Assembly: GCF_030732095.1 (NCBI RefSeq)
Contig: NZ_JAVAMQ010000004.1
Coordinates: 248,001-312,000, forward strand
Direction of reading: 5' to 3'
Source of the DNA: Paracoccus spongiarum
GTDB lineage: Bacteria > Pseudomonadota > Alphaproteobacteria > Rhodobacterales > Rhodobacteraceae
Length of the DNA: 64,000 nt
Part shown: positions 1 through 64,000 of the stretch, in pieces
Position numbering within the stretch: the stretch's first letter is position 1
Layout: every line of letters starts with the position of its first letter
Translations under genes and position numbers: made by a program
Notes under the pieces: generated by a model
Told to the model about the DNA's origin: nothing
Seen by the model: only the letters and a program-made list of their open reading frames with translations
Databases searched by the model: none

Positions 1-697
1 TCTGGTCGCGGCGGATCGGCGTGATCTCGACGAGACGCTGGGTGATCGTCTCGCTGGCGGTGGCCTGCCGGGCGACCTCGATGCGTTCGGGCGAATGCAG
101 GAAGGTGTCGGTGATCCGCTCGATCTCGGGCGCCATCGTCGCACTGAAGAACAGCGTCTGGCGGGTAAAGGGCGTCAGCTGGAAGATGCGCTCGATATCC
201 GGGATGAAGCCCATGTCCAGCATCCGGTCGGCCTCGTCCACGACCATGATCTGCACACCGGTCAGAAGCAGCTTGCCGCGTTCGAAATGATCCAGCAGGC
301 GGCCGGGTGTGGCGATCAGCACGTCCACGCCGCGGTCGATCAGCTTGTCCTGTTCGGAAAAGCTGACGCCGCCGATCAGCAGCGCCTTGGTCAGCCGGGT
401 GTGCTTGGCATAGGTGTCGAAGTTCTCGGCCACCTGCGCGGCCAGTTCCCGCGTCGGGCACATCACCAGGCTGCGCGGCATCCGCGCCCGCGCCCGGCCG
501 CGGCCCAGCAGGGTGATCATCGGCAGGGTGAAGCTGGCAGTCTTGCCGGTCCCGGTCTGCGCGATGCCCAGCACGTCGCGGCCTTCCAGCGCATGCGGGA
601 TGGCCCCGGCCTGGATCGGCGTCGGCGTCTCGTAGCCGGCCTCGGCGATGGCCTGCAGGACCTTGGGATCAAGCTTCAGATCAGAGAACTTCGTCAT
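1..697 (-). CDS. DEAD-box ATP-dependent RNA helicase (3' end beyond window)
   Basis: The reverse strand reads from ATG at 697 to the window edge without a stop, giving the first 232 residues. Visible motifs, in order, are the Q-motif region (TPIQAGAIPHALEGRD), motif I AQTGTGKT, the PTRELA motif, motif II as VVDEADRMLDMGF, and motif III as SAT in LFFSATMAP. This is the RecA1 domain of a DEAD-box helicase. These enzymes unwind short RNA duplexes during ribosome assembly and mRNA turnover in the cytoplasm. The spacing resembles RhlE, but the second helicase domain and tail lie outside the window, so the subfamily stays open. The gene is divergent from the antiporter; the 255 bases between them show nothing recognisable. 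Confidence 0.93.
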   Translation of the reverse strand, partial: MTKFSDLKLDPKVLQAIAEAGYETPTPIQAGAIPHALEGRDVLGIAQTGTGKTASFTLPMITLLGRGRARARMPRSLVMCPTRELAAQVAENFDTYAKHTRLTKALLIGGVSFSEQDKLIDRGVDVLIATPGRLLDHFERGKLLLTGVQIMVVDEADRMLDMGFIPDIERIFQLTPFTRQTLFFSATMAPEIERITDTFLHSPERIEVARQATASETITQRLVEITPIRRDQ

Positions 698-952
698 TCG
701 GGGCTTTCCGTGCTGCCGCGCCAAATCGCGCGATGCGTTCCATGCCGCGCGCCCGTATGGCGCCATGCGGTGCTGATGGGACGCATATCCGAACGCCCCG
801 TCGGTCGGCCCGCCGGATGCGGGCTGCCTTCGCCTAGACCAAAGCCGCGGGCGCGTCAATCTTTCCGCCCGGTTCCCGAACAATATGGCATGGTGGCGGA
901 ACCCTGAGGGCCGGCGGCCGGTTCCCACAGGGACAGACAGGGCGGGGGCGCG

Positions 953-3052
953 ATGGCGACCGAGATTTCCGGCGGGCTTGCCCCGATGCAGGCACTGGCG
1001 CTGATCGGCATTGCCGGTGTCGGCGCGCAATGGCTGGCCTGGCGGTTCCGGCTTCCGGCAATCGTGCTGATGCTGCTGGCAGGACTGGTGCTGGGGCCGG
1101 TCACCGGCGTCATGATCCCGTCGCGCGACATCGGCGACCTGGTGCCGCCGATGATCGCGCTGGCCGTCGCGGTGATCCTGTTCGAGGGCGGCCTGACGCT
1201 GAGCTTCAAGCAACTGGCCGACGCGCGTCCCGCGGTGCGGCGGCTGGTCTATGTCGGCGCCCCGCTGGGCTGGCTTCTGTCGACGCTGGTGCTGGTCTAT
1301 GGCGCGGGGCTGGGCTGGGCCTCGGCCACCGTGTTCGGCGGCGTGCTGATCGTGACCGGGCCGACCGTCATCGCGCCGCTGCTGCGCCAGGCCAAGCTGC
1401 GCTCGCGGCCCGCGCAGGTCCTGCAATGGGAGGGCATCGTCAACGACCCGATCGGCGCGCTGGTCGCCGTCATCGCGCTGGAGATCGTGCTGGTGCTGCG
1501 CGCCGGGGTGACATGGCCCGAGGCGATCGGCCAGCTGGTCCTGGGCATCGGCGTGGCCGCATCGCTGGGGGTGCTGGGCGGCTATCTGATCGTGCAGGCC
1601 TTTCGCCGGGGATGGGTCCCCGAATACATGAAGGTGCCGCTGCTGTTCGTGGCGGTGCTGGGCATCTTCTCGGCCTCGGACAGCATCCTGCATGAAAGCG
1701 GGCTGCTGGCGGTGACGGTGATGGGGCTGGTCGTCGCCAATGCCGACCTGCCCAGCTATCACGAGCTGCGCCGCTTCAAGGAGCACGCCACGATCCTGCT
1801 GGTCTCGGGTGTCTTCATCCTGCTGGCGGCGGGTATCCAGTTCGATACGCTGGCGCGGCTGGACTGGTGGCGCGCGCTGCTGTTCGTGGCGCTGATCGTG
1901 CTGGTCGCCCGGCCGCTGACGGTGATGATCGCGCTGATCGGCTCGGGCCTGCCGATGGCCGAAAGGGTGCTGATCGCGCTGACCGGGCCGCGCGGGGTGG
2001 TGCTGGTCGCGGTGTCGGGGATCTTTGCCGAAAGGCTGGTGGCGGAAGGCATCGCGGATGGCGAACGCATCGCGCCGCTGGCCTTCGTCCTGGTGCTGGC
2101 AACGGTGGTGCTGCACGGCTTCACGCTGGCGCCGCTGGCGCGGCGGCTGGGCCTGACCTCGGGCGGCAAGCCGGGTGTGCTGGTCGTCGGCGGCTCGCTG
2201 TTCGCGACCGGCCTCGCCAAGGCGCTGCAAAAGGCCGATGTCGAGGTGCTGCTGACCGACACAAACCGCGACCACCTGCGCACCGCGCGGGCGGCGGGGC
2301 TGCCGACCTTCTACGGCGACATCCTGGGCGAGGCGGCCGAACACAATGTCGAATTCATCGCCTTCGGGGCGATCCTCGCTGCCTCGGACAATGACGCCTA
2401 CAATACGCTGGTGGCGACCGACCTTGCGCCGGAATTCGGCCGGGAATCGATCTGGCAGCTGGCCCGCCACAAGGAGGACCGCGCCCGTCATTCGCTGCCC
2501 AGCCAGCTGGGCGGGCAGGCGATCGAGGGCAACCGGACGCTGGCGCAATATCTGGACCTGCTGGCCGAGGGCTGGGTGTTCCGCACGACGCGGCTGACGC
2601 AGGAATACCGGCTGCCGCAATGGCGCGAGGCGCGCGAGGGCGCGATTCCGCTGGCCATGGTGCAGGGCGACCGCCTGTGGTTCGTGTCAGCGCCCGAGGA
2701 TCTGGTGGATCGGCCCGACGCGCGGATCGTGTCGCTGATCCCGCCCGAGATCGCCCGCAGGATCGACCGCGAAAACGAGGAAGAGGCGCGGCCCCGCCCG
2801 CAGGGCCGATCGGTCGCGAAGGCCCAGGCCGAGGCGGTGCGCCGCGGCGAGGGCAATGGCAGCGTGCCGGGTGGCGGGGGTGGCGAGGCGGCGCGCGCGC
2901 TGGCCGAGGACGAGGCCGTGCTGGACGATCCGGCCCTCATCGACGCGGACCGGCCCGACCCCGGCCCCGACCAGGAGCCGGACGCCCGGTCCGGTGCCGG
3001 GGACCCCGCAGCCGGGGCGGACAGCCGCGACGGGCAGGGGCGGCGCGACTGA
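953..3052 (+). CDS. NhaP-type cation:proton antiporter with TrkA-N domain
   Basis: 699 residues. The first 400 or so form about twelve hydrophobic segments of a CPA1 Na+(K+)/H+ exchanger, with a GLVLGP turn and an ILFEGGLTL segment early and DSILHESGLLAVTV further in. From about residue 405 a Rossmann-like stretch begins (PGVLVVGGSLFATG), as in TrkA-N/RCK regulatory domains, which sense nucleotides or K+. The last 95 or so residues are a low-complexity, Gly/Ala/Asp-rich tail that looks disordered. The protein should sit in the inner membrane and exchange monovalent cations for protons. The ion cannot be told from sequence. It stands alone between the divergent helicase and argS. Confidence 0.88.
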   Translation: MATEISGGLAPMQALALIGIAGVGAQWLAWRFRLPAIVLMLLAGLVLGPVTGVMIPSRDIGDLVPPMIALAVAVILFEGGLTLSFKQLADARPAVRRLVYVGAPLGWLLSTLVLVYGAGLGWASATVFGGVLIVTGPTVIAPLLRQAKLRSRPAQVLQWEGIVNDPIGALVAVIALEIVLVLRAGVTWPEAIGQLVLGIGVAASLGVLGGYLIVQAFRRGWVPEYMKVPLLFVAVLGIFSASDSILHESGLLAVTVMGLVVANADLPSYHELRRFKEHATILLVSGVFILLAAGIQFDTLARLDWWRALLFVALIVLVARPLTVMIALIGSGLPMAERVLIALTGPRGVVLVAVSGIFAERLVAEGIADGERIAPLAFVLVLATVVLHGFTLAPLARRLGLTSGGKPGVLVVGGSLFATGLAKALQKADVEVLLTDTNRDHLRTARAAGLPTFYGDILGEAAEHNVEFIAFGAILAASDNDAYNTLVATDLAPEFGRESIWQLARHKEDRARHSLPSQLGGQAIEGNRTLAQYLDLLAEGWVFRTTRLTQEYRLPQWREAREGAIPLAMVQGDRLWFVSAPEDLVDRPDARIVSLIPPEIARRIDRENEEEARPRPQGRSVAKAQAEAVRRGEGNGSVPGGGGGEAARALAEDEAVLDDPALIDADRPDPGPDQEPDARSGAGDPAAGADSRDGQGRRD

Positions 3053-3131
3053 GGCCGGCCGGGCACGGGCTGCGCTGTTGACCTTTGACGGCCGCTGGCG
3101 TTAACCCGGCATGTCACTTTGGAAGCGGAAC

Positions 3132-4874
3132 ATGAACCTTTTCTCGGATCTTCGCGGCGTCGTCCTTGGCGCGCTGGAGCAGATGGCCGTCGCGGGCGAA
3201 CTGCCGGCGGGGCTGGACACAGCCAATGTCACGGTCGAGCCGCCCCGCGATCCGGCGCATGGCGACATGGCCACCAACGCGGCGATGGTGCTGGCCAAGC
3301 CCGCCGGCCTGAAGCCGCGCGAGATCGCCGAGAAGCTGGCCGCACGGCTGACCGATCCGCGCATCGCCGCCGCAGAGGTGGCGGGGCCGGGCTTTCTGAA
3401 CCTGCGGCTGGCGCCTTCGGTCTGGCAGGGCGTGATCGGTGCCGCCCTGCGCGCGGGCGCCGATTTCGGACGCTCGCGGATGGGCGAGGGGCAGAAGGTG
3501 AATGTCGAATTCGTCAGCGCGAACCCGACCGGGCCGATGCATGTGGGCCATGTGCGCGGCGCGGTCTTCGGCGATGCGCTGGCCAATCTGCTGGCCTTCT
3601 CGGGCCATGAGGTGACGCGCGAATACTATGTCAACGACGGCGGCGCGCAGGTCGATGTGCTGGCCCGTTCCGCCTATGAACGCTATCGCGAGGCCAATGG
3701 CCTCGAGCCGGCGATCCGCGAGGGGCTGTATCCGGGCGACTACCTGATCCCGGTCGGTGAGGCGCTGAAGGCGAAATATGGCGACAGCCTGCTGGACCGC
3801 CCCGAAGAGGACTGGCTGGCCGAGATCCGCGATTTCGCCACCGAGGCGATGATGGCCGAGATCCGGCACGACCTCGCCGCGCTGGGCGTCCGCATGGATG
3901 TCTATTCCAGCGAGAAGGCGCTGTATGGCACCGGCCGCATCGAGGCCGCCATCGAGCGGTTGCGCGCCGCCGGGCTGATCTATCGCGGCGTGCTGGAGCC
4001 GCCCAAGGGCAAGCTGCCCGACGATTGGGAGGAGCGCGAGCAGACCCTGTTCCGCGCCACCGCGCATGGCGACGACGTGGATCGCCCGATCCAGAAATCA
4101 GACGGCGCCTGGACCTATTTCGCGCCCGACATCGCCTATCACTGGGACAAGATCGAACGCGGCTTCGACCAGTTGATCGACGTGTTCGGCGCCGATCACG
4201 GCGGTTATGTCAAGCGCATGAACGCCGCCGTGAAGGCGCTATCGAACGGTCGCGTGCCGCTGGACATCAAGCTGATCCAGCTGGTCAAGCTCTACAAGAA
4301 CGGCGAGCCGTTCAAGATGTCCAAGCGCGCCGGCACCTTCGTCACTCTGCGCGACGTGGTCGAGGAGGCAGGCGCCGACGTCACCCGCTTCATCATGCTG
4401 ACGCGCAAGAACGACGCGGCGCTGGATTTCGACTTTGCCAGGGTGCTTGAACAGTCGAAGGACAATCCGGTCTGGTATGTTCAATATGCCAGCGCCCGCG
4501 TGAATTCGGTGCTGCGCCGCGCCGCCGAGGCCGGGATCGACGTGTCCGACGCAGCCCTTCTGGCCGCCGATCACGGCCGCATCACCCACCCCGCCGAGCT
4601 TGACCTTGCCCGGAAAGTTGCCGAATGGCCACGCCTTGTCGAGCATGCGGCCCGCGCGCACGAGCCGCACCGGGTGGCGTTTTTCCTCTATGACCTCGCC
4701 TCGGACCTGCATTCGCTGTGGAACCGGGGCAATGACGACCCCGCGCTGCGCTTCGTGCAGGATGGCGATCCGGCAACGTCGCAGGCAAAAATCGCGCTGG
4801 TCCGGGCAGTGGGCGTTGTCATTTCGGGCGGCCTCGCTATCCTTGGCGTGACTCCGGCGGAAGAAATGCGCTGA
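3132..4874 (+). CDS. argS: Arginyl-tRNA synthetase
   Basis: 580 residues from ATG at 3132, which has GGAAG six bases upstream; an in-frame ATG at 3111 is possible but poorly placed. This class I synthetase charges tRNA-Arg in the cytoplasm. The HIGH-type signature is [11 protein letters not shown] near residue 130, and KMSKRAG is near residue 393. The C-terminal DALR anticodon-binding domain contains [10 protein letters not shown]. Length fits the family. It leads the run argS-SPOR-nagZ-scpA-scpB, whose members overlap or nearly touch, so they are probably co-transcribed. Confidence 0.97.
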
Positions 4875-4947
4875 CCACACGGTGCCGCCGCCGGATGTCC
4901 GAGAGCAGTCAACGGTAAATCCGGGTCAACCGGCAGGCAGGCAGACG

Positions 4948-6087
4948 ATGGCAGTGATGGATTTCCGCGAAGGCGGATACGTCTTCTCGCGGCACAAGGT
5001 GCGGCGCGAATTTTCCTATGACCAGAACGGCTGGGACGACCCGTCGGCGCCCGGCGACCACAGCCGCTTCGCGGCCGATCCTGACGGCGCCGCCAGTTTC
5101 TCGGCGCGGATCGCGCGACTGACGCATTACCTCGGCGCGCTGGTCTCGGTCGGGCTGATGGTCGGGCTGCTGGCCTGGGGCTGGCAGCTGATGTCGCGCG
5201 ACGTCTCGGGCGTGCCGGTCATCAAGGCGATCGAGGGCGAGGCGCGGATCACCCCGGAGGAGCCGGGCGGCGAATTGTCCAGCTATACCGGATATGCGGT
5301 GAATGGCGTGGCGGAAGGGGCCGAGCCGACGCCGGCCCAGCAGGTCGCCATCGCGCCGTCGCCGACCGGGCTTGCCGACGAGGATCTGGCGATGGGCCGC
5401 TTTGGCGCCACCGCGCGCGAGCCCGCTAACGCCTCCGACGCCCCGCTCAGCTTCGACGGAGAACCGATCATGCCGCTGTCGGACAGCGAGGCGCGGGCCC
5501 TGGCCGAGGCGCAGGCCGCCGCCGAGGCGGCACGGCTGGCCCTGGCGACCGAGGATGTCGCGCGGGCCGCGATCAGCGACGCGCCGGCCCGCGAAGGCCC
5601 GATCAACGAGGTCGTCACCGACGAGAACGGCGCCCCCGCCCAGACCGATGCCATCACCGCCGCGCTGCAAGAGGCGCAGGCCGCCAATCCGGGCGTCATC
5701 ATGGCCTCGCCCCGGCCCGCGCCGCGTCCGCGCAGCATGCGTGTGGCCGCCGCGGTGACCAGCGCCACCGACGCCGCCGCCCCGCCACCCGCGCCCGCCG
5801 CCGCGGACCGCACAACCGAGCCCGCGCCGGTCGCATCGGCGGGCGGCCCGCTGGTGCAGATCGGCGCCTTCGACAGCGATTCGATCGCCTCGGGCGAATG
5901 GAACCGCCTTGCCGGCAAGTTCGGCTCGCTCTTCTCGGGCAAGGGGCAGGTGATCCAGCAGCACCAGTCGAACGGCCGCACCTTCTGGCGCCTTCGCGTG
6001 GCGGGTTTCGGTTCGGTCAGCGAGGCGCGGCAGTTCTGCGCGGCGCTGAAATCCGGCGGCACGGACTGCCTCGCCCTGTCGCAGTGA
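4948..6087 (+). CDS. SPOR-domain cell-envelope protein
   Basis: 379 residues from ATG at 4948, preceded by AGGCAG. The start gives a cytoplasmic N-terminus with one transmembrane segment at about residues 55-75 (VSVGLMVGLLAWGWQLM). A long Ala/Pro-rich periplasmic linker follows. The C-terminal 75 residues are a SPOR domain, beginning at PLVQIGAFDS and ending in FGSVSEARQFCAAL. SPOR domains bind denuded glycan strands at division sites. This topology matches the envelope or division proteins found between argS and nagZ in Rhodobacterales. Its stop shares one base with the nagZ start, pointing to translational coupling. The specific role is not known. Confidence 0.9.
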   Translation: MAVMDFREGGYVFSRHKVRREFSYDQNGWDDPSAPGDHSRFAADPDGAASFSARIARLTHYLGALVSVGLMVGLLAWGWQLMSRDVSGVPVIKAIEGEARITPEEPGGELSSYTGYAVNGVAEGAEPTPAQQVAIAPSPTGLADEDLAMGRFGATAREPANASDAPLSFDGEPIMPLSDSEARALAEAQAAAEAARLALATEDVARAAISDAPAREGPINEVVTDENGAPAQTDAITAALQEAQAANPGVIMASPRPAPRPRSMRVAAAVTSATDAAAPPPAPAAADRTTEPAPVASAGGPLVQIGAFDSDSIASGEWNRLAGKFGSLFSGKGQVIQQHQSNGRTFWRLRVAGFGSVSEARQFCAALKSGGTDCLALSQ

Positions 6088-7082
6088 TGGCGGCGAACGC
6101 GACGATCCTCGGCGGCATCGCCGGGACCGCCCTGACCGGGGCCGAGCGCGACTTCTTTCGCGCCGCCGATCCCTGGGGCTTCATCCTCTTCGGCCGCAAT
6201 GTCGATCATCCCGACCAACTGCGCCGACTCACCGGCGATCTGCGCGAGGCGGTCGGCCGCGAGGCGGTGATCACCGTCGATCAGGAGGGCGGGCGGGTGC
6301 AGCGGCTGCGCGGCCCGCACTGGACCGACTGGCCGGCGCCGCTGGATCAGGCCGGCGCGGGCCCGCGCGCGATGTGGCTGCGGCACTACCTGATCGGGCG
6401 CGAATTGCGCGACGTCGGCATCGACAGCGACTGCGCGCCCACGCTGGACGTGGCCCAGCCCGACACCCACCCCTTCCTGCGCAACCGCTGCCTCGGCACC
6501 GATCCCGCCCGCGTGGCCGAACTGGGCCGGGCCGCGGCCGACGGGCTTCTGGCGGCGGGCGTGCTGCCGGTGATGAAGCACATGCCGGGGCATGGACGCG
6601 CGGTCGCAGACAGCCATCACGACCTGCCGGTGGTCGCCGCCGCGCCCGCCGATCTGGAGGCGCTGGATTTCGCGCCCTTCCGCGCGCTGTCCGACCTGCC
6701 GATGGGGATGACCGCGCATATCCGCTTTACCGCGCTGGACGATCGCCCCGCGACGGCGTCGCCGCGCATGGTCGGGCTGATCCGCGAGACGATCGGCTTC
6801 GACGGGCTGCTGATGACCGACGACATCACCATGAACGCCCTGTCTGGGACCGAGGCCCGGCGCGCCGCGGCGGCGATCGCCGCCGGGTGCGATCTGGTGC
6901 TGCACTGCAATGGCGATATCCCCGCGATGGAGGCGGTGGTCGCCGCCGCGGGCGGCATGTCGGCCGAGGCCTGCCGCCGAGCCGATGCGGCGCTGGCCAT
7001 GCGCCGCACGCCGACACCCTTCGACCGCGCGGCCCTGATGGCCGAATGGCGCGGTCTTGTGGCGGGGACGGCCACGGCTTGA
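6087..7082 (+). CDS. nagZ: Beta-N-acetylhexosaminidase (muropeptide recycling)
   Basis: 331 residues from an ATG at 6087 that overlaps the last base of the SPOR gene stop. Glycoside hydrolase family 3, NagZ type. It removes GlcNAc from GlcNAc-anhydroMurNAc-peptides in the cytoplasm during peptidoglycan recycling. The hallmark KHMPGHGRAVADSHHD holds the catalytic His loop, and MTDDITMNAL carries the nucleophilic Asp. ITVDQEGGRVQRL is the N-terminal family motif. No signal peptide is present, as expected for a cytoplasmic enzyme. Confidence 0.96.
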   Translation: MAANATILGGIAGTALTGAERDFFRAADPWGFILFGRNVDHPDQLRRLTGDLREAVGREAVITVDQEGGRVQRLRGPHWTDWPAPLDQAGAGPRAMWLRHYLIGRELRDVGIDSDCAPTLDVAQPDTHPFLRNRCLGTDPARVAELGRAAADGLLAAGVLPVMKHMPGHGRAVADSHHDLPVVAAAPADLEALDFAPFRALSDLPMGMTAHIRFTALDDRPATASPRMVGLIRETIGFDGLLMTDDITMNALSGTEARRAAAAIAAGCDLVLHCNGDIPAMEAVVAAAGGMSAEACRRADAALAMRRTPTPFDRAALMAEWRGLVAGTATA

Positions 7083-7132
7083 CTCATGCGCGGGTTGGGC
7101 GGACGCTGTCGGTCCGAGAAACCGGAGGCGGC

Positions 7133-7972
7133 GTGGCCAGAACTTCCGCACAGATGCCCCATCTGCGACCGCTTCCCGATCCGCCGGGCGAGGCCGGCGA
7201 TGTCGCGCAGCGCCGCGCCGACGAGGCGCTGATCGTCGATGTGGACGGCTATGAAGGGCCGCTTGACCTGCTGCTGACGCTGGCGCGGACCCAGAAGGTC
7301 GATCTGATGAAGATCTCGGTCCTGCATCTGGCCGAGCAATATCTGGCCTTTGTCGAACAGGCGCGCAAGCTGCGCATCGAACTGGCCGCCGACTACCTGG
7401 TGATGGCCGCATGGCTGGCCTTTCTCAAGTCGCGCCTGCTGCTGCCACCCGACCCTGAGGCCGAGGGACCAAGCGCCGAGGACATGGCCGCGCATCTGGC
7501 GTTCCAGCTGGAACGGCTGGACGCCATGCGCCAGGCGGCGGCGCGGCTGATGGCGCGCGACCGGCTGGGCATCAGCCGCTTTGCCCGCGGCGCGCCCGAG
7601 GCCGTCACGCGCAGGCGGCGCACCGAATGGCAGGCCGGGCTGATCGACCTGATGCGCGCCTATGCGCGGCTGAAGACGCGCGACGAATTCCGCCCCTATG
7701 CCTTCGACCGGCAGGACGTGTTCACGATGGAACAGGCGCTGGACCGGATGCGCCGGATGATCGGCTTTGCCGGCGACTGGGTGGAGCTGTCGGATTTCCT
7801 GCCCGAGGGCTGGGACGGGGGCGGGGACGGTGGCGGGGCGCGGCGGCGCTCGGCCACGGCGGCCACCTTCGCGGCCTCGCTGGAGCTTGCGCGGCAAGGC
7901 CGGTTGGAGATACGCCAGTCCGACACCTTCGCGCCGATCAGCTTCCGGCGCAAACCCTCAGCCGACCAGTGA
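7133..7972 (+). CDS. scpA: Segregation and condensation protein A
   Basis: 279 residues from GTG at 7133, chosen because GGAGG lies four bases upstream; the first in-frame ATG is seven codons later. The kleisin signature VDGYEGPLDLLLTLARTQKVDL opens the N-terminal Smc-binding region, described here as residues near 35-56. ScpA bridges the Smc heads and, with ScpB, forms the condensin that organises replicated chromosomes. The winged-helix C-terminus is degenerate, with a Gly-rich insert (DGGGDGGGARRRS). scpB begins two bases after the stop. Confidence 0.94.
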   Translation: MARTSAQMPHLRPLPDPPGEAGDVAQRRADEALIVDVDGYEGPLDLLLTLARTQKVDLMKISVLHLAEQYLAFVEQARKLRIELAADYLVMAAWLAFLKSRLLLPPDPEAEGPSAEDMAAHLAFQLERLDAMRQAAARLMARDRLGISRFARGAPEAVTRRRRTEWQAGLIDLMRAYARLKTRDEFRPYAFDRQDVFTMEQALDRMRRMIGFAGDWVELSDFLPEGWDGGGDGGGARRRSATAATFAASLELARQGRLEIRQSDTFAPISFRRKPSADQ

Positions 7973-7973
7973 C

Positions 7974-8669
7974 GTGACCGACCTGACCCAGAACGACGCC
8001 TCCGACGCCGAAGCCGGGGCCGCGGGCCCCGATTTTCCGCCGCCCCCCCTTGCCCAGCAGCAGCGCATGGTCGAGGCGATCCTGTTCGCGGCGGCCCAGC
8101 CCGTCACGGTCCGCGACCTGGCCGCGCGGTTGCCCGCGGGCTGCGATCCGGCCGAGGCGCTGGCCGGGCTGCGGCGGCTTTACGAGGGGCGCGGCGTGGG
8201 TATCGAGAGGATCGGCGACGGCTACGCCTTCCGCACCGCGGCCGATCTGTCCTTCCTGATGCAGACCGAAACCGTGGATCAGCGCCGCCTGTCGAGGGCG
8301 GCGGTCGAGACGCTGGCGATCATCGCCTATCACCAGCCGGTGACCCGCGCCGAGATCGAGGAGATCCGCGGCGTCGCCGTCAGCCGCGGCACGCTGGACC
8401 AGCTGATCGAGATGGAATGGGTGCGCGTCGGGCGGCGCCGCATGACGCCGGGGCGCCCCGCGACCTTCGTGGTGACCGAGGGGTTTCTTGACCATTTCGG
8501 GCTGGAATCGGCGCGCGACCTGCCCGGGCTGTCCGAACTGCGCGCCGCCGGCCTGCTGGATTCGCGCCCGCCCGACGAGGGCATGGCCCTGCCGATCGTG
8601 CCCGACACGGATGACGAGCCGGGCGAGGGGGCCGGGGACGTCGCCGACGATCTCTTCGAGGATGACTAG
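7974..8669 (+). CDS. scpB: Segregation and condensation protein B
   Basis: 231 residues from GTG at 7974, the first plausible start after scpA. Tandem winged-helix domains are indicated by MVEAILFAAAQPVTVRDLA and by SRAAVETLAIIAYHQPVTRAEIEEIRG split around residue 110; the latter is the best conserved part of the family. The C-terminus is acidic (GDVADDLFEDD). ScpB dimers hold ScpA on Smc. It is the last gene of the argS-SPOR-nagZ-scpAB run. From memory, many Rhodobacterales continue into tatABC here; this genome has an RNA methyltransferase gene instead. Confidence 0.94.
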   Translation: MTDLTQNDASDAEAGAAGPDFPPPPLAQQQRMVEAILFAAAQPVTVRDLAARLPAGCDPAEALAGLRRLYEGRGVGIERIGDGYAFRTAADLSFLMQTETVDQRRLSRAAVETLAIIAYHQPVTRAEIEEIRGVAVSRGTLDQLIEMEWVRVGRRRMTPGRPATFVVTEGFLDHFGLESARDLPGLSELRAAGLLDSRPPDEGMALPIVPDTDDEPGEGAGDVADDLFEDD

Positions 8670-8740
8670 CCGCGCTCGCGCAGGGCAGGTGCGGCGTTTC
8701 CGTCTCGCCAAGCCCGGCAGGGCAGGCTAAGGGCTGCCGG

Positions 8741-9853
8741 ATGTCCGAGGATCCTTTCGAAATCTACCTGGTCGCCACACCCGGCCTCGAGGCGCCGCTG
8801 GCCGCCGAGGCGCGCGATCTCGGCTGGCAGGCGACCGTCCAGCCCGGCGGCGTCACCATCCGTGGCGGCTGGACCGATGTCTGGCGCGCCAATCTGATGC
8901 TGCGCGGGGCGACCCGCGTGCTGGCCCGGATCGGCAGCTTCCGGGCGATGCATCTGGCGCAGCTGGACAAGCGGGCGCGCCGGTTTCCCTGGGCGCATGT
9001 CCTGCGTCCCGACCTGCCCGTGAAGGTCGAGGCGACCTGCCGCGCCAGCCGCATCTACCACGCCGGCGCAGCCGCCCAGCGGATCGAGAGGGCCATCGCC
9101 GAGGAACTGGGCGCCCCCATCGCGGCGGATGCCGCGATGGTCGTGAAGGCGCGGATCGAGGATGATCTGGTGACCATCAGCCTCGACACCACCGGCCGCT
9201 CGCTGCACAAGCGCGGTCACAAGCAGGCCGTCGCCAAGGCCCCCATGCGCGAGACGATGGCGGCCATGTTCCTGCGCGAAATGGGTTTCGACGGCAGCCA
9301 GCCGGTGCTGGACCCGATGTGCGGATCGGGCACCTTCGTCATCGAGGCGGCCGAGATCGCGGCCGGTCTCGCGCCGGGCAGGTCGCGCGGCTTTGCCTTC
9401 GAATCGCTGGCCGGTTTCGATCCTCAGGCCTGGGATGCCCTGCGGGGCAGCATCCTGCCCCGCCCGCCCGCGACATGTTTCACCGGCAGCGACCGCGATG
9501 CCGGCGCCGTGCGGATGAGCGGCCAGAACGCGCAGCGGGCCGGAGTGGCCGACTGGACCCGGTTCGACTGCTGCCCGATCGCCGAGATGCAGCGCCCCGG
9601 CGGGCCGCCGGGTCTGGTGATCGTGAACCCGCCCTATGGCGCGCGGGTCGGCAACAAGGGACCGCTGTTCGGCCTGCACGCCGCCATGGGAGAGGCGTTC
9701 CGCAGCCGCCTTGCAGGATGGCGCATCGGCATCGTCACCAGTGAGGCGGGGCTTGCGAAGGCGACCGGCCTGCCACTGATGCCGCCCGGCCCGATCGTCG
9801 CGCATGGCGGGCTGAAGGTCAGGCTGTGGCAGACCGGCACGCTGCCGGGCTGA
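8741..9853 (+). CDS. THUMP-domain class I RNA methyltransferase (RlmL-like)
   Basis: 370 residues. The N-terminal ferredoxin-like/THUMP half starts EIYLVATPGLEAPLAAEA and is followed by a Rossmann methyltransferase. SAM-binding motif I is DPMCGSGTFVIEAAE and the catalytic motif is IVNPPYGARVG, which is the NPPY box of N-methyltransferases acting on exocyclic amines. Related proteins methylate N2 of guanines in 23S rRNA or tRNA; the exact site here cannot be told. It has only the RlmL-type half, not the fused RlmK domain found in E. coli. It converges with the dCTP deaminase gene. Confidence 0.9.
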   Translation: MSEDPFEIYLVATPGLEAPLAAEARDLGWQATVQPGGVTIRGGWTDVWRANLMLRGATRVLARIGSFRAMHLAQLDKRARRFPWAHVLRPDLPVKVEATCRASRIYHAGAAAQRIERAIAEELGAPIAADAAMVVKARIEDDLVTISLDTTGRSLHKRGHKQAVAKAPMRETMAAMFLREMGFDGSQPVLDPMCGSGTFVIEAAEIAAGLAPGRSRGFAFESLAGFDPQAWDALRGSILPRPPATCFTGSDRDAGAVRMSGQNAQRAGVADWTRFDCCPIAEMQRPGGPPGLVIVNPPYGARVGNKGPLFGLHAAMGEAFRSRLAGWRIGIVTSEAGLAKATGLPLMPPGPIVAHGGLKVRLWQTGTLPG

Positions 9854-9884
9854 TCGCGCCCGGCCCGAAGCAGGATCGCTGCCC

Positions 9885-10952
9885 TCAGCGGAACTGCTTT
9901 GCCAGCTTCAGCCCCTGGCCCTGATAGTTCGAGCGGATGCCCGCGCCGTAAAGCCGGTCGGGCCGGGCCGCCATGCGTTCATAGACCAGCCGCCCCACGA
10001 CCTGCCCGTGTTCCAGCACGAAGGGCGCCTCGTGGCAACGGACCTCGAGGACGCCGCGCGCGCCCGCGCCGGCCTCGCCGATGCCGAAGCCGGGGTCGAA
10101 AAAGCCCGCGTAATGCACCCGGAACTCGCCCACCATCGCCAGATACGGGGCCATCTCGGCCGCGCAATCCGCCGGAATGGCCACCGATTCCCGGCTGACA
10201 AGGATGTAGAAGGCGCCGGGGTCGAGGATCAGCCGTCCATCGCCGGTGCGCAGCTCGTCCCAGAATTCGAGGGCTTCATAGGCGCCGATGCGGTCGAGGT
10301 CGATCACCCCGCTGTGCGGCCGGGCCCGATAGCCGACCAGATCGCCCCGGTCGGGGCGCAGATCGACCGAAAAGCCCAGCCCGTGATCGATCAGCGCCTC
10401 GCCCGCCACCAGCGGCTCGCGCGCGTTCAATTCGCGCAGCTGGTCGTCGCTGAGGACCGCCTGCCCCCGCCGCAGGCGCAGCTGGTTCAACCGCATGCCG
10501 GGACGGACCAGAACCGAAAAACTTCGGGGGCAGATCTCGGCATAAAGGGGGCCGTCATACCCCTCGGGGAGGCGGTCGAACTCGGTGCCATCATCGGTCA
10601 CCAGCCGGGTCAGCAGGTCCAGCCGCCCGGTCGAGGATTTCGCATTCGCGACCGCGGTCAGCCCGGCGGGCAGCGACAGCCGTTCCATCAGCGGCACGAG
10701 ATAGACGCAGCCGCGCTCCAGCACCGCGCCACCCGACAGGTCCATCTGGTGCATCTGCAGATCGGCCAGCCGGTCGGTGATCCGCCTGCCGCGCCCCGCC
10801 AGAAAACTGGCGCGCAGCCGGTAGGCGGTGGCACCAAGCCGCAGGTCGAGGCTGGCCGGCTGGACCTGATCGGGGGTGATGGCGGGCCGCGCGGTGATGG
10901 CGCCGGACGCGATCAGGCCGCGAATCTCGCTGTCGGGCAGAACGCCGTTCAT
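9885..10952 (-). CDS. Double-length dCTP deaminase
   Basis: 355 residues from ATG at 10952, with GGAG nine bases upstream. It deaminates dCTP to dUTP, feeding dTMP synthesis. The N-terminal half has QPASLDLRLG and ANAKSSTGRLDLLTRLV, the latter with the SSxGR signature of trimeric dCTP deaminases. The second half repeats the fold with less conserved residues (VEVRCHEAPFVLEHGQ region). Classical Dcd is about 190 residues. This roughly doubled form is known from alphaproteobacteria and looks like an old internal duplication. It sits downstream of tRNA-Pro, separated by a strong terminator, so it probably has its own promoter. Confidence 0.88.
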   Translation of the reverse strand: MNGVLPDSEIRGLIASGAITARPAITPDQVQPASLDLRLGATAYRLRASFLAGRGRRITDRLADLQMHQMDLSGGAVLERGCVYLVPLMERLSLPAGLTAVANAKSSTGRLDLLTRLVTDDGTEFDRLPEGYDGPLYAEICPRSFSVLVRPGMRLNQLRLRRGQAVLSDDQLRELNAREPLVAGEALIDHGLGFSVDLRPDRGDLVGYRARPHSGVIDLDRIGAYEALEFWDELRTGDGRLILDPGAFYILVSRESVAIPADCAAEMAPYLAMVGEFRVHYAGFFDPGFGIGEAGAGARGVLEVRCHEAPFVLEHGQVVGRLVYERMAARPDRLYGAGIRSNYQGQGLKLAKQFR

Positions 10953-10985
10953 CCGCTTGTCTCCTCGGGCCTGCGATCGGAACGG

Positions 10986-11019
10986 AAAACGCCCACCCCG
11001 GAACCGGGATGGGCGTTTT
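10986..11019 (-). terminator. Rho-independent terminator after tRNA-Pro
   Basis: A hairpin begins six bases beyond the tRNA 3' end. The arms AAAACGCCCA and TGGGCGTTTT pair perfectly, and CCCGG/CCGGG inside extends the stem. The reverse strand ends in TTTT, so this terminates tRNA transcription before the dCTP deaminase gene. Confidence 0.85.
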
Positions 11020-11024
11020 CGCAA

Positions 11025-11102
11025 TGGTCGGGCCGGCGAGATTCGAACTCGCGGCCTTCCGCCCCCCAGACGGACGCGCTAACCAGGCTGCGCCACGGCC
11101 CG
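11025..11102 (-). tRNA. tRNA-Pro (anticodon GGG)
   Basis: On the reverse strand the acceptor arm CGGGCCG pairs with CGGCCCG. The D-arm is GCGCAGCCTGGTTAGCGC. The anticodon stem TCCGT/GCGGA encloses the loop CTGGGGG with anticodon GGG. The T-arm carries GAGTTCGAATCTC. The CCA end is encoded (ACCA at 11028-11025). It reads CCC proline codons, which are frequent in this GC-rich genome. Confidence 0.95.
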
Positions 11103-11182
11103 ACGCCGGCCATATAGATCGAAGGCGCGGCGCTGCACAAGGGCCGCAGGGCGGAAATCTGCGCCACGGTCGAATTCGGCGG

Positions 11183-11884
11183 TCAGTAGATGCGCGAGAT
11201 CGCGTCGCGCAGGGCATCCATGCGCGGGCTGGCCGCGACCACCCGCGCATCGCCCGGCGCGAGGGCGCGCAACCGCGCCGCCAGCAGGCCGAGGCGTGCC
11301 AGCCATGCGGTGTCGCGCCCCATCCGGTCGAGATCGGGAAACAGCGGCAGGCCGCCATCCGTCGCGCCATGACGGCGGCGCGGGCGGTGACGCGATCGGG
11401 GGCTGTGCGGGGCCATGTCCTGCGGATCCTCCTCGGCAAGCGGGTCGTCCCCGATGCCCGCGCCGTTCAGGGCATGGGCCGCGGTCGGGCGTTCCTCGGG
11501 CCTGGTCGTGACCCTGCCACGGGGCAGGGGTGACGGCGCAGGCCGGTCCTGCGCGCCGATGCCGTCGGCCGGGGCGATCTCGGCCGGTCCTGCGCCGATC
11601 ACCTCGTCGATCCGCGCGGCGCCGCGGGCCCGCACCGCCTCTCCGCGGTCACGCGCCAGCAGCTTGCGGGCGCCGCGGATGGTCAGCCCCTCGTCGCGCA
11701 GGATCTCGCAGAGACCGGCCGCCAGCCGCACGTCCTCGGGCCGATAATAGCGGCGCCCGTCGGGCCGTTTCATCGGCTTCAACTGGGTGAATTGCGTTTC
11801 CCAGTAGCGCAGGACATGCGGCGCCACGCCGATCAGCTTGGCAACCTCGCCGATCGACCGGAATGCCTCTGCCCCCTTTTGCAT
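11183..11884 (-). CDS. MerR-family transcriptional regulator
   Basis: 233 residues. The N-terminal 70 residues are a MerR winged helix: FRSIGEVAKLIGVAPHVLRY, then WETQF and RRYYRPEDVRLAAGLCEIL. The rest is Pro/Arg-rich, with no cysteine or ligand-binding pattern, ending in a short helical tail. MerR proteins bind between -35 and -10 and twist the promoter. This one follows ihfA by 15 bases and is probably co-transcribed with it, an arrangement I recall as common in Rhodobacterales. The target and signal are unknown. Confidence 0.9.
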   Translation of the reverse strand: MQKGAEAFRSIGEVAKLIGVAPHVLRYWETQFTQLKPMKRPDGRRYYRPEDVRLAAGLCEILRDEGLTIRGARKLLARDRGEAVRARGAARIDEVIGAGPAEIAPADGIGAQDRPAPSPLPRGRVTTRPEERPTAAHALNGAGIGDDPLAEEDPQDMAPHSPRSRHRPRRRHGATDGGLPLFPDLDRMGRDTAWLARLGLLAARLRALAPGDARVVAASPRMDALRDAISRIY

Positions 11885-11899
11885 GGCGATGTCCGGACC

Positions 11900-12202
11900 C
11901 TACTGCCTGTTGCCGTCGGCGACGCGATCCTTCATCAGATGCGACGGCCGGAAGGACAGCACCCGCCGCGGCGTGATCGGCACTTCCTCGCCGGTCTTGG
12001 GGTTGCGGCCGATGCGTTCATTCTTGTCGCGCACGCTGAAGGTGCCGAAGGACGAGATCTTCACCTGCTCGCCGCGCACCAGCGCGTCCGAGATGTGGTC
12101 CAGCACGCTTTCGACCAGCTGGGCGGATTCGTGGCGTGACAGCCCGACATCGCGGAACACGGCTTCGGCCAGGTCCATGCGGGTCAGCGTTTTTTCGCCC
12201 AT
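11900..12202 (-). CDS. ihfA: Integration host factor subunit alpha
   Basis: 100 residues, the usual IhfA length. [19 protein letters not shown] opens the helical dimerisation body, and [14 protein letters not shown] begins the beta arm with the proline-tipped loop ([12 protein letters not shown]). IHF is an IhfA/IhfB heterodimer that bends DNA sharply at specific sites during transcription, replication and recombination. GAGGGAAG precedes the ATG. The 227 bases upstream are shared with the divergent zinc-finger gene. Confidence 0.96.
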
Positions 12203-12429
12203 GATCTTCCCTCTTTGGTCCTTGCAGGATGAGGCCGATTGCGCGCCCTGTCAACGATGCCGACGAGGAAATCGTTCCTTGCCCGAGGGTTGGCCTGCCC
12301 GCGATGCGCGGTTTGCCGCGCAAGTGCCATCGGCACGGGCAGCCGCCGGCGACATGCCGGGGCTTTGCGGCGGCGGCCTACGTGCCCATATTGCGGGTCC
12401 GGCATCGGGATGTCGGACAAGGAGGTGTC

Positions 12430-12702
12430 ATGGCCGGTGGATGGGCGCGCGACGATGCGGTGAACGACCAGATCGAGGTCAGCACGGCCGAGGCCGTCGC
12501 CCGCGCGCGATTGCGCCTGCATGCCCCGCTGCGCGAGGCGGCCGAGGTCTGCGCCGACTGTGACGAGCCGATTCCCGCGGCGCGGCGCGCCGCCATTCCC
12601 GGTGTGCAGCTGTGCGTCGCCTGCCAGTCGGGCCGCGACCGGCAGGCCCGGCCGGCAGGCGGCATCAATCGCCGGGCCAGCAAGGACTCGCAGCTGAAGT
12701 GA
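12430..12702 (+). CDS. DksA/TraR-type C4 zinc-finger protein
   Basis: 90 residues from ATG at 12430, with AAGGAGG four bases upstream. The C-terminal half carries C-x2-C-x17-C-x2-C (CADCDEP then LCVACQ), the DksA/TraR zinc finger. The protein lacks the long coiled coil of true DksA and matches the size of TraR or YbiI. TraR-like proteins act in the RNA polymerase secondary channel. Whether this one does is unknown. The N-terminus (ARDDAVNDQIEVSTAEAVAR) is a single short helix. Confidence 0.85.
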   Translation: MAGGWARDDAVNDQIEVSTAEAVARARLRLHAPLREAAEVCADCDEPIPAARRAAIPGVQLCVACQSGRDRQARPAGGINRRASKDSQLK

Positions 12703-12735
12703 AACGGCGCCGCGTCAGCCGCCCGGGGGGTCGCG

Positions 12736-13710
12736 CTACCAGCGCAGCACCACCGAGCCCCAGCTGAGGCCGCCGCCGATCGCCTCGGTCACGACCAGAT
12801 CGCCGGCGCTGAAGCGGCCTTCGCGATCCGCGACCGACAGCGCCAGCGGGATCGAGGCCGCCGAGGTGTTGCCATGATCCGCGACGGTCAGCACCACCTT
12901 GTCCATCGGCAGGTTCATCCGCTGCGCCGTGGCGGTGATGATGCGCAGGTTCGCCTGATGCGGCACCAGCCAGTCCACGTCGCCCGGCGTCAGCCCGGCC
13001 TTGTCCAGCGCGGTGTGGGCGGTCTGGGCCAGCTTCTCGACGGCGTGGCGGAACACCAGGTTTCCCTGCATCCGCAGCTGGCCGGCCGTGCCGGTGGTGG
13101 ACACGCCGCCATCGACATACAGCAGGTCGCGATACTGCCCGTCGCTGTTCAGGTCGCTGGCGAGGATGCCGCGATCGTCGCTGGTGCCGGCGCCCTCGCG
13201 GGCCTCCAGCACGACGGCGCCGGCGCCGTCGCCGAACAGCACGCAGGTGCCGCGGTCGGTCCAGTCCATGATCCGCGAGAAGGTCTCGGCGCCGATCACC
13301 AGCACCCTGTCCGCGAGGCCCCCGCGAATCATCGCGTCGGCATTGGCAAGCGCAAAGACGAAGCCCGCGCAGACCGCCTGCACGTCATAGGCAAAGCCGC
13401 GCGTCATGCCGAGGCCAGCCTGCACCATCGTGGCGACGGCGGGGAAGGTGAAATCCGGGGTCGAGGTCGCCAGAACGATCCCGTCCAGCTCGCCCGCCTC
13501 GACGCCCGCGCGGGCCAGCGCCTCGCGCGCCGCGCGCAGGGCTAGATCGCTGGTGGCCTGCCCCTCGGCCGCGAAATGCCGCCTCTCGATCCCCGAGCGT
13601 GACCTGATCCAGTCGTCGCTGGTGTCCAGCTTGTCCTCGAACCAGCTGTTTTCGACCACCCGTTCCGGCAGGTAATGGCCGGTGCCGATGATGACTGCGC
13701 GCCGTGTCAC
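12736..13710 (-). CDS. fabH: 3-oxoacyl-ACP synthase III
   Basis: 324 residues from GTG at 13710; the start overlaps the plsX stop by four bases (GTGA). It condenses acetyl-CoA with malonyl-ACP to start type II fatty-acid synthesis. The active-site Cys is in VQAVCAGFVFA, the His in WLVPHQANLRI and the Asn in VADHGNTSAAS, the family triad. The N-terminus is VIIGTGHYLPERVVEN. Length and position directly after plsX match the family. Confidence 0.96.
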   Translation of the reverse strand: MTRRAVIIGTGHYLPERVVENSWFEDKLDTSDDWIRSRSGIERRHFAAEGQATSDLALRAAREALARAGVEAGELDGIVLATSTPDFTFPAVATMVQAGLGMTRGFAYDVQAVCAGFVFALANADAMIRGGLADRVLVIGAETFSRIMDWTDRGTCVLFGDGAGAVVLEAREGAGTSDDRGILASDLNSDGQYRDLLYVDGGVSTTGTAGQLRMQGNLVFRHAVEKLAQTAHTALDKAGLTPGDVDWLVPHQANLRIITATAQRMNLPMDKVVLTVADHGNTSAASIPLALSVADREGRFSAGDLVVTEAIGGGLSWGSVVLRW

Positions 13711-14828
13711 GTTGTAGCCCCCGCGTCCTGGCCTTCGGATGACGCGCCGGCCGAGGCAGCCGCGCCCTGTGCCACACGGGCGGCCAGACGCTCGTGAAAG
13801 CCCGACTTGGCCAGCGTGAAGGCCAGCTTGATGGCCGCCGAGACGCCGGTGGCGTCGGCCGAGCCATGCGACTTGACGACGGTGCCGTTCAGGCCAAGGA
13901 AGATGCCGCCATTGACGCGGCGCGGATCGATGCGCTTCTGCAGCCGCTTCAGCGAGGTCATCGCCAGCAGCGCCGCGAATTTCGACATGAAGGAATTGGC
14001 AAAGGCCTCGCGCATGAACTCTCCGACCAGCCGCGCCGTGCCCTCGCCGGTCTTCAGCGCGACATTGCCGGTGAATCCGTCGGTCACGATCACGTCCACG
14101 CGCGCGGCCGGCAGGTCGCCGCCCTCGACGAAGCCCACATAGTCGAAATCGCCGCAATCGGCCGCGGCGCCGATCAGGTCGTTGGCCTGCTTCAGCTCGG
14201 CCCGCCCCTTGTGCTCCTCGGTGCCGACATTCAGCAGGCCGATGCGCGGGTGGGCGACGCCCAGACCGTTGCGGGCATAGGATGCGCCCATCATCGCATA
14301 TTGCAGCAGGTCGGGCGCATCGGCGCGGATGTCGGCGCCCACGTCCAGCATGATGTTGAAGCCCTGCGGGTTGCGCGAGGGCCACAGGCAGGCGATGGCG
14401 GGCCGGTTAACCCCCGGCAGCTTGCGCAGGCGCAGCATCGACATGGCCATCAGCGCGCCGGTATTGCCACAGCTGACGGCCGCCCCGGCCTCGCCCGCGC
14501 GCACCGATTCGAGCGCCGACCACATCGAGGTGTCGCCGCCCTTGCGCAGCACCTGGCTGGGCTTGTCCTCCATCGTCACGATGCCGGCGGCATGGCGGAT
14601 CTCGCAGCGGCCGGCCAGAGCCTTGCGCCTGTCGATCAGCGGGCGCAACTGCGCCTCGTCGCCATGCACGATGAAGCGGATCTCGGGGTTCTTGGCGGCG
14701 CTGGCGGCCATGCCCGCGACCACGACCGAGGGGCCGCGGTCGCCGCCCATCGCGTCAACCGAAATCACCACGCTGCCCCCGTCCTGGGGGGCGCGCGGTG
14801 CCGGGCTGGTCGAGGAATCGACGCTCAT
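13707..14828 (-). CDS. plsX: Phosphate acyltransferase
   Basis: 373 residues. It converts acyl-ACP to acyl-phosphate for PlsY in phospholipid synthesis. Diagnostic stretches are ISVDAMGGDRGPSVVVAG near residue 25, VSCGNTGALMAMSMLRL, and LLNVGTEEHKGRAELKQ. The first 20 residues are a Ser/Pro/Arg-rich extension before the usual VISVDAMGGD start, so a later start is possible. It lies between rpmF and fabH, coupled to the latter. Confidence 0.95.
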   Translation of the reverse strand: MSVDSSTSPAPRAPQDGGSVVISVDAMGGDRGPSVVVAGMAASAAKNPEIRFIVHGDEAQLRPLIDRRKALAGRCEIRHAAGIVTMEDKPSQVLRKGGDTSMWSALESVRAGEAGAAVSCGNTGALMAMSMLRLRKLPGVNRPAIACLWPSRNPQGFNIMLDVGADIRADAPDLLQYAMMGASYARNGLGVAHPRIGLLNVGTEEHKGRAELKQANDLIGAAADCGDFDYVGFVEGGDLPAARVDVIVTDGFTGNVALKTGEGTARLVGEFMREAFANSFMSKFAALLAMTSLKRLQKRIDPRRVNGGIFLGLNGTVVKSHGSADATGVSAAIKLAFTLAKSGFHERLAARVAQGAAASAGASSEGQDAGATT

Positions 14829-14848
14829 CTGGAAACGGTGACGGCCGG

Positions 14849-15055
14849 TCAGGCCGCGTCGTCGTCCAGATCGATCTCGTTGGCCTGCGCGACCACTTCA
14901 CGGTCCGCATAGTGACCGCAGGACGGGCAGACGTGATGGGGACGCTTCAGCTCGCCGCAGTTCGAGCATTCGTTCGGGTTCCCGGCGACCAGGGCATCAT
15001 GCGCGCGGCGCATGTTCCGCTTGGAGCGGGTTACGCGGTTCTGAGGGACAGCCAT
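14849..15055 (-). CDS. rpmF: 50S ribosomal protein L32
   Basis: 68 residues starting [20 protein letters not shown]. The zinc-binding pattern is intact: [18 protein letters not shown] has both CxxC pairs. The acidic tail is IDLDDDAA. It is a small protein of the large ribosomal subunit. The order DUF177-rpmF-plsX-fabH is widespread in bacteria. A 244-base gap precedes rpmF with no gene visible, so rpmF may have its own promoter. Confidence 0.97.
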
Positions 15056-15299
15056 GTCACAACCTCGGTTCGGGGTGCGGCGCATGCGCGCCTTGGCACC
15101 ATGTGTCTTGAATTCGCAAATGAACCGCGCAGATACGCGATGCGGGCAGCGCCCGCAAGCCCCCGGCGCCGGCGCGCCCGACCTAAATGCACCAGTGCGG
15201 CCCCGTGGCGCCACCTTCCGCGCCCGCGGGCGGCGTCGCGGGGTGGCGCTGTGGCCTTCCTGCAACGCCGGGCAAGGCGGGCCGTCCGGCGCGGCAGAA

Positions 15300-15842
15300 T
15301 CACCCCTCGCCTGTCCCGGGCTCGCCGTCGCGACCCAGCATCCGGCCCAGCCCGGCAAAGGGGCGACGGGTGTCGGCGGGGGCCTCGTCGGGCGGGGCAT
15401 CGGGCAGGGCGGCACCCTCGGCGCGGGGATATTCGGGCAGCGCAAGGGCCAGCGTCTCGATGGCAACCGCGCCGAGGTCGATGAACTGGCCGAGGGGCTC
15501 CAGCGTCTCGTCGGGCATCTCGATCTCGTCGCCCTCGGGGTCGCTGAGATGGGGCGAATAATGCCGCGTCACCTCTTCGCGCAGCGCGGTGCGCACCGGC
15601 CGCAGCGTCACGACGCAGGGCTGCACCACCGTCGCGGTCAGCACCCCGCGCAGCGCCCAGCCATCGCCGCCCTCGGCCCGGATCTCGCCGCGAAAGCCGA
15701 GTTTGGGCAGCCCGCTGATTCCCAGTTCCTCGGCAATGGCCTGCCGCGCCCCGGCATCGGGATCAACGGCGAAGGGCGTCGGCTGCCGCGGGTTCAGATG
15801 CGCCACACGCACCCTGTGCGTCGACATGGAAGAAGCGGTCAT
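15300..15842 (-). CDS. DUF177 (YceD) family protein
   Basis: 180 residues from ATG at 15842, with GGAGG upstream. The conserved core is [17 protein letters not shown], with the family cysteine, followed by the acidic block [12 protein letters not shown] and [20 protein letters not shown]. The family is linked to 23S rRNA accumulation and large-subunit assembly; the biochemistry is not settled. It sits upstream of rpmF, as is usual. It is divergent from bamE over 147 bases. Confidence 0.85.
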
Positions 15843-15989
15843 CGCGGGCCCTCCGGGCAGTCTGGTCCGGGCTTGCGGCGGCGGCATGGCGCGCAAACCC
15901 CGGCGCAAGATGGATATTCTTGAGCGCGGTAGCCGAGTTTGCTAAGCCGGGCGGGCCGCGTCAACCGCCTGAGCAAAGGAAACGCTTTC

Positions 15990-16439
15990 ATGGCTGCCAT
16001 CAGGAACCTCATGATCCTGGCCCTTGTCGCCATGATCGGGCTTGCCGCCTGCGCTCCGGTCTATCGCAATCACGGCTTCGTGCCGCCGGACGAGGACCTG
16101 GCGCAGGTCGTGGTCGGGCAGACCAGCGTGGCCGAGTTGCCGGGCCTGCTGGGCCGGCCTTCGGCGCAGGGCCTGCTGACCGGATCGGGCTGGTATTACG
16201 TCGGCTCGCGCTGGCGCCATTTCGGCGCCTACGAGCCGCAGGAGATCGACCGTCAGGTGGTGGCCATCCGCCTGGACGCGGGCGGCACGGTCTCGAACGT
16301 CGAACGCTTCGGGCTGGAACGCGGCCGCGTGGTGGTGCTGTCGCGGCGCGTGACCGAGGGCAGCGTCACCGAGATCTCGTTCATCCGCCAGATCCTGGGC
16401 AATCTGGGCAATTTCCAGGCCGGCGATTTCATCGACTAG
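15990..16439 (+). CDS. bamE: Outer-membrane protein assembly factor BamE (SmpA/OmlA)
   Basis: 149 residues from ATG at 15990 after AAAGGAAA. A lipoprotein signal ends in the lipobox LAAC (Cys21). The domain contains the family's QTSVAELPGLLGRPS and GSGWYYVGSRWRHFG strands. BamE is a lipoprotein on the periplasmic side of the outer membrane that stabilises the BamA-BamD barrel-insertion complex. It is divergent from the DUF177 gene and convergent with the serine hydrolase. Confidence 0.9.
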   Translation: MAAIRNLMILALVAMIGLAACAPVYRNHGFVPPDEDLAQVVVGQTSVAELPGLLGRPSAQGLLTGSGWYYVGSRWRHFGAYEPQEIDRQVVAIRLDAGGTVSNVERFGLERGRVVVLSRRVTEGSVTEISFIRQILGNLGNFQAGDFID

Positions 16440-16442
16440 GAG

Positions 16443-16463
16443 GGTCGCCGGGGTCCGGCGACC
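16443..16463. terminator. Hairpin between convergent bamE and serine hydrolase
   Basis: GGTCGCCGG and CCGGCGACC form a perfect 9-bp stem with a 3-base loop, ending at the serine-hydrolase stop codon. No T tract follows on either strand, so it is a probable but not certain bidirectional terminator. Confidence 0.5.
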
Positions 16464-17473
16464 TACAGGCTCTGCACGATCCGCCCGGCGAGGCGGTGCA
16501 GATCGTCGCGGTATCCGGTGCGCGCCGAGGGCTGGTCGGGATCGGAGGTCATCGCGATCGCGGCCGCCGGCGCACTGCGGCTGGCGGGAAAGACATAGAT
16601 CATCTGCCCGCCATAGCCCCAGCCATAGCGCAGGTCGCGCCCTGCGATCCGGGTGATGAACCAGCCATAGCCGTATCCCTGGCCGCTGAAGATCGACGAG
16701 GTGCGGGGGGTCCAGCTGTCGCGGATCCAGTCCCGCGGCACGATCTGCCGTCCGCCGGCGCGCCCGCCTGCGGCATAAAGCGCGCCAAAGGCCAGCAGCG
16801 ACCGCGTGCTCATCGCCATCTGGTTGCCGCCCAGATGGATGCCCTGCGGGTCACGCTCCCACCCGGTGATCGCGAAGCCCGGCAGCGGGCCCAGCCAGTC
16901 ATTGGCCAGCGCCAGGGTCGAGCGGCCCGTGACCCGCGCCAGAATCGCCGAGACAAGATGCGTCGAGGCCGTCGAATACTGCATCCGCCCACCGGGGTCC
17001 TGGGTGAAAGGCGCGGCAAGCGCGGCGCGCACCCAGTTCGGGCTGCTGACCCAGCGGCCGTAATTCGCACCCGACTGGCGTTCCAGCCCGGCCTGCATCG
17101 ACAGCAGGTGACCCAGCGTCAGGCGCGCCAGCCGCGGATCGGGGTCCGCGGGCAGCTGGTCTTCCAGGATCGGCGCGACGGCCTGCCCGGTGCCGGTCAG
17201 GTGGCCCTTGTCGATGGCGATGCCGGCCAGCGCCGAGATGACGGATTTCGAGGCCGACTTGATGTTGGTCGGCTGATCGGGGCCAAATCCGTGATACCCC
17301 TCGGCCGCGACCTCCTGCCCGTCGCGCCAGATCGCGACGGCCCGTAGCGGCGGCAGGTCACGCGCCCCGGACAGGATCGAGGAAAGTGCGGGCGGCCGGC
17401 CGGCACGGGCCGGCCGCGGCGCGGCCAGAAGGGGCGCCAGCGCGGCGCCGGTCAGCAGGGTGCGGCGGTTCAT
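16463..17473 (-). CDS. Beta-lactamase-related serine hydrolase, exported
   Basis: 336 residues from ATG at 17473. The N-terminus MNRRTLLTGAALAPLLAAP is a Tat-like signal (twin Arg, hydrophobic core, cleavage near ARA-G). The nucleophile motif is SASK at residues 73-76, followed by GHLLSMQAGLERQ and QYSTASTHL, the Tyr motif. GYGYGWFI and GYGGQMIYVFP correspond to the C-terminal active-site wall. Class C beta-lactamase/esterase-like hydrolases of this type act on esters, amides or D-peptides. The substrate here is unknown, and nothing marks it as a resistance enzyme. Confidence 0.85.
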   Translation of the reverse strand: MNRRTLLTGAALAPLLAAPRPARAGRPPALSSILSGARDLPPLRAVAIWRDGQEVAAEGYHGFGPDQPTNIKSASKSVISALAGIAIDKGHLTGTGQAVAPILEDQLPADPDPRLARLTLGHLLSMQAGLERQSGANYGRWVSSPNWVRAALAAPFTQDPGGRMQYSTASTHLVSAILARVTGRSTLALANDWLGPLPGFAITGWERDPQGIHLGGNQMAMSTRSLLAFGALYAAGGRAGGRQIVPRDWIRDSWTPRTSSIFSGQGYGYGWFITRIAGRDLRYGWGYGGQMIYVFPASRSAPAAAIAMTSDPDQPSARTGYRDDLHRLAGRIVQSL

Positions 17474-17587
17474 CCGCCAGATATGGGCGCAGGGGCAGCA
17501 ATCGGGAAATGACAGATGCGTCAGCGGCGGGTCTTGCCCGGCGCGGGGGTGGACGCTAGGGCAGGGCGGACCAGACAGGGGCCGCCG

Positions 17588-18334
17588 ATGTCCGCGCTTG
17601 ACGATCTTGCCACCACGCCGTTCCATGACGCCGACGCGCCGGGTCGCGCCCGGATGCTGTCGCGGCTGGCCGATACCGAATTGTCGGTGGCGCTTGCCGC
17701 CGAACCCGCAGGCGACGCGGTGCAGCTGATGATGTTCCCGCTGGACGGCCAGGAGGTCGCGCTGGCCTGCGACGCCGAGGACCGGCTGTCGGGCTTTTTC
17801 GGGCGCGCGGTCGCCTATGCGGCGATGCCCGGCCGGGTGCTGGCCGGGCTGCTGCGCCAGACAGGCGCGGGGCTGCTGGTCAATCCCGGCCACCCCTCCG
17901 AGATGCTGCTGGACGGCGTGACGCTGGACTGGCTGTCGGGTGCCCTGGCGGCAAGCCCGGTCGCGGACGAGGCGCGGCTGCGCCTGACCGCGCCCGCGCC
18001 CGACACCGTGGCCGCGCTGGCCGCGCCCCTGGCCGAGCGTCTGGGCGACATGCACGGGCTGATCAGCGGCGCCGCGCTGTCGGGCGTGCGCGGGGAGGCT
18101 GGCGTGCCGGCGGCGCATCTGCTGCTGGTCGCGGGCTGCGCGGCCGACCGCCAGCCCGCCGTGGCCAAGGCGCTGGCCGAGGCGCTGGCCTTCCTGCCGC
18201 CCCAGCCCGGCGGCGTCGACATCAGCTTTTCCGACGCCCCGCCGCCGGCCGGCGCGCTGCGCTTCGACCTGGAACCGCAGCCCGCGCCGGCGCCGTTGCC
18301 CGCGCGCCCCAAGGGCCCGCCCATCCTGCGCTGA
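17588..18334 (+). CDS. SseB-family protein
   Basis: 248 residues from ATG at 17588. The core (VQLMMFPLDGQEVALACDAE, then VNPGHPSEMLLDG) matches the SseB N-terminal domain, and the second half has the C-terminal SseB pattern ending near GGVDISFSD. SseB was named for enhanced serine sensitivity in E. coli; its biochemical role is unclear. The tail is Pro/Ala-rich. It is 49 bases upstream of pcs on the same strand. Confidence 0.75.
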   Translation: MSALDDLATTPFHDADAPGRARMLSRLADTELSVALAAEPAGDAVQLMMFPLDGQEVALACDAEDRLSGFFGRAVAYAAMPGRVLAGLLRQTGAGLLVNPGHPSEMLLDGVTLDWLSGALAASPVADEARLRLTAPAPDTVAALAAPLAERLGDMHGLISGAALSGVRGEAGVPAAHLLLVAGCAADRQPAVAKALAEALAFLPPQPGGVDISFSDAPPPAGALRFDLEPQPAPAPLPARPKGPPILR

Positions 18335-18382
18335 ACCCTCGGCCCTGTTGCGCCAGGGCCGGCGATTTGCCAGAACGGTCCG

Positions 18383-19075
18383 ATGCACCTGAAACACAAG
18401 GCCCTGTCCGTCCATCTGCTGACCGCGACCGGCGCGGTGCTGTCGATGCTGGCCATGCTGGAGGCCGTGCAGGGCGACTGGCCGATGATGTTCCTGTGGC
18501 TGGTGGTGGCCTTCGTGGTCGATGGCATCGACGGTCCGCTGGCCCGCCGCTATGAGGTCAAGCGGAACTGGCCGACCTATGACGGCGTCCTGATGGACCT
18601 GATCATCGACTACCTGACCTATGTGTTCATCCCCGCCTTCGCGCTGTTCCAGTCGGGGCTGCTGTCGGGCTGGACCGGCTGGTTCGCGATCATCGTGATC
18701 GTCTTCGCCAGCGTCATCTATTTCGCCGATACCCGGATGAAGACGCGCGACAATTCCTTTGCGGGCTTTCCGGGCTGCTGGAACATGGTCGTGCTGGTGC
18801 TGTTCGCGGTCAAGCCGCACTGGGTCATCATCCTGGCCATCGTCGTCGCGCTGAGCGTGGCGATGTTCAGCAACATCAAGTTCGTCCACCCGGTCCGCAC
18901 CGAACGCTGGCGCGCCATCACCCTGCCGGTGGCGGTGATGTGGGTGGTGTTTGCGGGCCGCGCCGCCTGGGTCGAGTTCCACCCCTCAAGCTGGGCGATC
19001 TGGGGGCTGGTGCTGACCTCGCTGTGGCTGATGCTGGCCGGCGCCGCCCAGCAGGTGATCCCTGATCGGCGCTAG
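18383..19075 (+). CDS. pcs: Phosphatidylcholine synthase
   Basis: 230 residues with 6-8 hydrophobic segments. The CDP-alcohol phosphotransferase motif is present: DGPLARR, then YDGVLMDLIIDY, giving D-G-x2-A-R and the downstream G-x3-D-x3-D acidic residues. It condenses CDP-diacylglycerol with choline in the inner membrane to make phosphatidylcholine and CMP. The direct choline route is typical of alphaproteobacteria. The start MHLKHKALSVHLLTATGA fits family members. Choline supply genes choX and betC lie 40 kb away in this window. Confidence 0.92.
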   Translation: MHLKHKALSVHLLTATGAVLSMLAMLEAVQGDWPMMFLWLVVAFVVDGIDGPLARRYEVKRNWPTYDGVLMDLIIDYLTYVFIPAFALFQSGLLSGWTGWFAIIVIVFASVIYFADTRMKTRDNSFAGFPGCWNMVVLVLFAVKPHWVIILAIVVALSVAMFSNIKFVHPVRTERWRAITLPVAVMWVVFAGRAAWVEFHPSSWAIWGLVLTSLWLMLAGAAQQVIPDRR

Positions 19076-19130
19076 GATTTCGGGTGCTTGCCTGAGACGC
19101 GGTTCCGGCCGATGATCGCCGCGAGGCATC

Positions 19131-20618
19131 ATGGATCGGGGGCGTCGCATGCTGGATATCCTGAAATCATCGGTGGCGGCGCTGGCGCTGCTGGCCGGTG
19201 CCGCCGAGGCGCAGGACGGGATCACCCTCGGGATGGTCCTCGAGCCGCCGAACCTCGACCCGACCGGCGGCGCCGCCGCGGCCATCGACGAGATCGTCTA
19301 TGCCAATCTCTTCGAGGGGCTGACCCGCTTTGGCCCGGATGGAAGCATCCTGCCCGCGCTGGCCGCAAGCTGGGAGGCGCAGGACGAGGGCAGGGTCTAT
19401 GTCTTCCGCCTGCAGCCAGGCGTCACCTTCCATGACGGTGCCGCCTTCGACGCCGAGGATGTGGTCTTCTCGCTGGATCGCGCGCGCGCGGACGATTCGA
19501 CCAATGCCCAGAAGGTCCTGTTCGAGGGCATCGAGACGGTCGAAGCGGTCGATCCGCAGACCGTGCGCGTGACGCTGCGGGCGGCGGACGGCAATTTTCC
19601 CTTCAAGATGGCCTGGGGTGACGCGGTGATGGTCGACGCGGCCAGCGCCGCCGACCTGGCCACGAAGCCGGTCGGCACCGGACCGTTCCGCTTCGGGCAA
19701 TGGGTGCAGGGCGACCGGGTCGTGCTGGAGGCCTTTGACGGCTACTGGGGCGAAAAGCCCGCCCTGAAGACCGCCACCTTCCGTTTCATCAGCGACCCCA
19801 CGGCCGCCTTCGCGGCGATGATGGCGGGCGATGTCGATGCCTTCCCGAACTTTCCCGCGCCCGAGGTGCTGCCGCAGTTCGAGGCCGATCCGCGCTTCAG
19901 CGTCATCATCGGCACGACCGAGGGCGAGACGATCCTGGCGATGAACAACAGCCGCCCGCCGCTGGACGACCTGCGGGTCCGCAAGGCGATTGCCCATGCG
20001 ATCAACCGGCAGGACATCATCGAGGGGGCGATGTTCGGCTATGGCACGCCGATCGGCAGCCATTTCGCGCCGCATCACCCCGATTACGTCGATCTCGTCG
20101 ACCGCTCGGCCTTCGATCCGGCGCTGGCCAAGCAGGCGCTGGCCGAGGCGGGGGCGGGGCCGATCCGGCTGCGGCTGGCGTTGCCGCCGCCCGCCTATGC
20201 CCGCCGCGGCGGCGAGATCATCGCGGCGCAGCTGCGCGGGGTGGGCATCGAGACCGAGATCACCAACATGGAATGGGCGCAGTGGCTGGAGACGGTGTTC
20301 AAGGGCGGCGATTTCGACCTGACCATCGTCAGCCATACCGAGCCGCTGGACATCGATATCTATGCCCGGCCCGATTACTATTTCAGATACGCCCGGCCCG
20401 ACTTCGTCGCGCTGATGGACCGGCTGAAATCCGCGACCGCGCCCGACCAGCGCAGCGCCCTGTATCGCGAGGCCCAGCAGATGATTGCCGAGGATTACGT
20501 CAACGCCTTCCTGTTCCAACTGGCCAAGACGGGCGTGGCCGATGCGCGGATCGAGGGGCTGTGGCAGAACGCGCCGACCCAGGCCAACGACCTGACCGGG
20601 GTGCGCTGGACCGAATGA
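19131..20618 (+). CDS. ABC transporter substrate-binding protein, family 5 (peptide type)
   Basis: 495 residues from ATG at 19131 (GAGG four bases upstream); ATG at 19149 is also plausible and gives a cleaner signal peptide ending AGAAEA. The mature protein begins QDGITLGMVLEPPNLDPTGG, and VYVFRLQPGVTFHDGAAFDA is the family 5 signature. AIAHAINRQDIIEG lies in the third lobe. Such proteins bind oligopeptides, nickel complexes or opines in the periplasm. No permease or ATPase genes are adjacent, so it is an orphan binding protein here. Confidence 0.88.
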   Translation: MDRGRRMLDILKSSVAALALLAGAAEAQDGITLGMVLEPPNLDPTGGAAAAIDEIVYANLFEGLTRFGPDGSILPALAASWEAQDEGRVYVFRLQPGVTFHDGAAFDAEDVVFSLDRARADDSTNAQKVLFEGIETVEAVDPQTVRVTLRAADGNFPFKMAWGDAVMVDAASAADLATKPVGTGPFRFGQWVQGDRVVLEAFDGYWGEKPALKTATFRFISDPTAAFAAMMAGDVDAFPNFPAPEVLPQFEADPRFSVIIGTTEGETILAMNNSRPPLDDLRVRKAIAHAINRQDIIEGAMFGYGTPIGSHFAPHHPDYVDLVDRSAFDPALAKQALAEAGAGPIRLRLALPPPAYARRGGEIIAAQLRGVGIETEITNMEWAQWLETVFKGGDFDLTIVSHTEPLDIDIYARPDYYFRYARPDFVALMDRLKSATAPDQRSALYREAQQMIAEDYVNAFLFQLAKTGVADARIEGLWQNAPTQANDLTGVRWTE

Positions 20619-20656
20619 GGGCGCGGCGCCGGCCCCCCGGCCTGCGCCACGACCCG

Positions 20657-21946
20657 TCAGCCGGAGGCGCCGACCCCGCGCGACTTGGCGCGCAGGTCGA
20701 AGACCCCGTAGGCCGCGACCACGAGGAAACACAGCGCCGGCACGAGATACGAGGTGGCGGCCCCCCGCGCATCCATCACCGCGCCATGCACCAGCGGCAT
20801 CAGCGCGCCGCCAAGGATGGCCATGACCAGCCCGGCCGCGCCGAACTTGGTGTCCTCACCGAGGCCATGCAGCGCGATCCCGTAGATCGTCGGGAACATC
20901 AGCGACAGGCAGGCCGACAGCGCGACCACCGCCCAGACCCCCGCCATGTTCGGGCTGGACACCGCGAACAGGCACAGCGCCGTGCCCGCCAGCGCCATCG
21001 CCGCCAGCAGCATCGCCGGGCGCAGGAAGCCCATCAGCCAGACCATCACGAAGCGCGAGATCAGGAACACGATCAGGCTGGCCTGCAGATACCAGCCCGC
21101 CTGCGCCTCGTTGCCGCCGATGGCGGCCATGACGTACTGGATGGTGAAGGTCCAGACGCAGGTCTGCGCGGCCACGTTGAAGAACTGCGCGACGACGCCG
21201 AAGACATAGTGGCGATTGGCCAGAAGCCGGCGCAGCGTGGCGGTGAAATGCACCTCGTGGTCGGTCTCCAGCCGGACCTCGGCCTCGGTCGGCATGCGGA
21301 TCAGCGCGATGGCGATCCAGATCGCCAGAAGCACGAAGGCAAAGCCGACATAGGGGACCATCACGGCCTGCAATTCGCCCTGCTGCACCGCGCGCAGCGC
21401 CTCGGGTGCCATCGCGGCGCGTTCCTCGGCCGAGGCGGTGTTCAGCCGGGGCAGGATCAGCGTGGCGGCCAGCAGCACGCCGATATTGGTGCCGACCGGG
21501 TTGAACGCCTGCGCGAAGTTCAGCCGGCGGGTGGCGTTCGCCTCGGGTCCCATCGCGATCACGAAGGGGTTGGCCGAGGTTTCAAGGATCGACAGCCCGC
21601 CCGCCAGCAGGAACAGCGCGGCGAGAAAGAAGCCGAAGGTCATCGCCTACGCGGCGGGGTAGAACATGAACGCGCCGCAGATCGCGCAGCCCAGCCCGAC
21701 CCGCACGCCGGTCTTGTAGGAAAAGCGTCGGTTGATGAAGGCCGCGGGCAGGGCCAGCAGGAAATAGGCCCCGTAATAACAGAACTGCACGAAGGACGCC
21801 TGAAGCGTGCTCATCGAGAAGATCCGCGAAAACACCTGCACCAGCGGATCGGTCATGTTCGCCGCGATTCCCCAGGCGGCAAAGCAGGTTACCAGGATCA
21901 CGAAGGGCAGCAACATCCCCTCATGCACAAAACGACGTTCCGACAT
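20657..21946 (-). pseudogene. FucP-type sugar:H+ symporter interrupted by one amber codon
   Basis: Two open segments in the same frame together make a full-length major-facilitator permease of the FucP (L-fucose:H+ symporter) group, about 429 codons. The 5' part (ATG 21946, with GGAGGAG upstream) ends GAFMFYPAA, then TAG at 21649-21647. The frame resumes AMTFGFFLAALFLLAGG and continues with the family signature ETSANPFV and the NFAQAFNPVGTNIG loop. No other stop or frameshift is seen, and the second part keeps clean transmembrane segments. In E. coli FucP I recall a Glu at this place. The lesion is therefore recent, a sequencing error, or read through. Nothing in the flanks indicates which sugar is carried. 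Confidence 0.85.
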
Positions 21947-22031
21947 CCGGTCTCCTCCCTGCTGACAGGATACGGGGGGGATAATCGCATGCTTTTGCGC
22001 TAACAGCCAGAAAATGACGTTGCGGCAAACG

Positions 22032-22059
22032 AAAGGGGCGGTGCATCGCGCACCGCCCC
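22032..22059 (-). terminator. Terminator after alanine:cation symporter gene
   Basis: GGGGCGGTGC and GCACCGCCCC form a perfect 10-bp stem around a 5-base loop. On the reverse strand TTTCG follows. It lies 26 bases beyond the symporter stop and before the fucP-like gene. Confidence 0.8.
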
Positions 22060-22084
22060 CTGTCGTGTCGCCGCCCGTCCGCCG

Positions 22085-23632
<1,548 letters not shown>

Positions 23633-23657
23633 GGGATGTCGCTCCTGTTCCGTCGGT

Positions 23658-24092
23658 TCACGGCACGATGGTGACCGGCACCGGCGCAACCTGCGCCAGG
23701 GTGCCTGCGACCGATCCGAAGATGCGCGCGGAAAGGCCGGAATGCCCCATCCGCCCGATGAAGATCAGGTCCGCGCCCTGTTCCTTCGCTATCTCGCACA
23801 ATGTCTCGGCGATATGGCCGTATCTCAGCACGGTCGAGACGGTCAGACCGGTAGTGCGGGTCTGCTCGGCGACCGGCGCGATGACGACCGCCTCGGCCCG
23901 TTCCAGTTCGTCCTGCCGACGCTGGTGTCGTTCCTCGATCTCGTCGGGCGTCAGGAAACTGTAGGGAGACCATTCAAGCACATGGGCGAGAATGATCTGG
24001 TCATCATTGGTTTTCGCGATTCCGACCGCGAAATCCAGGGCGCGTCGTGACGTGTCGCTGCCGTCATATCCGACGACGATCTTTCTTGGCAT
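23658..24092 (-). CDS. Universal stress protein (UspA family)
   Basis: 144 residues, a single Usp domain. It begins KIVVGYDGSDTSRRALDFA, with the Asp that contacts adenine. The ATP-binding signature G-x2-G-x9-G-S is complete in GRMGHSGLSARIFGS. Usp proteins of this ATP-binding type help survival in starvation or low energy. GGGGGAAGG precedes the ATG. It is upstream of, and probably co-transcribed with, the alanine symporter. It is divergent from the leuA leader over about 200 bases. Confidence 0.93.
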   Translation of the reverse strand: MPRKIVVGYDGSDTSRRALDFAVGIAKTNDDQIILAHVLEWSPYSFLTPDEIEERHQRRQDELERAEAVVIAPVAEQTRTTGLTVSTVLRYGHIAETLCEIAKEQGADLIFIGRMGHSGLSARIFGSVAGTLAQVAPVPVTIVP

Positions 24093-24257
24093 CTGCCTTC
24101 CCCCGTTGTCGTTCTACTACTTTTGTCGTGTCGATGGCCCGAGCATAGACCCGGGTCCGTCGACGGAGCGAGAAAAAACATGACGGATCCGTGAATGCGC
24201 CTATAGTCCGGCATGTCCGCGGGCGCTGCTGCGCAGGACAAACTGCCGACTTTTCGC

Positions 24258-24286
24258 TTTTCAAGCCGCGCCGCGCCCTGCATATT
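24258..24286 (+). promoter_or_regulatory. Candidate sigma-70 promoter of the leuA leader
   Basis: TTTTCA (24258-24263) and CATATT (24281-24286) are 17 bases apart, each matching four of six consensus positions. The leader ATG at 24294 begins seven bases after the -10 box, so transcription may start on the ATG itself. Confidence 0.4.
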
Positions 24287-24293
24287 CCGGCCC

Positions 24294-24392
24294 ATGACCC
24301 GGATTCGCCCCGTTGCCAGCATCCCGACCCCGCGCCTGGGCGCGGCCCCGGTCGTGCAGCTCCGCGGTCTGCTGCTTCTTACGCTGCGCTGA
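24294..24392 (+). CDS. Putative leucine leader peptide of leuA
   Basis: A 32-codon reading frame ending 77 bases before leuA. It starts MTRIRPVASIP and ends QLRGLLLLTLR. Seven of 32 codons are Leu, and five of the last seven sense codons are Leu, in the order CTG CTG CTT CTT ACG CTG CGC. CTT is uncommon in the GC-rich genes around it, so the run should be sensitive to charged tRNA-Leu. The stop lies inside the first of two competing hairpins. This is the design of an attenuation leader for a leucine biosynthesis gene. No ribosome-binding site is seen; the candidate promoter would give a leaderless start. Not recognised as a named gene. Confidence 0.6.
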   Translation: MTRIRPVASIPTPRLGAAPVVQLRGLLLLTLR

Positions 24393-24442
24393 GCGGGTCT
24401 TCCGGGCCGCCGCTCAGCCAGGATCGTGCCCGGCCAGACCCG
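24388..24442 (+). promoter_or_regulatory. Competing RNA hairpins between leucine leader and leuA (candidate attenuator)
   Basis: Hairpin A: GCTGAGCGG (24388-24396) with CCGCTCAGC (24410-24418), 9 bp, overlapping the leader stop. Hairpin B: CGGGTCT (24394-24400) with AGACCCG (24436-24442), continued by CCGGGC (24402-24407) with GCCCGG (24428-24433), 13 bp with a 1x2 internal loop. A and B share bases and exclude each other. A ribosome stalled at the Leu codons (24369-24386) would cover the 5' arm of A. Neither stem is followed by a T tract, so the mechanism may not be intrinsic termination. Confidence 0.5.
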
Positions 24443-24469
24443 AACATCCCGCGTAAGAAAGACTGACCC

Positions 24470-26032
24470 ATGACCGACAAGAACCGCGTCTACATCTTTG
24501 ACACGACCCTGCGCGACGGCGAGCAATCGCCCGGCGCCACCATGTCCCACGCCGAAAAGCTGGAAATCGCCGCCATGCTGGACGAGATGGGCGTGGACAT
24601 CATCGAGGCCGGCTTCCCGATCGCCTCGGAGGGCGATTTCGCCGCCGTCAGCGAGATCGCCAGGCTGTCGCGCAACGCCGTGATCTGCGGCCTCGCCCGC
24701 GCGCAACTGCCCGATATCGACCGCTGCTGGGAGGCCGTGCGCCACGCGCGACGCCCGCGCATCCACACCTTCATCGGCACCTCGCCGCTTCACCGCGCGA
24801 TTCCCAATCTGGACATGGACCAGATGGCCGAGCGGATCGAACAGACCGTGACCCATGCCCGCAACCTCTGCGACAACGTGCAATGGTCGCCGATGGACGC
24901 GACCCGGACCGAACATGACTATCTGTGCCGGGTGGTGGAAATCGCCATCCGGGCGGGGGCGAGAACGATCAACATTCCCGACACGGTGGGCTATACCGCG
25001 CCCCGCGAAAGCGCGGATCTGATCCGGATGCTGCTGGAACGGGTGCCGGGCGCCGACGACATCATCTTCGCCACCCATTGCCACAACGATCTGGGCATGG
25101 CGACGGCCAACAGCCTTGCCGCGGTCGAGGCCGGCGCGCGGCAGATCGAATGCACCATCAACGGGCTGGGCGAACGCGCCGGCAACACCGCGCTGGAAGA
25201 GGTGGTGATGGCCATGCGGGTGCGTCACGACATCATGCCCTATGACACCGGTATCGACACGACGAAGATCATGAACCTGTCGCGGCGGGTGGCGCAGGTG
25301 TCCGGCTTTGCGGTGCAGTTCAACAAGGCGATCGTCGGCAAGAACGCCTTCCTGCACGAAAGCGGCATCCATCAGGACGGCGTGCTGAAGAATGTCGAGA
25401 CCTTCGAGATCATGCGCCCCGCCGATATCGGCCTGAACGAGACCAACATCGCGATGGGCAAGCATTCCGGCCGCGCCGCGCTGCGCGCCAAGCTGGCCGA
25501 TCTGGGCTATGAGGTGGGCGACAACCAGTTGAAGGACATCTTCGTGCGGTTCAAGGCGCTCGCCGACCGCAAGAAGGAAGTCTATGACGAGGATATCGTC
25601 GCGCTGGTGCAGGATGCCGCCGCCAATACCGGCGACGATCACCTGCAGGTCAAGCATCTGCGCGTCGTCTGCGGCAGCGACGGCCAGACCGCCGATCTGA
25701 CGATGATCGTGGATGGCGAGGAAAAGACCGTTCACGCGACCGGCGATGGCCCGGTCGATGCCTGCTTCAACGCGGTCAAGCAGATCTTCCCGCACGAGGC
25801 ACGGCTGAAGCTGTATCAGGTCCATGCCGTGACCGAGGGCACCGATGCGCAGGCCACCGTCAGCGTCCGCATGGAAGAGGACGGCCGCATCGTGAATGGC
25901 CAGGCCGCCGATACCGACACGATTTTGGCCAGCGTGAAAGCCTATGTCGGGGCGCTGAACCACCTGATCATGCGCCGCGCCCAGACCGGCCGCGACAGCG
26001 ACGCCAAGCAGATCAGCATGTATTCGCACTGA
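24470..26032 (+). CDS. leuA: 2-Isopropylmalate synthase
   Basis: 520 residues. It joins acetyl-CoA and 2-oxoisovalerate, the committed step of leucine synthesis, in the cytoplasm. The HMGL-like barrel starts YIFDTTLRDGEQSPGATM, with the Arg-Asp pair and metal ligand. FATHCHNDLGMATANS holds the HxH metal site, and NGLGERAGNTALEEV is the third signature. The C-terminal 120 residues are the regulatory LeuA dimer domain (from about VKHLRVVCGSDGQTADLT) that binds leucine for feedback. The bacterial long form has about this length. A leucine leader lies upstream. Confidence 0.97.
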   Translation: MTDKNRVYIFDTTLRDGEQSPGATMSHAEKLEIAAMLDEMGVDIIEAGFPIASEGDFAAVSEIARLSRNAVICGLARAQLPDIDRCWEAVRHARRPRIHTFIGTSPLHRAIPNLDMDQMAERIEQTVTHARNLCDNVQWSPMDATRTEHDYLCRVVEIAIRAGARTINIPDTVGYTAPRESADLIRMLLERVPGADDIIFATHCHNDLGMATANSLAAVEAGARQIECTINGLGERAGNTALEEVVMAMRVRHDIMPYDTGIDTTKIMNLSRRVAQVSGFAVQFNKAIVGKNAFLHESGIHQDGVLKNVETFEIMRPADIGLNETNIAMGKHSGRAALRAKLADLGYEVGDNQLKDIFVRFKALADRKKEVYDEDIVALVQDAAANTGDDHLQVKHLRVVCGSDGQTADLTMIVDGEEKTVHATGDGPVDACFNAVKQIFPHEARLKLYQVHAVTEGTDAQATVSVRMEEDGRIVNGQAADTDTILASVKAYVGALNHLIMRRAQTGRDSDAKQISMYSH

Positions 26033-26040
26033 TCGGTGGC

Positions 26041-27283
<1,243 letters not shown>

Positions 27284-27306
27284 TCCTGCCCGTGCGGAGG
27301 CGCTGA

Positions 27307-28248
27307 ATGGCGCGCAAGGGACCCGATTTCGCCACCCCCGTCCGGCGCGTGCTGATCGCGCTGCTGGCGATCATGCTGATTGCGCTGTTCCTGTTCTGGC
27401 GGATCGACAGCCCGCGCGCCGAACGCATGCGTATCGCCATCATCGACCGCGTGGTGCCAAGCTTCGAATGGGTTCTGGCGCCGGTCAACAAGGCCAGCCA
27501 GATGATCGCGGGCTTCCAGTCCTATGCCCGCATCTACGAGCAGAACCAGGAACTGCGGCGCGAGTTGCAGAAGATGCAGGCCTGGCGCGAGGCCGCCGTG
27601 CAGCTGGAGCAGGAGAATTCCAAGCTACTGGCCCAGAACAACGTCCGCATCGATCCAGCCCTGACCAGCGTGACCGCGCTGGTCACCGTGGACAGCGGCT
27701 CGGCCTTCCGGCAATCGGTCCTGATCAATGTGGGCGCCCGCGACGGCATCGTGGACGGCTGGGCGACGATGGACGGGCTGGGCCTCGTCGGCCGGATCTC
27801 GGGCGTGGGCCAGCGCACCAGCCGGGTGGTGCTGCTGACCGATCCCTCGTCGCGCATCCCGGTCACCATCCAGCCCTCGGGCGACCGGGCGCTGCTGACC
27901 GGCGACAACACCTCGCTGCCGGTGCTGGACTTCATCGAAAGCCTCGAGGATGTCCGCCCGGGCGACCGCGTGGTGACCTCGGGCGACGGCGGCGTGTTCC
28001 CGCCGGGACTGCTGGCCGGGCAGGTGGTGCAGGGCAGCGACGGCCGGATGCGCCTGCGCATGGCCGCCGATTACAGCCGGCTGGAATTCCTGCGGGTGCT
28101 GCGCTCGCACCCGGCCGAGAATGTCGTGGATGCCGGCACGATCATCACCCCCGGCGATCAGGGTCCGATCGGCCCGCAACTGCCGACCTCGCCCGTCGAG
28201 GCCGCGCAGGCCGCCGATCCGCTGGCAGCCGGCGGCGACAATGATTGA
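27307..28248 (+). CDS. mreC: Rod shape-determining protein MreC
   Basis: 313 residues: a short cytoplasmic N-terminus, one membrane segment (residues about 13-31, VLIALLAIMLIALFLFW), a coiled coil at about 75-110 (EQNQELRRELQKMQAW), then the beta-barrel domain with LINVGARDGIVDGWA and RVVLLTDPSSRIPVTI. The Pro/Ala-rich tail is about 30 residues. MreC links the MreB filament to PBP2 in the periplasm and stimulates it. The mreD start lies inside its last eight bases. Confidence 0.95.
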   Translation: MARKGPDFATPVRRVLIALLAIMLIALFLFWRIDSPRAERMRIAIIDRVVPSFEWVLAPVNKASQMIAGFQSYARIYEQNQELRRELQKMQAWREAAVQLEQENSKLLAQNNVRIDPALTSVTALVTVDSGSAFRQSVLINVGARDGIVDGWATMDGLGLVGRISGVGQRTSRVVLLTDPSSRIPVTIQPSGDRALLTGDNTSLPVLDFIESLEDVRPGDRVVTSGDGGVFPPGLLAGQVVQGSDGRMRLRMAADYSRLEFLRVLRSHPAENVVDAGTIITPGDQGPIGPQLPTSPVEAAQAADPLAAGGDND

Positions 28249-28780
28249 GGGGCCGGGCCGGCGGATGCTGCTGGGCACGGCGCTGTTCCTGCTGTGCATG
28301 GCGCTGCTGATCCTGCTGCGCCTGCTGCCGCTGTCCAGCGGGATGACCGGCTGGCCCGGCCCGGATCTGGGGCTGGCGCTGACCTTTGCCTGGGTGCTGC
28401 GCCGGCCCGACCAGATCCCGGCACTGGCCATCGCGCTGGCTTTCCTGGTCGAGGATCTGCTGCTGCTGCGCCCGATCGGGCTGTGGGCGGCGCTGATGCT
28501 GCTGGCGACCGAGGCCGCACGGCTGCGTGAACCCCGTTGGCGCGACCAGCCATTCATGGTTGAATGGCTGCGTGTCGCGATGCTGATCGGGGCGATGACG
28601 CTGGCCAACCGCCTGGTGTTGCTGATCTCGCTGATGCCCGTGCCCGCCCTGGGGCAGGTGCTTCTGCAATATCTGGCGACCCTGGCGGCCTATCCGCCGG
28701 TCGTCTTCGCGGCGCGCTGGCTGATCGGCCTGCGCCGCTCTGGCCATGGTGGTGCCGACGTGACGAGACAGGTCCGATGA
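28241..28780 (+). CDS. mreD: Rod shape-determining membrane protein MreD
   Basis: 179 residues from ATG at 28241, overlapping the mreC end by eight bases. About five hydrophobic segments are seen, for example MLLGTALFLLCMALLILLRL and VLLQYLATLAAYPPVVFAAR. Primary sequence is poorly conserved in this family, so the call rests on size, membrane pattern and place between mreC and mrdA. Its stop overlaps the mrdA start as ATGA. Confidence 0.88.
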   Translation: MIEGPGRRMLLGTALFLLCMALLILLRLLPLSSGMTGWPGPDLGLALTFAWVLRRPDQIPALAIALAFLVEDLLLLRPIGLWAALMLLATEAARLREPRWRDQPFMVEWLRVAMLIGAMTLANRLVLLISLMPVPALGQVLLQYLATLAAYPPVVFAARWLIGLRRSGHGGADVTRQVR

Positions 28781-30723
28781 AAAAGGTCGAGCGTGAGACG
28801 CAGGACGGGGTCCGAAAGCTGGGTCGGCGCGGACTGCTGCTGGCCGGCATCCAGCTGGGCGTGGTCACGACGCTGGCCCTGCGGCTGCGGTCGATGCAGC
28901 TTGAGCATGCCGAGGAATACCGGATGCTGGCCGACGGCAACTCGATCAAGATCCGGCTGCTGCCGCCGGCCCGCGGGCTGATCCACGACCGCAACGGGCT
29001 GGTGATCGCGGGCAACGAACAGAATTACCGCGTCACCCTGACCCGCGAAGAGGCGGGCGGCGAGGTCGAGCCGGTGCTGCGCCGCCTGTCGCGTCTCATC
29101 CCGATCAGCGAGGCGCGCATGGCCGAGCTTCTGGAAGAATTTTCCAGGCGCAGCGCGATCACCCCCATCGTCATTGCCGACCGGCTGACCTGGGAACAGT
29201 TCGGCTCGATCGCGGTGAACGCACCCGCGCTGGCCGGAGTGACGCCGGAATCCGGGCTGTCGCGTGCCTATCCGCGCGGCGGCGACCTGGCGCATGTCAT
29301 GGGTTATGTCGGCCCCGTCTCCGACTACGACCTGTCGAAGATCGAGGATCCCGACCCGGTGCTGATGCTGCCCGAATTCCAGCTGGGCAAGATCGGCGTC
29401 GAGGCCAAGCTGGAAGAGGTGTTGCGCGGCCGTGCCGGCGCCCGCCGGGTCGAGGTGAACAGCGCCGGCCGCGAGATGCGCGAACTGGGCCGGCAGGAGG
29501 GCGAGCAGGGCGCCACCGTGCAACTGACCATCGACGCCCGGTTGCAGAACTACGCCGCGCAACGAATGGGCAGCGAAAGCGCCGCGGCGGTCGTGATGGA
29601 TGTCCAGACGGGCGACCTGGTGACCATCTGTTCCTCGCCCAGCTTCGATCCGAACAAGTTCGTGCGCGGCATCTCGGGGCCGGACTACCGGGCGCTGATG
29701 AACCACGACCACCGTCCGCTGGCCGACAAGACCGTGCAGGGCGTCTACCCGCCCGGCTCGACCTTCAAGATGGTGACGCTGCTGGCCGGGCTGGAATCGG
29801 GGCTGATCAACGCGAATTCCCGCTTTTTCTGCCCCGGATCCACCGAGGTCGGCGGGCGTCGCTTTCACTGCTGGCGGCGCGGCGGCCACGGCACCATGAA
29901 TGCCATCCAGAGCCTCGAGCAAAGCTGCGACGTCTATTATTACGAGCTGTCGCAGCGCATCGGAATCGACCGCATCGGCGCGATGGCCCGGCGCCTGGGC
30001 ATCGGGGTGCGCCACGAACTGCCGATGTCGGCGGTGGCCGAGGGCATCGCCCCGGACCGCGACTGGAAGCGGCAGCGTTACGATCAGGCCTGGCAGATCG
30101 GCGACAGCCTGAACGCTTCGATCGGGCAGGGCTATGTGCTGGCCTCGCCGCTGCAACTGGCGGTGATGACGGCCCGCATCGCCTCGGGCCGCGCGGTGGC
30201 GCCGCGGCTGGTGCGCGCGATCGACGGCGTGCCGCAGCCGATCCCCGAGGCGGCCGAACTCGGGCTGGACAGGACGAACCTGAACCTTGCCCGCGCCGGC
30301 ATGGAGGCGGTCATGAATGGCGGACAGGGCACCGCGCGCCGCTCGCGGATCGAGCGGGAGGAATGGCGCATGGCCGGCAAGACCGGCACCAGCCAGGTGC
30401 GCAACATCACCGCCGCAGAGCGGGCGCGCGGCGTCGTCTCGAACGAACAGCTGCCCTGGAACCGCCGCGATCACGCGCTGTTCGTCTGCTACGCGCCCTA
30501 CGAGGCGCCGCGCTATGCGGTATCGGTGGTGGTCGAACATGGCGGCGGCGGATCGACGGCCGCCGCGCCCATCGCGCGCGACATCCTGCTGTTCGCGCTG
30601 GCGGGCGGGCTGCCGCCGCTGGACGCCGTGCCCTCCGATCAGCGCGCCGCGCTGGAGGAACGCCACAACGCCATGCAGCTCTATACCCCCGAGCCGCCGA
30701 AGCCCGGCCGGACGCGGGCCTGA
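28777..30723 (+). CDS. mrdA: Penicillin-binding protein 2 (elongasome transpeptidase)
   Basis: 648 residues from ATG at 28777. One N-terminal membrane anchor (about 20-38) is followed by the pedestal domain (PARGLIHDRNGLVIAGN) and the transpeptidase. The catalytic SxxK is STFK with Ser at about residue 328, SxN-type SCD in LEQSCDVYYYE, and KTGT in GKTGTSQV near 534. It cross-links new peptidoglycan during lateral growth, working with RodA. The length is typical. mreD and rodA flank it closely. Confidence 0.96.
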   Translation: MKKVERETQDGVRKLGRRGLLLAGIQLGVVTTLALRLRSMQLEHAEEYRMLADGNSIKIRLLPPARGLIHDRNGLVIAGNEQNYRVTLTREEAGGEVEPVLRRLSRLIPISEARMAELLEEFSRRSAITPIVIADRLTWEQFGSIAVNAPALAGVTPESGLSRAYPRGGDLAHVMGYVGPVSDYDLSKIEDPDPVLMLPEFQLGKIGVEAKLEEVLRGRAGARRVEVNSAGREMRELGRQEGEQGATVQLTIDARLQNYAAQRMGSESAAAVVMDVQTGDLVTICSSPSFDPNKFVRGISGPDYRALMNHDHRPLADKTVQGVYPPGSTFKMVTLLAGLESGLINANSRFFCPGSTEVGGRRFHCWRRGGHGTMNAIQSLEQSCDVYYYELSQRIGIDRIGAMARRLGIGVRHELPMSAVAEGIAPDRDWKRQRYDQAWQIGDSLNASIGQGYVLASPLQLAVMTARIASGRAVAPRLVRAIDGVPQPIPEAAELGLDRTNLNLARAGMEAVMNGGQGTARRSRIEREEWRMAGKTGTSQVRNITAAERARGVVSNEQLPWNRRDHALFVCYAPYEAPRYAVSVVVEHGGGGSTAAAPIARDILLFALAGGLPPLDAVPSDQRAALEERHNAMQLYTPEPPKPGRTRA

Positions 30724-30735
30724 GGGAGGCGGGCG

Positions 30736-31875
30736 ATGGCCTATCTGGACTACGATGTCACCCGTGTTCCGACCGGGTTTCGCAAGATCCTGTACCTGAA
30801 CTGGCCGCTGGTGTTCCTGCTGGCCGCGGTCGCCTGCTTCGGCTTCCTGATGCTGTATTCCGTGGCCGGCGGCCGCGCCGAGACCTGGGCCGAGCCGCAG
30901 ATGTATCGCTTCGGGGCGGGGATGGCCGCGATGTTCGCGCTGGCTTTCGTGCCGATGTGGTTCTGGCGCGGCGTGTCGATCTTCGCCTATGTTCTCTGCC
31001 TGCTTCTGCTGGTCGCGGTCGAACTGGTGGGCGACATCGGCATGGGCGCGCAACGCTGGATCGACCTCGGCCCGGTCCGGCTGCAACCCTCGGAACTGAT
31101 GAAGATCGCCCTCGTGCTGATGCTGGCCGCCTATTACGACTGGCTGCCGCTGCGCCGGGTGTCGCGCCCGCTGTGGGTGCTGATCCCGGTGGCGCTGATC
31201 CTGCTGCCGACCGCGCTGGTGCTGAAGCAGCCGGATCTCGGCACCTCGATCATGCTGGTGGCGGGCGGCGGCATCCTGATGTTCGCGGCGGGCGTCTCGT
31301 TGTGGTATTTCGGCGTGGTCATCGGCGCGGTCGTGGGCCTCGTCTATGCCGTGCTGGAAAGCCGCGGCACCGACTGGCAGCTTCTGAAGGACTACCAGTA
31401 TCGCCGCATCGACACCTTCCTCGATCCCTCGGTCGATCCTCTCGGCGCGGGCTACAACATCACCCAGGCCCAGATCGCGCTGGGCTCGGGGGGCTGGTCG
31501 GGACGTGGCTTCATGCAGGGCACGCAGTCGCGGCTCAACTTCCTGCCCGAGAAGCAGACCGACTTCATCTTCACCGTGCTGGCCGAGGAATTCGGCTTCG
31601 TCGGGGCGATCTCGCTGCTGATCCTCTACACGCTGATCCTCGGCTTCTGTCTCTACTCGGCGCTCAGCAACCGCGACCGGTTCGGCGCCCTGCTGACCAT
31701 CGGCATCAGTGGCACCTTCTTCGTCTACTTCGCGATCAACATGGGCATGGTGATGGGGCTGCTGCCGGTGGTCGGCTCGCCGCTGCCGCTGGTCAGCTAT
31801 GGCGGCACGGCGATGATGATCCTGCTGATGGGATTCGGCATGGTCCAGTCGGCCCATGTCCATCGGCCACGGTAG
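30736..31875 (+). CDS. rodA: Rod-shape peptidoglycan glycosyltransferase RodA
   Basis: 379 residues, about ten membrane segments, of the SEDS family. Signatures include MGAQRWIDLGPVRLQPSELM, with the conserved QPSE, and QTDFIFTVLAEEFGFVGAI near residue 275, with the conserved Asp of the catalytic cavity. SYGGTAMMILLMGFGM closes the protein. RodA polymerises glycan strands from lipid II, paired with PBP2. It is the last gene of the mreBCD-mrdA-rodA operon. The next gene starts four bases on, so read-through is likely. Confidence 0.96.
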   Translation: MAYLDYDVTRVPTGFRKILYLNWPLVFLLAAVACFGFLMLYSVAGGRAETWAEPQMYRFGAGMAAMFALAFVPMWFWRGVSIFAYVLCLLLLVAVELVGDIGMGAQRWIDLGPVRLQPSELMKIALVLMLAAYYDWLPLRRVSRPLWVLIPVALILLPTALVLKQPDLGTSIMLVAGGGILMFAAGVSLWYFGVVIGAVVGLVYAVLESRGTDWQLLKDYQYRRIDTFLDPSVDPLGAGYNITQAQIALGSGGWSGRGFMQGTQSRLNFLPEKQTDFIFTVLAEEFGFVGAISLLILYTLILGFCLYSALSNRDRFGALLTIGISGTFFVYFAINMGMVMGLLPVVGSPLPLVSYGGTAMMILLMGFGMVQSAHVHRPR

Positions 31876-31879
31876 AACC

Positions 31880-32788
31880 ATGCGCGTCCTGTTCGCCGCA
31901 CCCGCGCCGATGTGGGCCGAATGGGCCCCCGCGCTGACCGCCGCCTGCCCCGAGATGGACCTGCGCCGGTCCGGCGATCCTGCGGGCTTCGACGCGATCA
32001 TCTACGCGCCCGGCGGCGAGATCGAGGATCTGTCGCCCTATGTCCGTGCGCGCCTCGTCCAAAGCCTCTGGGCCGGGGTCGAGCGCATCGTCACCAACCC
32101 CAGCCTGACCCAGCCGCTGGCGCGCATGGTCGATCCCGGCCTGTCGCGCGGCATGGCCGAATACTGCACGGGCTGGGTGATGCGGGCGCATCTGGGCATG
32201 GACCGCTATGCACAGGACGGGATCTGGCGCAACGGCCAGGTGCCGCCGCTGGCCGGCGACCGCAGGGTGACAATCCTCGGCATGGGCGAACTGGGCCGCG
32301 CCGTGGCCGCGATGCTGGCGCCGATCGGGTTCCGGCTGACCGGCTACAGCGCCTCGGGCCGCGCGGTCGATGGGGTGCGCAGCCTCGGCGGGGACGATCC
32401 CGGCGCCGCGCTCGATGGCGCCGAGATCCTCGTGAGCCTGCTGCCCGATACCCCGGCCACGCGCAACCTGCTGGATGCCGGCCGGCTGTCGCGCCTGGCG
32501 CGCGGGGCGTGGATCATCAATCCCGGCCGCGGCACGCTGATCGACGAAGCGGCGCTGATCTCGGCTCTCGATGACGGCCATCTGGGCCACGCCGTCCTCG
32601 ACGTGTTCCGCACCGAGCCGCTTCCGCCCGGCCACCCCTTCTGGGCGCATCCGGGTGTCACCGTCACGCCCCATATCGCAGCCGACACCCGTCCAGAAAC
32701 CGCCGCGCCCGTCGTCGCCGACAATCTGCGCCGGGCGATGGCGGGCCGGCCCGTCCGGCATCTCGTCGATCGCGTCAGGGGCTACTGA
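31880..32788 (+). CDS. ghrA: Glyoxylate/hydroxypyruvate reductase A-like dehydrogenase
   Basis: 302 residues from ATG at 31880, four bases after the rodA stop; an ATG at 31856 inside rodA is less likely. The NAD(P) fold is VTILGMGELGRAVAAML (GxGxxG). The 2-hydroxyacid dehydrogenase catalytic set is present: Arg in NPGRGTLIDE, Glu in FRTEPLPPGHPFW, and His in TPHIAADTRPE. GhrA-type enzymes reduce glyoxylate and hydroxypyruvate in the cytoplasm. The substrate is inferred from similarity only. It overlaps the convergent DUF2062 gene by seven bases. Confidence 0.88.
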   Translation: MRVLFAAPAPMWAEWAPALTAACPEMDLRRSGDPAGFDAIIYAPGGEIEDLSPYVRARLVQSLWAGVERIVTNPSLTQPLARMVDPGLSRGMAEYCTGWVMRAHLGMDRYAQDGIWRNGQVPPLAGDRRVTILGMGELGRAVAAMLAPIGFRLTGYSASGRAVDGVRSLGGDDPGAALDGAEILVSLLPDTPATRNLLDAGRLSRLARGAWIINPGRGTLIDEAALISALDDGHLGHAVLDVFRTEPLPPGHPFWAHPGVTVTPHIAADTRPETAAPVVADNLRRAMAGRPVRHLVDRVRGY

Positions 32789-33507
32789 TCCCCATCTCCT
32801 GTGCGGGAAATATCCCGGGGGGAGTCCGCAGGACGGGGGGCAGCGCCCCCCCGCTTCATGGCCTCGGTCTCGCGGGCTGTGGTCACAAGCGCACCTCGCG
32901 TGCGCACCTTCTCGATCCGCCAGGCCATCTTCTTCTCGCGCCGCCGGTGATAGGCGCGGATCACCGGCACCGTAAGGTAATGCGCGGCGACGCTGACCAG
33001 CAGCCCGATCAGCGCGCCGCCGACCATGTAGGGCCAGTAGATCTGCTGGAAGAACTCGATCAGGCGACCCCAATGCACGCGCTCGGGCCCGAAGACGGAT
33101 TCCAGGTTGTTCCACAACTCGGTGCTGGCCCCGGCGAATTCGCCGAAGATCCGCTGCGGCCCCATGTCGCCGCGATAACCCAGGATCTCGCGCCCCAGGC
33201 CGACGGCGGCGACGGCGATGAAGGGAAAAGTCACCGGGTTGCCCACGAAAGTCGCCAGCAGCGCGGCCAGCACATTGCCGCCGATCAGCCAGGCCACCGC
33301 GGCGGCCGACAGGAAGTGCAACCCGAACAGCGGCGTGAAGGACACGAACACCCCCGCCGCGACGCCCCGGCCGATGCGGTGCGGCTGGTCGGGCAGCCGG
33401 CGAACCCGGTGCAGGACATAGGTGCCCGCCCGCCGCCAGCCGCCGGGCGGATAGATCATGTCGCTGGCCATCTGGCCATAGCTGCGGGGCTTGCGGCGCT
33501 TGAACAC
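32782..33507 (-). CDS. DUF2062 membrane protein
   Basis: 241 residues. The conserved DUF2062 core covers PHRIGRGVAAGVFVSFTPLF and GLHFLSAAAVAWLIGGN, then GNPVTFPFIAVAAVGLGREI. Two to three membrane segments are seen, with another near 155-175. The family is often tied to glycan or lipid export, but the function is not known. It follows the rel gene by 35 bases on the same strand. The last 20 or so residues (RGGAAPRPADSPRDISRTGD) are encoded by an intergenic repeat seen again near 48.9 kb, so this end probably replaced an older one. Confidence 0.85.
   Translation of the reverse strand: MFKRRKPRSYGQMASDMIYPPGGWRRAGTYVLHRVRRLPDQPHRIGRGVAAGVFVSFTPLFGLHFLSAAAVAWLIGGNVLAALLATFVGNPVTFPFIAVAAVGLGREILGYRGDMGPQRIFGEFAGASTELWNNLESVFGPERVHWGRLIEFFQQIYWPYMVGGALIGLLVSVAAHYLTVPVIRAYHRRREKKMAWRIEKVRTRGALVTTARETEAMKRGGAAPRPADSPRDISRTGDGDQ
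32793..32852. repeat. Intergenic repeat, copy 1
   Basis: It opens TCTCCTGTGCGGGAAATATC, runs through CCCGGGGGGAG and ends GGGGGGCAGCGCCCCCC, a GC-rich palindromic end. The copy at 48909-48970 shares the opening, the CCCGGGGGAG centre and the GGGGGCAGCGCCCCC end, but has a different spacer. It overlaps the 3' end of the DUF2062 gene. Confidence 0.8.
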
Positions 33508-33542
33508 GATATCACCCGGTGCTTCGCGGGCTGGGCCGCGGA

Positions 33543-35657
33543 CTACGGTTTCAGCGCCGGGTCACGGATCCGGGCGACCTGCGCGACATCGCCTTCCGCC
33601 TCCAGCGCGGTCAGCAGGTTGTGCAGATGCTCGTGGTCGCGCAACTCGACCTCGACCTCGATCCGGTAGAAATCCGGCTTTCGGTCGATGAACTCGAGGT
33701 TCGAGATATTCGCACCCTGCGCCCCGATCAAGCCACAGATGCGTCCCAGGACGCCCGCATCATGCCGGATCGTCAGGTTCAGCAGCGTCGAATAGGCCGC
33801 AGGGTGACGGCCCTCGCGCCATTGCAGGTCGACCCAGCGATCCGGGCTGTCCTCGAACTCGGCCAGCACCGGGCAGTCGATGGCGTGGATGACCACGCCG
33901 CGGCCGCGATAGGTGATGCCCACGATCCGCTCGCCCGGCAGCGGGCTGCAACAGGGGGCGCGCTGGAACTCGGCATCGGCCTCGAGCCCGGCGAAGGGGC
34001 GCTTGCCGTCGATCTCGTCCTGATGGCCGGCCAGTTCGGGATAAAGGACCGACAGCACCTCCTTGGCCGAGATCTCGGCGCTGCCGATCCGGGCCAGCAA
34101 TTCCTCGGCATCCTCGACGCCCATCTGCCGGGCGGCGGTGCGCAGCGCCTTGTCGGTGACCTTGCGGCCGACATGCTCGAAGCTGACGCGCACCAACTCG
34201 CGCCCCAGCCGCATGAAGCGGTCGCGATCCTCCTCGCGCAGGCTGCGCCGGATGGCGGCCTTGGCCCGGCCGGTGACCACGATGTCCAGCCAGGTCGCCT
34301 GCGGCCGCTGCCCGGACGCGGCGATCACCTCGACCGACTGGCCGTTCTTCAGCCGCGTCCACAGCGGCACCCGGATGCCGTCCACCTTGGCGCCGACGCA
34401 GGAATTGCCCAGCCGCGTGTGGATCGCATAGGCGAAATCGATCGGCGTGGCGCCCTTGGGCAGCTGCATCACGTCGCCCTTCGGGGTGAAGCAGAACACC
34501 TGGTCCTGATACATCTCCAGCTTCACATGCTCGAGGAACTCGTTGTGGTCCTCGCCATCGAAGCGGTCGGTCAGGCTGTCGATCCAGGCGGCGGGATCGA
34601 CGGCGAAGGGGTTGCGCGCCAAGACGCCGTCGCGATAGGACCAGTGCGCCGCCACGCCGGCCTCGGCGACCTCGTGCATCTGGCGGGTGCGGATCTGCAC
34701 CTCGACCCGCTTGCCGTCACGCCCCGAGACGGTCGTGTGGATCGACCGGTAGCCGTTCGATTTCGGCTGGCTGATGTAATCCTTGAACCGCCCCGGCACC
34801 GCCCGCCACCGATGGTGGATCACCCCCAGCGCGCGATAGCAGTCCATCTCTGACCGGGTGATGATGCGAAACCCGTAGATGTCCGACAGCCGTGAGAAGG
34901 CCAGCTGCTTTTCCTGCATCTTGCGCCACACCGAGAAGGGCTTCTTGGCCCGGCCGAACACGTCGGCCTCGATCCCCTCGCGTTCCAGTTCGGCGCGGAT
35001 ATCGGCGGTGATCTGGCCGATGATGTCGCCCGAGGCGCGTTGCAGGCTGACGAAACGGCGGATGATCGAGTTGCGGGCTTCGTGGTTGATGACCTTGAAG
35101 GCCAGGTCCTCAAGTTCCTCGCGCATCCACTGCATGCCCATCCGCCCGGCCAGCGGCGCATAGATGTCCATCGTCTCGCGTGCCTTCTGCACCTGCTTGT
35201 CGGGCCGCATCGAGCGAATCGTGCGCATGTTGTGCAGACGGTCGGCCAGCTTGACGAGGATCACCCGCAGGTCGCGCGACATGGCCATGAACAGCTTGCG
35301 GAAGTTCTCGGCCTGCTTCGACTGTGCGCTGGACAGTTGCAGGTTGGTCAGCTTGGTCACGCCATCGACGAGATCGGCAATCTCGCTGCCGAACATCCCC
35401 GCCAGATCCTCCTTGGTGGATCGCGTGTCCTCGACGGTGTCGTGCAGCAGGGCGGTAACGATGGTGGCGTCGTCCAGCCGCATCTCGGTCAGGATGGCGG
35501 CGACGGCGATGGGATGGGTGAAATAGGGCTCGCCGGAATGGCGGAACTGGCCCTCATGCATCCGCATCCCGTATTCGTAGGCATCGCGGATCAGGTCGGC
35601 ATTGCTGCGCGGGTTGTAGTTGCGGACCAGCGCGATCAGGTCTTCGACGTCGATCAT
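33543..35657 (-). CDS. Bifunctional (p)ppGpp synthetase/hydrolase (Rel/SpoT)
   Basis: 704 residues. An HD hydrolase domain (HDTVEDTRST, HD at residues 72-73) is followed by the synthetase domain with RFKDYISQPKSNGYRSIHTT. RFKD is the motif of bifunctional enzymes rather than of RelA. Then come a TGS domain (FCFTPKGDVMQLPKGATPID) at about 390-450 and a C-terminal ACT domain, ending in the last 75 residues. It makes and degrades the stringent alarmone in response to starvation. It is the third gene of folK-rpoZ-rel-DUF2062, all on the minus strand. Confidence 0.97.
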   Translation of the reverse strand: MIDVEDLIALVRNYNPRSNADLIRDAYEYGMRMHEGQFRHSGEPYFTHPIAVAAILTEMRLDDATIVTALLHDTVEDTRSTKEDLAGMFGSEIADLVDGVTKLTNLQLSSAQSKQAENFRKLFMAMSRDLRVILVKLADRLHNMRTIRSMRPDKQVQKARETMDIYAPLAGRMGMQWMREELEDLAFKVINHEARNSIIRRFVSLQRASGDIIGQITADIRAELEREGIEADVFGRAKKPFSVWRKMQEKQLAFSRLSDIYGFRIITRSEMDCYRALGVIHHRWRAVPGRFKDYISQPKSNGYRSIHTTVSGRDGKRVEVQIRTRQMHEVAEAGVAAHWSYRDGVLARNPFAVDPAAWIDSLTDRFDGEDHNEFLEHVKLEMYQDQVFCFTPKGDVMQLPKGATPIDFAYAIHTRLGNSCVGAKVDGIRVPLWTRLKNGQSVEVIAASGQRPQATWLDIVVTGRAKAAIRRSLREEDRDRFMRLGRELVRVSFEHVGRKVTDKALRTAARQMGVEDAEELLARIGSAEISAKEVLSVLYPELAGHQDEIDGKRPFAGLEADAEFQRAPCCSPLPGERIVGITYRGRGVVIHAIDCPVLAEFEDSPDRWVDLQWREGRHPAAYSTLLNLTIRHDAGVLGRICGLIGAQGANISNLEFIDRKPDFYRIEVEVELRDHEHLHNLLTALEAEGDVAQVARIRDPALKP

Positions 35658-35690
35658 GTCCTGCCGAAGACCCCGTTCCGTCGCGCCGTC

Positions 35691-36044
35691 TTACCGCTGG
35701 TTCGCGTCCAGCATCATCCGCAGCATCCGCTCTTCCGATTCGTCGTCGGCGGGCTTGGGACGATCCATCTCGGCGCCCAGCAGCAGCGCCATCGCATCCT
35801 CTTCGGGTTCGTCGACCTCGATCTGGGTCTGGGTCGATTCGATCATCCGCTCGCGCAGGTCATCGACCGGCTGCGTCTCGTCGGCGATCTCGCGCAGGGC
35901 CACGACCGGATTCTTGTCGTTGTCGCGGTCGACCGTGGCCTGGCTGCCGGCGGCGATCTCGCGGGCCCGATGCGCGGCCAGCATCACCAGATCAAAGCGG
36001 TTGGGAACCTTGTCGACGCAATCTTCAACCGTAACGCGGGCCAT
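35691..36044 (-). CDS. rpoZ: RNA polymerase omega subunit
   Basis: 117 residues. It starts [20 protein letters not shown] and continues [14 protein letters not shown], the omega signature that wraps the beta' tail. [13 protein letters not shown] ends the conserved part. The acidic C-terminal half is typical of alphaproteobacterial omegas. Omega helps beta' assembly and forms part of a ppGpp site on RNA polymerase, which fits its place before rel. AGGTGAG precedes the start. Confidence 0.96.
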
Positions 36045-36151
36045 GTCTCACCTGTGCAGATTCGAATCGGGTATCGGGGGCGAAACCGGAGTTCTGGTGG
36101 CCAGACCGGGAAATGTCAAGGAAAAGGCAAGGCGTCGCCGGGTCGGCCCGG

Positions 36152-36760
36152 TCATCGGGTCGGACCCTGCGCGAGACCTTGCTGCGCGGTCAACGGCGAC
36201 ATGCCGGCCAGCCCCTGCGCACCGAGGTCCGCCAGCATCCCGGCCACGCTGCGCCCGGTCAGCGGATGGCACCAGTGCGGCGCGATCTCGGCCAGCGGCG
36301 CCAGCACGAAGCCGCGATCCTGAAGCCTCGGATGCGGCAGGATCAGCCGGTCCGGCGCCTCGACGGCCTGCCGTGCGGGCGGCAATGCGACCCAGGCGCG
36401 CTGCGTCGCGGAATCGGGGCGCACCAGATTCCCGACGGCGATCAGGTCCAGGTCCAGCACCCGCGCCGACCAGCGCCCGGTGCCGCGATCGCGTCCCATC
36501 CGCGCCTCGATCGCGTGCAGCCGCACCAGCAGGGCCTCGGGTGCGAGCCGCGACCGGACAAGCACCACCGCATTGGCGTAATCGGGGCCGGAGCCCGGAG
36601 GATAAGCCGGGGTTTGCCAGATCCGGCTGGCGGCGCTTATTGAAATATCCTGTTCAGCGTGCAGAATGGACAGTGCTGAACCAAGCGTTTCACTCGCGCT
36701 GCCGTCAGCCGATGGCAGGTTCGCGCCAAGGGCGACTATCGATAAGGACAACCTATCCAT
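36152..36760 (-). CDS. folK: 6-Hydroxymethyl-7,8-dihydropterin pyrophosphokinase
   Basis: 202 residues. It transfers pyrophosphate from ATP to the pterin in folate synthesis. Diagnostic blocks are IVALGANLPS at the N-terminus, TPAYPPGSGPDYANAVVLV (the ANA pterin loop), and RGTGRWSARVLDLDLIAVG, whose DLDL Asps bind Mg2+. LPHPRLQDRGFVLAPLAEIA follows. It is slightly longer than the E. coli enzyme at the C-terminus. It is first of the folK-rpoZ-rel group and divergent from the NYN gene. Confidence 0.95.
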   Translation of the reverse strand: MDRLSLSIVALGANLPSADGSASETLGSALSILHAEQDISISAASRIWQTPAYPPGSGPDYANAVVLVRSRLAPEALLVRLHAIEARMGRDRGTGRWSARVLDLDLIAVGNLVRPDSATQRAWVALPPARQAVEAPDRLILPHPRLQDRGFVLAPLAEIAPHWCHPLTGRSVAGMLADLGAQGLAGMSPLTAQQGLAQGPTR

Positions 36761-36865
36761 GCCCGCCTGACCGTCCTATGAAACCATGGCGGGCATCGGG
36801 CCGGAACGCCGGCGCCGGACCCTGCCTGACCACACCTACTGCAAGTCTGATCGAAGGCAACACCG

Positions 36866-37417
36866 ATGTTTTACAAGGACGACCGACTGGCGATGTTCAT
36901 CGACGGCGCCAATCTCTACGCCGCCGCGAGATCCCTGGGGTTCGACATAGATTACAAGCTGTTGCGACAGGAATTCGACCGCAGGGGAAAGCTGATGCGC
37001 GCCTATTACTACACCGCGCTGATGGATGGCGAGGAATATTCCCCGATCCGACCGCTGGTGGACTGGCTGCACTACAACGGCTATTGCGTCGTCACCAAGC
37101 CGGCCAAGGAATTCACCGACTCGATGGGTCGCCGCAAGGTCAAGGGCAACATGGACATCGAACTGGCGGTCAGCGCGATGGAACTGGCTCCGCGGCTTGA
37201 CCACGCGGTGCTGTTCTCGGGCGATGGCGACTTCCGCCCGCTGGTCGAGGCGCTGCAACGCCAGGGGGTGCGGGTGTCGGTGGTCTCGACCATCCGCAGC
37301 CAGCCGCCGATGATCGCCGACGACCTGCGCCGCCAGGCCGACAACTTCATCGAGCTTGACGCCCTGCGCGACATCATCGGCCGCCCGCCGCGCGAAACCA
37401 CGCAGGCCGAGACCTGA
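36866..37417 (+). CDS. NYN-domain protein (LabA/DUF88 type)
   Basis: 183 residues forming one NYN (PIN-like nuclease) domain. The acidic residues expected at the metal site are visible in LAMFIDGANLYAA, KGNMDIELAVSAMEL and AVLFSGDGDFRPLVEAL. ITSMGR-like linker KEFTDSMGRRKV precedes the second block. The family includes LabA of cyanobacteria and probable RNases, but no substrate is known. Divergence from folK across 105 bases recurs, as I recall, in related genomes. Confidence 0.88.
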   Translation: MFYKDDRLAMFIDGANLYAAARSLGFDIDYKLLRQEFDRRGKLMRAYYYTALMDGEEYSPIRPLVDWLHYNGYCVVTKPAKEFTDSMGRRKVKGNMDIELAVSAMELAPRLDHAVLFSGDGDFRPLVEALQRQGVRVSVVSTIRSQPPMIADDLRRQADNFIELDALRDIIGRPPRETTQAET

Positions 37418-37440
37418 CAGCCCCGGCGCATGGCAGATGG

Positions 37441-38628
37441 GTGGCGCTGGCGCTGATCTGCACCGGCGTGGTGGGGGCGATGACCTGCTGGTTCTCGGCC
37501 ACCGAGATCATGCCCGAACTGATCCGCGACTGGCGGCTTGACCCTGCGCAGGCAGGCTGGCTGACCAATGCCGTCCAGATCGGTTTCGTCGTCGGGGCGC
37601 TGGCCTCGGCGCTGGTGAACCTGCCCGACATCCTGCGGCTGACCCGGCTGATCGCCGGCGCGGCGCTGCTGGCCGCTGCCGCCAACGCCTGTCTGCTGCT
37701 GGAGCCCGGATATTCGGGCGCCCTGGCCGCGCGTTTCGTCACCGGTGTCGCGCTGGCGGGGCTGTACCCGCCCGCGATGAAGCTGATGGCGACGTGGTTC
37801 CTGCGCGGGCGCGGTCTTGCGATGGGCTTCCTCATCGCCGGGCTGACGCTGGGCTCGTCCATGCCGCATCTGTTCCGCGCGCTGGGCGGCGGCATCGACT
37901 GGCGCCTCGTTGTCATTGCCGCGTCGCTGGCCACCCTGAGTTCGGCGGCGATCTTCGGGCTGATGGTGCGCGAGGGGCCGCATGGCTTCGGCCGTGCGAC
38001 CTTCGATCCCCGGCAGGCGCTGGCGGTGCTGCGCGACCGGCCGGTGCTGTTGGCAAATCTGGGCTATTTCGGCCATATGTGGGAACTCTACGCGATGTGG
38101 GCGTGGTTTCTTGCCTTCGCCACCGCGGCGGCCGGGGCGGGCGTCGGCCCCTTCGCCAGCCCGTCGGCCTTCGCCTTCGTGGTGGTGGCGTCGGGCGTGG
38201 CAGGCTGCATCCTCGGCGGCGTGCTGTCCGACCGCATCGGCCGCTGCCTGACAACCGCCGGGATGATGGCCGTGTCGGCCGCCTGCGCGGCGCTGATCGG
38301 TCTGGCCTTCGACGGCCCCGCCTGGGGTCTGGCGCTGATCGGCATCGTCTGGGGGATCGCGGTCATCGGCGACAGCGCGCAGTTCTCGGCCGCCGTGACG
38401 GAACTGGCCGATCCAAGGCTGGTCGGCACCGCGCTGACCTTGCAGACCAGCCTGGGCTTTGCGCTGACCGTGCTGGCCATCTGGCTGATGCCGCATGTCG
38501 CCGAGATGCTGGGCGGCTGGCGATGGGCGTTCCTTGCTCTGCTGCCCGGGCCGGTGATCGGTACCTGGGCGATGCTGCGGCTGCGCGGCATGGAGGCGTC
38601 GCGGCGGCTGGCCGGGGGCCGCCGCTGA
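37441..38628 (+). CDS. Major facilitator superfamily transporter, substrate unknown
   Basis: 395 residues with about twelve hydrophobic segments, for example LALICTGVVGAMTCW, and VVVASGVAGCILGGVLSDRI, which includes the GxLxDRxGR-like loop. FLRGRGLAMGFLIAGLTLGS is the equivalent of the domain-A loop. The start is taken at GTG 37441; ATGs nearby at 37430 and 37437 are in other frames, and an upstream CTG or TTG cannot be excluded. It is a secondary carrier of the inner membrane. Neighbours give no clue to the substrate. Confidence 0.82.
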   Translation: MALALICTGVVGAMTCWFSATEIMPELIRDWRLDPAQAGWLTNAVQIGFVVGALASALVNLPDILRLTRLIAGAALLAAAANACLLLEPGYSGALAARFVTGVALAGLYPPAMKLMATWFLRGRGLAMGFLIAGLTLGSSMPHLFRALGGGIDWRLVVIAASLATLSSAAIFGLMVREGPHGFGRATFDPRQALAVLRDRPVLLANLGYFGHMWELYAMWAWFLAFATAAAGAGVGPFASPSAFAFVVVASGVAGCILGGVLSDRIGRCLTTAGMMAVSAACAALIGLAFDGPAWGLALIGIVWGIAVIGDSAQFSAAVTELADPRLVGTALTLQTSLGFALTVLAIWLMPHVAEMLGGWRWAFLALLPGPVIGTWAMLRLRGMEASRRLAGGRR

Positions 38629-38670
38629 TACCGGCTGCGGTCGCCGGAGGTGGGCGCGCCCCGCCATGCG

Positions 38671-38755
38671 TGGTGCGGGCGGCGGGACTCGAACCCGCAC
38701 GGGCCAGGCCCTGGCGATTTTAAGTCGCCTGTGTCTACCGTTCCACCACGCCCGC
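38671..38755 (-). tRNA. tRNA-Leu (anticodon UAA)
   Basis: On the reverse strand GCGGGCG pairs with CGCCCGC. The D-arm has GTGGAACGGTAGAC. The anticodon stem GGCGA/TCGCC encloses CTTAAAA with anticodon TAA. A class II variable arm follows, then the T-arm GCGGGTTCGAGTCCCGC and an encoded ACCA. It decodes UUA, a very rare codon in this GC-rich sequence. Confidence 0.95.
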
Positions 38756-38874
38756 AGGCCGCGGAACCGCCTGCCGAGGCCGTCGCTAGCCAAGCGGTTA
38801 TGATTAATCAAGCGGAACTTGGCGCGCAGGGCGGGGTTGACCGGGACGTTCATCCAGCCAGATCGGAGGACCCC

Positions 38875-40899
38875 ATGACCGGGACCAGCGACAAGCGCGG
38901 CGAAGCCGGCGAATTGCACCAGCGCGGCGGCGAAACCCTGACGACCAATCAGGGCCTGCCACTGTCGGACAACCAGAACAGCCTGACCGCCGGCGCGCGC
39001 GGCCCGACCCTTCTGGAAGATTTCGTGCTGCGCGAAAAGATTTTCCACTTCGATCACGAACGCATCCCCGAGCGGATCGTCCACGCGCGCGGCTCGGGCG
39101 CGCACGGCTATTTCGAATGCACGGATCCGATCCCCGACCTGACCCGCGCGGCCTTCCTGTCGAAGAAGGGCAAGACGCCTGTCTTCACCCGCTTCTCGAC
39201 CGTGGCGGGCGGGGCGGGCAGCGTCGACACGCCCCGCGACGTGCGCGGCTTCGCGGTCAAGTTCTACACCTCCGAAGGCAATTTCGACCTGGTCGGCAAC
39301 AACATCCCGGTCTTCTTCATCCAGGATGCGATGAAGTTCCCCGACCTCGTCCATGCGGTGAAGATGGAGGCCGACCGCGGCTATCCGCAGGCGGCCAGCG
39401 CACATGACACCTTCTGGGACTTCATCTCGCTGATGCCCGAATCGATGCACATGATCATGTGGGCGATGTCGGATCGCACGATCCCGCGCAGCCTGCGGAT
39501 GATCGAGGGCTTTGGCATCCACACCTTCCGGCTGGTCAATGCCGAGGGCAAGTCGACCTTCGTCAAGTTCCACTGGAAGCCCAGGCTGGGCCTGCAGTCG
39601 CAGGTCTGGAACGAGGCGGTCAAGACCGCGGGCGCCGATCCCGATTTCCACCGCCGCGACCTGTTCGAGGCGATCGACGGCGGCGACTATCCCGAATGGG
39701 AACTGGGCATCCAGACCTTCGATGCGGAGTGGGCGGCCAGTCAGCCCTATGACGTGCTTGACGCGACCAAGCTGATCCCCGAGGAAGACCTGCCGGTGCG
39801 GATCGTCGGGCGCATGGTGCTGGACCGCAACCCCGACAATTTCTTCGCCGAGACTGAACAGGCGGCCTTCTGCCCGTCGAACATCGTGCCGGGCATCGAT
39901 TTCACCGAGGATCCTTTGCTGCAGGGGCGGCTGTTCAGCTATCTCGACACCCAGAAATCCCGTCTTGGCACGGCGAATTTCCACCAGCTGCCGATCAATG
40001 CGCCGAAATGCCCGATGCACAATTTCCAGCGCGACGGCATGATGCAGATGGCGGTGCCGAAAGGGCGCGCCAATTACGAACCGAATTCGCTGGACGAGGC
40101 CGGCGAAGAGGCCGGGCCGCGTGCCATCGACAAGGGCTTCTCCACCTATCGCAATATGGTCGATCGGCCGGACGGAGAGGTCGAGAAGCTGCGCGTCAGG
40201 CCCGAGCTGTTCGGCGATCATTACAGCCAGGCCCGGCTGTTCTATCGCAGCCAGACCGAGGCCGAGCAGGGCCACATTGCCGACGCGCTGGTATTCGAAC
40301 TGTCCAAGGTGGGGCTGGGCCATGTCGTTTCCCGGATGCTGTCGCATCTGCGGGTCATCGACGAGGACCTGGCCGAGGCCGTCGCCGAGGGTCTTGCCGA
40401 GGATCTGCCCAAGCCCGCCAAGCCGCATCGCGCGCCGCTGGACATGAAGCCTTCGGACGCACTCTCCATCCTGAAGCAGGCCACGCCGACGCTGGCCGGG
40501 CGCAAGGTCGGCATCCTCGTGGCGGAAAATTCCGACCGCGACAGGGCCGAGGCCATCCGCGCCGAGATCGAGGCGCAGGGCGGCAAGGCGGTGCTGATCG
40601 CCAAGGCGCGCGGTCTTGCCGACGAGCAGCTGGCCGGCACCCCCTCGGTGGTGCTGGACGCGGTGGCGCTGGTGCTGGACGAGGCCGATGCGGCCAGCCT
40701 TGCGAAATACAAGCCTGCGGTCGATTTCGTCTCGGACGCCTATGCGCATCTGAAGGCGATCGGCGCGGATGACGGCGCCAAGCCGCTGCTGGATGCGGCG
40801 GGCGTCGAGGAGGGTGCGGGCGTGACCAGCCTCGATCCGGGCGCCTTTGCCAAGGCGGCGGCACGGCGATTCCACGACCGCGAGGCCAAGGTCTGGTAA
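38875..40899 (+). CDS. katE: Large-subunit monofunctional catalase (HPII type)
   Basis: 674 residues from ATG at 38875, with GGAGG upstream. The catalase core has the active-site His in [15 protein letters not shown] (about residues 67-81), the distal Asn in [15 protein letters not shown], and the haem-ligand Tyr in [14 protein letters not shown]. From about 540 a flavodoxin/DJ-1-like domain follows ([19 protein letters not shown]), marking clade 2 large catalases. It removes H2O2 in the cytoplasm. It stands alone with its own upstream region after tRNA-Leu. Confidence 0.97.
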
Positions 40900-40906
40900 G
40901 GGCGGT

Positions 40907-40929
40907 CCGGCGCCCGTCGCGGGCGCCGG
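40907..40929. terminator. Hairpin between convergent katE and arginase genes
   Basis: CCGGCGCCCG (40907-40916) pairs perfectly with CGGGCGCCGG (40920-40929) around TCG. The 10-bp all-GC stem lies eight bases after the katE stop. No T tract is present. Confidence 0.6.
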
Positions 40930-40944
40930 GTCGACGGCGCGGTC

Positions 40945-41865
40945 TCAGAAGCTGCGAGTCGGGCGGTCGAAGACCTTCCGGCCCATCAGGCTGCCGACAA
41001 GCTCGACCATCAGCCGTGCCGTCCGGCCCCGCTCGTCCAGGAAGGGGTTAAGCTCGACCAGGTCCAGCGAGGTGACCAGCCCGGATTCGTGCAGCAGTTC
41101 CATCACCAGATGCGCCTCGCGGAAGGTGGTGCCGCCGGGGACCGTGGTTCCCACCGCCGGCGCGATCGAGGGGTCGAGGAAGTCGACATCAAGGCTGACA
41201 TGCAGCAGTCCGTCGGCCGCGCGAACCCGGTCGAGAAAGCCGCGCAGCGGGGCGACGACGCCCTGCTCGTCCAGCACGCGCATGTCGTTCACGGTGATCT
41301 CGGTGTCCTGCATCGCGGCGTGTTCGGCCGGATCGACGCTGCGGATGCCGAACATGCAGATGTTCTCGCCCGGGATCGGTGCGGGAAAGGGCGGGAACGG
41401 ATCGAAGCCCGGCAAGCCGCTGGCATAGGCCATCGGGGTGCCATGAAGGTTGCCCGAGGTGGTCGAGGCGACCGTGTGGAAATCGCTGTGCGCGTCCAGC
41501 CAGATCACGAATTGCGCGCGGCCCGCCTGCGCGGCGTGATCCGCGACGCCCGCTAGCGTGCCAAGGGCCAGCGAGTGGTCGCCGCCCATGATGATCGGCA
41601 TGCCATGCGGCAGCGCCGCAGCCGTCGCCCGGCGCAGCGCGCCGGTCCAGGCCAGCGTCTCGGGCAGGTGGTGCACGGCGGGGTTGGCGCAGCTCTGCTG
41701 GCCGATCGGATCGGGGGCGACATCGCCACGATCCTCGACGCTGTGGCCCAGCGCCGCCAGCGTCGCCGCAAGCCCGGCGGTCCGGTAGGCGGCCGGTCCC
41801 ATCAGGCAGCCGGGGCGGCGCTGGCCCTCGTCGACGGGTGCGCCAAGCAGGATGCAGTGGGTCAT
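40945..41865 (-). CDS. rocF: Arginase
   Basis: 306 residues from ATG at 41865. The three Mn2+-binding motifs are complete: [22 protein letters not shown] and [13 protein letters not shown]. The last segment is [16 protein letters not shown]. It hydrolyses arginine to ornithine and urea in the cytoplasm. Agmatinase is an alternative, but HSDFHT with SLDVDFLDP reads as arginase. With argF and argD 6-8 kb away the cell can cycle ornithine. Its start shares bases with the stop of a doubtful upstream open frame (ATGA). Confidence 0.92.
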
Positions 41866-42698
41866 GTCAGGGCCTCGGTCGTTGTCATGCCCCGGATAAG
41901 AGCCGCCTGGCCGGCAAAAGTCCACCGGCCGGGGCTTGCCTTTGGAACTTGCCGGTCAGGTCCCGCCACTGACGGTGCCGCGCCCCCAGGGGTGCGGCTG
42001 CCGGCGGTGGTGATGTTGCGGTCGGGAAGGGTGCAGGCCGCCGCGGTCAGCGCCAGGCGGATCGCCGATCCGGTCGTCGGCGCCCGGATCGCCCGTCGCG
42101 GATAAGCCGCGTTCACGGCGATCAAGGAGCCCGACCCGCCCACGGCGGAGGGCGGGCCAGTCGCCGCGATCCGCGCATCCGCGGCCGCCGTCTTGCCGTG
42201 ACAGGACAGCGCATCCCACAGCCCCTGCCCGGCGAGCGGCGTCGCCGTGTCTGCCGTGAGGCCGGCCGCGCGGCGCGGGACGCGTCCAGGGCAGGCCGCG
42301 CAATCGCCGGTCAGTTGCTCATCCCGACGCCGCGCCTCGCCCACATCGTCGCGTTCGAAGCCTGGCGGGCTCGTCCTTCCGATGCCGATGGTCCGGGCGG
42401 TCCTCACGCGGCCTGTCCCGCTGCCGAAATCGGTGCGGAACAGGGTCGCGCGGATCGTCCCGCCCCGTGTCGGACGGATCGCCGCCACCTCGCGGCGGGT
42501 GTTTTCCCCTGGCGACAGGGCGGTTTCGAGACGATCGCCCGTGCGCCGCGCCTGCCCCGTGCACGGCAGCCGGACATGATCGGGCGAAGATCGGGCACGC
42601 GAATGCGGGCCGGGACACCGCCTCTGATCGTCAGCCTTGACGAGGCCGCCACGATAGTCCGCCGCGACGCGAACGGCCTTGTCGCGGATGCGACCGCG
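41866..42698 (-). other. 833-base region between metG and arginase: unrecognised open frame, possibly a decayed PilZ-like gene
   Basis: No gene is recognised with confidence. One reverse-strand frame is open from the metG stop to TGA 41864-41862, with GC-rich third positions and a GTG at 42488. It contains TGDRLETALSPGENTRREV and GGTIRATLFRTDFGSG. Read in the neighbouring frame, the part just after metG gives SSRLTIRGGVPARIRVPDL, and restoring one base near 42590 would join it to SPDHVRLPCTG. Together these look like a PilZ (c-di-GMP-binding) domain: strand, D-x-S turn, GDRL strand. The usual RxxxR is missing and the Gly of DxSxxG is His. The rest of the frame, to 41862, resembles nothing I know. 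Confidence 0.3.
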
Positions 42699-44417
42699 TC
42701 AGGCGCGCACGCCCCCGAAGCGGTCTTCCCACGCGGCGCGCTGCTCGTCGGTGATCTTGGCAAACAGCACGTCGGGCACGCTGAAGGGATGGCCCGCAGG
42801 CAGCGTCTCGAGGGCGGCGGCGGGATCGTCGGGCCAGCCGGCATCGTCGGTCTGCATCGCGGCCAGCATCGCCTGCGCGGCGAAGGGGATGAAGGGCGCC
42901 GACAGCACCGCATAAAGCCGGATCAGGTTCAGCCCCAGTCGAACCTGCATGGCCGCCCGCTCGGGATCCGTCTTGAAGGTCGACCAGGGCGCGGCGGCCT
43001 GCAGGTATTCGTTGCCCAGCACCCAGATCGCGCGCAGCTCGGCCGCCGACTTGCGCACCTCCATCGCCTCCATGAAGCCCTCATAGGCGCGGATGCGCGT
43101 GGTCAGGGCCGTGATCAGCGCCTGTTCGTCGGGGCCCGGGGCGCCGCCCGCGGGCACCGTCTCGCCGAACTTGGCGCGGCAGAACTTGGTGATGCGGCTG
43201 ACGAAGTTGCCCAGCACATCGGCCAGGTCCTTGTTCACCGACTGCTGGAAATTCTCCCAGGTGAACTCGCTGTCCCCCGATTCGGGGGCGTGGGACAGCA
43301 GCCACCAGCGCCAGTAGTCGGCGGGCAGGATCTCCAGCGCGTGGTCCATGAAGACGCCGCGCCCCTGCGAGGTCGAGAACTGGCCGCCATCATAGGTCAG
43401 GTAGTTGAACGACTTGATGTAGTCGACCATCTTCCAGGGCTCGCCCGAGCCGATCATCGTCGCCGGGAAGCTGAGCGTGTGGAAGGGCACGTTGTCCTTG
43501 CCCATGAACTGGGTGTAGGTCACGTCGCCCGCGCCCTCGTCGGTGCGCCACCAGCGGCGCCAGTCGGCCTCGGCCCTGCCGGTGGCGTCGGCCCATTCGG
43601 CGGTGGCGGCAATGTATTCGATGGGCGCGTCGAACCAGACATAGAAGACCTTGCCCTCCATCCCCGGCCAGTCGGCATCGCCGCGCCGCACCGGGATGCC
43701 CCAGCTCAGGTCGCGGGTGATGCCGCGATCCTGCAACCCGTCTCCGTCATTCAGCCATTTGCGCGCGATCGAGGTGGTCAGGATCGGCCAGTCGGTCTTG
43801 CTGTCGATCCATGCGGCAATGTCATCCTTCAGCGCCGACTGGCGCAGATAGAGGTGCTTCGTCTCGCGCACCTCGAGGTTGGTGCTGCCGCTGATCGCGC
43901 TGCGAGGGTCGATCAGGTCGGTCGGGTCCAGCTGCTTGGTGCAGTTCTCGCACTGGTCGCCGCGGGCCTTGTCATAGCCGCAATTGGGGCAGGTGCCCTC
44001 GATATAGCGGTCGGGAAGGAAGCGGCCGTCATCGATGGAATAGACCTGCTTCTCGCTGACCTCGCGGATATAGCCGTTGTCTGCCAGCCGGCCTGCAAGA
44101 TGCTGCGTCAGGCGCCGGTTGCGGTCGCTGGAAGACCGGCCGTAATGGTCGAAGCTGAGGCCGAAGCCCCGCGCCAGGCCGGTCTGGACGCCGTGCATGC
44201 GGCGGCAGTAATCGGCCACCGGCTCGCCGGTCCTGGCCGCCGCCAGTTCGGCGGGCGTGCCGTGCTCGTCGGTGGCACAGATGAACATCACCTCATGGCC
44301 GCGCGCCCGGAGGTAGCGGGCATAGAGGTCGGCGGGCAACTGGCTGCCGACAAGGTTGCCCAGATGCTTGATGCCGTTGATGTAGGGCAGGGCAGAGGTG
44401 ATGAGATGGCGGGCCAT
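42699..44417 (-). CDS. metG: Methionyl-tRNA synthetase
   Basis: 572 residues, starting [20 protein letters not shown], with HLGN (residues 18-21) as the HIGH equivalent. The zinc knuckle is [17 protein letters not shown]. The KMSKS loop is replaced by [13 protein letters not shown] at about 346. The C-terminal anticodon-binding helical domain follows; no C-terminal EMAP-like dimer domain is present, as in many alphaproteobacteria. It charges initiator and elongator tRNA-Met. It is divergent from nudC. Confidence 0.95.
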
Positions 44418-44549
44418 GCGGATGCGTCCTTTGGAATCCGCGTGTGTCTAGCCTTGATGCGGGCTGAATGAAAGTGGCGCCCGCCGCCTTGCCGACGGGT
44501 GCGGCAGGGTGTCTTGCCAGCAGCGCGGCGGCGGGGCAGCCTGCGGCAG

Positions 44550-45509
44550 ATGATTCCCGAATCCGATGTCACCTTCGCAGGCAGTTTTCTGGACCGCGCC
44601 GACCGGCTGCGCGGCGATGACGCCGCGCTGGTGCGCGGGCTTGCCGACCCGGCCAGCCGGGTGCTGCCCTTCTGGCAGGGCAAGCCGCTGCTCGACCTGA
44701 CTGCGCGGGGCCCGCGCCTCGCATGGCTGCCAGCCACCGATCCGCTGATCGCCGACGGTCCCGAGCCGGTGTTGTTCATGGGGCTGGACGAGGCCGGCAC
44801 GCTGCATTTCGCCGCCGACCTGTCGCATCTGGCGCCGCCCGACGAACGGCCCGCGGATTTCATCGACAGCCGCACGCTGGATCTGTCCGAGACGCGCAAA
44901 TTCATCGACCTTCGCGCCATCATGGCCGAGATCGACCACCGCGACGCCGGCATCGCGGCGGCTGCGAAGGGCATCTTCGAATGGCGCCTGACGCACGGGT
45001 TCTGCGCCAATTGCGGCGGCCGGAACCGGGTCGTCCACGGCGGCTGGCGCTTTGACTGCCCCGGATGCGGCCGCCAGCATTTCCCCCGCACCGATCCGGT
45101 GGTCATCATGCTGGTGCTGGATGGCGACCGGGTGCTGCTGGGCCGCCAGTCGAGCTGGCCCGAGCGGATGTATTCCCTGCTGGCAGGCTTCATGGAGCCG
45201 GGCGAGACCGTCGAGGAGGCGGTGCGCCGCGAGGTCGCCGAAGAGGCCGGGATCGAGATCGGCGCGGTGCGCTATGTCACCTCGCAGCCCTGGCCTTTCC
45301 CGGCCTCGCTGATGATCGGCTGCGTCGCCGAAGCGCTGGGCACCGATATCCGCATCGACCCGACCGAATTGCAACACGCCCTCTGGGCCAGCAAGGCCGA
45401 GATCGCCGAGGCCCTCGAGGGCCGCCACGACGGCATCGCGCCCGCCCGCAAGGGCGCGGTGGCGCAGGTGATGCTGCGCGCCTGGGTCACGGGCCAGCTG
45501 GGGGGCTGA
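44550..45509 (+). CDS. nudC: NAD+ diphosphatase / NADH pyrophosphatase
   Basis: 319 residues from ATG at 44550, giving the family-like N-terminus MIPESDVTFAGSFLDRADRL. An upstream in-frame ATG at 44499 would add an Arg-rich tail. The zinc ribbon is CANCGG...CPGCGR. The Nudix box runs GFMEPGETVEEAVRRE then VAEEAGIEI, complete G-x5-E-x7-REVxEEAG. SQPWPFPASLM is the NudC-specific motif downstream. NudC hydrolyses NAD(H) and can remove NAD caps from RNA 5' ends. Confidence 0.94.
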   Translation: MIPESDVTFAGSFLDRADRLRGDDAALVRGLADPASRVLPFWQGKPLLDLTARGPRLAWLPATDPLIADGPEPVLFMGLDEAGTLHFAADLSHLAPPDERPADFIDSRTLDLSETRKFIDLRAIMAEIDHRDAGIAAAAKGIFEWRLTHGFCANCGGRNRVVHGGWRFDCPGCGRQHFPRTDPVVIMLVLDGDRVLLGRQSSWPERMYSLLAGFMEPGETVEEAVRREVAEEAGIEIGAVRYVTSQPWPFPASLMIGCVAEALGTDIRIDPTELQHALWASKAEIAEALEGRHDGIAPARKGAVAQVMLRAWVTGQLGG

Positions 45510-45561
45510 GACCGGCATCGGCGCGCGGGCATGCGCTGCGCCGCCCGCCGCTGCCCGGGCG

Positions 45562-46176
45562 TCAGCGGCGGCGGTCGCGCCGCGAACTCATCGGCTGGAA
45601 GGCCACGCCGACATGCGCCTCGCAATAGGGCTTGCCGGCCTGGCTGGGCAGGCCGCAGAACCAGAACCTGTCTGTGGCGGGGTCGCCGATCGGCCATTTG
45701 CAGGTCCGTTCGGTCAACTCCATCAGGGTCAGCTTGCGGGCCTTCTTCTCGACCTCGCGGACCGAGGCCAGCGCCTCGGGGCTGATCTCGTTGGCCGAGG
45801 GTTGCGGCGGCAGGGGTTGTCCGGCGGGCACGATCGGCCGGCGCGGCACCGGCGTGAAGACGGGCTGCGCCGCCGGCTCGGCCTCGGCGGCCTCGGCGGC
45901 CTCGGCCTCGTCGGTCGCCGCTGCGGCTGCCGGGGCGGGCTCGGCCGCCGGCTCGGCACGCGCGGGCGCGGGCTTGCGCTCGGCCCGCTTCTCGGCGGCC
46001 GGCTCGGGCGCCGCCGCCTCGGCCTCGTCGCCGCGGTTGGACAGGCCGAGGCGATGCACCTTGCCGATGACGGCGTTGCGGGTCACGCCGCCCAGTTCCT
46101 TCGCAATGGCGCTGGCCGACTGACCCTCGCTCCACATGCGCTTCAGCGTCTCGACACGCTCATCCGTCCAGGACAT
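45562..46176 (-). CDS. gcrA: Cell-cycle regulator GcrA
   Basis: 204 residues. The DNA-binding N-terminus MSWTDERVETLKRMWSEGQS continues ASAIAKELGGVTRNAVIGKV, the GcrA signature. A 90-residue Ala/Glu/Pro-rich linker precedes the C-terminal sigma-70-binding domain, KLTLMELTERTCKWPIGDP, then FCGLPSQAGKPYCEAH. GcrA binds RNA polymerase holoenzyme and activates promoters carrying methylated GANTC. It is restricted to alphaproteobacteria, which supports the taxonomic assignment. Confidence 0.95.
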   Translation of the reverse strand: MSWTDERVETLKRMWSEGQSASAIAKELGGVTRNAVIGKVHRLGLSNRGDEAEAAAPEPAAEKRAERKPAPARAEPAAEPAPAAAAATDEAEAAEAAEAEPAAQPVFTPVPRRPIVPAGQPLPPQPSANEISPEALASVREVEKKARKLTLMELTERTCKWPIGDPATDRFWFCGLPSQAGKPYCEAHVGVAFQPMSSRRDRRR

Positions 46177-46295
46177 GATTGCCTTTCCGGGCGGACCCGC
46201 AGCGCCGCCCCATCTTGAAACCCGTGATCGCCCCCGCCAGAAACGGGATGACGAGATCTAGCCCCCGAAGGCCCGGAATTCAAGGACTGCCCGAC

Positions 46296-47114
46296 ATGGA
46301 CCGACCGATCACACAGGACCGCCCCGCGATGGGGACACGCCGCTTTGGCCGTGTGAACTGGCTGGGGCTGGCGACGCTGGCCCGGCGCGAGGTGATGCGC
46401 TTCATGGCCGTCTGGCAGCAGACGGTGTTCGCGCCGCTGGTCACGGCGGCACTGTTCGTGATGGTGTTCGCGATGGCGCTGGGGCAGGGGCGCGGCCAGA
46501 TCATGGGGCTGCCCTATCTCGAATTCCTCGGCCCCGGCATCCTGATGATGACGGTGATCCAGAACGCCTTCGCCAACACCTCAAGCTCGATCACCGCAGC
46601 CAAGGTGCAGGGCAACATCGTCGACACGCTGATGCCGCCGCTGTCGGCGGGCGAATTGCTGACGGGCTATCTCTGCGGCTCGGTCGTGCGGGCGGGGCTG
46701 GTCGCGGTGGTCATCGGCACCGGCATGGTCCTGGTCACGGGTGCCCCGATCGCGCATCCGGCCTGGGCGCTGGCCTTCGTGCTGCTGGCCGCGCTGCTGC
46801 TGGGCGGCCTCGGCATCCTTGCCGGCATCCGGGCGCAGAAATTCGACCAGATGGCGGTGATCACCAATTTCGTCATCACCCCGCTGTCCTTCCTGTCGGG
46901 CACCTTCTACTCGGTCCAGAACCTGCCCGAGCCGTTCCGCACCCTGTCGCACTGGAACCCGATCTTCTACCTGATCGACGGCGCCCGCTTCGGCGTCACC
47001 GGGGTCAGCGACGCCCCGCCGCTGCGCGGGCTGGTGGTCTGCGCGCTGGTCACGGCGGCGGTGCTGTATCTCGGCTGGCGCTGGCTCAAATCGGGCTACC
47101 GGATGAAACCCTGA
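46296..47114 (+). CDS. ABC-2 type transporter permease
   Basis: 272 residues from ATG at 46296, with AAGGA nine bases upstream. An N-terminal cytoplasmic helix (LATLARREVMRFMAVWQQ) precedes six membrane segments. NAFANTSSSITAAKVQGNIV and TPLSFLSGTFYSVQNLPEPF are the ABC-2 signatures in the re-entrant region. It exports an unknown substrate, perhaps a glycan, lipid or drug. No ATPase gene is next to it, so the partner must be encoded elsewhere. It is upstream of argD on the same strand. Confidence 0.88.
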   Translation: MDRPITQDRPAMGTRRFGRVNWLGLATLARREVMRFMAVWQQTVFAPLVTAALFVMVFAMALGQGRGQIMGLPYLEFLGPGILMMTVIQNAFANTSSSITAAKVQGNIVDTLMPPLSAGELLTGYLCGSVVRAGLVAVVIGTGMVLVTGAPIAHPAWALAFVLLAALLLGGLGILAGIRAQKFDQMAVITNFVITPLSFLSGTFYSVQNLPEPFRTLSHWNPIFYLIDGARFGVTGVSDAPPLRGLVVCALVTAAVLYLGWRWLKSGYRMKP

Positions 47115-47262
47115 TTGCGCGGCGGGGCGATCCGCGCTATGGGCGGGACATGACCGCATGGACCGCCCTTGCCGAACGCTTCCGACGCTGACCCTTGGTC
47201 GCCGTCCGATCCTGCCTGTCTGCCTTCCACGACAATCTGTCCTGACCTTCGGGGAATCCGCC

Positions 47263-48435
47263 ATGATTTCGCATGTCCTGCCGACCTACAACCGTGCCCC
47301 CCTTGCCTTCGAGCGTGGCGAGGGCGCCTGGGCCATCGCAACCGACGGGACGCGCTATCTCGACCTGGGGGCCGGCATCGCGGTCAATGTGCTGGGCCAT
47401 GCCAATCCCGATCTGGTGGCCGCGCTGACCGAACAGGCGGGGCGCATCTGGCATGTCTCCAACCTCTACCAGATCCCCGAACAGGAAAAGCTGGCAGATC
47501 TGCTGGTCGAGGCGACCTTCGCCGACACGGTGTTCTTCACCAATTCCGGCACCGAGGCGGCCGAACTGGCGATCAAGATGGTCCGCAAGTACTGGGATCA
47601 CGTCGGCCGGCCCGATCGGATCGAGATCCTGACCTTCGAGGGCGCCTTCCACGGCCGCTCGACCGGCGCCATCGCGGCGGCGGGGTCCGAGAAGATGGTC
47701 AAGGGCTTCGGTCCGCTGATGCCCGGCTTCCGGCAACTGCCCTGGGGCGACATGGCCGCGCTGGAAGCCGCCATCGGCCCCGCCACCGCCGCCGTGATGA
47801 TCGAGCCGGTGCAGGGCGAGGGCGGCATCCGCCCCATTGCCGATGACGACCTGCGCCGGATCCGGGCGCTCTGCGAGGCGACCGGCGCGCTCCTGGTGCT
47901 GGACGAGGTGCAATGCGGCATGGGTCGGACGGGGCGTCTGTTCGCGCATGAATATGCCGGCATCACGCCCGACATCATGATGGTCGCCAAGGGCATCGGC
48001 GGCGGCTTTCCCCTGGGCGCGGTGCTGGCGACCGAGGCCGCGGCGGCCGGCATGGTCGCCGGCACGCATGGCTCGACCTATGGCGGCAATCCGCTGGCCT
48101 GCGCGGTCGGCGCGAAGGTCATGCAGATCGTCGCCGACGGGAATTTCCTGGCCGAGGTGAACCGCAAGGCCGCGCTGTTCCGCCAGAAGCTGGAGGGTCT
48201 GGTCGCCGCCCACCCGCAGGTCTTCGAGGGGGTGCGCGGGCAGGGGCTGATGCTGGGGCTGAAATGCAGGGCGGCCCCTGCCGACCTCGTCAAGGCCAGC
48301 TATGGGCAGCATCTCCTGACCGTGCCGGCCGCCGACAACACGCTGCGGCTGCTGCCGCCGCTGAACATCACCGAGGACGAGATCGCCGAGGCGGTCGCGC
48401 GGCTGGACCGCGCCGCCGACAGCCTCGATGCCTGA
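47263..48435 (+). CDS. argD: Acetylornithine aminotransferase
   Basis: 390 residues from ATG at 47263. It is a class III PLP aminotransferase of arginine synthesis; some members also act on succinyldiaminopimelate. It starts MISHVLPTYNRAPLAFERGE. FFTNSGTEAAELAIKM binds the PLP phosphate, EPVQGEGGIRPI and VLDEVQCGMGRTG hold the cofactor, and the Schiff-base Lys is in MMVAKGIGGGFPLG. The GNAT gene starts inside its last eight bases, and argF follows, making an arginine operon. Confidence 0.94.
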   Translation: MISHVLPTYNRAPLAFERGEGAWAIATDGTRYLDLGAGIAVNVLGHANPDLVAALTEQAGRIWHVSNLYQIPEQEKLADLLVEATFADTVFFTNSGTEAAELAIKMVRKYWDHVGRPDRIEILTFEGAFHGRSTGAIAAAGSEKMVKGFGPLMPGFRQLPWGDMAALEAAIGPATAAVMIEPVQGEGGIRPIADDDLRRIRALCEATGALLVLDEVQCGMGRTGRLFAHEYAGITPDIMMVAKGIGGGFPLGAVLATEAAAAGMVAGTHGSTYGGNPLACAVGAKVMQIVADGNFLAEVNRKAALFRQKLEGLVAAHPQVFEGVRGQGLMLGLKCRAAPADLVKASYGQHLLTVPAADNTLRLLPPLNITEDEIAEAVARLDRAADSLDA

Positions 48436-48904
48436 CTACCGCTTCAGGCCGGTGACGCGGGCCGATCTGCCGATGCTGGCGGACTGGCTGCGCGACCCGG
48501 TGGTGGCGGCATGGTGGCCGGGGCCGGACCGGCAGATCGCGCTGGTGGCCGAGGACATGGCCAACCCGGTGATGCGCCAGGTGATCGCCAGTCTGGGCGG
48601 CACGCCTGTAGGCTACGCGCAATACTACCCGGCCCGTCACTGGCCGGCCCCGCATTTCGCCGATCTCGCGCCCGACGCTGTTGCCATCGACCTCTTCGCC
48701 GCGCCGCTTGGCCTCGGACAGGGCGGCGCATGGCTGCGCGCGCTGGGCGATCTGCTGCTCGACCAGGCGCCGCTTCTGGCGATCGATCCGGCGCCCGCCA
48801 ACCTGCGCGCGATTCGCGCCTATGAAAAGGCGGGCTTTTCCGGTGACGCCATCCGCATCGACAGCGAGGGCCAGCCCGTCCGGGTCATGACGCGGCACCG
48901 ATGA
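48428..48904 (+). CDS. GNAT acetyltransferase, AAC(6')/IucB-like
   Basis: 158 residues starting eight bases before the argD stop. RFRPVTRADLPMLADWLRDP, then VAAWWPG, is the opening of AAC(6')- and siderophore-type GNATs. IDLFAAPLGLGQGGAWLRAL holds the acetyl-CoA loop (GLGQGG), and NLRAIRAYEKAGF is the last helix. The family includes aminoglycoside and lysine-derivative N-acetylases. Its place between argD and argF suggests a metabolic substrate, but this is inference. No resistance claim can be made. Confidence 0.82.
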   Translation: MPDYRFRPVTRADLPMLADWLRDPVVAAWWPGPDRQIALVAEDMANPVMRQVIASLGGTPVGYAQYYPARHWPAPHFADLAPDAVAIDLFAAPLGLGQGGAWLRALGDLLLDQAPLLAIDPAPANLRAIRAYEKAGFSGDAIRIDSEGQPVRVMTRHR

Positions 48905-48908
48905 TGGC

Positions 48909-48970
48909 CTCTCCTGTGCCGAAATACCCCGGGGGAGGCGCGCGGAACGCGCGCCGGGGGCAGCGCCCCC
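48909..48970. repeat. Intergenic repeat, copy 2
   Basis: It opens CTCTCCTGTGCCGAAATACC and has the CCCCGGGGGAG centre, a GGCGCGCGGAACGCGCGCC hairpin and the end GGGGGCAGCGCCCCC. The copy at 32793-32852 shares the opening, centre and end. It lies between the GNAT gene and argF. Confidence 0.82.
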
Positions 48971-49025
48971 TTGACCCGCCCGCCGCAAGCGGGCTTGCTG
49001 CATGAAATCGCCGAAAGACACGCAG

Positions 49026-49952
49026 ATGACGCATTTTCTCGACATCCACTCCACCGCCAAGGACGATCTGCGGTCGATCATCGACCAGGCGCAGGCGATG
49101 AAAAGGGCCCGCAACAACCGCCCCAGGGGCACGCCCGACGACGAGTTGCCGCTGGCTGGCCGCATGGTCGCGCTGATCTTCGAGAAGCCCTCGACCCGGA
49201 CCCGCGTCAGCTTCGACGTGGGTGTGCGCCAGATGGGCGGGCAGACAATGGTGCTGTCCGGCTCCGAGATGCAGCTGGGTCATGGCGAGACGATCGCCGA
49301 CACCGCCCGCGTGCTGTCGCGCTATGTCGACCTCATCATGATCCGCACCTTCGAAGAGGCGACCCTGCAGGAAATGGCCGAATATGCCGAGGTGCCGGTC
49401 ATCAACGGGCTGACCAACCGCAGCCATCCCTGCCAGATCATGGCCGATGTGATGACCTTCGAGGAACATCGCGGCCCGATCCGGGGCCGGAAGGTCGTCT
49501 GGGTTGGCGATGGCAACAATGTCTGCGCCAGCGTCATCCACGCCGCCGGGCAGTTCGGCTTCGACTTCACCTTCACCGGCCCGCCGCCGCTGGACCCGGA
49601 ACGCGAGGCGCTGGATTTCGCCCGCGCTCAGGGCGTCGGGGTCACCATCGAACGCGATCCGGCGCGCGCGGTCGAGGGCGCGGACCTGGTCTTTGCCGAT
49701 ACCTGGGTCAGCATGCATGACCCGCAATCGGCCAAGGAGCGTCGCCACAACCAGCTGCGCGGCTATCAGGTCAACGAGGCGCTGATGGCCCGCGCCCGGC
49801 CCGATGCGCTGTTCATGCACTGCCTGCCCGCCCATCGCGAGGACGAGGTGACCAGCGCGGTGATGGACGGCCCCCATTCGGTAATCTGGGACGAGGCCGA
49901 GAACCGCCTGCACGCCCAGAAGGCCGTGATGCGCTGGTGCCTCGGCGTCTGA
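49026..49952 (+). CDS. argF: Ornithine carbamoyltransferase
   Basis: 308 residues from ATG at 49026, which gives the family start [23 protein letters not shown] at 49002 would add eight residues. The carbamoyl-phosphate motif is [14 protein letters not shown], with [14 protein letters not shown] in the middle and the ornithine-binding [12 protein letters not shown] near the end. It makes citrulline from ornithine in arginine synthesis. It follows argD and the GNAT gene, with the repeat in the gap. Confidence 0.95.
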
Positions 49953-50030
49953 CCGCTTCGCCAGCGACAGGTCGGCGGACCCGGCCTGCGGCGCATGGGC
50001 ACAGGCCGGCGTCAGCAAAGCTTTGCGCTT

Positions 50031-50048
50031 CTGTCGCCTGACTGTCAC
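50031..50048 (+). promoter_or_regulatory. Pho-box-like PhoB site upstream of phoX
   Basis: CTGTCGC and CTGTCAC are 7-base direct repeats separated by CTGA, the exact 7-4-7 layout of a Pho box (consensus CTGTCAT twice). It lies 72 bases before the phoX ATG. A perfect palindrome GCAAAGCTTTGC precedes it at 50015-50026. Confidence 0.65.
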
Positions 50049-50119
50049 ATCGCGCGCCTAATCGGGGGCCAGCCGGCCCGCCCGCTCGCGGGCCTCCAAG
50101 CGTCAGCCAGGAGAGCGCC

Positions 50120-52111
50120 ATGAACGATCAGCAGCCCCCCCGCCATGTGTTCCGCACCAGCCAGCTGGAACAGGCCGACGGCCCCGCCCTGAACCCGACC
50201 CGCAACACGACGATGGGCGAGATCATCGCCGCGCGGTTCTCGCGCCGTGGCTTCCTGCGCGGCTCGATGGCCTCGGTCGCCATTTCAGCCACGGTCAGCC
50301 CCATCGCGCTGCTGTCGGCGGGCGACGCCCATGCGCAGGGCAAGGTCGAGGGGTCGGTGTTCGACTTCGCCGAAGTCGCCGCCGGCGTCGATGCCGATCA
50401 TCATGTCGCCGAAGGCTATGACGCCGATGTGCTGATCCGGTGGGGCGACAAGATCTTCGCGGATTCGCCCGATTTCGACCCGCTGAACCAGTCCGAGGCC
50501 GCGCAGGAACGCCAGTTCGGCTACAACAACGATTATGTCGGCTTCATCCCGCTGGAGGGCGCCGCCGATCACGGCCTTCTCGTGGTGAACCACGAATACA
50601 CCAACGAACACCTGATGTTCCCCGGCATCGTCACCGTCAATGGCGACGAGATCACGGTGGCCGCGGCGACCGAGGAACGCGTCAACATCGAGATGGCCGC
50701 GCATGGCGGCACCGTCATCGAGATCCGCAAGACCGATGGCAAGTGGCAGGTTGTGCCCGAGGGCGCGATGAACCGCCGCATCACCGCCAAGACCGAAATG
50801 GCCATCGCCGGCCCCGCCGCGGGCCATGCGCGGATGCAGAGTGTGGCCGACGCCACGGGCACGAAGGTTCTCGGCACGATCAACGACTGCGCCGGCGGCA
50901 TCACGCCCTGGGGCACCTGGATCATGGGCGAAGAGAATTTCCACGGCTATTTCATCGGCGCGCTGCCCGCCGACCACCCCGAGGCGGCGAACTACGAACG
51001 CCTGGGCCTGCCCGGCGAGAACTACGAATGGGGCAGGTTCCACGACCGCTTCGACCTGTCGAAGGACCCGAACGAAGCCAACCGGCATGGCTGGATGGTC
51101 GAGGTCGATCCGCTCGATCCCAATTCGGTGCCGAAAAAGCGTACCGCGCTTGGCCGGTTCAAGCATGAGGGCGCGGAAAGCGCGCTGGCGGCCGATGGCC
51201 GCGTGGTCTTCTACATGGGCGACGACGAGCGGTTCGAATATGTCTACAAGTTCGTGACCGCCGGCACCTACAATCCCGACGACCGCGCCGCCAACATGGA
51301 CCTTCTGGACGAGGGCACGCTGTATGTGGCCCGCTTTGACGAGGATGGCAGCATGACCTGGCTGCCGCTGGTCCATGGCGAAGGCCCGCTGACGGCCGAG
51401 AACGGCTTCGAGAGCCAGGCCGATGTGGTGATCGAGGCCCGCCGCGCCGCCGACCTGCTGGAGGCCACGCCGATGGACCGTCCCGAGGATGTCGAGCCGA
51501 ACCCCGCCAATGGCCGGGTCTATGTGATGCTGACCAACAATACCAAGCGCGAGGAGGCCAACGCCGCCAATCCGCGCGTCGAGAACGCCTTCGGCCATGT
51601 GATCGAGATCCAGGAGGCGGGCGGCGACCTGGCCGCCACCACCGGAACCTGGGAGATCCTCGTGAAATGTGGCGATCCCGCCATCGCCGAGGTCGGGGCG
51701 ACCTTCTCGACCGCGACGACCGAGAATGGCTGGTTCGGGATGCCCGACAACTGCGCGATCGACGCCGATGGGCGGCTGTGGGTGGCGACCGACGGCAACG
51801 CGCCCGGCAAGACGGGCCGGACCGACGGGCTGTGGGCGATGGATACCGATGGCGCGGCGCGCGGCACCTCGCGGCTGTTCTATCGCGTTCCGGTCGGCGC
51901 GGAACTCTGCGGCCCGTTCATGACCGCGGACATGACGACCTTCTTCGTCGCGGTCCAGCATCCGGCCGATGGCGGCGAGGACTGGGATGGCCATGGCCGG
52001 CCGTCCTATTACGAGGATCTGTCGACCCGCTGGCCGGATTTCGACGACTCGATGCCGGTGCGTCCGGCGGTCGTGGCGATCACGCGGCAGGACGGCGGCC
52101 GGATCGGCTGA
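50120..52111 (+). CDS. phoX: PhoX-type alkaline phosphatase (DUF839)
   Basis: 663 residues with a Tat signal: SRRGFLRGSM at 41-50, hydrophobic core, cleavage near GDAHAQ. The PhoX/DUF839 core includes FGYNNDYVGFIPLEG, HGLLVVNHEYTNEHLMFPG and GGITPWGTWIMGEENFHGYF, where the acidic and Asn residues bind Ca2+ and Fe. PhoX is a monomeric periplasmic phosphatase that releases phosphate from organic esters, and it is exported folded. The Pho-box-like site upstream fits phosphate control. A strong terminator follows. Confidence 0.92.
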   Translation: MNDQQPPRHVFRTSQLEQADGPALNPTRNTTMGEIIAARFSRRGFLRGSMASVAISATVSPIALLSAGDAHAQGKVEGSVFDFAEVAAGVDADHHVAEGYDADVLIRWGDKIFADSPDFDPLNQSEAAQERQFGYNNDYVGFIPLEGAADHGLLVVNHEYTNEHLMFPGIVTVNGDEITVAAATEERVNIEMAAHGGTVIEIRKTDGKWQVVPEGAMNRRITAKTEMAIAGPAAGHARMQSVADATGTKVLGTINDCAGGITPWGTWIMGEENFHGYFIGALPADHPEAANYERLGLPGENYEWGRFHDRFDLSKDPNEANRHGWMVEVDPLDPNSVPKKRTALGRFKHEGAESALAADGRVVFYMGDDERFEYVYKFVTAGTYNPDDRAANMDLLDEGTLYVARFDEDGSMTWLPLVHGEGPLTAENGFESQADVVIEARRAADLLEATPMDRPEDVEPNPANGRVYVMLTNNTKREEANAANPRVENAFGHVIEIQEAGGDLAATTGTWEILVKCGDPAIAEVGATFSTATTENGWFGMPDNCAIDADGRLWVATDGNAPGKTGRTDGLWAMDTDGAARGTSRLFYRVPVGAELCGPFMTADMTTFFVAVQHPADGGEDWDGHGRPSYYEDLSTRWPDFDDSMPVRPAVVAITRQDGGRIG

Positions 52112-52163
52112 TCAGCAAGCGACCTTGCGGAAGTGCGGCCGCGGGCCGCCCTGCACGATGCGA

Positions 52164-52189
52164 AAACCCCGCGCGGTGGCGCGGGGTTT
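52164..52189. terminator. Bidirectional terminator after phoX
   Basis: AAACCCCGCG (52164-52173) pairs perfectly with CGCGGGGTTT (52180-52189) around CGGTGG. T-rich ends occur on both strands. It serves phoX and the convergent NTF2-like gene. Confidence 0.85.
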
Positions 52190-52243
52190 GTATCCGGTCC
52201 GCCAGGGCAGAGGGGAAACCGGGCATGGTCGCGATGCCCTGTC

Positions 52244-52660
52244 TCAGCGCCTGACGAAAACCTTGTTCACGAGCTTCCACGTGCCGTTCACCTTGTAGAG
52301 CGACAGCACGTCCAGAAACCGTTCATCGCCCAGCTGCAGCTCGAATTTCACGATCGCCAGCTGACCGTCGATCACCTCCAGTGCGACGATCCTGCCGGTC
52401 GAGGTCCCGGGTGTCCCCGCCGCCCATCGCCGGATCGAATCTGCAATCGGCTCGACCTTGACCGTTTCGACCCTGCCCGGGTCGGTGACGACACCCTTCC
52501 AGTGGCCCGAACCGGCGTCCCATGCGCGGTCGAGCGGCGCCCGGTCGGCCGATGACACGCCCTCGAAGTAATCCTGAATGACCAACCGGATAGCCTGGTG
52601 GTCGTCATGGCAGATCGGCGTGGTCACGGCGCGGATGCCTCGATGGGGTTGGTGGGACAT
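52244..52660 (-). CDS. NTF2-like (lumazine-binding-type) small protein
   Basis: 138 residues from ATG at 52660; GTG at 52627 (127 residues, weak GAGG upstream) is an equally good start. The body AIRLVIQDYFEGVSSADRAP and ERFLDVLSLYKVNGTWKLVN has the cone-shaped NTF2 fold pattern: a first helix with DYFEG and final strands with L-x-x-Y-x-V-x-G-x-W-x-L-V-N. Such proteins are often scavengers or small enzymes. No catalytic residues can be assigned. It converges on phoX and is not clearly part of an operon. Confidence 0.7.
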   Translation of the reverse strand: MSHQPHRGIRAVTTPICHDDHQAIRLVIQDYFEGVSSADRAPLDRAWDAGSGHWKGVVTDPGRVETVKVEPIADSIRRWAAGTPGTSTGRIVALEVIDGQLAIVKFELQLGDERFLDVLSLYKVNGTWKLVNKVFVRR

Positions 52661-52860
52661 GCGACCGGGCGCATCGCCCGTCGCAAGCGATGATCGGGCC
52701 GCGGACGCGCCGCAACGCGGAGGGCACCCGTTTCCGGGATCGCGCGCCGGGCCTGTCACCGCCAGGGCCGGTTGAAGGCCAGCGCGGCCTGGCGCGGACC
52801 GGCCTGAAAAAAGGGGCCACGCGCCTGCGCCGCCCCTTCGTGATCTTTTCGATGACGCGA

Positions 52861-54456
<1,596 letters not shown>

Positions 54457-54662
54457 GTGGGAACGCTCCTACTCATTTGACCGCTGCGACAGTTCCATGA
54501 CGCAGTATGCGGCGGCTATAGCATGGCGCGTCATCGAAAAAACACGCGAGCGCAAACGGTTAGCGCCACCACAAAATGTTATCGCCAACGGGACTGATTC
54601 GGGACGCGCGAGGGGCACATATTAACCATATCCGGCGATGATCGGGGGCGGAGGTGATTCGC

Positions 54663-55076
54663 ATGACGCAGCTTCATGGCACGGTTGTGGCGCTGGACGG
54701 GCGGGGTCTGCTGGCGCTCGGCGCTTCGGGCAGCGGCAAGTCCAGCCTCGCGCTGGACCTGATGGCGACCGGAGCTGCGCTGGTCGCCGATGACCGGGTC
54801 GACCTGCGGCGCGACGGCGACAGCGTCATCGCCAGTTGCCCCCCCTCGCTGCGCGGGCGGATCGAGGCGCGCGGTGTGGGCATCCTTGCCGCGCGGGATC
54901 ATGGCCCGGTGGCGCTGCACCTGGTCGTCGATCTGGCCCAAGCCGAGGATCGGCGCTTGCCCGCCTCGCGAGAACATGACCTTTTGGGCATCCGCCTGCC
55001 ACTTGTCTTCGGCCCGTATCACCCGCATCTTTACGCTGCACTGCGGCAGATGCTGCTTGCGGGGCGCATCGCATGA
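54663..55076 (+). CDS. hprK: HPr kinase/phosphorylase, short alphaproteobacterial form
   Basis: 137 residues from ATG at 54663, with GGAGG eight bases upstream. It contains only the C-terminal kinase domain: P-loop [12 protein letters not shown] (residues 20-31), [12 protein letters not shown], and the RGIEV-like [11 protein letters not shown]. The N-terminal half of Firmicute HprK is missing, as in other alphaproteobacteria. It phosphorylates HPr on a regulatory Ser; here the HPr gene is three genes downstream. The stop overlaps the rapZ start (ATGA). Confidence 0.92.
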
Positions 55077-56128
55077 CGGCGCCCCTGGCTTCGACGAAGG
55101 ATCCCGATCGCATGGCGGAGGACGCCGCGGTACATGACGGAACGATGACGCCGCGCGAACCGCGGCCGCAGCGGCTGGTGCTGGTGACCGGACCCTCGGG
55201 TGCCGGGCGGTCCACCGCGATCAACGTGCTCGAGGATCTGGGCTTCGAGGCGATCGACAACCTGCCGCTGTCGCTCATCCCGCGGCTGCTGGACGGGCCG
55301 GCGCGGCCGGTGCCGCTGGCCCTGGGCCTCGATGTCCGCAACCGCGACTTTTCGGCTTCGAACGTGATCGAACTGATCGACCGGCTGACGCGCAGCCCGC
55401 ATTTCTCGCCCGAGGTCCTGTTTCTCGACTGCAATGCCGACATGCTGGTGCGCCGCTACAACGAGACGCGGCGCCGCCATCCGCTGTCGCCCGACTCCTC
55501 GCCGCTGTCGGGCGTGACGGCCGAGATCGACCTGCTGGCCCCGATCCGGGTTCGGGCGGATGTGCTGGTCGACACCACCGATCTGTCCCCGCATGACCTG
55601 AAGGCCGAACTGACGCATTGGTTCGCCATCCGCCAGGATGACCGCCTCAGCCTGTCGCTGCACTCGTTCAGCTACAAGCGCGGGGTGCCGCGCGGCGTGG
55701 ACCTGATGTTCGACTGCCGGTGCCTGGCCAATCCGCATTGGGATACCGGGCTGCGCCAGCTGACCGGGCGCGACCGCGCGGTGCAGGACTATGTCTGCGC
55801 CGATCCGCGCTATGCCGAGTTCTTCGACCGCATCCGCGACCTGATCCTGTTCCTGCTGCCGGCCCATCTCGACGAGGGAAAGACCCATCTTGCCGTCGGG
55901 TTCGGCTGTACCGGAGGGCAACACAGGTCAGTCACTTTGGTGGAGAAGATGGCAGTTGCGCTTGCAGAGGCCGGATGGCCGGTGTCAATAAGGCACAGGG
56001 AACTCGAGCGCCGCGTGCCGGTGCCGTCATCTTCGGGCGAGGGCCGGGCGGGCGAAGCCGCGGCGGCCCTGTCGGCGCCACGGGATGCGGCCGGGCTGGC
56101 GACGCCAGGACTTGGTGAAACGCGTTGA
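55073..56128 (+). CDS. rapZ: RNase adapter / nucleotide-binding protein RapZ
   Basis: 351 residues. The N-terminal P-loop is [10 protein letters not shown] (residues 40-49), with Arg where the Walker Lys is usual. It is followed by [19 protein letters not shown]. The C-terminal domain ends [18 protein letters not shown]. RapZ in E. coli delivers GlmZ sRNA to RNase E; in alphaproteobacteria it is tied to the HPr kinase/PTS branch. About 30 N-terminal and 45 C-terminal residues (Ala/Ser-rich) are extensions. It overlaps hprK and the EIIA gene. Confidence 0.93.
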
Positions 56129-56547
56129 TCGGAATTGTCATCGTAGCGCATGGCGGGCTGGCGCGGGAATATCTTTCCGCCGTCGAGCATGTCGTCGGCC
56201 CGCAGGCCGGAATCGCCGCCGTGGCGATCGAGGACGATCACGACCGCGCCATGAAGACCGCCGAGATCCAACTGGCCGCCAATTCGGTCGATCGCGGCGA
56301 GGGGGTCGTGGTGGTGACCGACTTGTTCGGCGGATCGCCCTCGAATCTGTCGCTGCCTGCCTGCGCCTTTCGCGACCGGGCGATCCTCTATGGCGCCAAT
56401 CTGCCGATGCTGGTCAAGCTGGCAAAGTCGCGCCACCTGCCGGTGGCCGATGCTGTCGCCTTCGCCAAGGAGGCCGGGCGCAAATACATCAATTCCTACA
56501 ATGTGCCGCTGGACGCCGTGCTGGACGCGGGAACCCCGGCCACATGA
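56125..56547 (+). CDS. PTS EIIA component, mannose type (regulatory)
   Basis: 140 residues from TTG at 56125, overlapping the rapZ stop; no ATG or GTG fits the N-terminus. It begins [20 protein letters not shown], with the phospho-accepting His9. [20 protein letters not shown] is the second conserved block. No EIIB, EIIC or EIID is nearby, so it is probably a regulatory EIIA that takes phosphate from HPr. The HPr gene overlaps its stop by four bases. Confidence 0.92.
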
Positions 56548-56822
56548 GCGGCAAGGTCACGCGCGATCTGCCAATCATCAACATCAAGGGGCTGCACGCC
56601 CGGGCCAGCGCAAAATTCGTCGATCTGGTCGAACGCCATGACGCCCAGGCGATCGTCGAGAAGGACGGTCTGAGCGTGTCTGGCGATTCGATCATGGGGC
56701 TGCTGATGCTCACCGCGCCCCGCGGCTCGGTCATCCGCGTGACCACCAGCGGCCCCGACGCCTCGCAGCTTGCCGACGCGCTGGAGGCGCTGGTCTCGGA
56801 CTATTTCGGCGAGGGCATGTAG
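56544..56822 (+). CDS. Phosphocarrier protein HPr
   Basis: 92 residues. The PTS active site is IKGLHARASAKFVDL with His18, and the HprK target region is VSGDSIMGLLMLTAP, where Ser49 aligns with B. subtilis Ser46. HPr carries phosphate from enzyme I to EIIA; enzyme I is not in this window. The cluster hprK-rapZ-EIIA-HPr is a signalling PTS without a sugar permease. All four genes overlap, so expression is coupled. Confidence 0.95.
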   Translation: MSGKVTRDLPIINIKGLHARASAKFVDLVERHDAQAIVEKDGLSVSGDSIMGLLMLTAPRGSVIRVTTSGPDASQLADALEALVSDYFGEGM

Positions 56823-56831
56823 GGCGCCGAT

Positions 56832-57446
56832 GTGGTCGAGCGGAAATCCTATCATCACGGCAATCTGCGCCAGGCGCTGGTCGAGGCGACCGCCGCGCTG
56901 ATCGAGGAGACCGGCCCGCAGGCCTTCACCCTGACCGAGGCCGCCCGCCGCGCGGGGGTGTCCCCGGCGGCACCCTACCGGCATTTCAAGGGCCGCGAGG
57001 ATCTGATCGAGGAGGTCGCCCGGCAGGGCTTCCTGGAATTCGCCGGCCGGCTCGAGGCGGCGTTCGACCAGGGCCGGCCCCGGCCCCTGACCGCTTTCCT
57101 GCGAATGGGCCAGGCCTATCTGGATTTCGCGCGCGCCCGGCCGGGCTATTACATGGCGATGTTCGAATCCGGCCTCTCCATCGCCGGCAATGCCGACCTT
57201 GCGCAGGCCTCGGAACGCGCGCAGGGGATGCTGCTGGCCGCCTCGGCCGCTCTCGCCGAACGCCTGCCCGCCGCGCAGCGCCCGCCCGCGCGGATGGTGG
57301 CCAACCATGTCTGGGCCATGAGCCACGGCGTGGTCGAACTGTTCTCGCGCGGCAAGCCCGGCGGGCGCAGTTCGGTCGAACCGGCCGAGATGCTTGAAAG
57401 CGGCGTGATCATCTATCTGCGTGGTCTGGGCATGATCGCCGACTGA
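56832..57446 (+). CDS. TetR/AcrR-family regulator
   Basis: 204 residues from GTG at 56832. The DNA-binding domain is HHGNLRQALVEATAALIEET, then FTLTEAARRAGVSPAAPYRH and FKGREDLIEE, a standard TetR helix-turn-helix. HHGNL is typical of the YerO/SczA-like subgroup. The C-terminal ligand domain ends with SHGVVELFSRG and an ESGVIIYLRGL helix. A 25-base palindrome lies 45 bases after it, before the DUF2852 gene, and is its likely operator. The ligand is unknown. Confidence 0.88.
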   Translation: MVERKSYHHGNLRQALVEATAALIEETGPQAFTLTEAARRAGVSPAAPYRHFKGREDLIEEVARQGFLEFAGRLEAAFDQGRPRPLTAFLRMGQAYLDFARARPGYYMAMFESGLSIAGNADLAQASERAQGMLLAASAALAERLPAAQRPPARMVANHVWAMSHGVVELFSRGKPGGRSSVEPAEMLESGVIIYLRGLGMIAD

Positions 57447-57490
57447 TTCTTCGCCGGAGGGCCTTGAAGATGCGTGGCGGGCCTCCATCT

Positions 57491-57515
57491 ATGTAAATGT
57501 GATTAACATTAACAT
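57491..57515 (+). promoter_or_regulatory. Candidate TetR operator before the DUF2852 gene
   Basis: ATGTAAATG (57491-57499) and CATTAACAT (57507-57515) are inverted repeats with one mismatch, separated by 7 bases. The AT-rich site stands out from GC-rich surroundings and abuts the GGAGG ribosome-binding site of the DUF2852 gene. Confidence 0.6.
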
Positions 57516-57529
57516 GGAGGGATCACCTG

Positions 57530-57934
57530 ATGCACAGCGCATCGCACACCATGGCCGCCTATCCGCTGGCCCCGTCGCGCGGTCCCGGCCCCTTGGGCCG
57601 CGCCCGTGACTGGCTTGACGAACGCGGCCGGCCCGGCTGGATCGTCGCCATGATCCTGGGCTTCGTCGCCTTCTGGCCGGTTGGCCTCGCCATCCTCGGC
57701 TACATGATCTGGAGCAAACGCATGTTCGGATGCAGCACGCGCAGCCATGCGCCCCGCTATCGCGCCGCCTCGACCGGCAACTCGGCCTTCGACGCCTATC
57801 GCGACGAGACGCTGAAACGGCTCGAGGACGAGCACCGCGAATTCGTGGAGTTCCTGAAGAAGCTGCGCGAGGCCAAGGACAAGGCCGAGTTCGACCAGTT
57901 CATGCAGCAGCGCGAAGACAAGCCGGCACAATGA
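57530..57934 (+). CDS. DUF2852 membrane protein
   Basis: 134 residues, with GGAGG nine bases upstream. One or two membrane segments are seen (WIVAMILGFVAFWPVGLAIL), followed by a polar, Lys/Glu-rich helix (LEDEHREFVEFLKKLREAKD), probably a coiled coil facing the cytoplasm. The DUF2852 family is found mainly in alphaproteobacteria, and no function is established. It is downstream of a TetR gene and its palindromic operator, suggesting induction by the TetR ligand. Confidence 0.85.
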   Translation: MHSASHTMAAYPLAPSRGPGPLGRARDWLDERGRPGWIVAMILGFVAFWPVGLAILGYMIWSKRMFGCSTRSHAPRYRAASTGNSAFDAYRDETLKRLEDEHREFVEFLKKLREAKDKAEFDQFMQQREDKPAQ

Positions 57935-57945
57935 CCGGGCGATGA

Positions 57946-57975
57946 CGGGCGGGGCCGGCAGACCGGCCCCGCCCG
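57946..57975. terminator. Bidirectional hairpin between DUF2852 and betC genes
   Basis: CGGGCGGGGCCGG (57946-57958) and CCGGCCCCGCCCG (57963-57975) form a perfect 13-bp stem around CAGA. It lies between convergent stops at 57934 and 57980. No T tract, but stability is very high. Confidence 0.75.
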
Positions 57976-57979
57976 CAAC

Positions 57980-59473
57980 CTAGTCGCCGCGCGGGAACCG
58001 CTGGCGGTCCTCCAGCACGTTCAGGTCCATGTGGTTGCGCATGTAGCGTTCCGAGGCCTTCATCAGCGGCTGGTAGTCCCAGGGGTAATAGCTGCCATTG
58101 CGCAGCGCCTCGTAGACGACCCAGCGCCGGGCCTGCGACTGGCGCACCTCGGCGTCGTAGGCGTCAAGATCCCAACGGGTCCGCGCCATGGCGCGCATCC
58201 GCGACAGCACCGCGAATTCGGCAGGATCGGTGGCCAGGTTGCGGCGTTCGCCGGGGTCAGACTCGAGATCGAACAGCATCTCGGGATCGGCGGCGCAGGC
58301 GATGTATTTCCAGCGCCCGTCGCGCAGCGCGACCATCGGCGCGATGCTGCCCTCGGCGGCATATTCCATCGCGACCGGTCCGCGCGCCGCGCCGCGATCC
58401 ACCAGCGACTGGCCATCGGTCCAGGGCGCCACCTCGTCCATCGACAGGCCCGCCAGATCGCACAGGGTCGGCAGCACGTCGATGGTGCTGACCGGGGTTT
58501 CCACGCAGCCCGGTTCCATCCCCGGCGCCGCGATCATCAGCGGCACCCGCGCCGAGCCTTCGAGGAAGCTCATCTTGAACCACAACCCGCGTTCGCCCAG
58601 CATCTCGCCGTGGTCCGACAGGAACAGGATGATCGCCTGCTGCCCGGTGCGGTCCAGAACGTCGAGGATCTCGCCGATCTTGTCGTCGACATAGCTGATA
58701 TTGGCGAAATAGCCCTGACGGGCGCGGCGGACGTGATCTTCGGTGATGTCGAAGGCCTGCCAGTCGCAGGCATCCATCAGCCGCTGCGAGTGCGGGTCCT
58801 GATCGGCGTAGGGGATCGGCGCAGGCGCGGCCCGTTCGGGCGCGTCCGCATAGAGATCCCAGTATTCGCGTCGCGCCACGAAGGGGTCATGCGGATGGGT
58901 GAAGCTGACGGTCAGGCACCAGGGCCGCGCATCGCCGCCGCGCGCCAGATCATACAGCTTGCGACAGGCGTTGAAGGCCACCTCGTCGTCATATTCCAGC
59001 TGGTTGGTGATCTCGGCCACGCCCGCGCCGGTCACCGAGCCGAGATTGTGATACCACCAGTCGATACGCTCGCCCGGCTTGCGGTAATCGGGCGTCCAGC
59101 CGAAATCGGCGGGATAGATGTCGGTGGTCAGCCGCTGCTCGAAGCCGTGCATCTGGTCGGGGCCGACGAAATGCATCTTGCCCGACAGGCAGGTCTGATA
59201 GCCCGCGCGGCGCAGGTGGTGGGCATAGGTCGGGATGTCGGAGCAGAATTCGGCCGCATTGTCATAGACCCGCGTGCGGCGGGGCAGCTGGCCCGACATG
59301 AAGCTGGCCCGTCCGGGCGCGCAAAGCGGGCTGCCGGTATAGGCATTGGCAAAGCGGGTCGAGCGGTCGGCCAGCCGCCGCAGGTTCGGCGCGTGCAGGA
59401 AATCGGCGGGGCCGTCGGGGAACAGCACCCCCGACAGCTGATCCGCCATCAGGATCAGGATGTTGGGCTGCAA
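57980..59473 (-). CDS. betC: Choline-sulfatase
   Basis: 497 residues. It hydrolyses choline-O-sulfate to choline and sulfate. The sulfatase signature is SPLCAPGRASFMSGQLP, with the Cys of CxPxR converted to formylglycine. The metal-site start is NILILMADQLSGVL, and FLSDHGEMLGERGLW holds the second Asp-His pair. TVSFTHPHDPFVARREYWDL and the C-terminal AYDAEVRQSQARRWVVYEA are BetC-specific. No signal peptide, so it acts in the cytoplasm. It starts four bases after choX, forming an operon with it. Confidence 0.95.
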   Translation of the reverse strand: MQPNILILMADQLSGVLFPDGPADFLHAPNLRRLADRSTRFANAYTGSPLCAPGRASFMSGQLPRRTRVYDNAAEFCSDIPTYAHHLRRAGYQTCLSGKMHFVGPDQMHGFEQRLTTDIYPADFGWTPDYRKPGERIDWWYHNLGSVTGAGVAEITNQLEYDDEVAFNACRKLYDLARGGDARPWCLTVSFTHPHDPFVARREYWDLYADAPERAAPAPIPYADQDPHSQRLMDACDWQAFDITEDHVRRARQGYFANISYVDDKIGEILDVLDRTGQQAIILFLSDHGEMLGERGLWFKMSFLEGSARVPLMIAAPGMEPGCVETPVSTIDVLPTLCDLAGLSMDEVAPWTDGQSLVDRGAARGPVAMEYAAEGSIAPMVALRDGRWKYIACAADPEMLFDLESDPGERRNLATDPAEFAVLSRMRAMARTRWDLDAYDAEVRQSQARRWVVYEALRNGSYYPWDYQPLMKASERYMRNHMDLNVLEDRQRFPRGD

Positions 59474-59477
59474 GCGA

Positions 59478-60416
59478 TCAGCCCTCGACGGCGGCCTTTA
59501 CCGCATCCAGACCCGGCTGGCCGTCCAGCGTCGTCACGCCGTCCAGCCAGGCCGCGGCGGTGTCGGGATTGGCCGCCAGCCAGCCCTTCGCGGCCTCGCG
59601 GGCATCCATCCCCTCGTCGAGGATCTTGCCCATCAGCACGTTTTCCATCGGCACGTCGAAGACCATCTGGCTCAGCAGCCTGGCGGCGTTGGGGCAGGCG
59701 GCGACCCAGTCCTTGCGGGCCAGCGTATGCACGGTCGCGCCGCCGTAGTCGGGGCCGAACTGCGCGTCGCCGCCCGACAGATAGGTGATCTCGATCGCCT
59801 CGTTCATCGGATGCGGCGCCCAGGCCAGGAAGACCGTCGGGGTGCCGCTGTTGCGGGTGACCTGCGCCAGCATCGCCTGTTCGCCGCTTTCCACCAGCTC
59901 CCAGTCGCCCAGCCCGAATTCGTCGGCGTCGATCATCGCCTGGATCGACTGGTTCGCCGGGGCGCCCGGCTCGATGCCATAGATCTTGCCCTCGAAGGCG
60001 TCCTTCTGCGCGTCGAGATCGGCGAAATCGGCGACGCCCGCATCCGCGCCGGCCTTGTTCACCGCCAGGGTGAACTTGGCCCCTTCAAGGTTCTGCACCA
60101 GCACCTCGATGCTGCCGGCGGCGTCCAGGTCGTCGCGGAATTTCTGCTGCGCCGGCATCCAGTTGCCCAGGAACATGTCGGTCTGGCCGTTCTTCAGCGC
60201 CTCGTAGCCGACCGGCACCGACAGCGTCGCGATGTCGGGGGTATAGCCCAGCGCCTCCAGAACGACGGCGGCCACGCCATTGGTGGCGGTGATGTCGGTC
60301 CAGCCCGGATCGGAATAGCGCACGGTGCCGCAGGTCGCGGCCTCGTCGGCCAGCGTCGGCATCGCCGCCGCGGCGGTCATCAGCACGGCGAGGGTCGCGT
60401 GTTTCATCGTCAGCAT
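59478..60416 (-). CDS. choX: Choline ABC transporter substrate-binding protein
   Basis: 312 residues from ATG at 60416, with AGGAAGG seven bases upstream. A signal peptide ends near MPTLADE. The body has VRYSDPGWTDITATNG, with the aromatic box Trp, then GYEALKNGQTDMFLGNWMPA and FLAWAPHPMNEAIEI, both typical of choline/betaine-binding OpuAC-type proteins. It captures choline in the periplasm for an ABC importer. Permease (choW) and ATPase (choV) genes are not adjacent in this window. betC follows directly. Confidence 0.93.
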   Translation of the reverse strand: MLTMKHATLAVLMTAAAAMPTLADEAATCGTVRYSDPGWTDITATNGVAAVVLEALGYTPDIATLSVPVGYEALKNGQTDMFLGNWMPAQQKFRDDLDAAGSIEVLVQNLEGAKFTLAVNKAGADAGVADFADLDAQKDAFEGKIYGIEPGAPANQSIQAMIDADEFGLGDWELVESGEQAMLAQVTRNSGTPTVFLAWAPHPMNEAIEITYLSGGDAQFGPDYGGATVHTLARKDWVAACPNAARLLSQMVFDVPMENVLMGKILDEGMDAREAAKGWLAANPDTAAAWLDGVTTLDGQPGLDAVKAAVEG

Positions 60417-60438
60417 GGCAATACCTTCCTGTCGGTTT

Positions 60439-60460
60439 ATTGATTGTTCAGCCAGTCAAT
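60439..60460 (-). promoter_or_regulatory. Candidate BetI-type operator upstream of choX
   Basis: ATTGA and TCAAT flank a 12-base centre. The stretch TTGATTGTTCAG matches nine of twelve bases of the E. coli BetI site TTGAACGTTCAA as I remember it. It lies 23-44 bases before the choX ATG. No betI gene is visible nearby. Confidence 0.3.
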
Positions 60461-60497
60461 GTCAGCCAGCCGCGTCCTGCGCGTCCAGAAACGACAT

Positions 60498-61373
60498 TCA
60501 GCGTGTCGGAACTGGCGTCTCGCCGCGATAATCATAGAAGCCGCGGCCGGTCTTGCGGCCCAGCCAGCCGGCCTCGACATATTTGGTCAGCAGCGGGCAG
60601 GGACGGTATTTCGTGTCGGCCAGCCCGTCATGCAGCACGTTCATGATCGCAAGGCATGTGTCCAGCCCGATGAAATCGGCCAGCTCCAGCGGCCCCATCG
60701 GGTGGTTCGCGCCCAGCTTCATCGATTCGTCGATCGACTTCACGTTGCCGACGCCTTCATACAGCGTATAGACCGCCTCGTTGATCATCGGCATCAGGAT
60801 GCGGTTGACGATGAAGGCGGGGAAATCCTCGGCGCTGGCGGCGGTCTTGCCCAGCTTCTCGACCACCTCGTGCAGGGCCTTGTAGGTGCCCTCGTCGGTG
60901 GCGATGCCGCGGATCAGCTCGACCAGCTGCATCACCGGGACCGGGTTCATGAAGTGGAACCCCATGAACTTCTCGGGCCGGTCGGTGCGGCTGGCCAGCC
61001 GGGTGATCGAGATCGACGAGGTGTTCGAGGTCAGGATCGTGTCCGGGCGCAGATGCGGCAGCAGGTCCTCGAAGATTGCCTGCTTGACGGTCTCGCGCTC
61101 GGTCGCGGCCTCGATCACCAGGTCGGTGCGGCCCAGATCCGACAGCTTCAGCGTGGTCGCGATGCGGGCCATCGCCGCCGCCTTGTCCTCGGCCGAGACC
61201 TTGCCGCGGCTGACCTGCCGTTCGATGTTGCGGTCGATCAGCGACAGCGCCCTGTCCAGCGCGTCCTGGCTGATGTCGGTCATCAGCACGTCATAGCCGG
61301 CAAGGGCGAAGACATGCGCGATGCCGTTGCCCATCTGTCCCGCGCCGACCACGCCAACCGATTGAATCGCCAT
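60498..61373 (-). CDS. hbd: 3-Hydroxybutyryl-CoA dehydrogenase
   Basis: 291 residues. The NAD fold begins VGVVGAGQMGNGIAHVFALA (GxGxxG). The catalytic His is in FMGFHFMNPVPVMQLVELIR and the Glu in the VIEAATERETVKQ block. The C-terminal domain has FPAFIVNRILMPMINEAVY. It interconverts acetoacetyl-CoA and 3-hydroxybutyryl-CoA, linking polyhydroxybutyrate or fatty-acid breakdown to the NAD pool. A terminator separates it from etfA, which lies upstream on the same strand. Confidence 0.95.
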   Translation of the reverse strand: MAIQSVGVVGAGQMGNGIAHVFALAGYDVLMTDISQDALDRALSLIDRNIERQVSRGKVSAEDKAAAMARIATTLKLSDLGRTDLVIEAATERETVKQAIFEDLLPHLRPDTILTSNTSSISITRLASRTDRPEKFMGFHFMNPVPVMQLVELIRGIATDEGTYKALHEVVEKLGKTAASAEDFPAFIVNRILMPMINEAVYTLYEGVGNVKSIDESMKLGANHPMGPLELADFIGLDTCLAIMNVLHDGLADTKYRPCPLLTKYVEAGWLGRKTGRGFYDYRGETPVPTR

Positions 61374-61431
61374 CTTCGCCCCTCGCTTCTGATCGGCGCG
61401 ACGATAGGGCGGGCCGGATCATGCTGCAATG

Positions 61432-61459
61432 CAAAACCGCCCCCGCTTCCGGGGGCGGT
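61432..61459 (-). terminator. Rho-independent terminator after etfA
   Basis: On the reverse strand ACCGCCCCC (61459-61451 side) pairs perfectly with GGGGGCGGT (61444-61436 side) around a 6-base loop, and TTTTGC follows. It ends the etfB-etfA transcript before hbd. Confidence 0.9.
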
Positions 61460-61483
61460 CGGTGACTGCCTCGGGGCAGGGCC

Positions 61484-62410
61484 CTACAGCTTTTCGGTCA
61501 GTTCCGGGACTGTCGTGAACAGGTCTCCGACCAGACCGTAATCGGCGATCTGGAAGATCGGGGCCTCTTCGTCCTTGTTGATGGCGACGATGACCTTGCT
61601 GTCCTTCATGCCGGCAAGGTGCTGGATCGCGCCCGAGATGCCGATCGCGACATAGAGTTCGGGCGCCACCACCTTGCCGGTCTGCCCGACCTGCCAGTCG
61701 TTCGGCGCATAGCCCGAATCGACCGCGGCGCGCGAGGCGCCGACCGCGGCGCCCAGCTTGTCGGCCAGGGCCTCGATGATCGCGAACTGCTCTTTCGAGC
61801 CGACGCCCCGGCCGCCCGAGACGACCCGGCCCGCCGAGGTCAGTTCCGGCCGGTCGCTTTGCGCGACCTCGTCATTCAGCCAGGCCGACAGGCCCGGATT
61901 GTCGCCCGCCGCGATCGCCTCGACCGGCGCCGGGCCGCCTTCGCCCGCCGCGTCGAAGCTGGCAACGCGGATCGTCATCACCTTCTTCGCGTCCGAGGAT
62001 TTCACCGTCTGGATGGCGTTTCCGGCATAGATCGGTCGCTCGAAGGTCGAGGCGTCGATCACCGCCGACACGTCCGGGATCACCATCACGTCCAGCAGCG
62101 CCGCGACGCGGGGCATGATGTTCTTGGCATCGGTGGTGGCCGGCGCCGCGATGTGGTCGTAATCGCCGGCCAGCCCGACCAGCAGCGCCGCCGCCGGCTC
62201 GGCCAGGCGGTGGCCGTAAAGCGGGTCTTCGGCGACCAGCACGCGGGCCACGCCCTCGATGGTGGCCGCCGCCTCGCCCGCGGCCTGCGCCGAGGCGCCC
62301 GCGCACAGCACCGTCACATCGCCCAGCCCCTTCAGCGCCGCGACCGCCTTGCCGGTCGCATCGCGGTTCAGCGCGCCATTGGTGACTTCACCCAGCAGAA
62401 GAACAGCCAT
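61484..62410 (-). CDS. etfA: Electron transfer flavoprotein alpha subunit
   Basis: 308 residues. The FAD-binding C-terminal domain carries [37 protein letters not shown] and [20 protein letters not shown], the ETF-alpha signature. ETF takes electrons from acyl-CoA and other dehydrogenases and passes them to ETF:ubiquinone oxidoreductase. The start overlaps the etfB stop by one base, so the two subunits are translationally coupled. Confidence 0.97.
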
Positions 62411-63168
62411 CAGATCACCCCCGCTTCTTTCAGCTTGCCCACCAGCTCGTCGACCGAGCCCACCTTGATGCCGGCGCTGCGGCCCTCGGGCTCGCGGGTC
62501 GACATGATTTCCAGCCGCGGCGTCACGTCGACGCCGTAATCGGCCGCGGTCTTTTCATCCAGCGGCTTCTTCTTGGCCTTCATGATGTTGGGCAGGCTGG
62601 CATAGCGCGGCTCGTTCAGCCGCAGATCGGCGGTCACGATGGCGGGCAGTTTCACCTCGATGGTCTGCAACCCGCCATCGACCTCGCGGGTGACGCGCGC
62701 GGCGTCGCCGTCGATCTCCAGCTTGCTGGCGAAGGCCGCCTGGCTCCAGCCCAGCAGCGCCGCCAGCATCTGGCCGGTGGCGTTCATGTCGTTGTCGATC
62801 GCCTGCTTGCCGGCGATCACCAGGCCGGGCTGTTCCGCCTCGACCACGGCCTTCAGGATCTTGGCCACCGCCAGAGGCTCGATGTCGGTATGCAGGTCAT
62901 CGGCGGCCACCACCAGGATCGCCCGGTCGGCGCCCATCGCCAGCGCCGTGCGCAGCGTCTCGGCCGCCTGCTTGACACCGATCGACACCGCCACGACCTC
63001 CGAGGCCGCGCCCTTCTCCTTCAGCCGGATCGCCTCTTCCACCGCGATCTCGTCAAAGGGGTTCATCGACATCTTCACATTGGCCAGATCGACCCCCGAT
63101 CCGTCCGCCTTCACACGGGCCTTCACGTTGTAGTCGATCACACGCTTGACCGGCACGAGAACCTTCAT
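62410..63168 (-). CDS. etfB: Electron transfer flavoprotein beta subunit
   Basis: 252 residues from ATG at 63168 (GAGAGG upstream), giving the standard start [39 protein letters not shown] is the AMP-binding signature, with [17 protein letters not shown] earlier. It pairs with etfA as a heterodimer. The gene follows the cobalamin adenosyltransferase by 126 bases on the same strand. Confidence 0.97.
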
Positions 63169-63294
63169 CGGCACCTCTCCCTTGGGCTTGTCGTCATCGT
63201 CGGCCACACTGTTAGCGGCTGGTTTTCGTCAGATACAGCGGAAAAGCGTCGTCCGACGCCGCGTTTGCGCCGTCTGCGCTAACATCCGGCGGGA

Positions 63295-63867
63295 TCAGCG
63301 ACTGGCGCCCGGCACCCACAGCACATCCTCGGTTCCGCCGCCATTGGCCTGCCGGCCGGCGACGAAAAGCCAGTCGCTGAGCCGGTTCAGATAGCGGATC
63401 GCGGCGCCGTTCACATCGGCCGCCGCCGCCAGTTCGGTGGCCCGTCGTTCGGCCCGACGGGCGACGGTGCGCGACAGGTGCAGATGCGAGGCCAGCACCG
63501 TGCCGCCCGGCAGGATGAAGCTGCGCAGCGGCTGCAGGTCGGCGTTCATCTCGTCGATCTCGGTTTCCAGCCGCGTCACCTGCGTGTCGATGATCCGCAG
63601 CACCGGATAGCCGGCGCGGTCGTCGGCGGCCATGTCGGGCCGCGCAAGGTCGGCGCCCAGGTCGAACAGGTCGTTCTGGATCACCGCAAGCCGGGCCGCC
63701 ATCTGCTCGGCCGCATGCAGCCGGCACAGCCCCAGCGTCGCGTTCAGTTCGTCCACGGTGCCATAGGCCTCGACGCGCGGGTCGTGCTTGGCCACCCGGC
63801 TGCCATCCGACAGCGCGGTGTCGCCCTTGTCGCCGGTGCGCGTATAGATGCGGTTCAGAACGACCAT
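63295..63867 (-). CDS. Cob(I)yrinic acid a,c-diamide adenosyltransferase, PduO type
   Basis: 190 residues. The ATP-binding N-terminus is IYTRTGDKGDTALSDGSRV, and the second motif is RRAERRATELA with LNRLSDWLFVAGR. It moves the adenosyl group of ATP to cob(I)alamin, making coenzyme B12. It is the PduO class of trimeric four-helix enzymes, not CobA. Start and the stop of the next upstream gene overlap by one base. B12 is needed by mutases and ribonucleotide reductase. Confidence 0.95.
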   Translation of the reverse strand: MVVLNRIYTRTGDKGDTALSDGSRVAKHDPRVEAYGTVDELNATLGLCRLHAAEQMAARLAVIQNDLFDLGADLARPDMAADDRAGYPVLRIIDTQVTRLETEIDEMNADLQPLRSFILPGGTVLASHLHLSRTVARRAERRATELAAAADVNGAAIRYLNRLSDWLFVAGRQANGGGTEDVLWVPGASR

Positions 63868-64000
63868 CAGCCTTCCCTCAGCCAGATGAACAGCAGGATC
63901 AGCGCCACGGCGACCGCCTGCGCGATCAGCCGCCAGCGCATCAGGCGGTTGCCGTGCCTGCGGTTGAACTCGCCACCGCGCGCGAAGCCGCCGATGCCGG
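63867..64000 (-). CDS. HIG1-domain twin-transmembrane protein (5' end beyond window)
   Basis: The reverse strand shows only the last 44 codons, ending at TGA 63869-63867, which overlaps the adenosyltransferase start. GIGGFARGGEFNRRHGNRLM, then RWRLIAQAVAVALI, is the hypoxia-induced (HIG1) domain pattern: loop with ARGG, Arg-rich turn, second membrane helix. Bacterial members are small inner-membrane proteins; mitochondrial relatives assist respiratory supercomplexes. Function here is unproven. Confidence 0.75.
   Translation of the reverse strand, partial: GIGGFARGGEFNRRHGNRLMRWRLIAQAVAVALILLFIWLREG

Follow-up and report, generated by a model that had tools for sequence, protein, structure and literature searches.

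An in-frame amber codon in an otherwise intact FucP-type permease gene of Paracoccus spongiarum

The interrupted permease gene and its neighbours

The DNA analysed here, called the window, is a stretch of 64,000 nucleotides from Paracoccus spongiarum (assembly GCF_030732095.1, contig NZ_JAVAMQ010000004.1, positions 248,001 to 312,000 of the forward strand), and all positions below count from its first letter unless a relative's locus is named. The genome comprises 3.93 Mb in 93 contigs, with 99.93% completeness and 0.03 contamination. On the minus strand of the window lies a fucP-type permease gene that an earlier reading made from the letters alone (the sequence-only reading) had described as interrupted by one TAG codon. 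Position, frame and codon count proved correct: 99 codons precede the TAG and 329 follow it, after which the frame closes at a TGA (Table 1). The neighbours of fucP are a gene that we take to be leuA, a universal stress protein gene (usp), an alanine symporter gene and a solute-binding protein gene.

Table 1 Features at the fucP locus (window positions)
Feature	Position	Strand	Remarks
fucP-type MFS permease gene	20657..21946	-	TIGR00885 413.9 bits; PDB 3o7q E 9.7e-80; 429 codons including the single in-frame TAG
Amber codon TAG, codon 100 of fucP	21647..21649 (read 21649..21647)	-	In frame
N-terminal fucP fragment, 99 codons	21650..21946	-	ATG start; GGAGGAG-like ribosome site upstream
Downstream fucP frame, 328 aa	20657..21643	-	First ATG one codon past the TAG
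Na+:alanine symporter-family gene, upstream of fucP	22085..23689	-	PF01235; neighbour in all six syntenic named relatives
Solute-binding protein family 5 gene, convergent with fucP	19131..20618	+	PF00496; neighbour in four of the six syntenic named relatives

The read-through protein, by which we mean the fucP translation with X placed at the TAG, matches the NCBIfam fucP family TIGR00885 over residues 12-414 with a score above the cut-off of 280.4 bits, and E. coli FucP (3o7q) aligns colinearly with residues 11-416, the alignment staying ungapped at the TAG site. The FucP-type assignment made by the sequence-only reading is therefore upheld. A second fucP equivalog, PRK10133, missed its cut-off (282.2 versus 427). 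Identity of the read-through protein to the two nearest relatives within the genus, Paracoccus sp. R12_2 (G120) and P. maritimus YLB-12 (G096), is 90% and 89%. Because the matches span nearly the whole length, with no gap at the TAG in the 3o7q alignment, and because of this identity to the relatives, the two frames are parts of a single gene carrying one in-frame stop rather than two chance open reading frames (ORFs). The TAG site falls between two hydrophobic runs taken as TM3 and TM4, and most likely lies in the helix 3-4 loop, a placement made from the sequence together with the usual fold of the superfamily.

The flanking order of leuA, usp and alanine symporter is common to six of the nine named Paracoccus loci. 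In the remaining three (L030, L052 and L056) the permease sits amid other genes. Since its position is common to the nearest relatives, fucP of the window is a vertically inherited orthologue and not a fresh import. The gap between fucP and the solute-binding protein gene (20619-20656) measures 38 bases here versus about 355-365 in the two nearest relatives, the wider gap of which holds a 59-codon ORF (L028 6434-6613; L029 6444-6623).

Conservation of the gene and age of the lesion

At E <= 1e-100 the permease was matched in 25 of 125 Paracoccus genomes, these being the window genome, one with a decayed copy (G073) and 23 with intact copies. A TGA was reported within two of the 23 intact copies and was taken as the natural gene end: one lies 4 residues short of where the alignment ends, whereas the other copy aligns without a stop to residue 424. 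In a codon table based on tblastn none of the 106 other rows (97 distinct sequences, nine pairs of rows being the same sequence under two locus ids) has a stop at the TAG column, and these rows include the distant paralogues L008 and L009 as well as the decayed copy (L027). The stop interrupts a gene that is intact in relatives, and it is private to the window genome. The 23 intact Paracoccus orthologues have Gln (21) or His (2) at this column. Over the 106 rows Gln (47) and Lys (25) are followed by His, Ile, Leu, Val, Tyr, Arg and others, and the position is therefore variable. The Met encoded by the ATG past the TAG is, in turn, present in all 23 intact orthologues and in 100 of the 106 rows.

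No further decay was found in fucP, and constraint is similar on the two sides of the TAG, in agreement with the earlier statement that no other lesion was to be seen. Against the nearest relative the dN/dS of fucP is 0.137 (0.088 before the TAG and 0.154 after it), and a like difference between the two segments (0.115 and 0.226) is given by a pair of intact relatives, L028 and L031. The corresponding values for five neighbouring genes are 0.093, 0.178, 0.189, 0.217 and 0.295. Synonymous and nonsynonymous codon changes unique to the window number 24 and 9 before the TAG and 68 and 30 after it (Fisher P 0.83). For the whole gene the counts of 92 and 39 differ only from those of usp, usp being the less constrained (P 0.0002), with P of 0.07 to 0.35 for the other four neighbours. 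Of the positions that do not vary among the other 23 orthologues (228 in all), the window copy differs at two, both of them before the TAG, and the same leave-one-out count across the 23 relatives runs from 0 to 7.

We also estimated the share of the branch spent under neutrality for nine combinations of segment and assumed starting value. The crude upper 95% bounds were 0.04 to 0.19; a share of zero fits seven of the nine combinations, and the lower bound is 0.002 in the other two. Past the lesion there is no clear excess of nonsynonymous changes of the kind by which relaxed constraint marks a pseudogene. Such an outcome is expected if the lesion is recent, and it hence limits the age of the lesion without excluding a pseudogene. 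Because constraint is similar before and after the TAG, the lesion is young, or not really disabling, or not real; an old pseudogene was rejected given that constraint is intact.

A comparison of the window with roughly 100 kb of sequence from either of the two nearest relatives flagged 6 ORFs of 38 for one and 5 of 35 for the other, over the part of the window up to about 38.6 kb, where gene matches end. We judged fucP to be the sole flagged ORF in which a well-conserved gene carries a lesion on its sense strand. For the rest we favoured antisense shadows or stops that precede the start, frames having been read for one of them (35658-36578). Matches to the syntenic stretches of the relatives cease there, next to a gene for tRNA-Leu(TAA), even though the stretches compared should extend past this place. 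The part of the window beyond (38671-64000) holds a catalase gene, an arginase-family gene, PhoX, a choline-sulfatase-like gene and RapZ, and the end of the matches could be a rearrangement or the boundary of an island at the tRNA.

Amber codons in the window genome

The sequence-only reading had offered three origins for the TAG, namely a recent pseudogene, a sequencing error or a recoded stop, and the last of these fails on the content of the genome. A tRNA family search returned 39 tRNAs, among which ARAGORN found no CUA anticodon. This list is incomplete (tRNA-Tyr and tRNA-Ile are absent from it) and the search was thus not exhaustive, so searches with anticodon-loop patterns were added. 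The CUA pattern hit one place, where it matches a tRNA-Arg(TCT) gene with the register off by one base. That gene (genome contig C19, 15884-15926) is a trap for pattern-based suppressor searches. The control pattern with GUA hit four places, these being tRNA-Tyr(GTA), a tRNA-Ser and a tRNA-Thr out of register, and one place without a tRNA according to ARAGORN. As the control recovered the tRNA-Tyr(GTA) absent from the family search, the pattern can find a tRNA that the search had missed. It presumes T33, R37, a GTTCRA T-loop and an encoded CCA, and a suppressor lacking any one of these would escape it.

The PylS family scored 29.2 bits in the genome, below its cut-off of 178.15. It also scores below the cut-off in 12 of 14 control genomes, and the match is taken as a distant synthetase relative. 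Release factor RF1 is present (470.8 bits versus a cut-off of 423.25). Ten of the 37 window ORFs kept with a relative end in TAG, one being the N-terminal fragment of fucP. Of these ten, six stop at the same place as the relative, and in three of the six the relative has TGA or TAA. As these six genes end at TAG where their relatives end, TAG is an ordinary terminator in the window genome. Folding of the RNA at the stop gave z-scores of -0.51, 1.05 and 0.63 (two window stretches and one relative), the first being that of the fold downstream of the TAG, and an RNA element at the stop was rejected on these unremarkable values. Nothing beyond the open frame downstream speaks for a TAG recoded genome-wide or as pyrrolysine, and against it stand RF1, the PylS score, the lack of a CUA tRNA in the family, ARAGORN and pattern searches, and the normal TAG terminators. 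Hence, recoding was rejected, and we regard its probability as negligible.

Origin of the stop and comparison with known systems

We consider it likely that the TAG marks a recent nonsense inactivation of an accessory FucP-type permease. A FucP-type sugar:H+ symporter gene that was functional and had been inherited vertically in this Paracoccus species would have lost its function very recently, when one nonsense substitution hit a codon that is Gln in most Paracoccus relatives. We infer that ribosomes would stop at the TAG with RF1 to leave a three-helix fragment unable to transport, and that the strain would have lost its FucP-type permease. Such a loss would be tolerated because the permease is accessory within the genus. 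The copy in G073 (L027, 1519-2746, minus strand) carries a frameshift and two in-frame stops, and its decay is independent of the window TAG. With two copies broken separately, some Paracoccus lineages seem able to do without the permease.

Of the three origins offered by the sequence-only reading, the recent pseudogene is thus the best supported, with a private TAG and purifying selection on both sides of it. The call nevertheless hangs on a base seen in one assembly of one strain, and a like lack of decay is to be expected from an assembly error as well as from a stop that is tolerated and partly read through. The TAG would on the former reading be an artefact of base calling, assembly or culture and the gene of the organism intact, and the absence of other decay in fucP, the confinement of the stop to one assembly and the lack of another clear sense-strand lesion in the comparable part of the window are all as that reading would have it. 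However, the assembly is good by the measures given above, and isolated substitution errors are uncommon in assemblies of good quality. Moreover, mutation of a single base to give a stop is commonplace (of the 428 fucP codons, 71 are one step away from one), and we hold an artefact to be unlikely. The TAG may also be a polymorphism within the species.

A real stop could instead be partly suppressed, near-cognate readthrough giving a low dose of permease from a short-lived allele kept under selection. Codons past the TAG are constrained like those before it. The site tolerates many residues, Gln, Lys, His, Ile, Leu, Val and Tyr among them, and whichever one readthrough inserted might thus be acceptable; the excerpted text of PMC7918605 further argues that dN/dS often stays below 1 in bacterial genes with in-frame stops, and that most such stops are short-lived. 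Recent mutation nevertheless accounts for identical data, no suppressor tRNA was found in the searches above, the fold downstream of the TAG is not unusual and no stop is seen at the site in any other row. We therefore find readthrough improbable, although low-level readthrough, if shown, would offer a clean case from nature of a transporter whose dose is set by a stop codon. Less probable again is a split permease, in which translation stops at the TAG and re-initiates at the ATG directly past the codon that follows it, the three-helix and nine-helix pieces then assembling in the membrane. The break does lie between two hydrophobic runs, and split membrane proteins can assemble, as far as the excerpted text of PMC3464245 goes. 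Yet the Met of this ATG is so widely conserved that it is not new, inspection by eye found no clear ribosome-binding site before it, and again the stop is matched in no other row. A combined proposal, that the TAG is a real and tolerated attenuator at which low readthrough or re-initiation at the adjacent ATG in a permissive helix 3-4 loop gives a reduced dose of working or split permease under selection, seems to us very doubtful, standing between these two in probability. The locus is ordinary biology: the TAG is most likely an everyday recent loss-of-function mutation or a sequencing error and not a new reading of the genetic code. The finding bears chiefly on annotation: the strain should be annotated as probably without a functional FucP-type permease, and the TAG should not be presented as a case of recoding.

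'FucP-type' is for the Paracoccus permease a family name, and L-fucose would be no more than a possible substrate. The fucI gene was found in none of the 125 genus genomes, and the literature collection searched gave no paper on a fucose permease in Paracoccus. An RbsD/FucU-family gene is present in the window genome, and the co-occurrence of this family with the permease is weak (18 of 25 genomes with the permease versus 50 of 100 without it, by hand count; Fisher P 0.07). The neighbours were rejected as a physiological cue, the syntenic Paracoccus loci holding housekeeping or unrelated transport genes.

The closest known transporter is E. coli FucP, which the window permease resembles in family score and in colinearity over nearly the whole length. 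The alignment with 3o7q is ungapped through residue 122, and both carboxylates aligned with Asp46 and with Glu135, the latter presumably of functional importance in E. coli FucP, are kept at residues 33 and 122 (an offset of 13). The window copy differs in the TAG at codon 100 and in that no sugar-catabolic gene was found beside it. Asp46 of FucP is, in the excerpted text of PMC4882079, the putative proton-binding residue. As to the lesion, in-frame stops in bacterial genes are described as common in the excerpted text of PMC7918605. The window gene resembles the single-nonsense alleles of that study in having one stop with constrained flanks and in belonging to carbohydrate transport and metabolism, one of its larger categories. 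The focus there, in the same excerpts, is on stops common to two or more species, whereas the window TAG is found in a single genome. With that difference, the window TAG fits the ordinary class that those excerpts describe.
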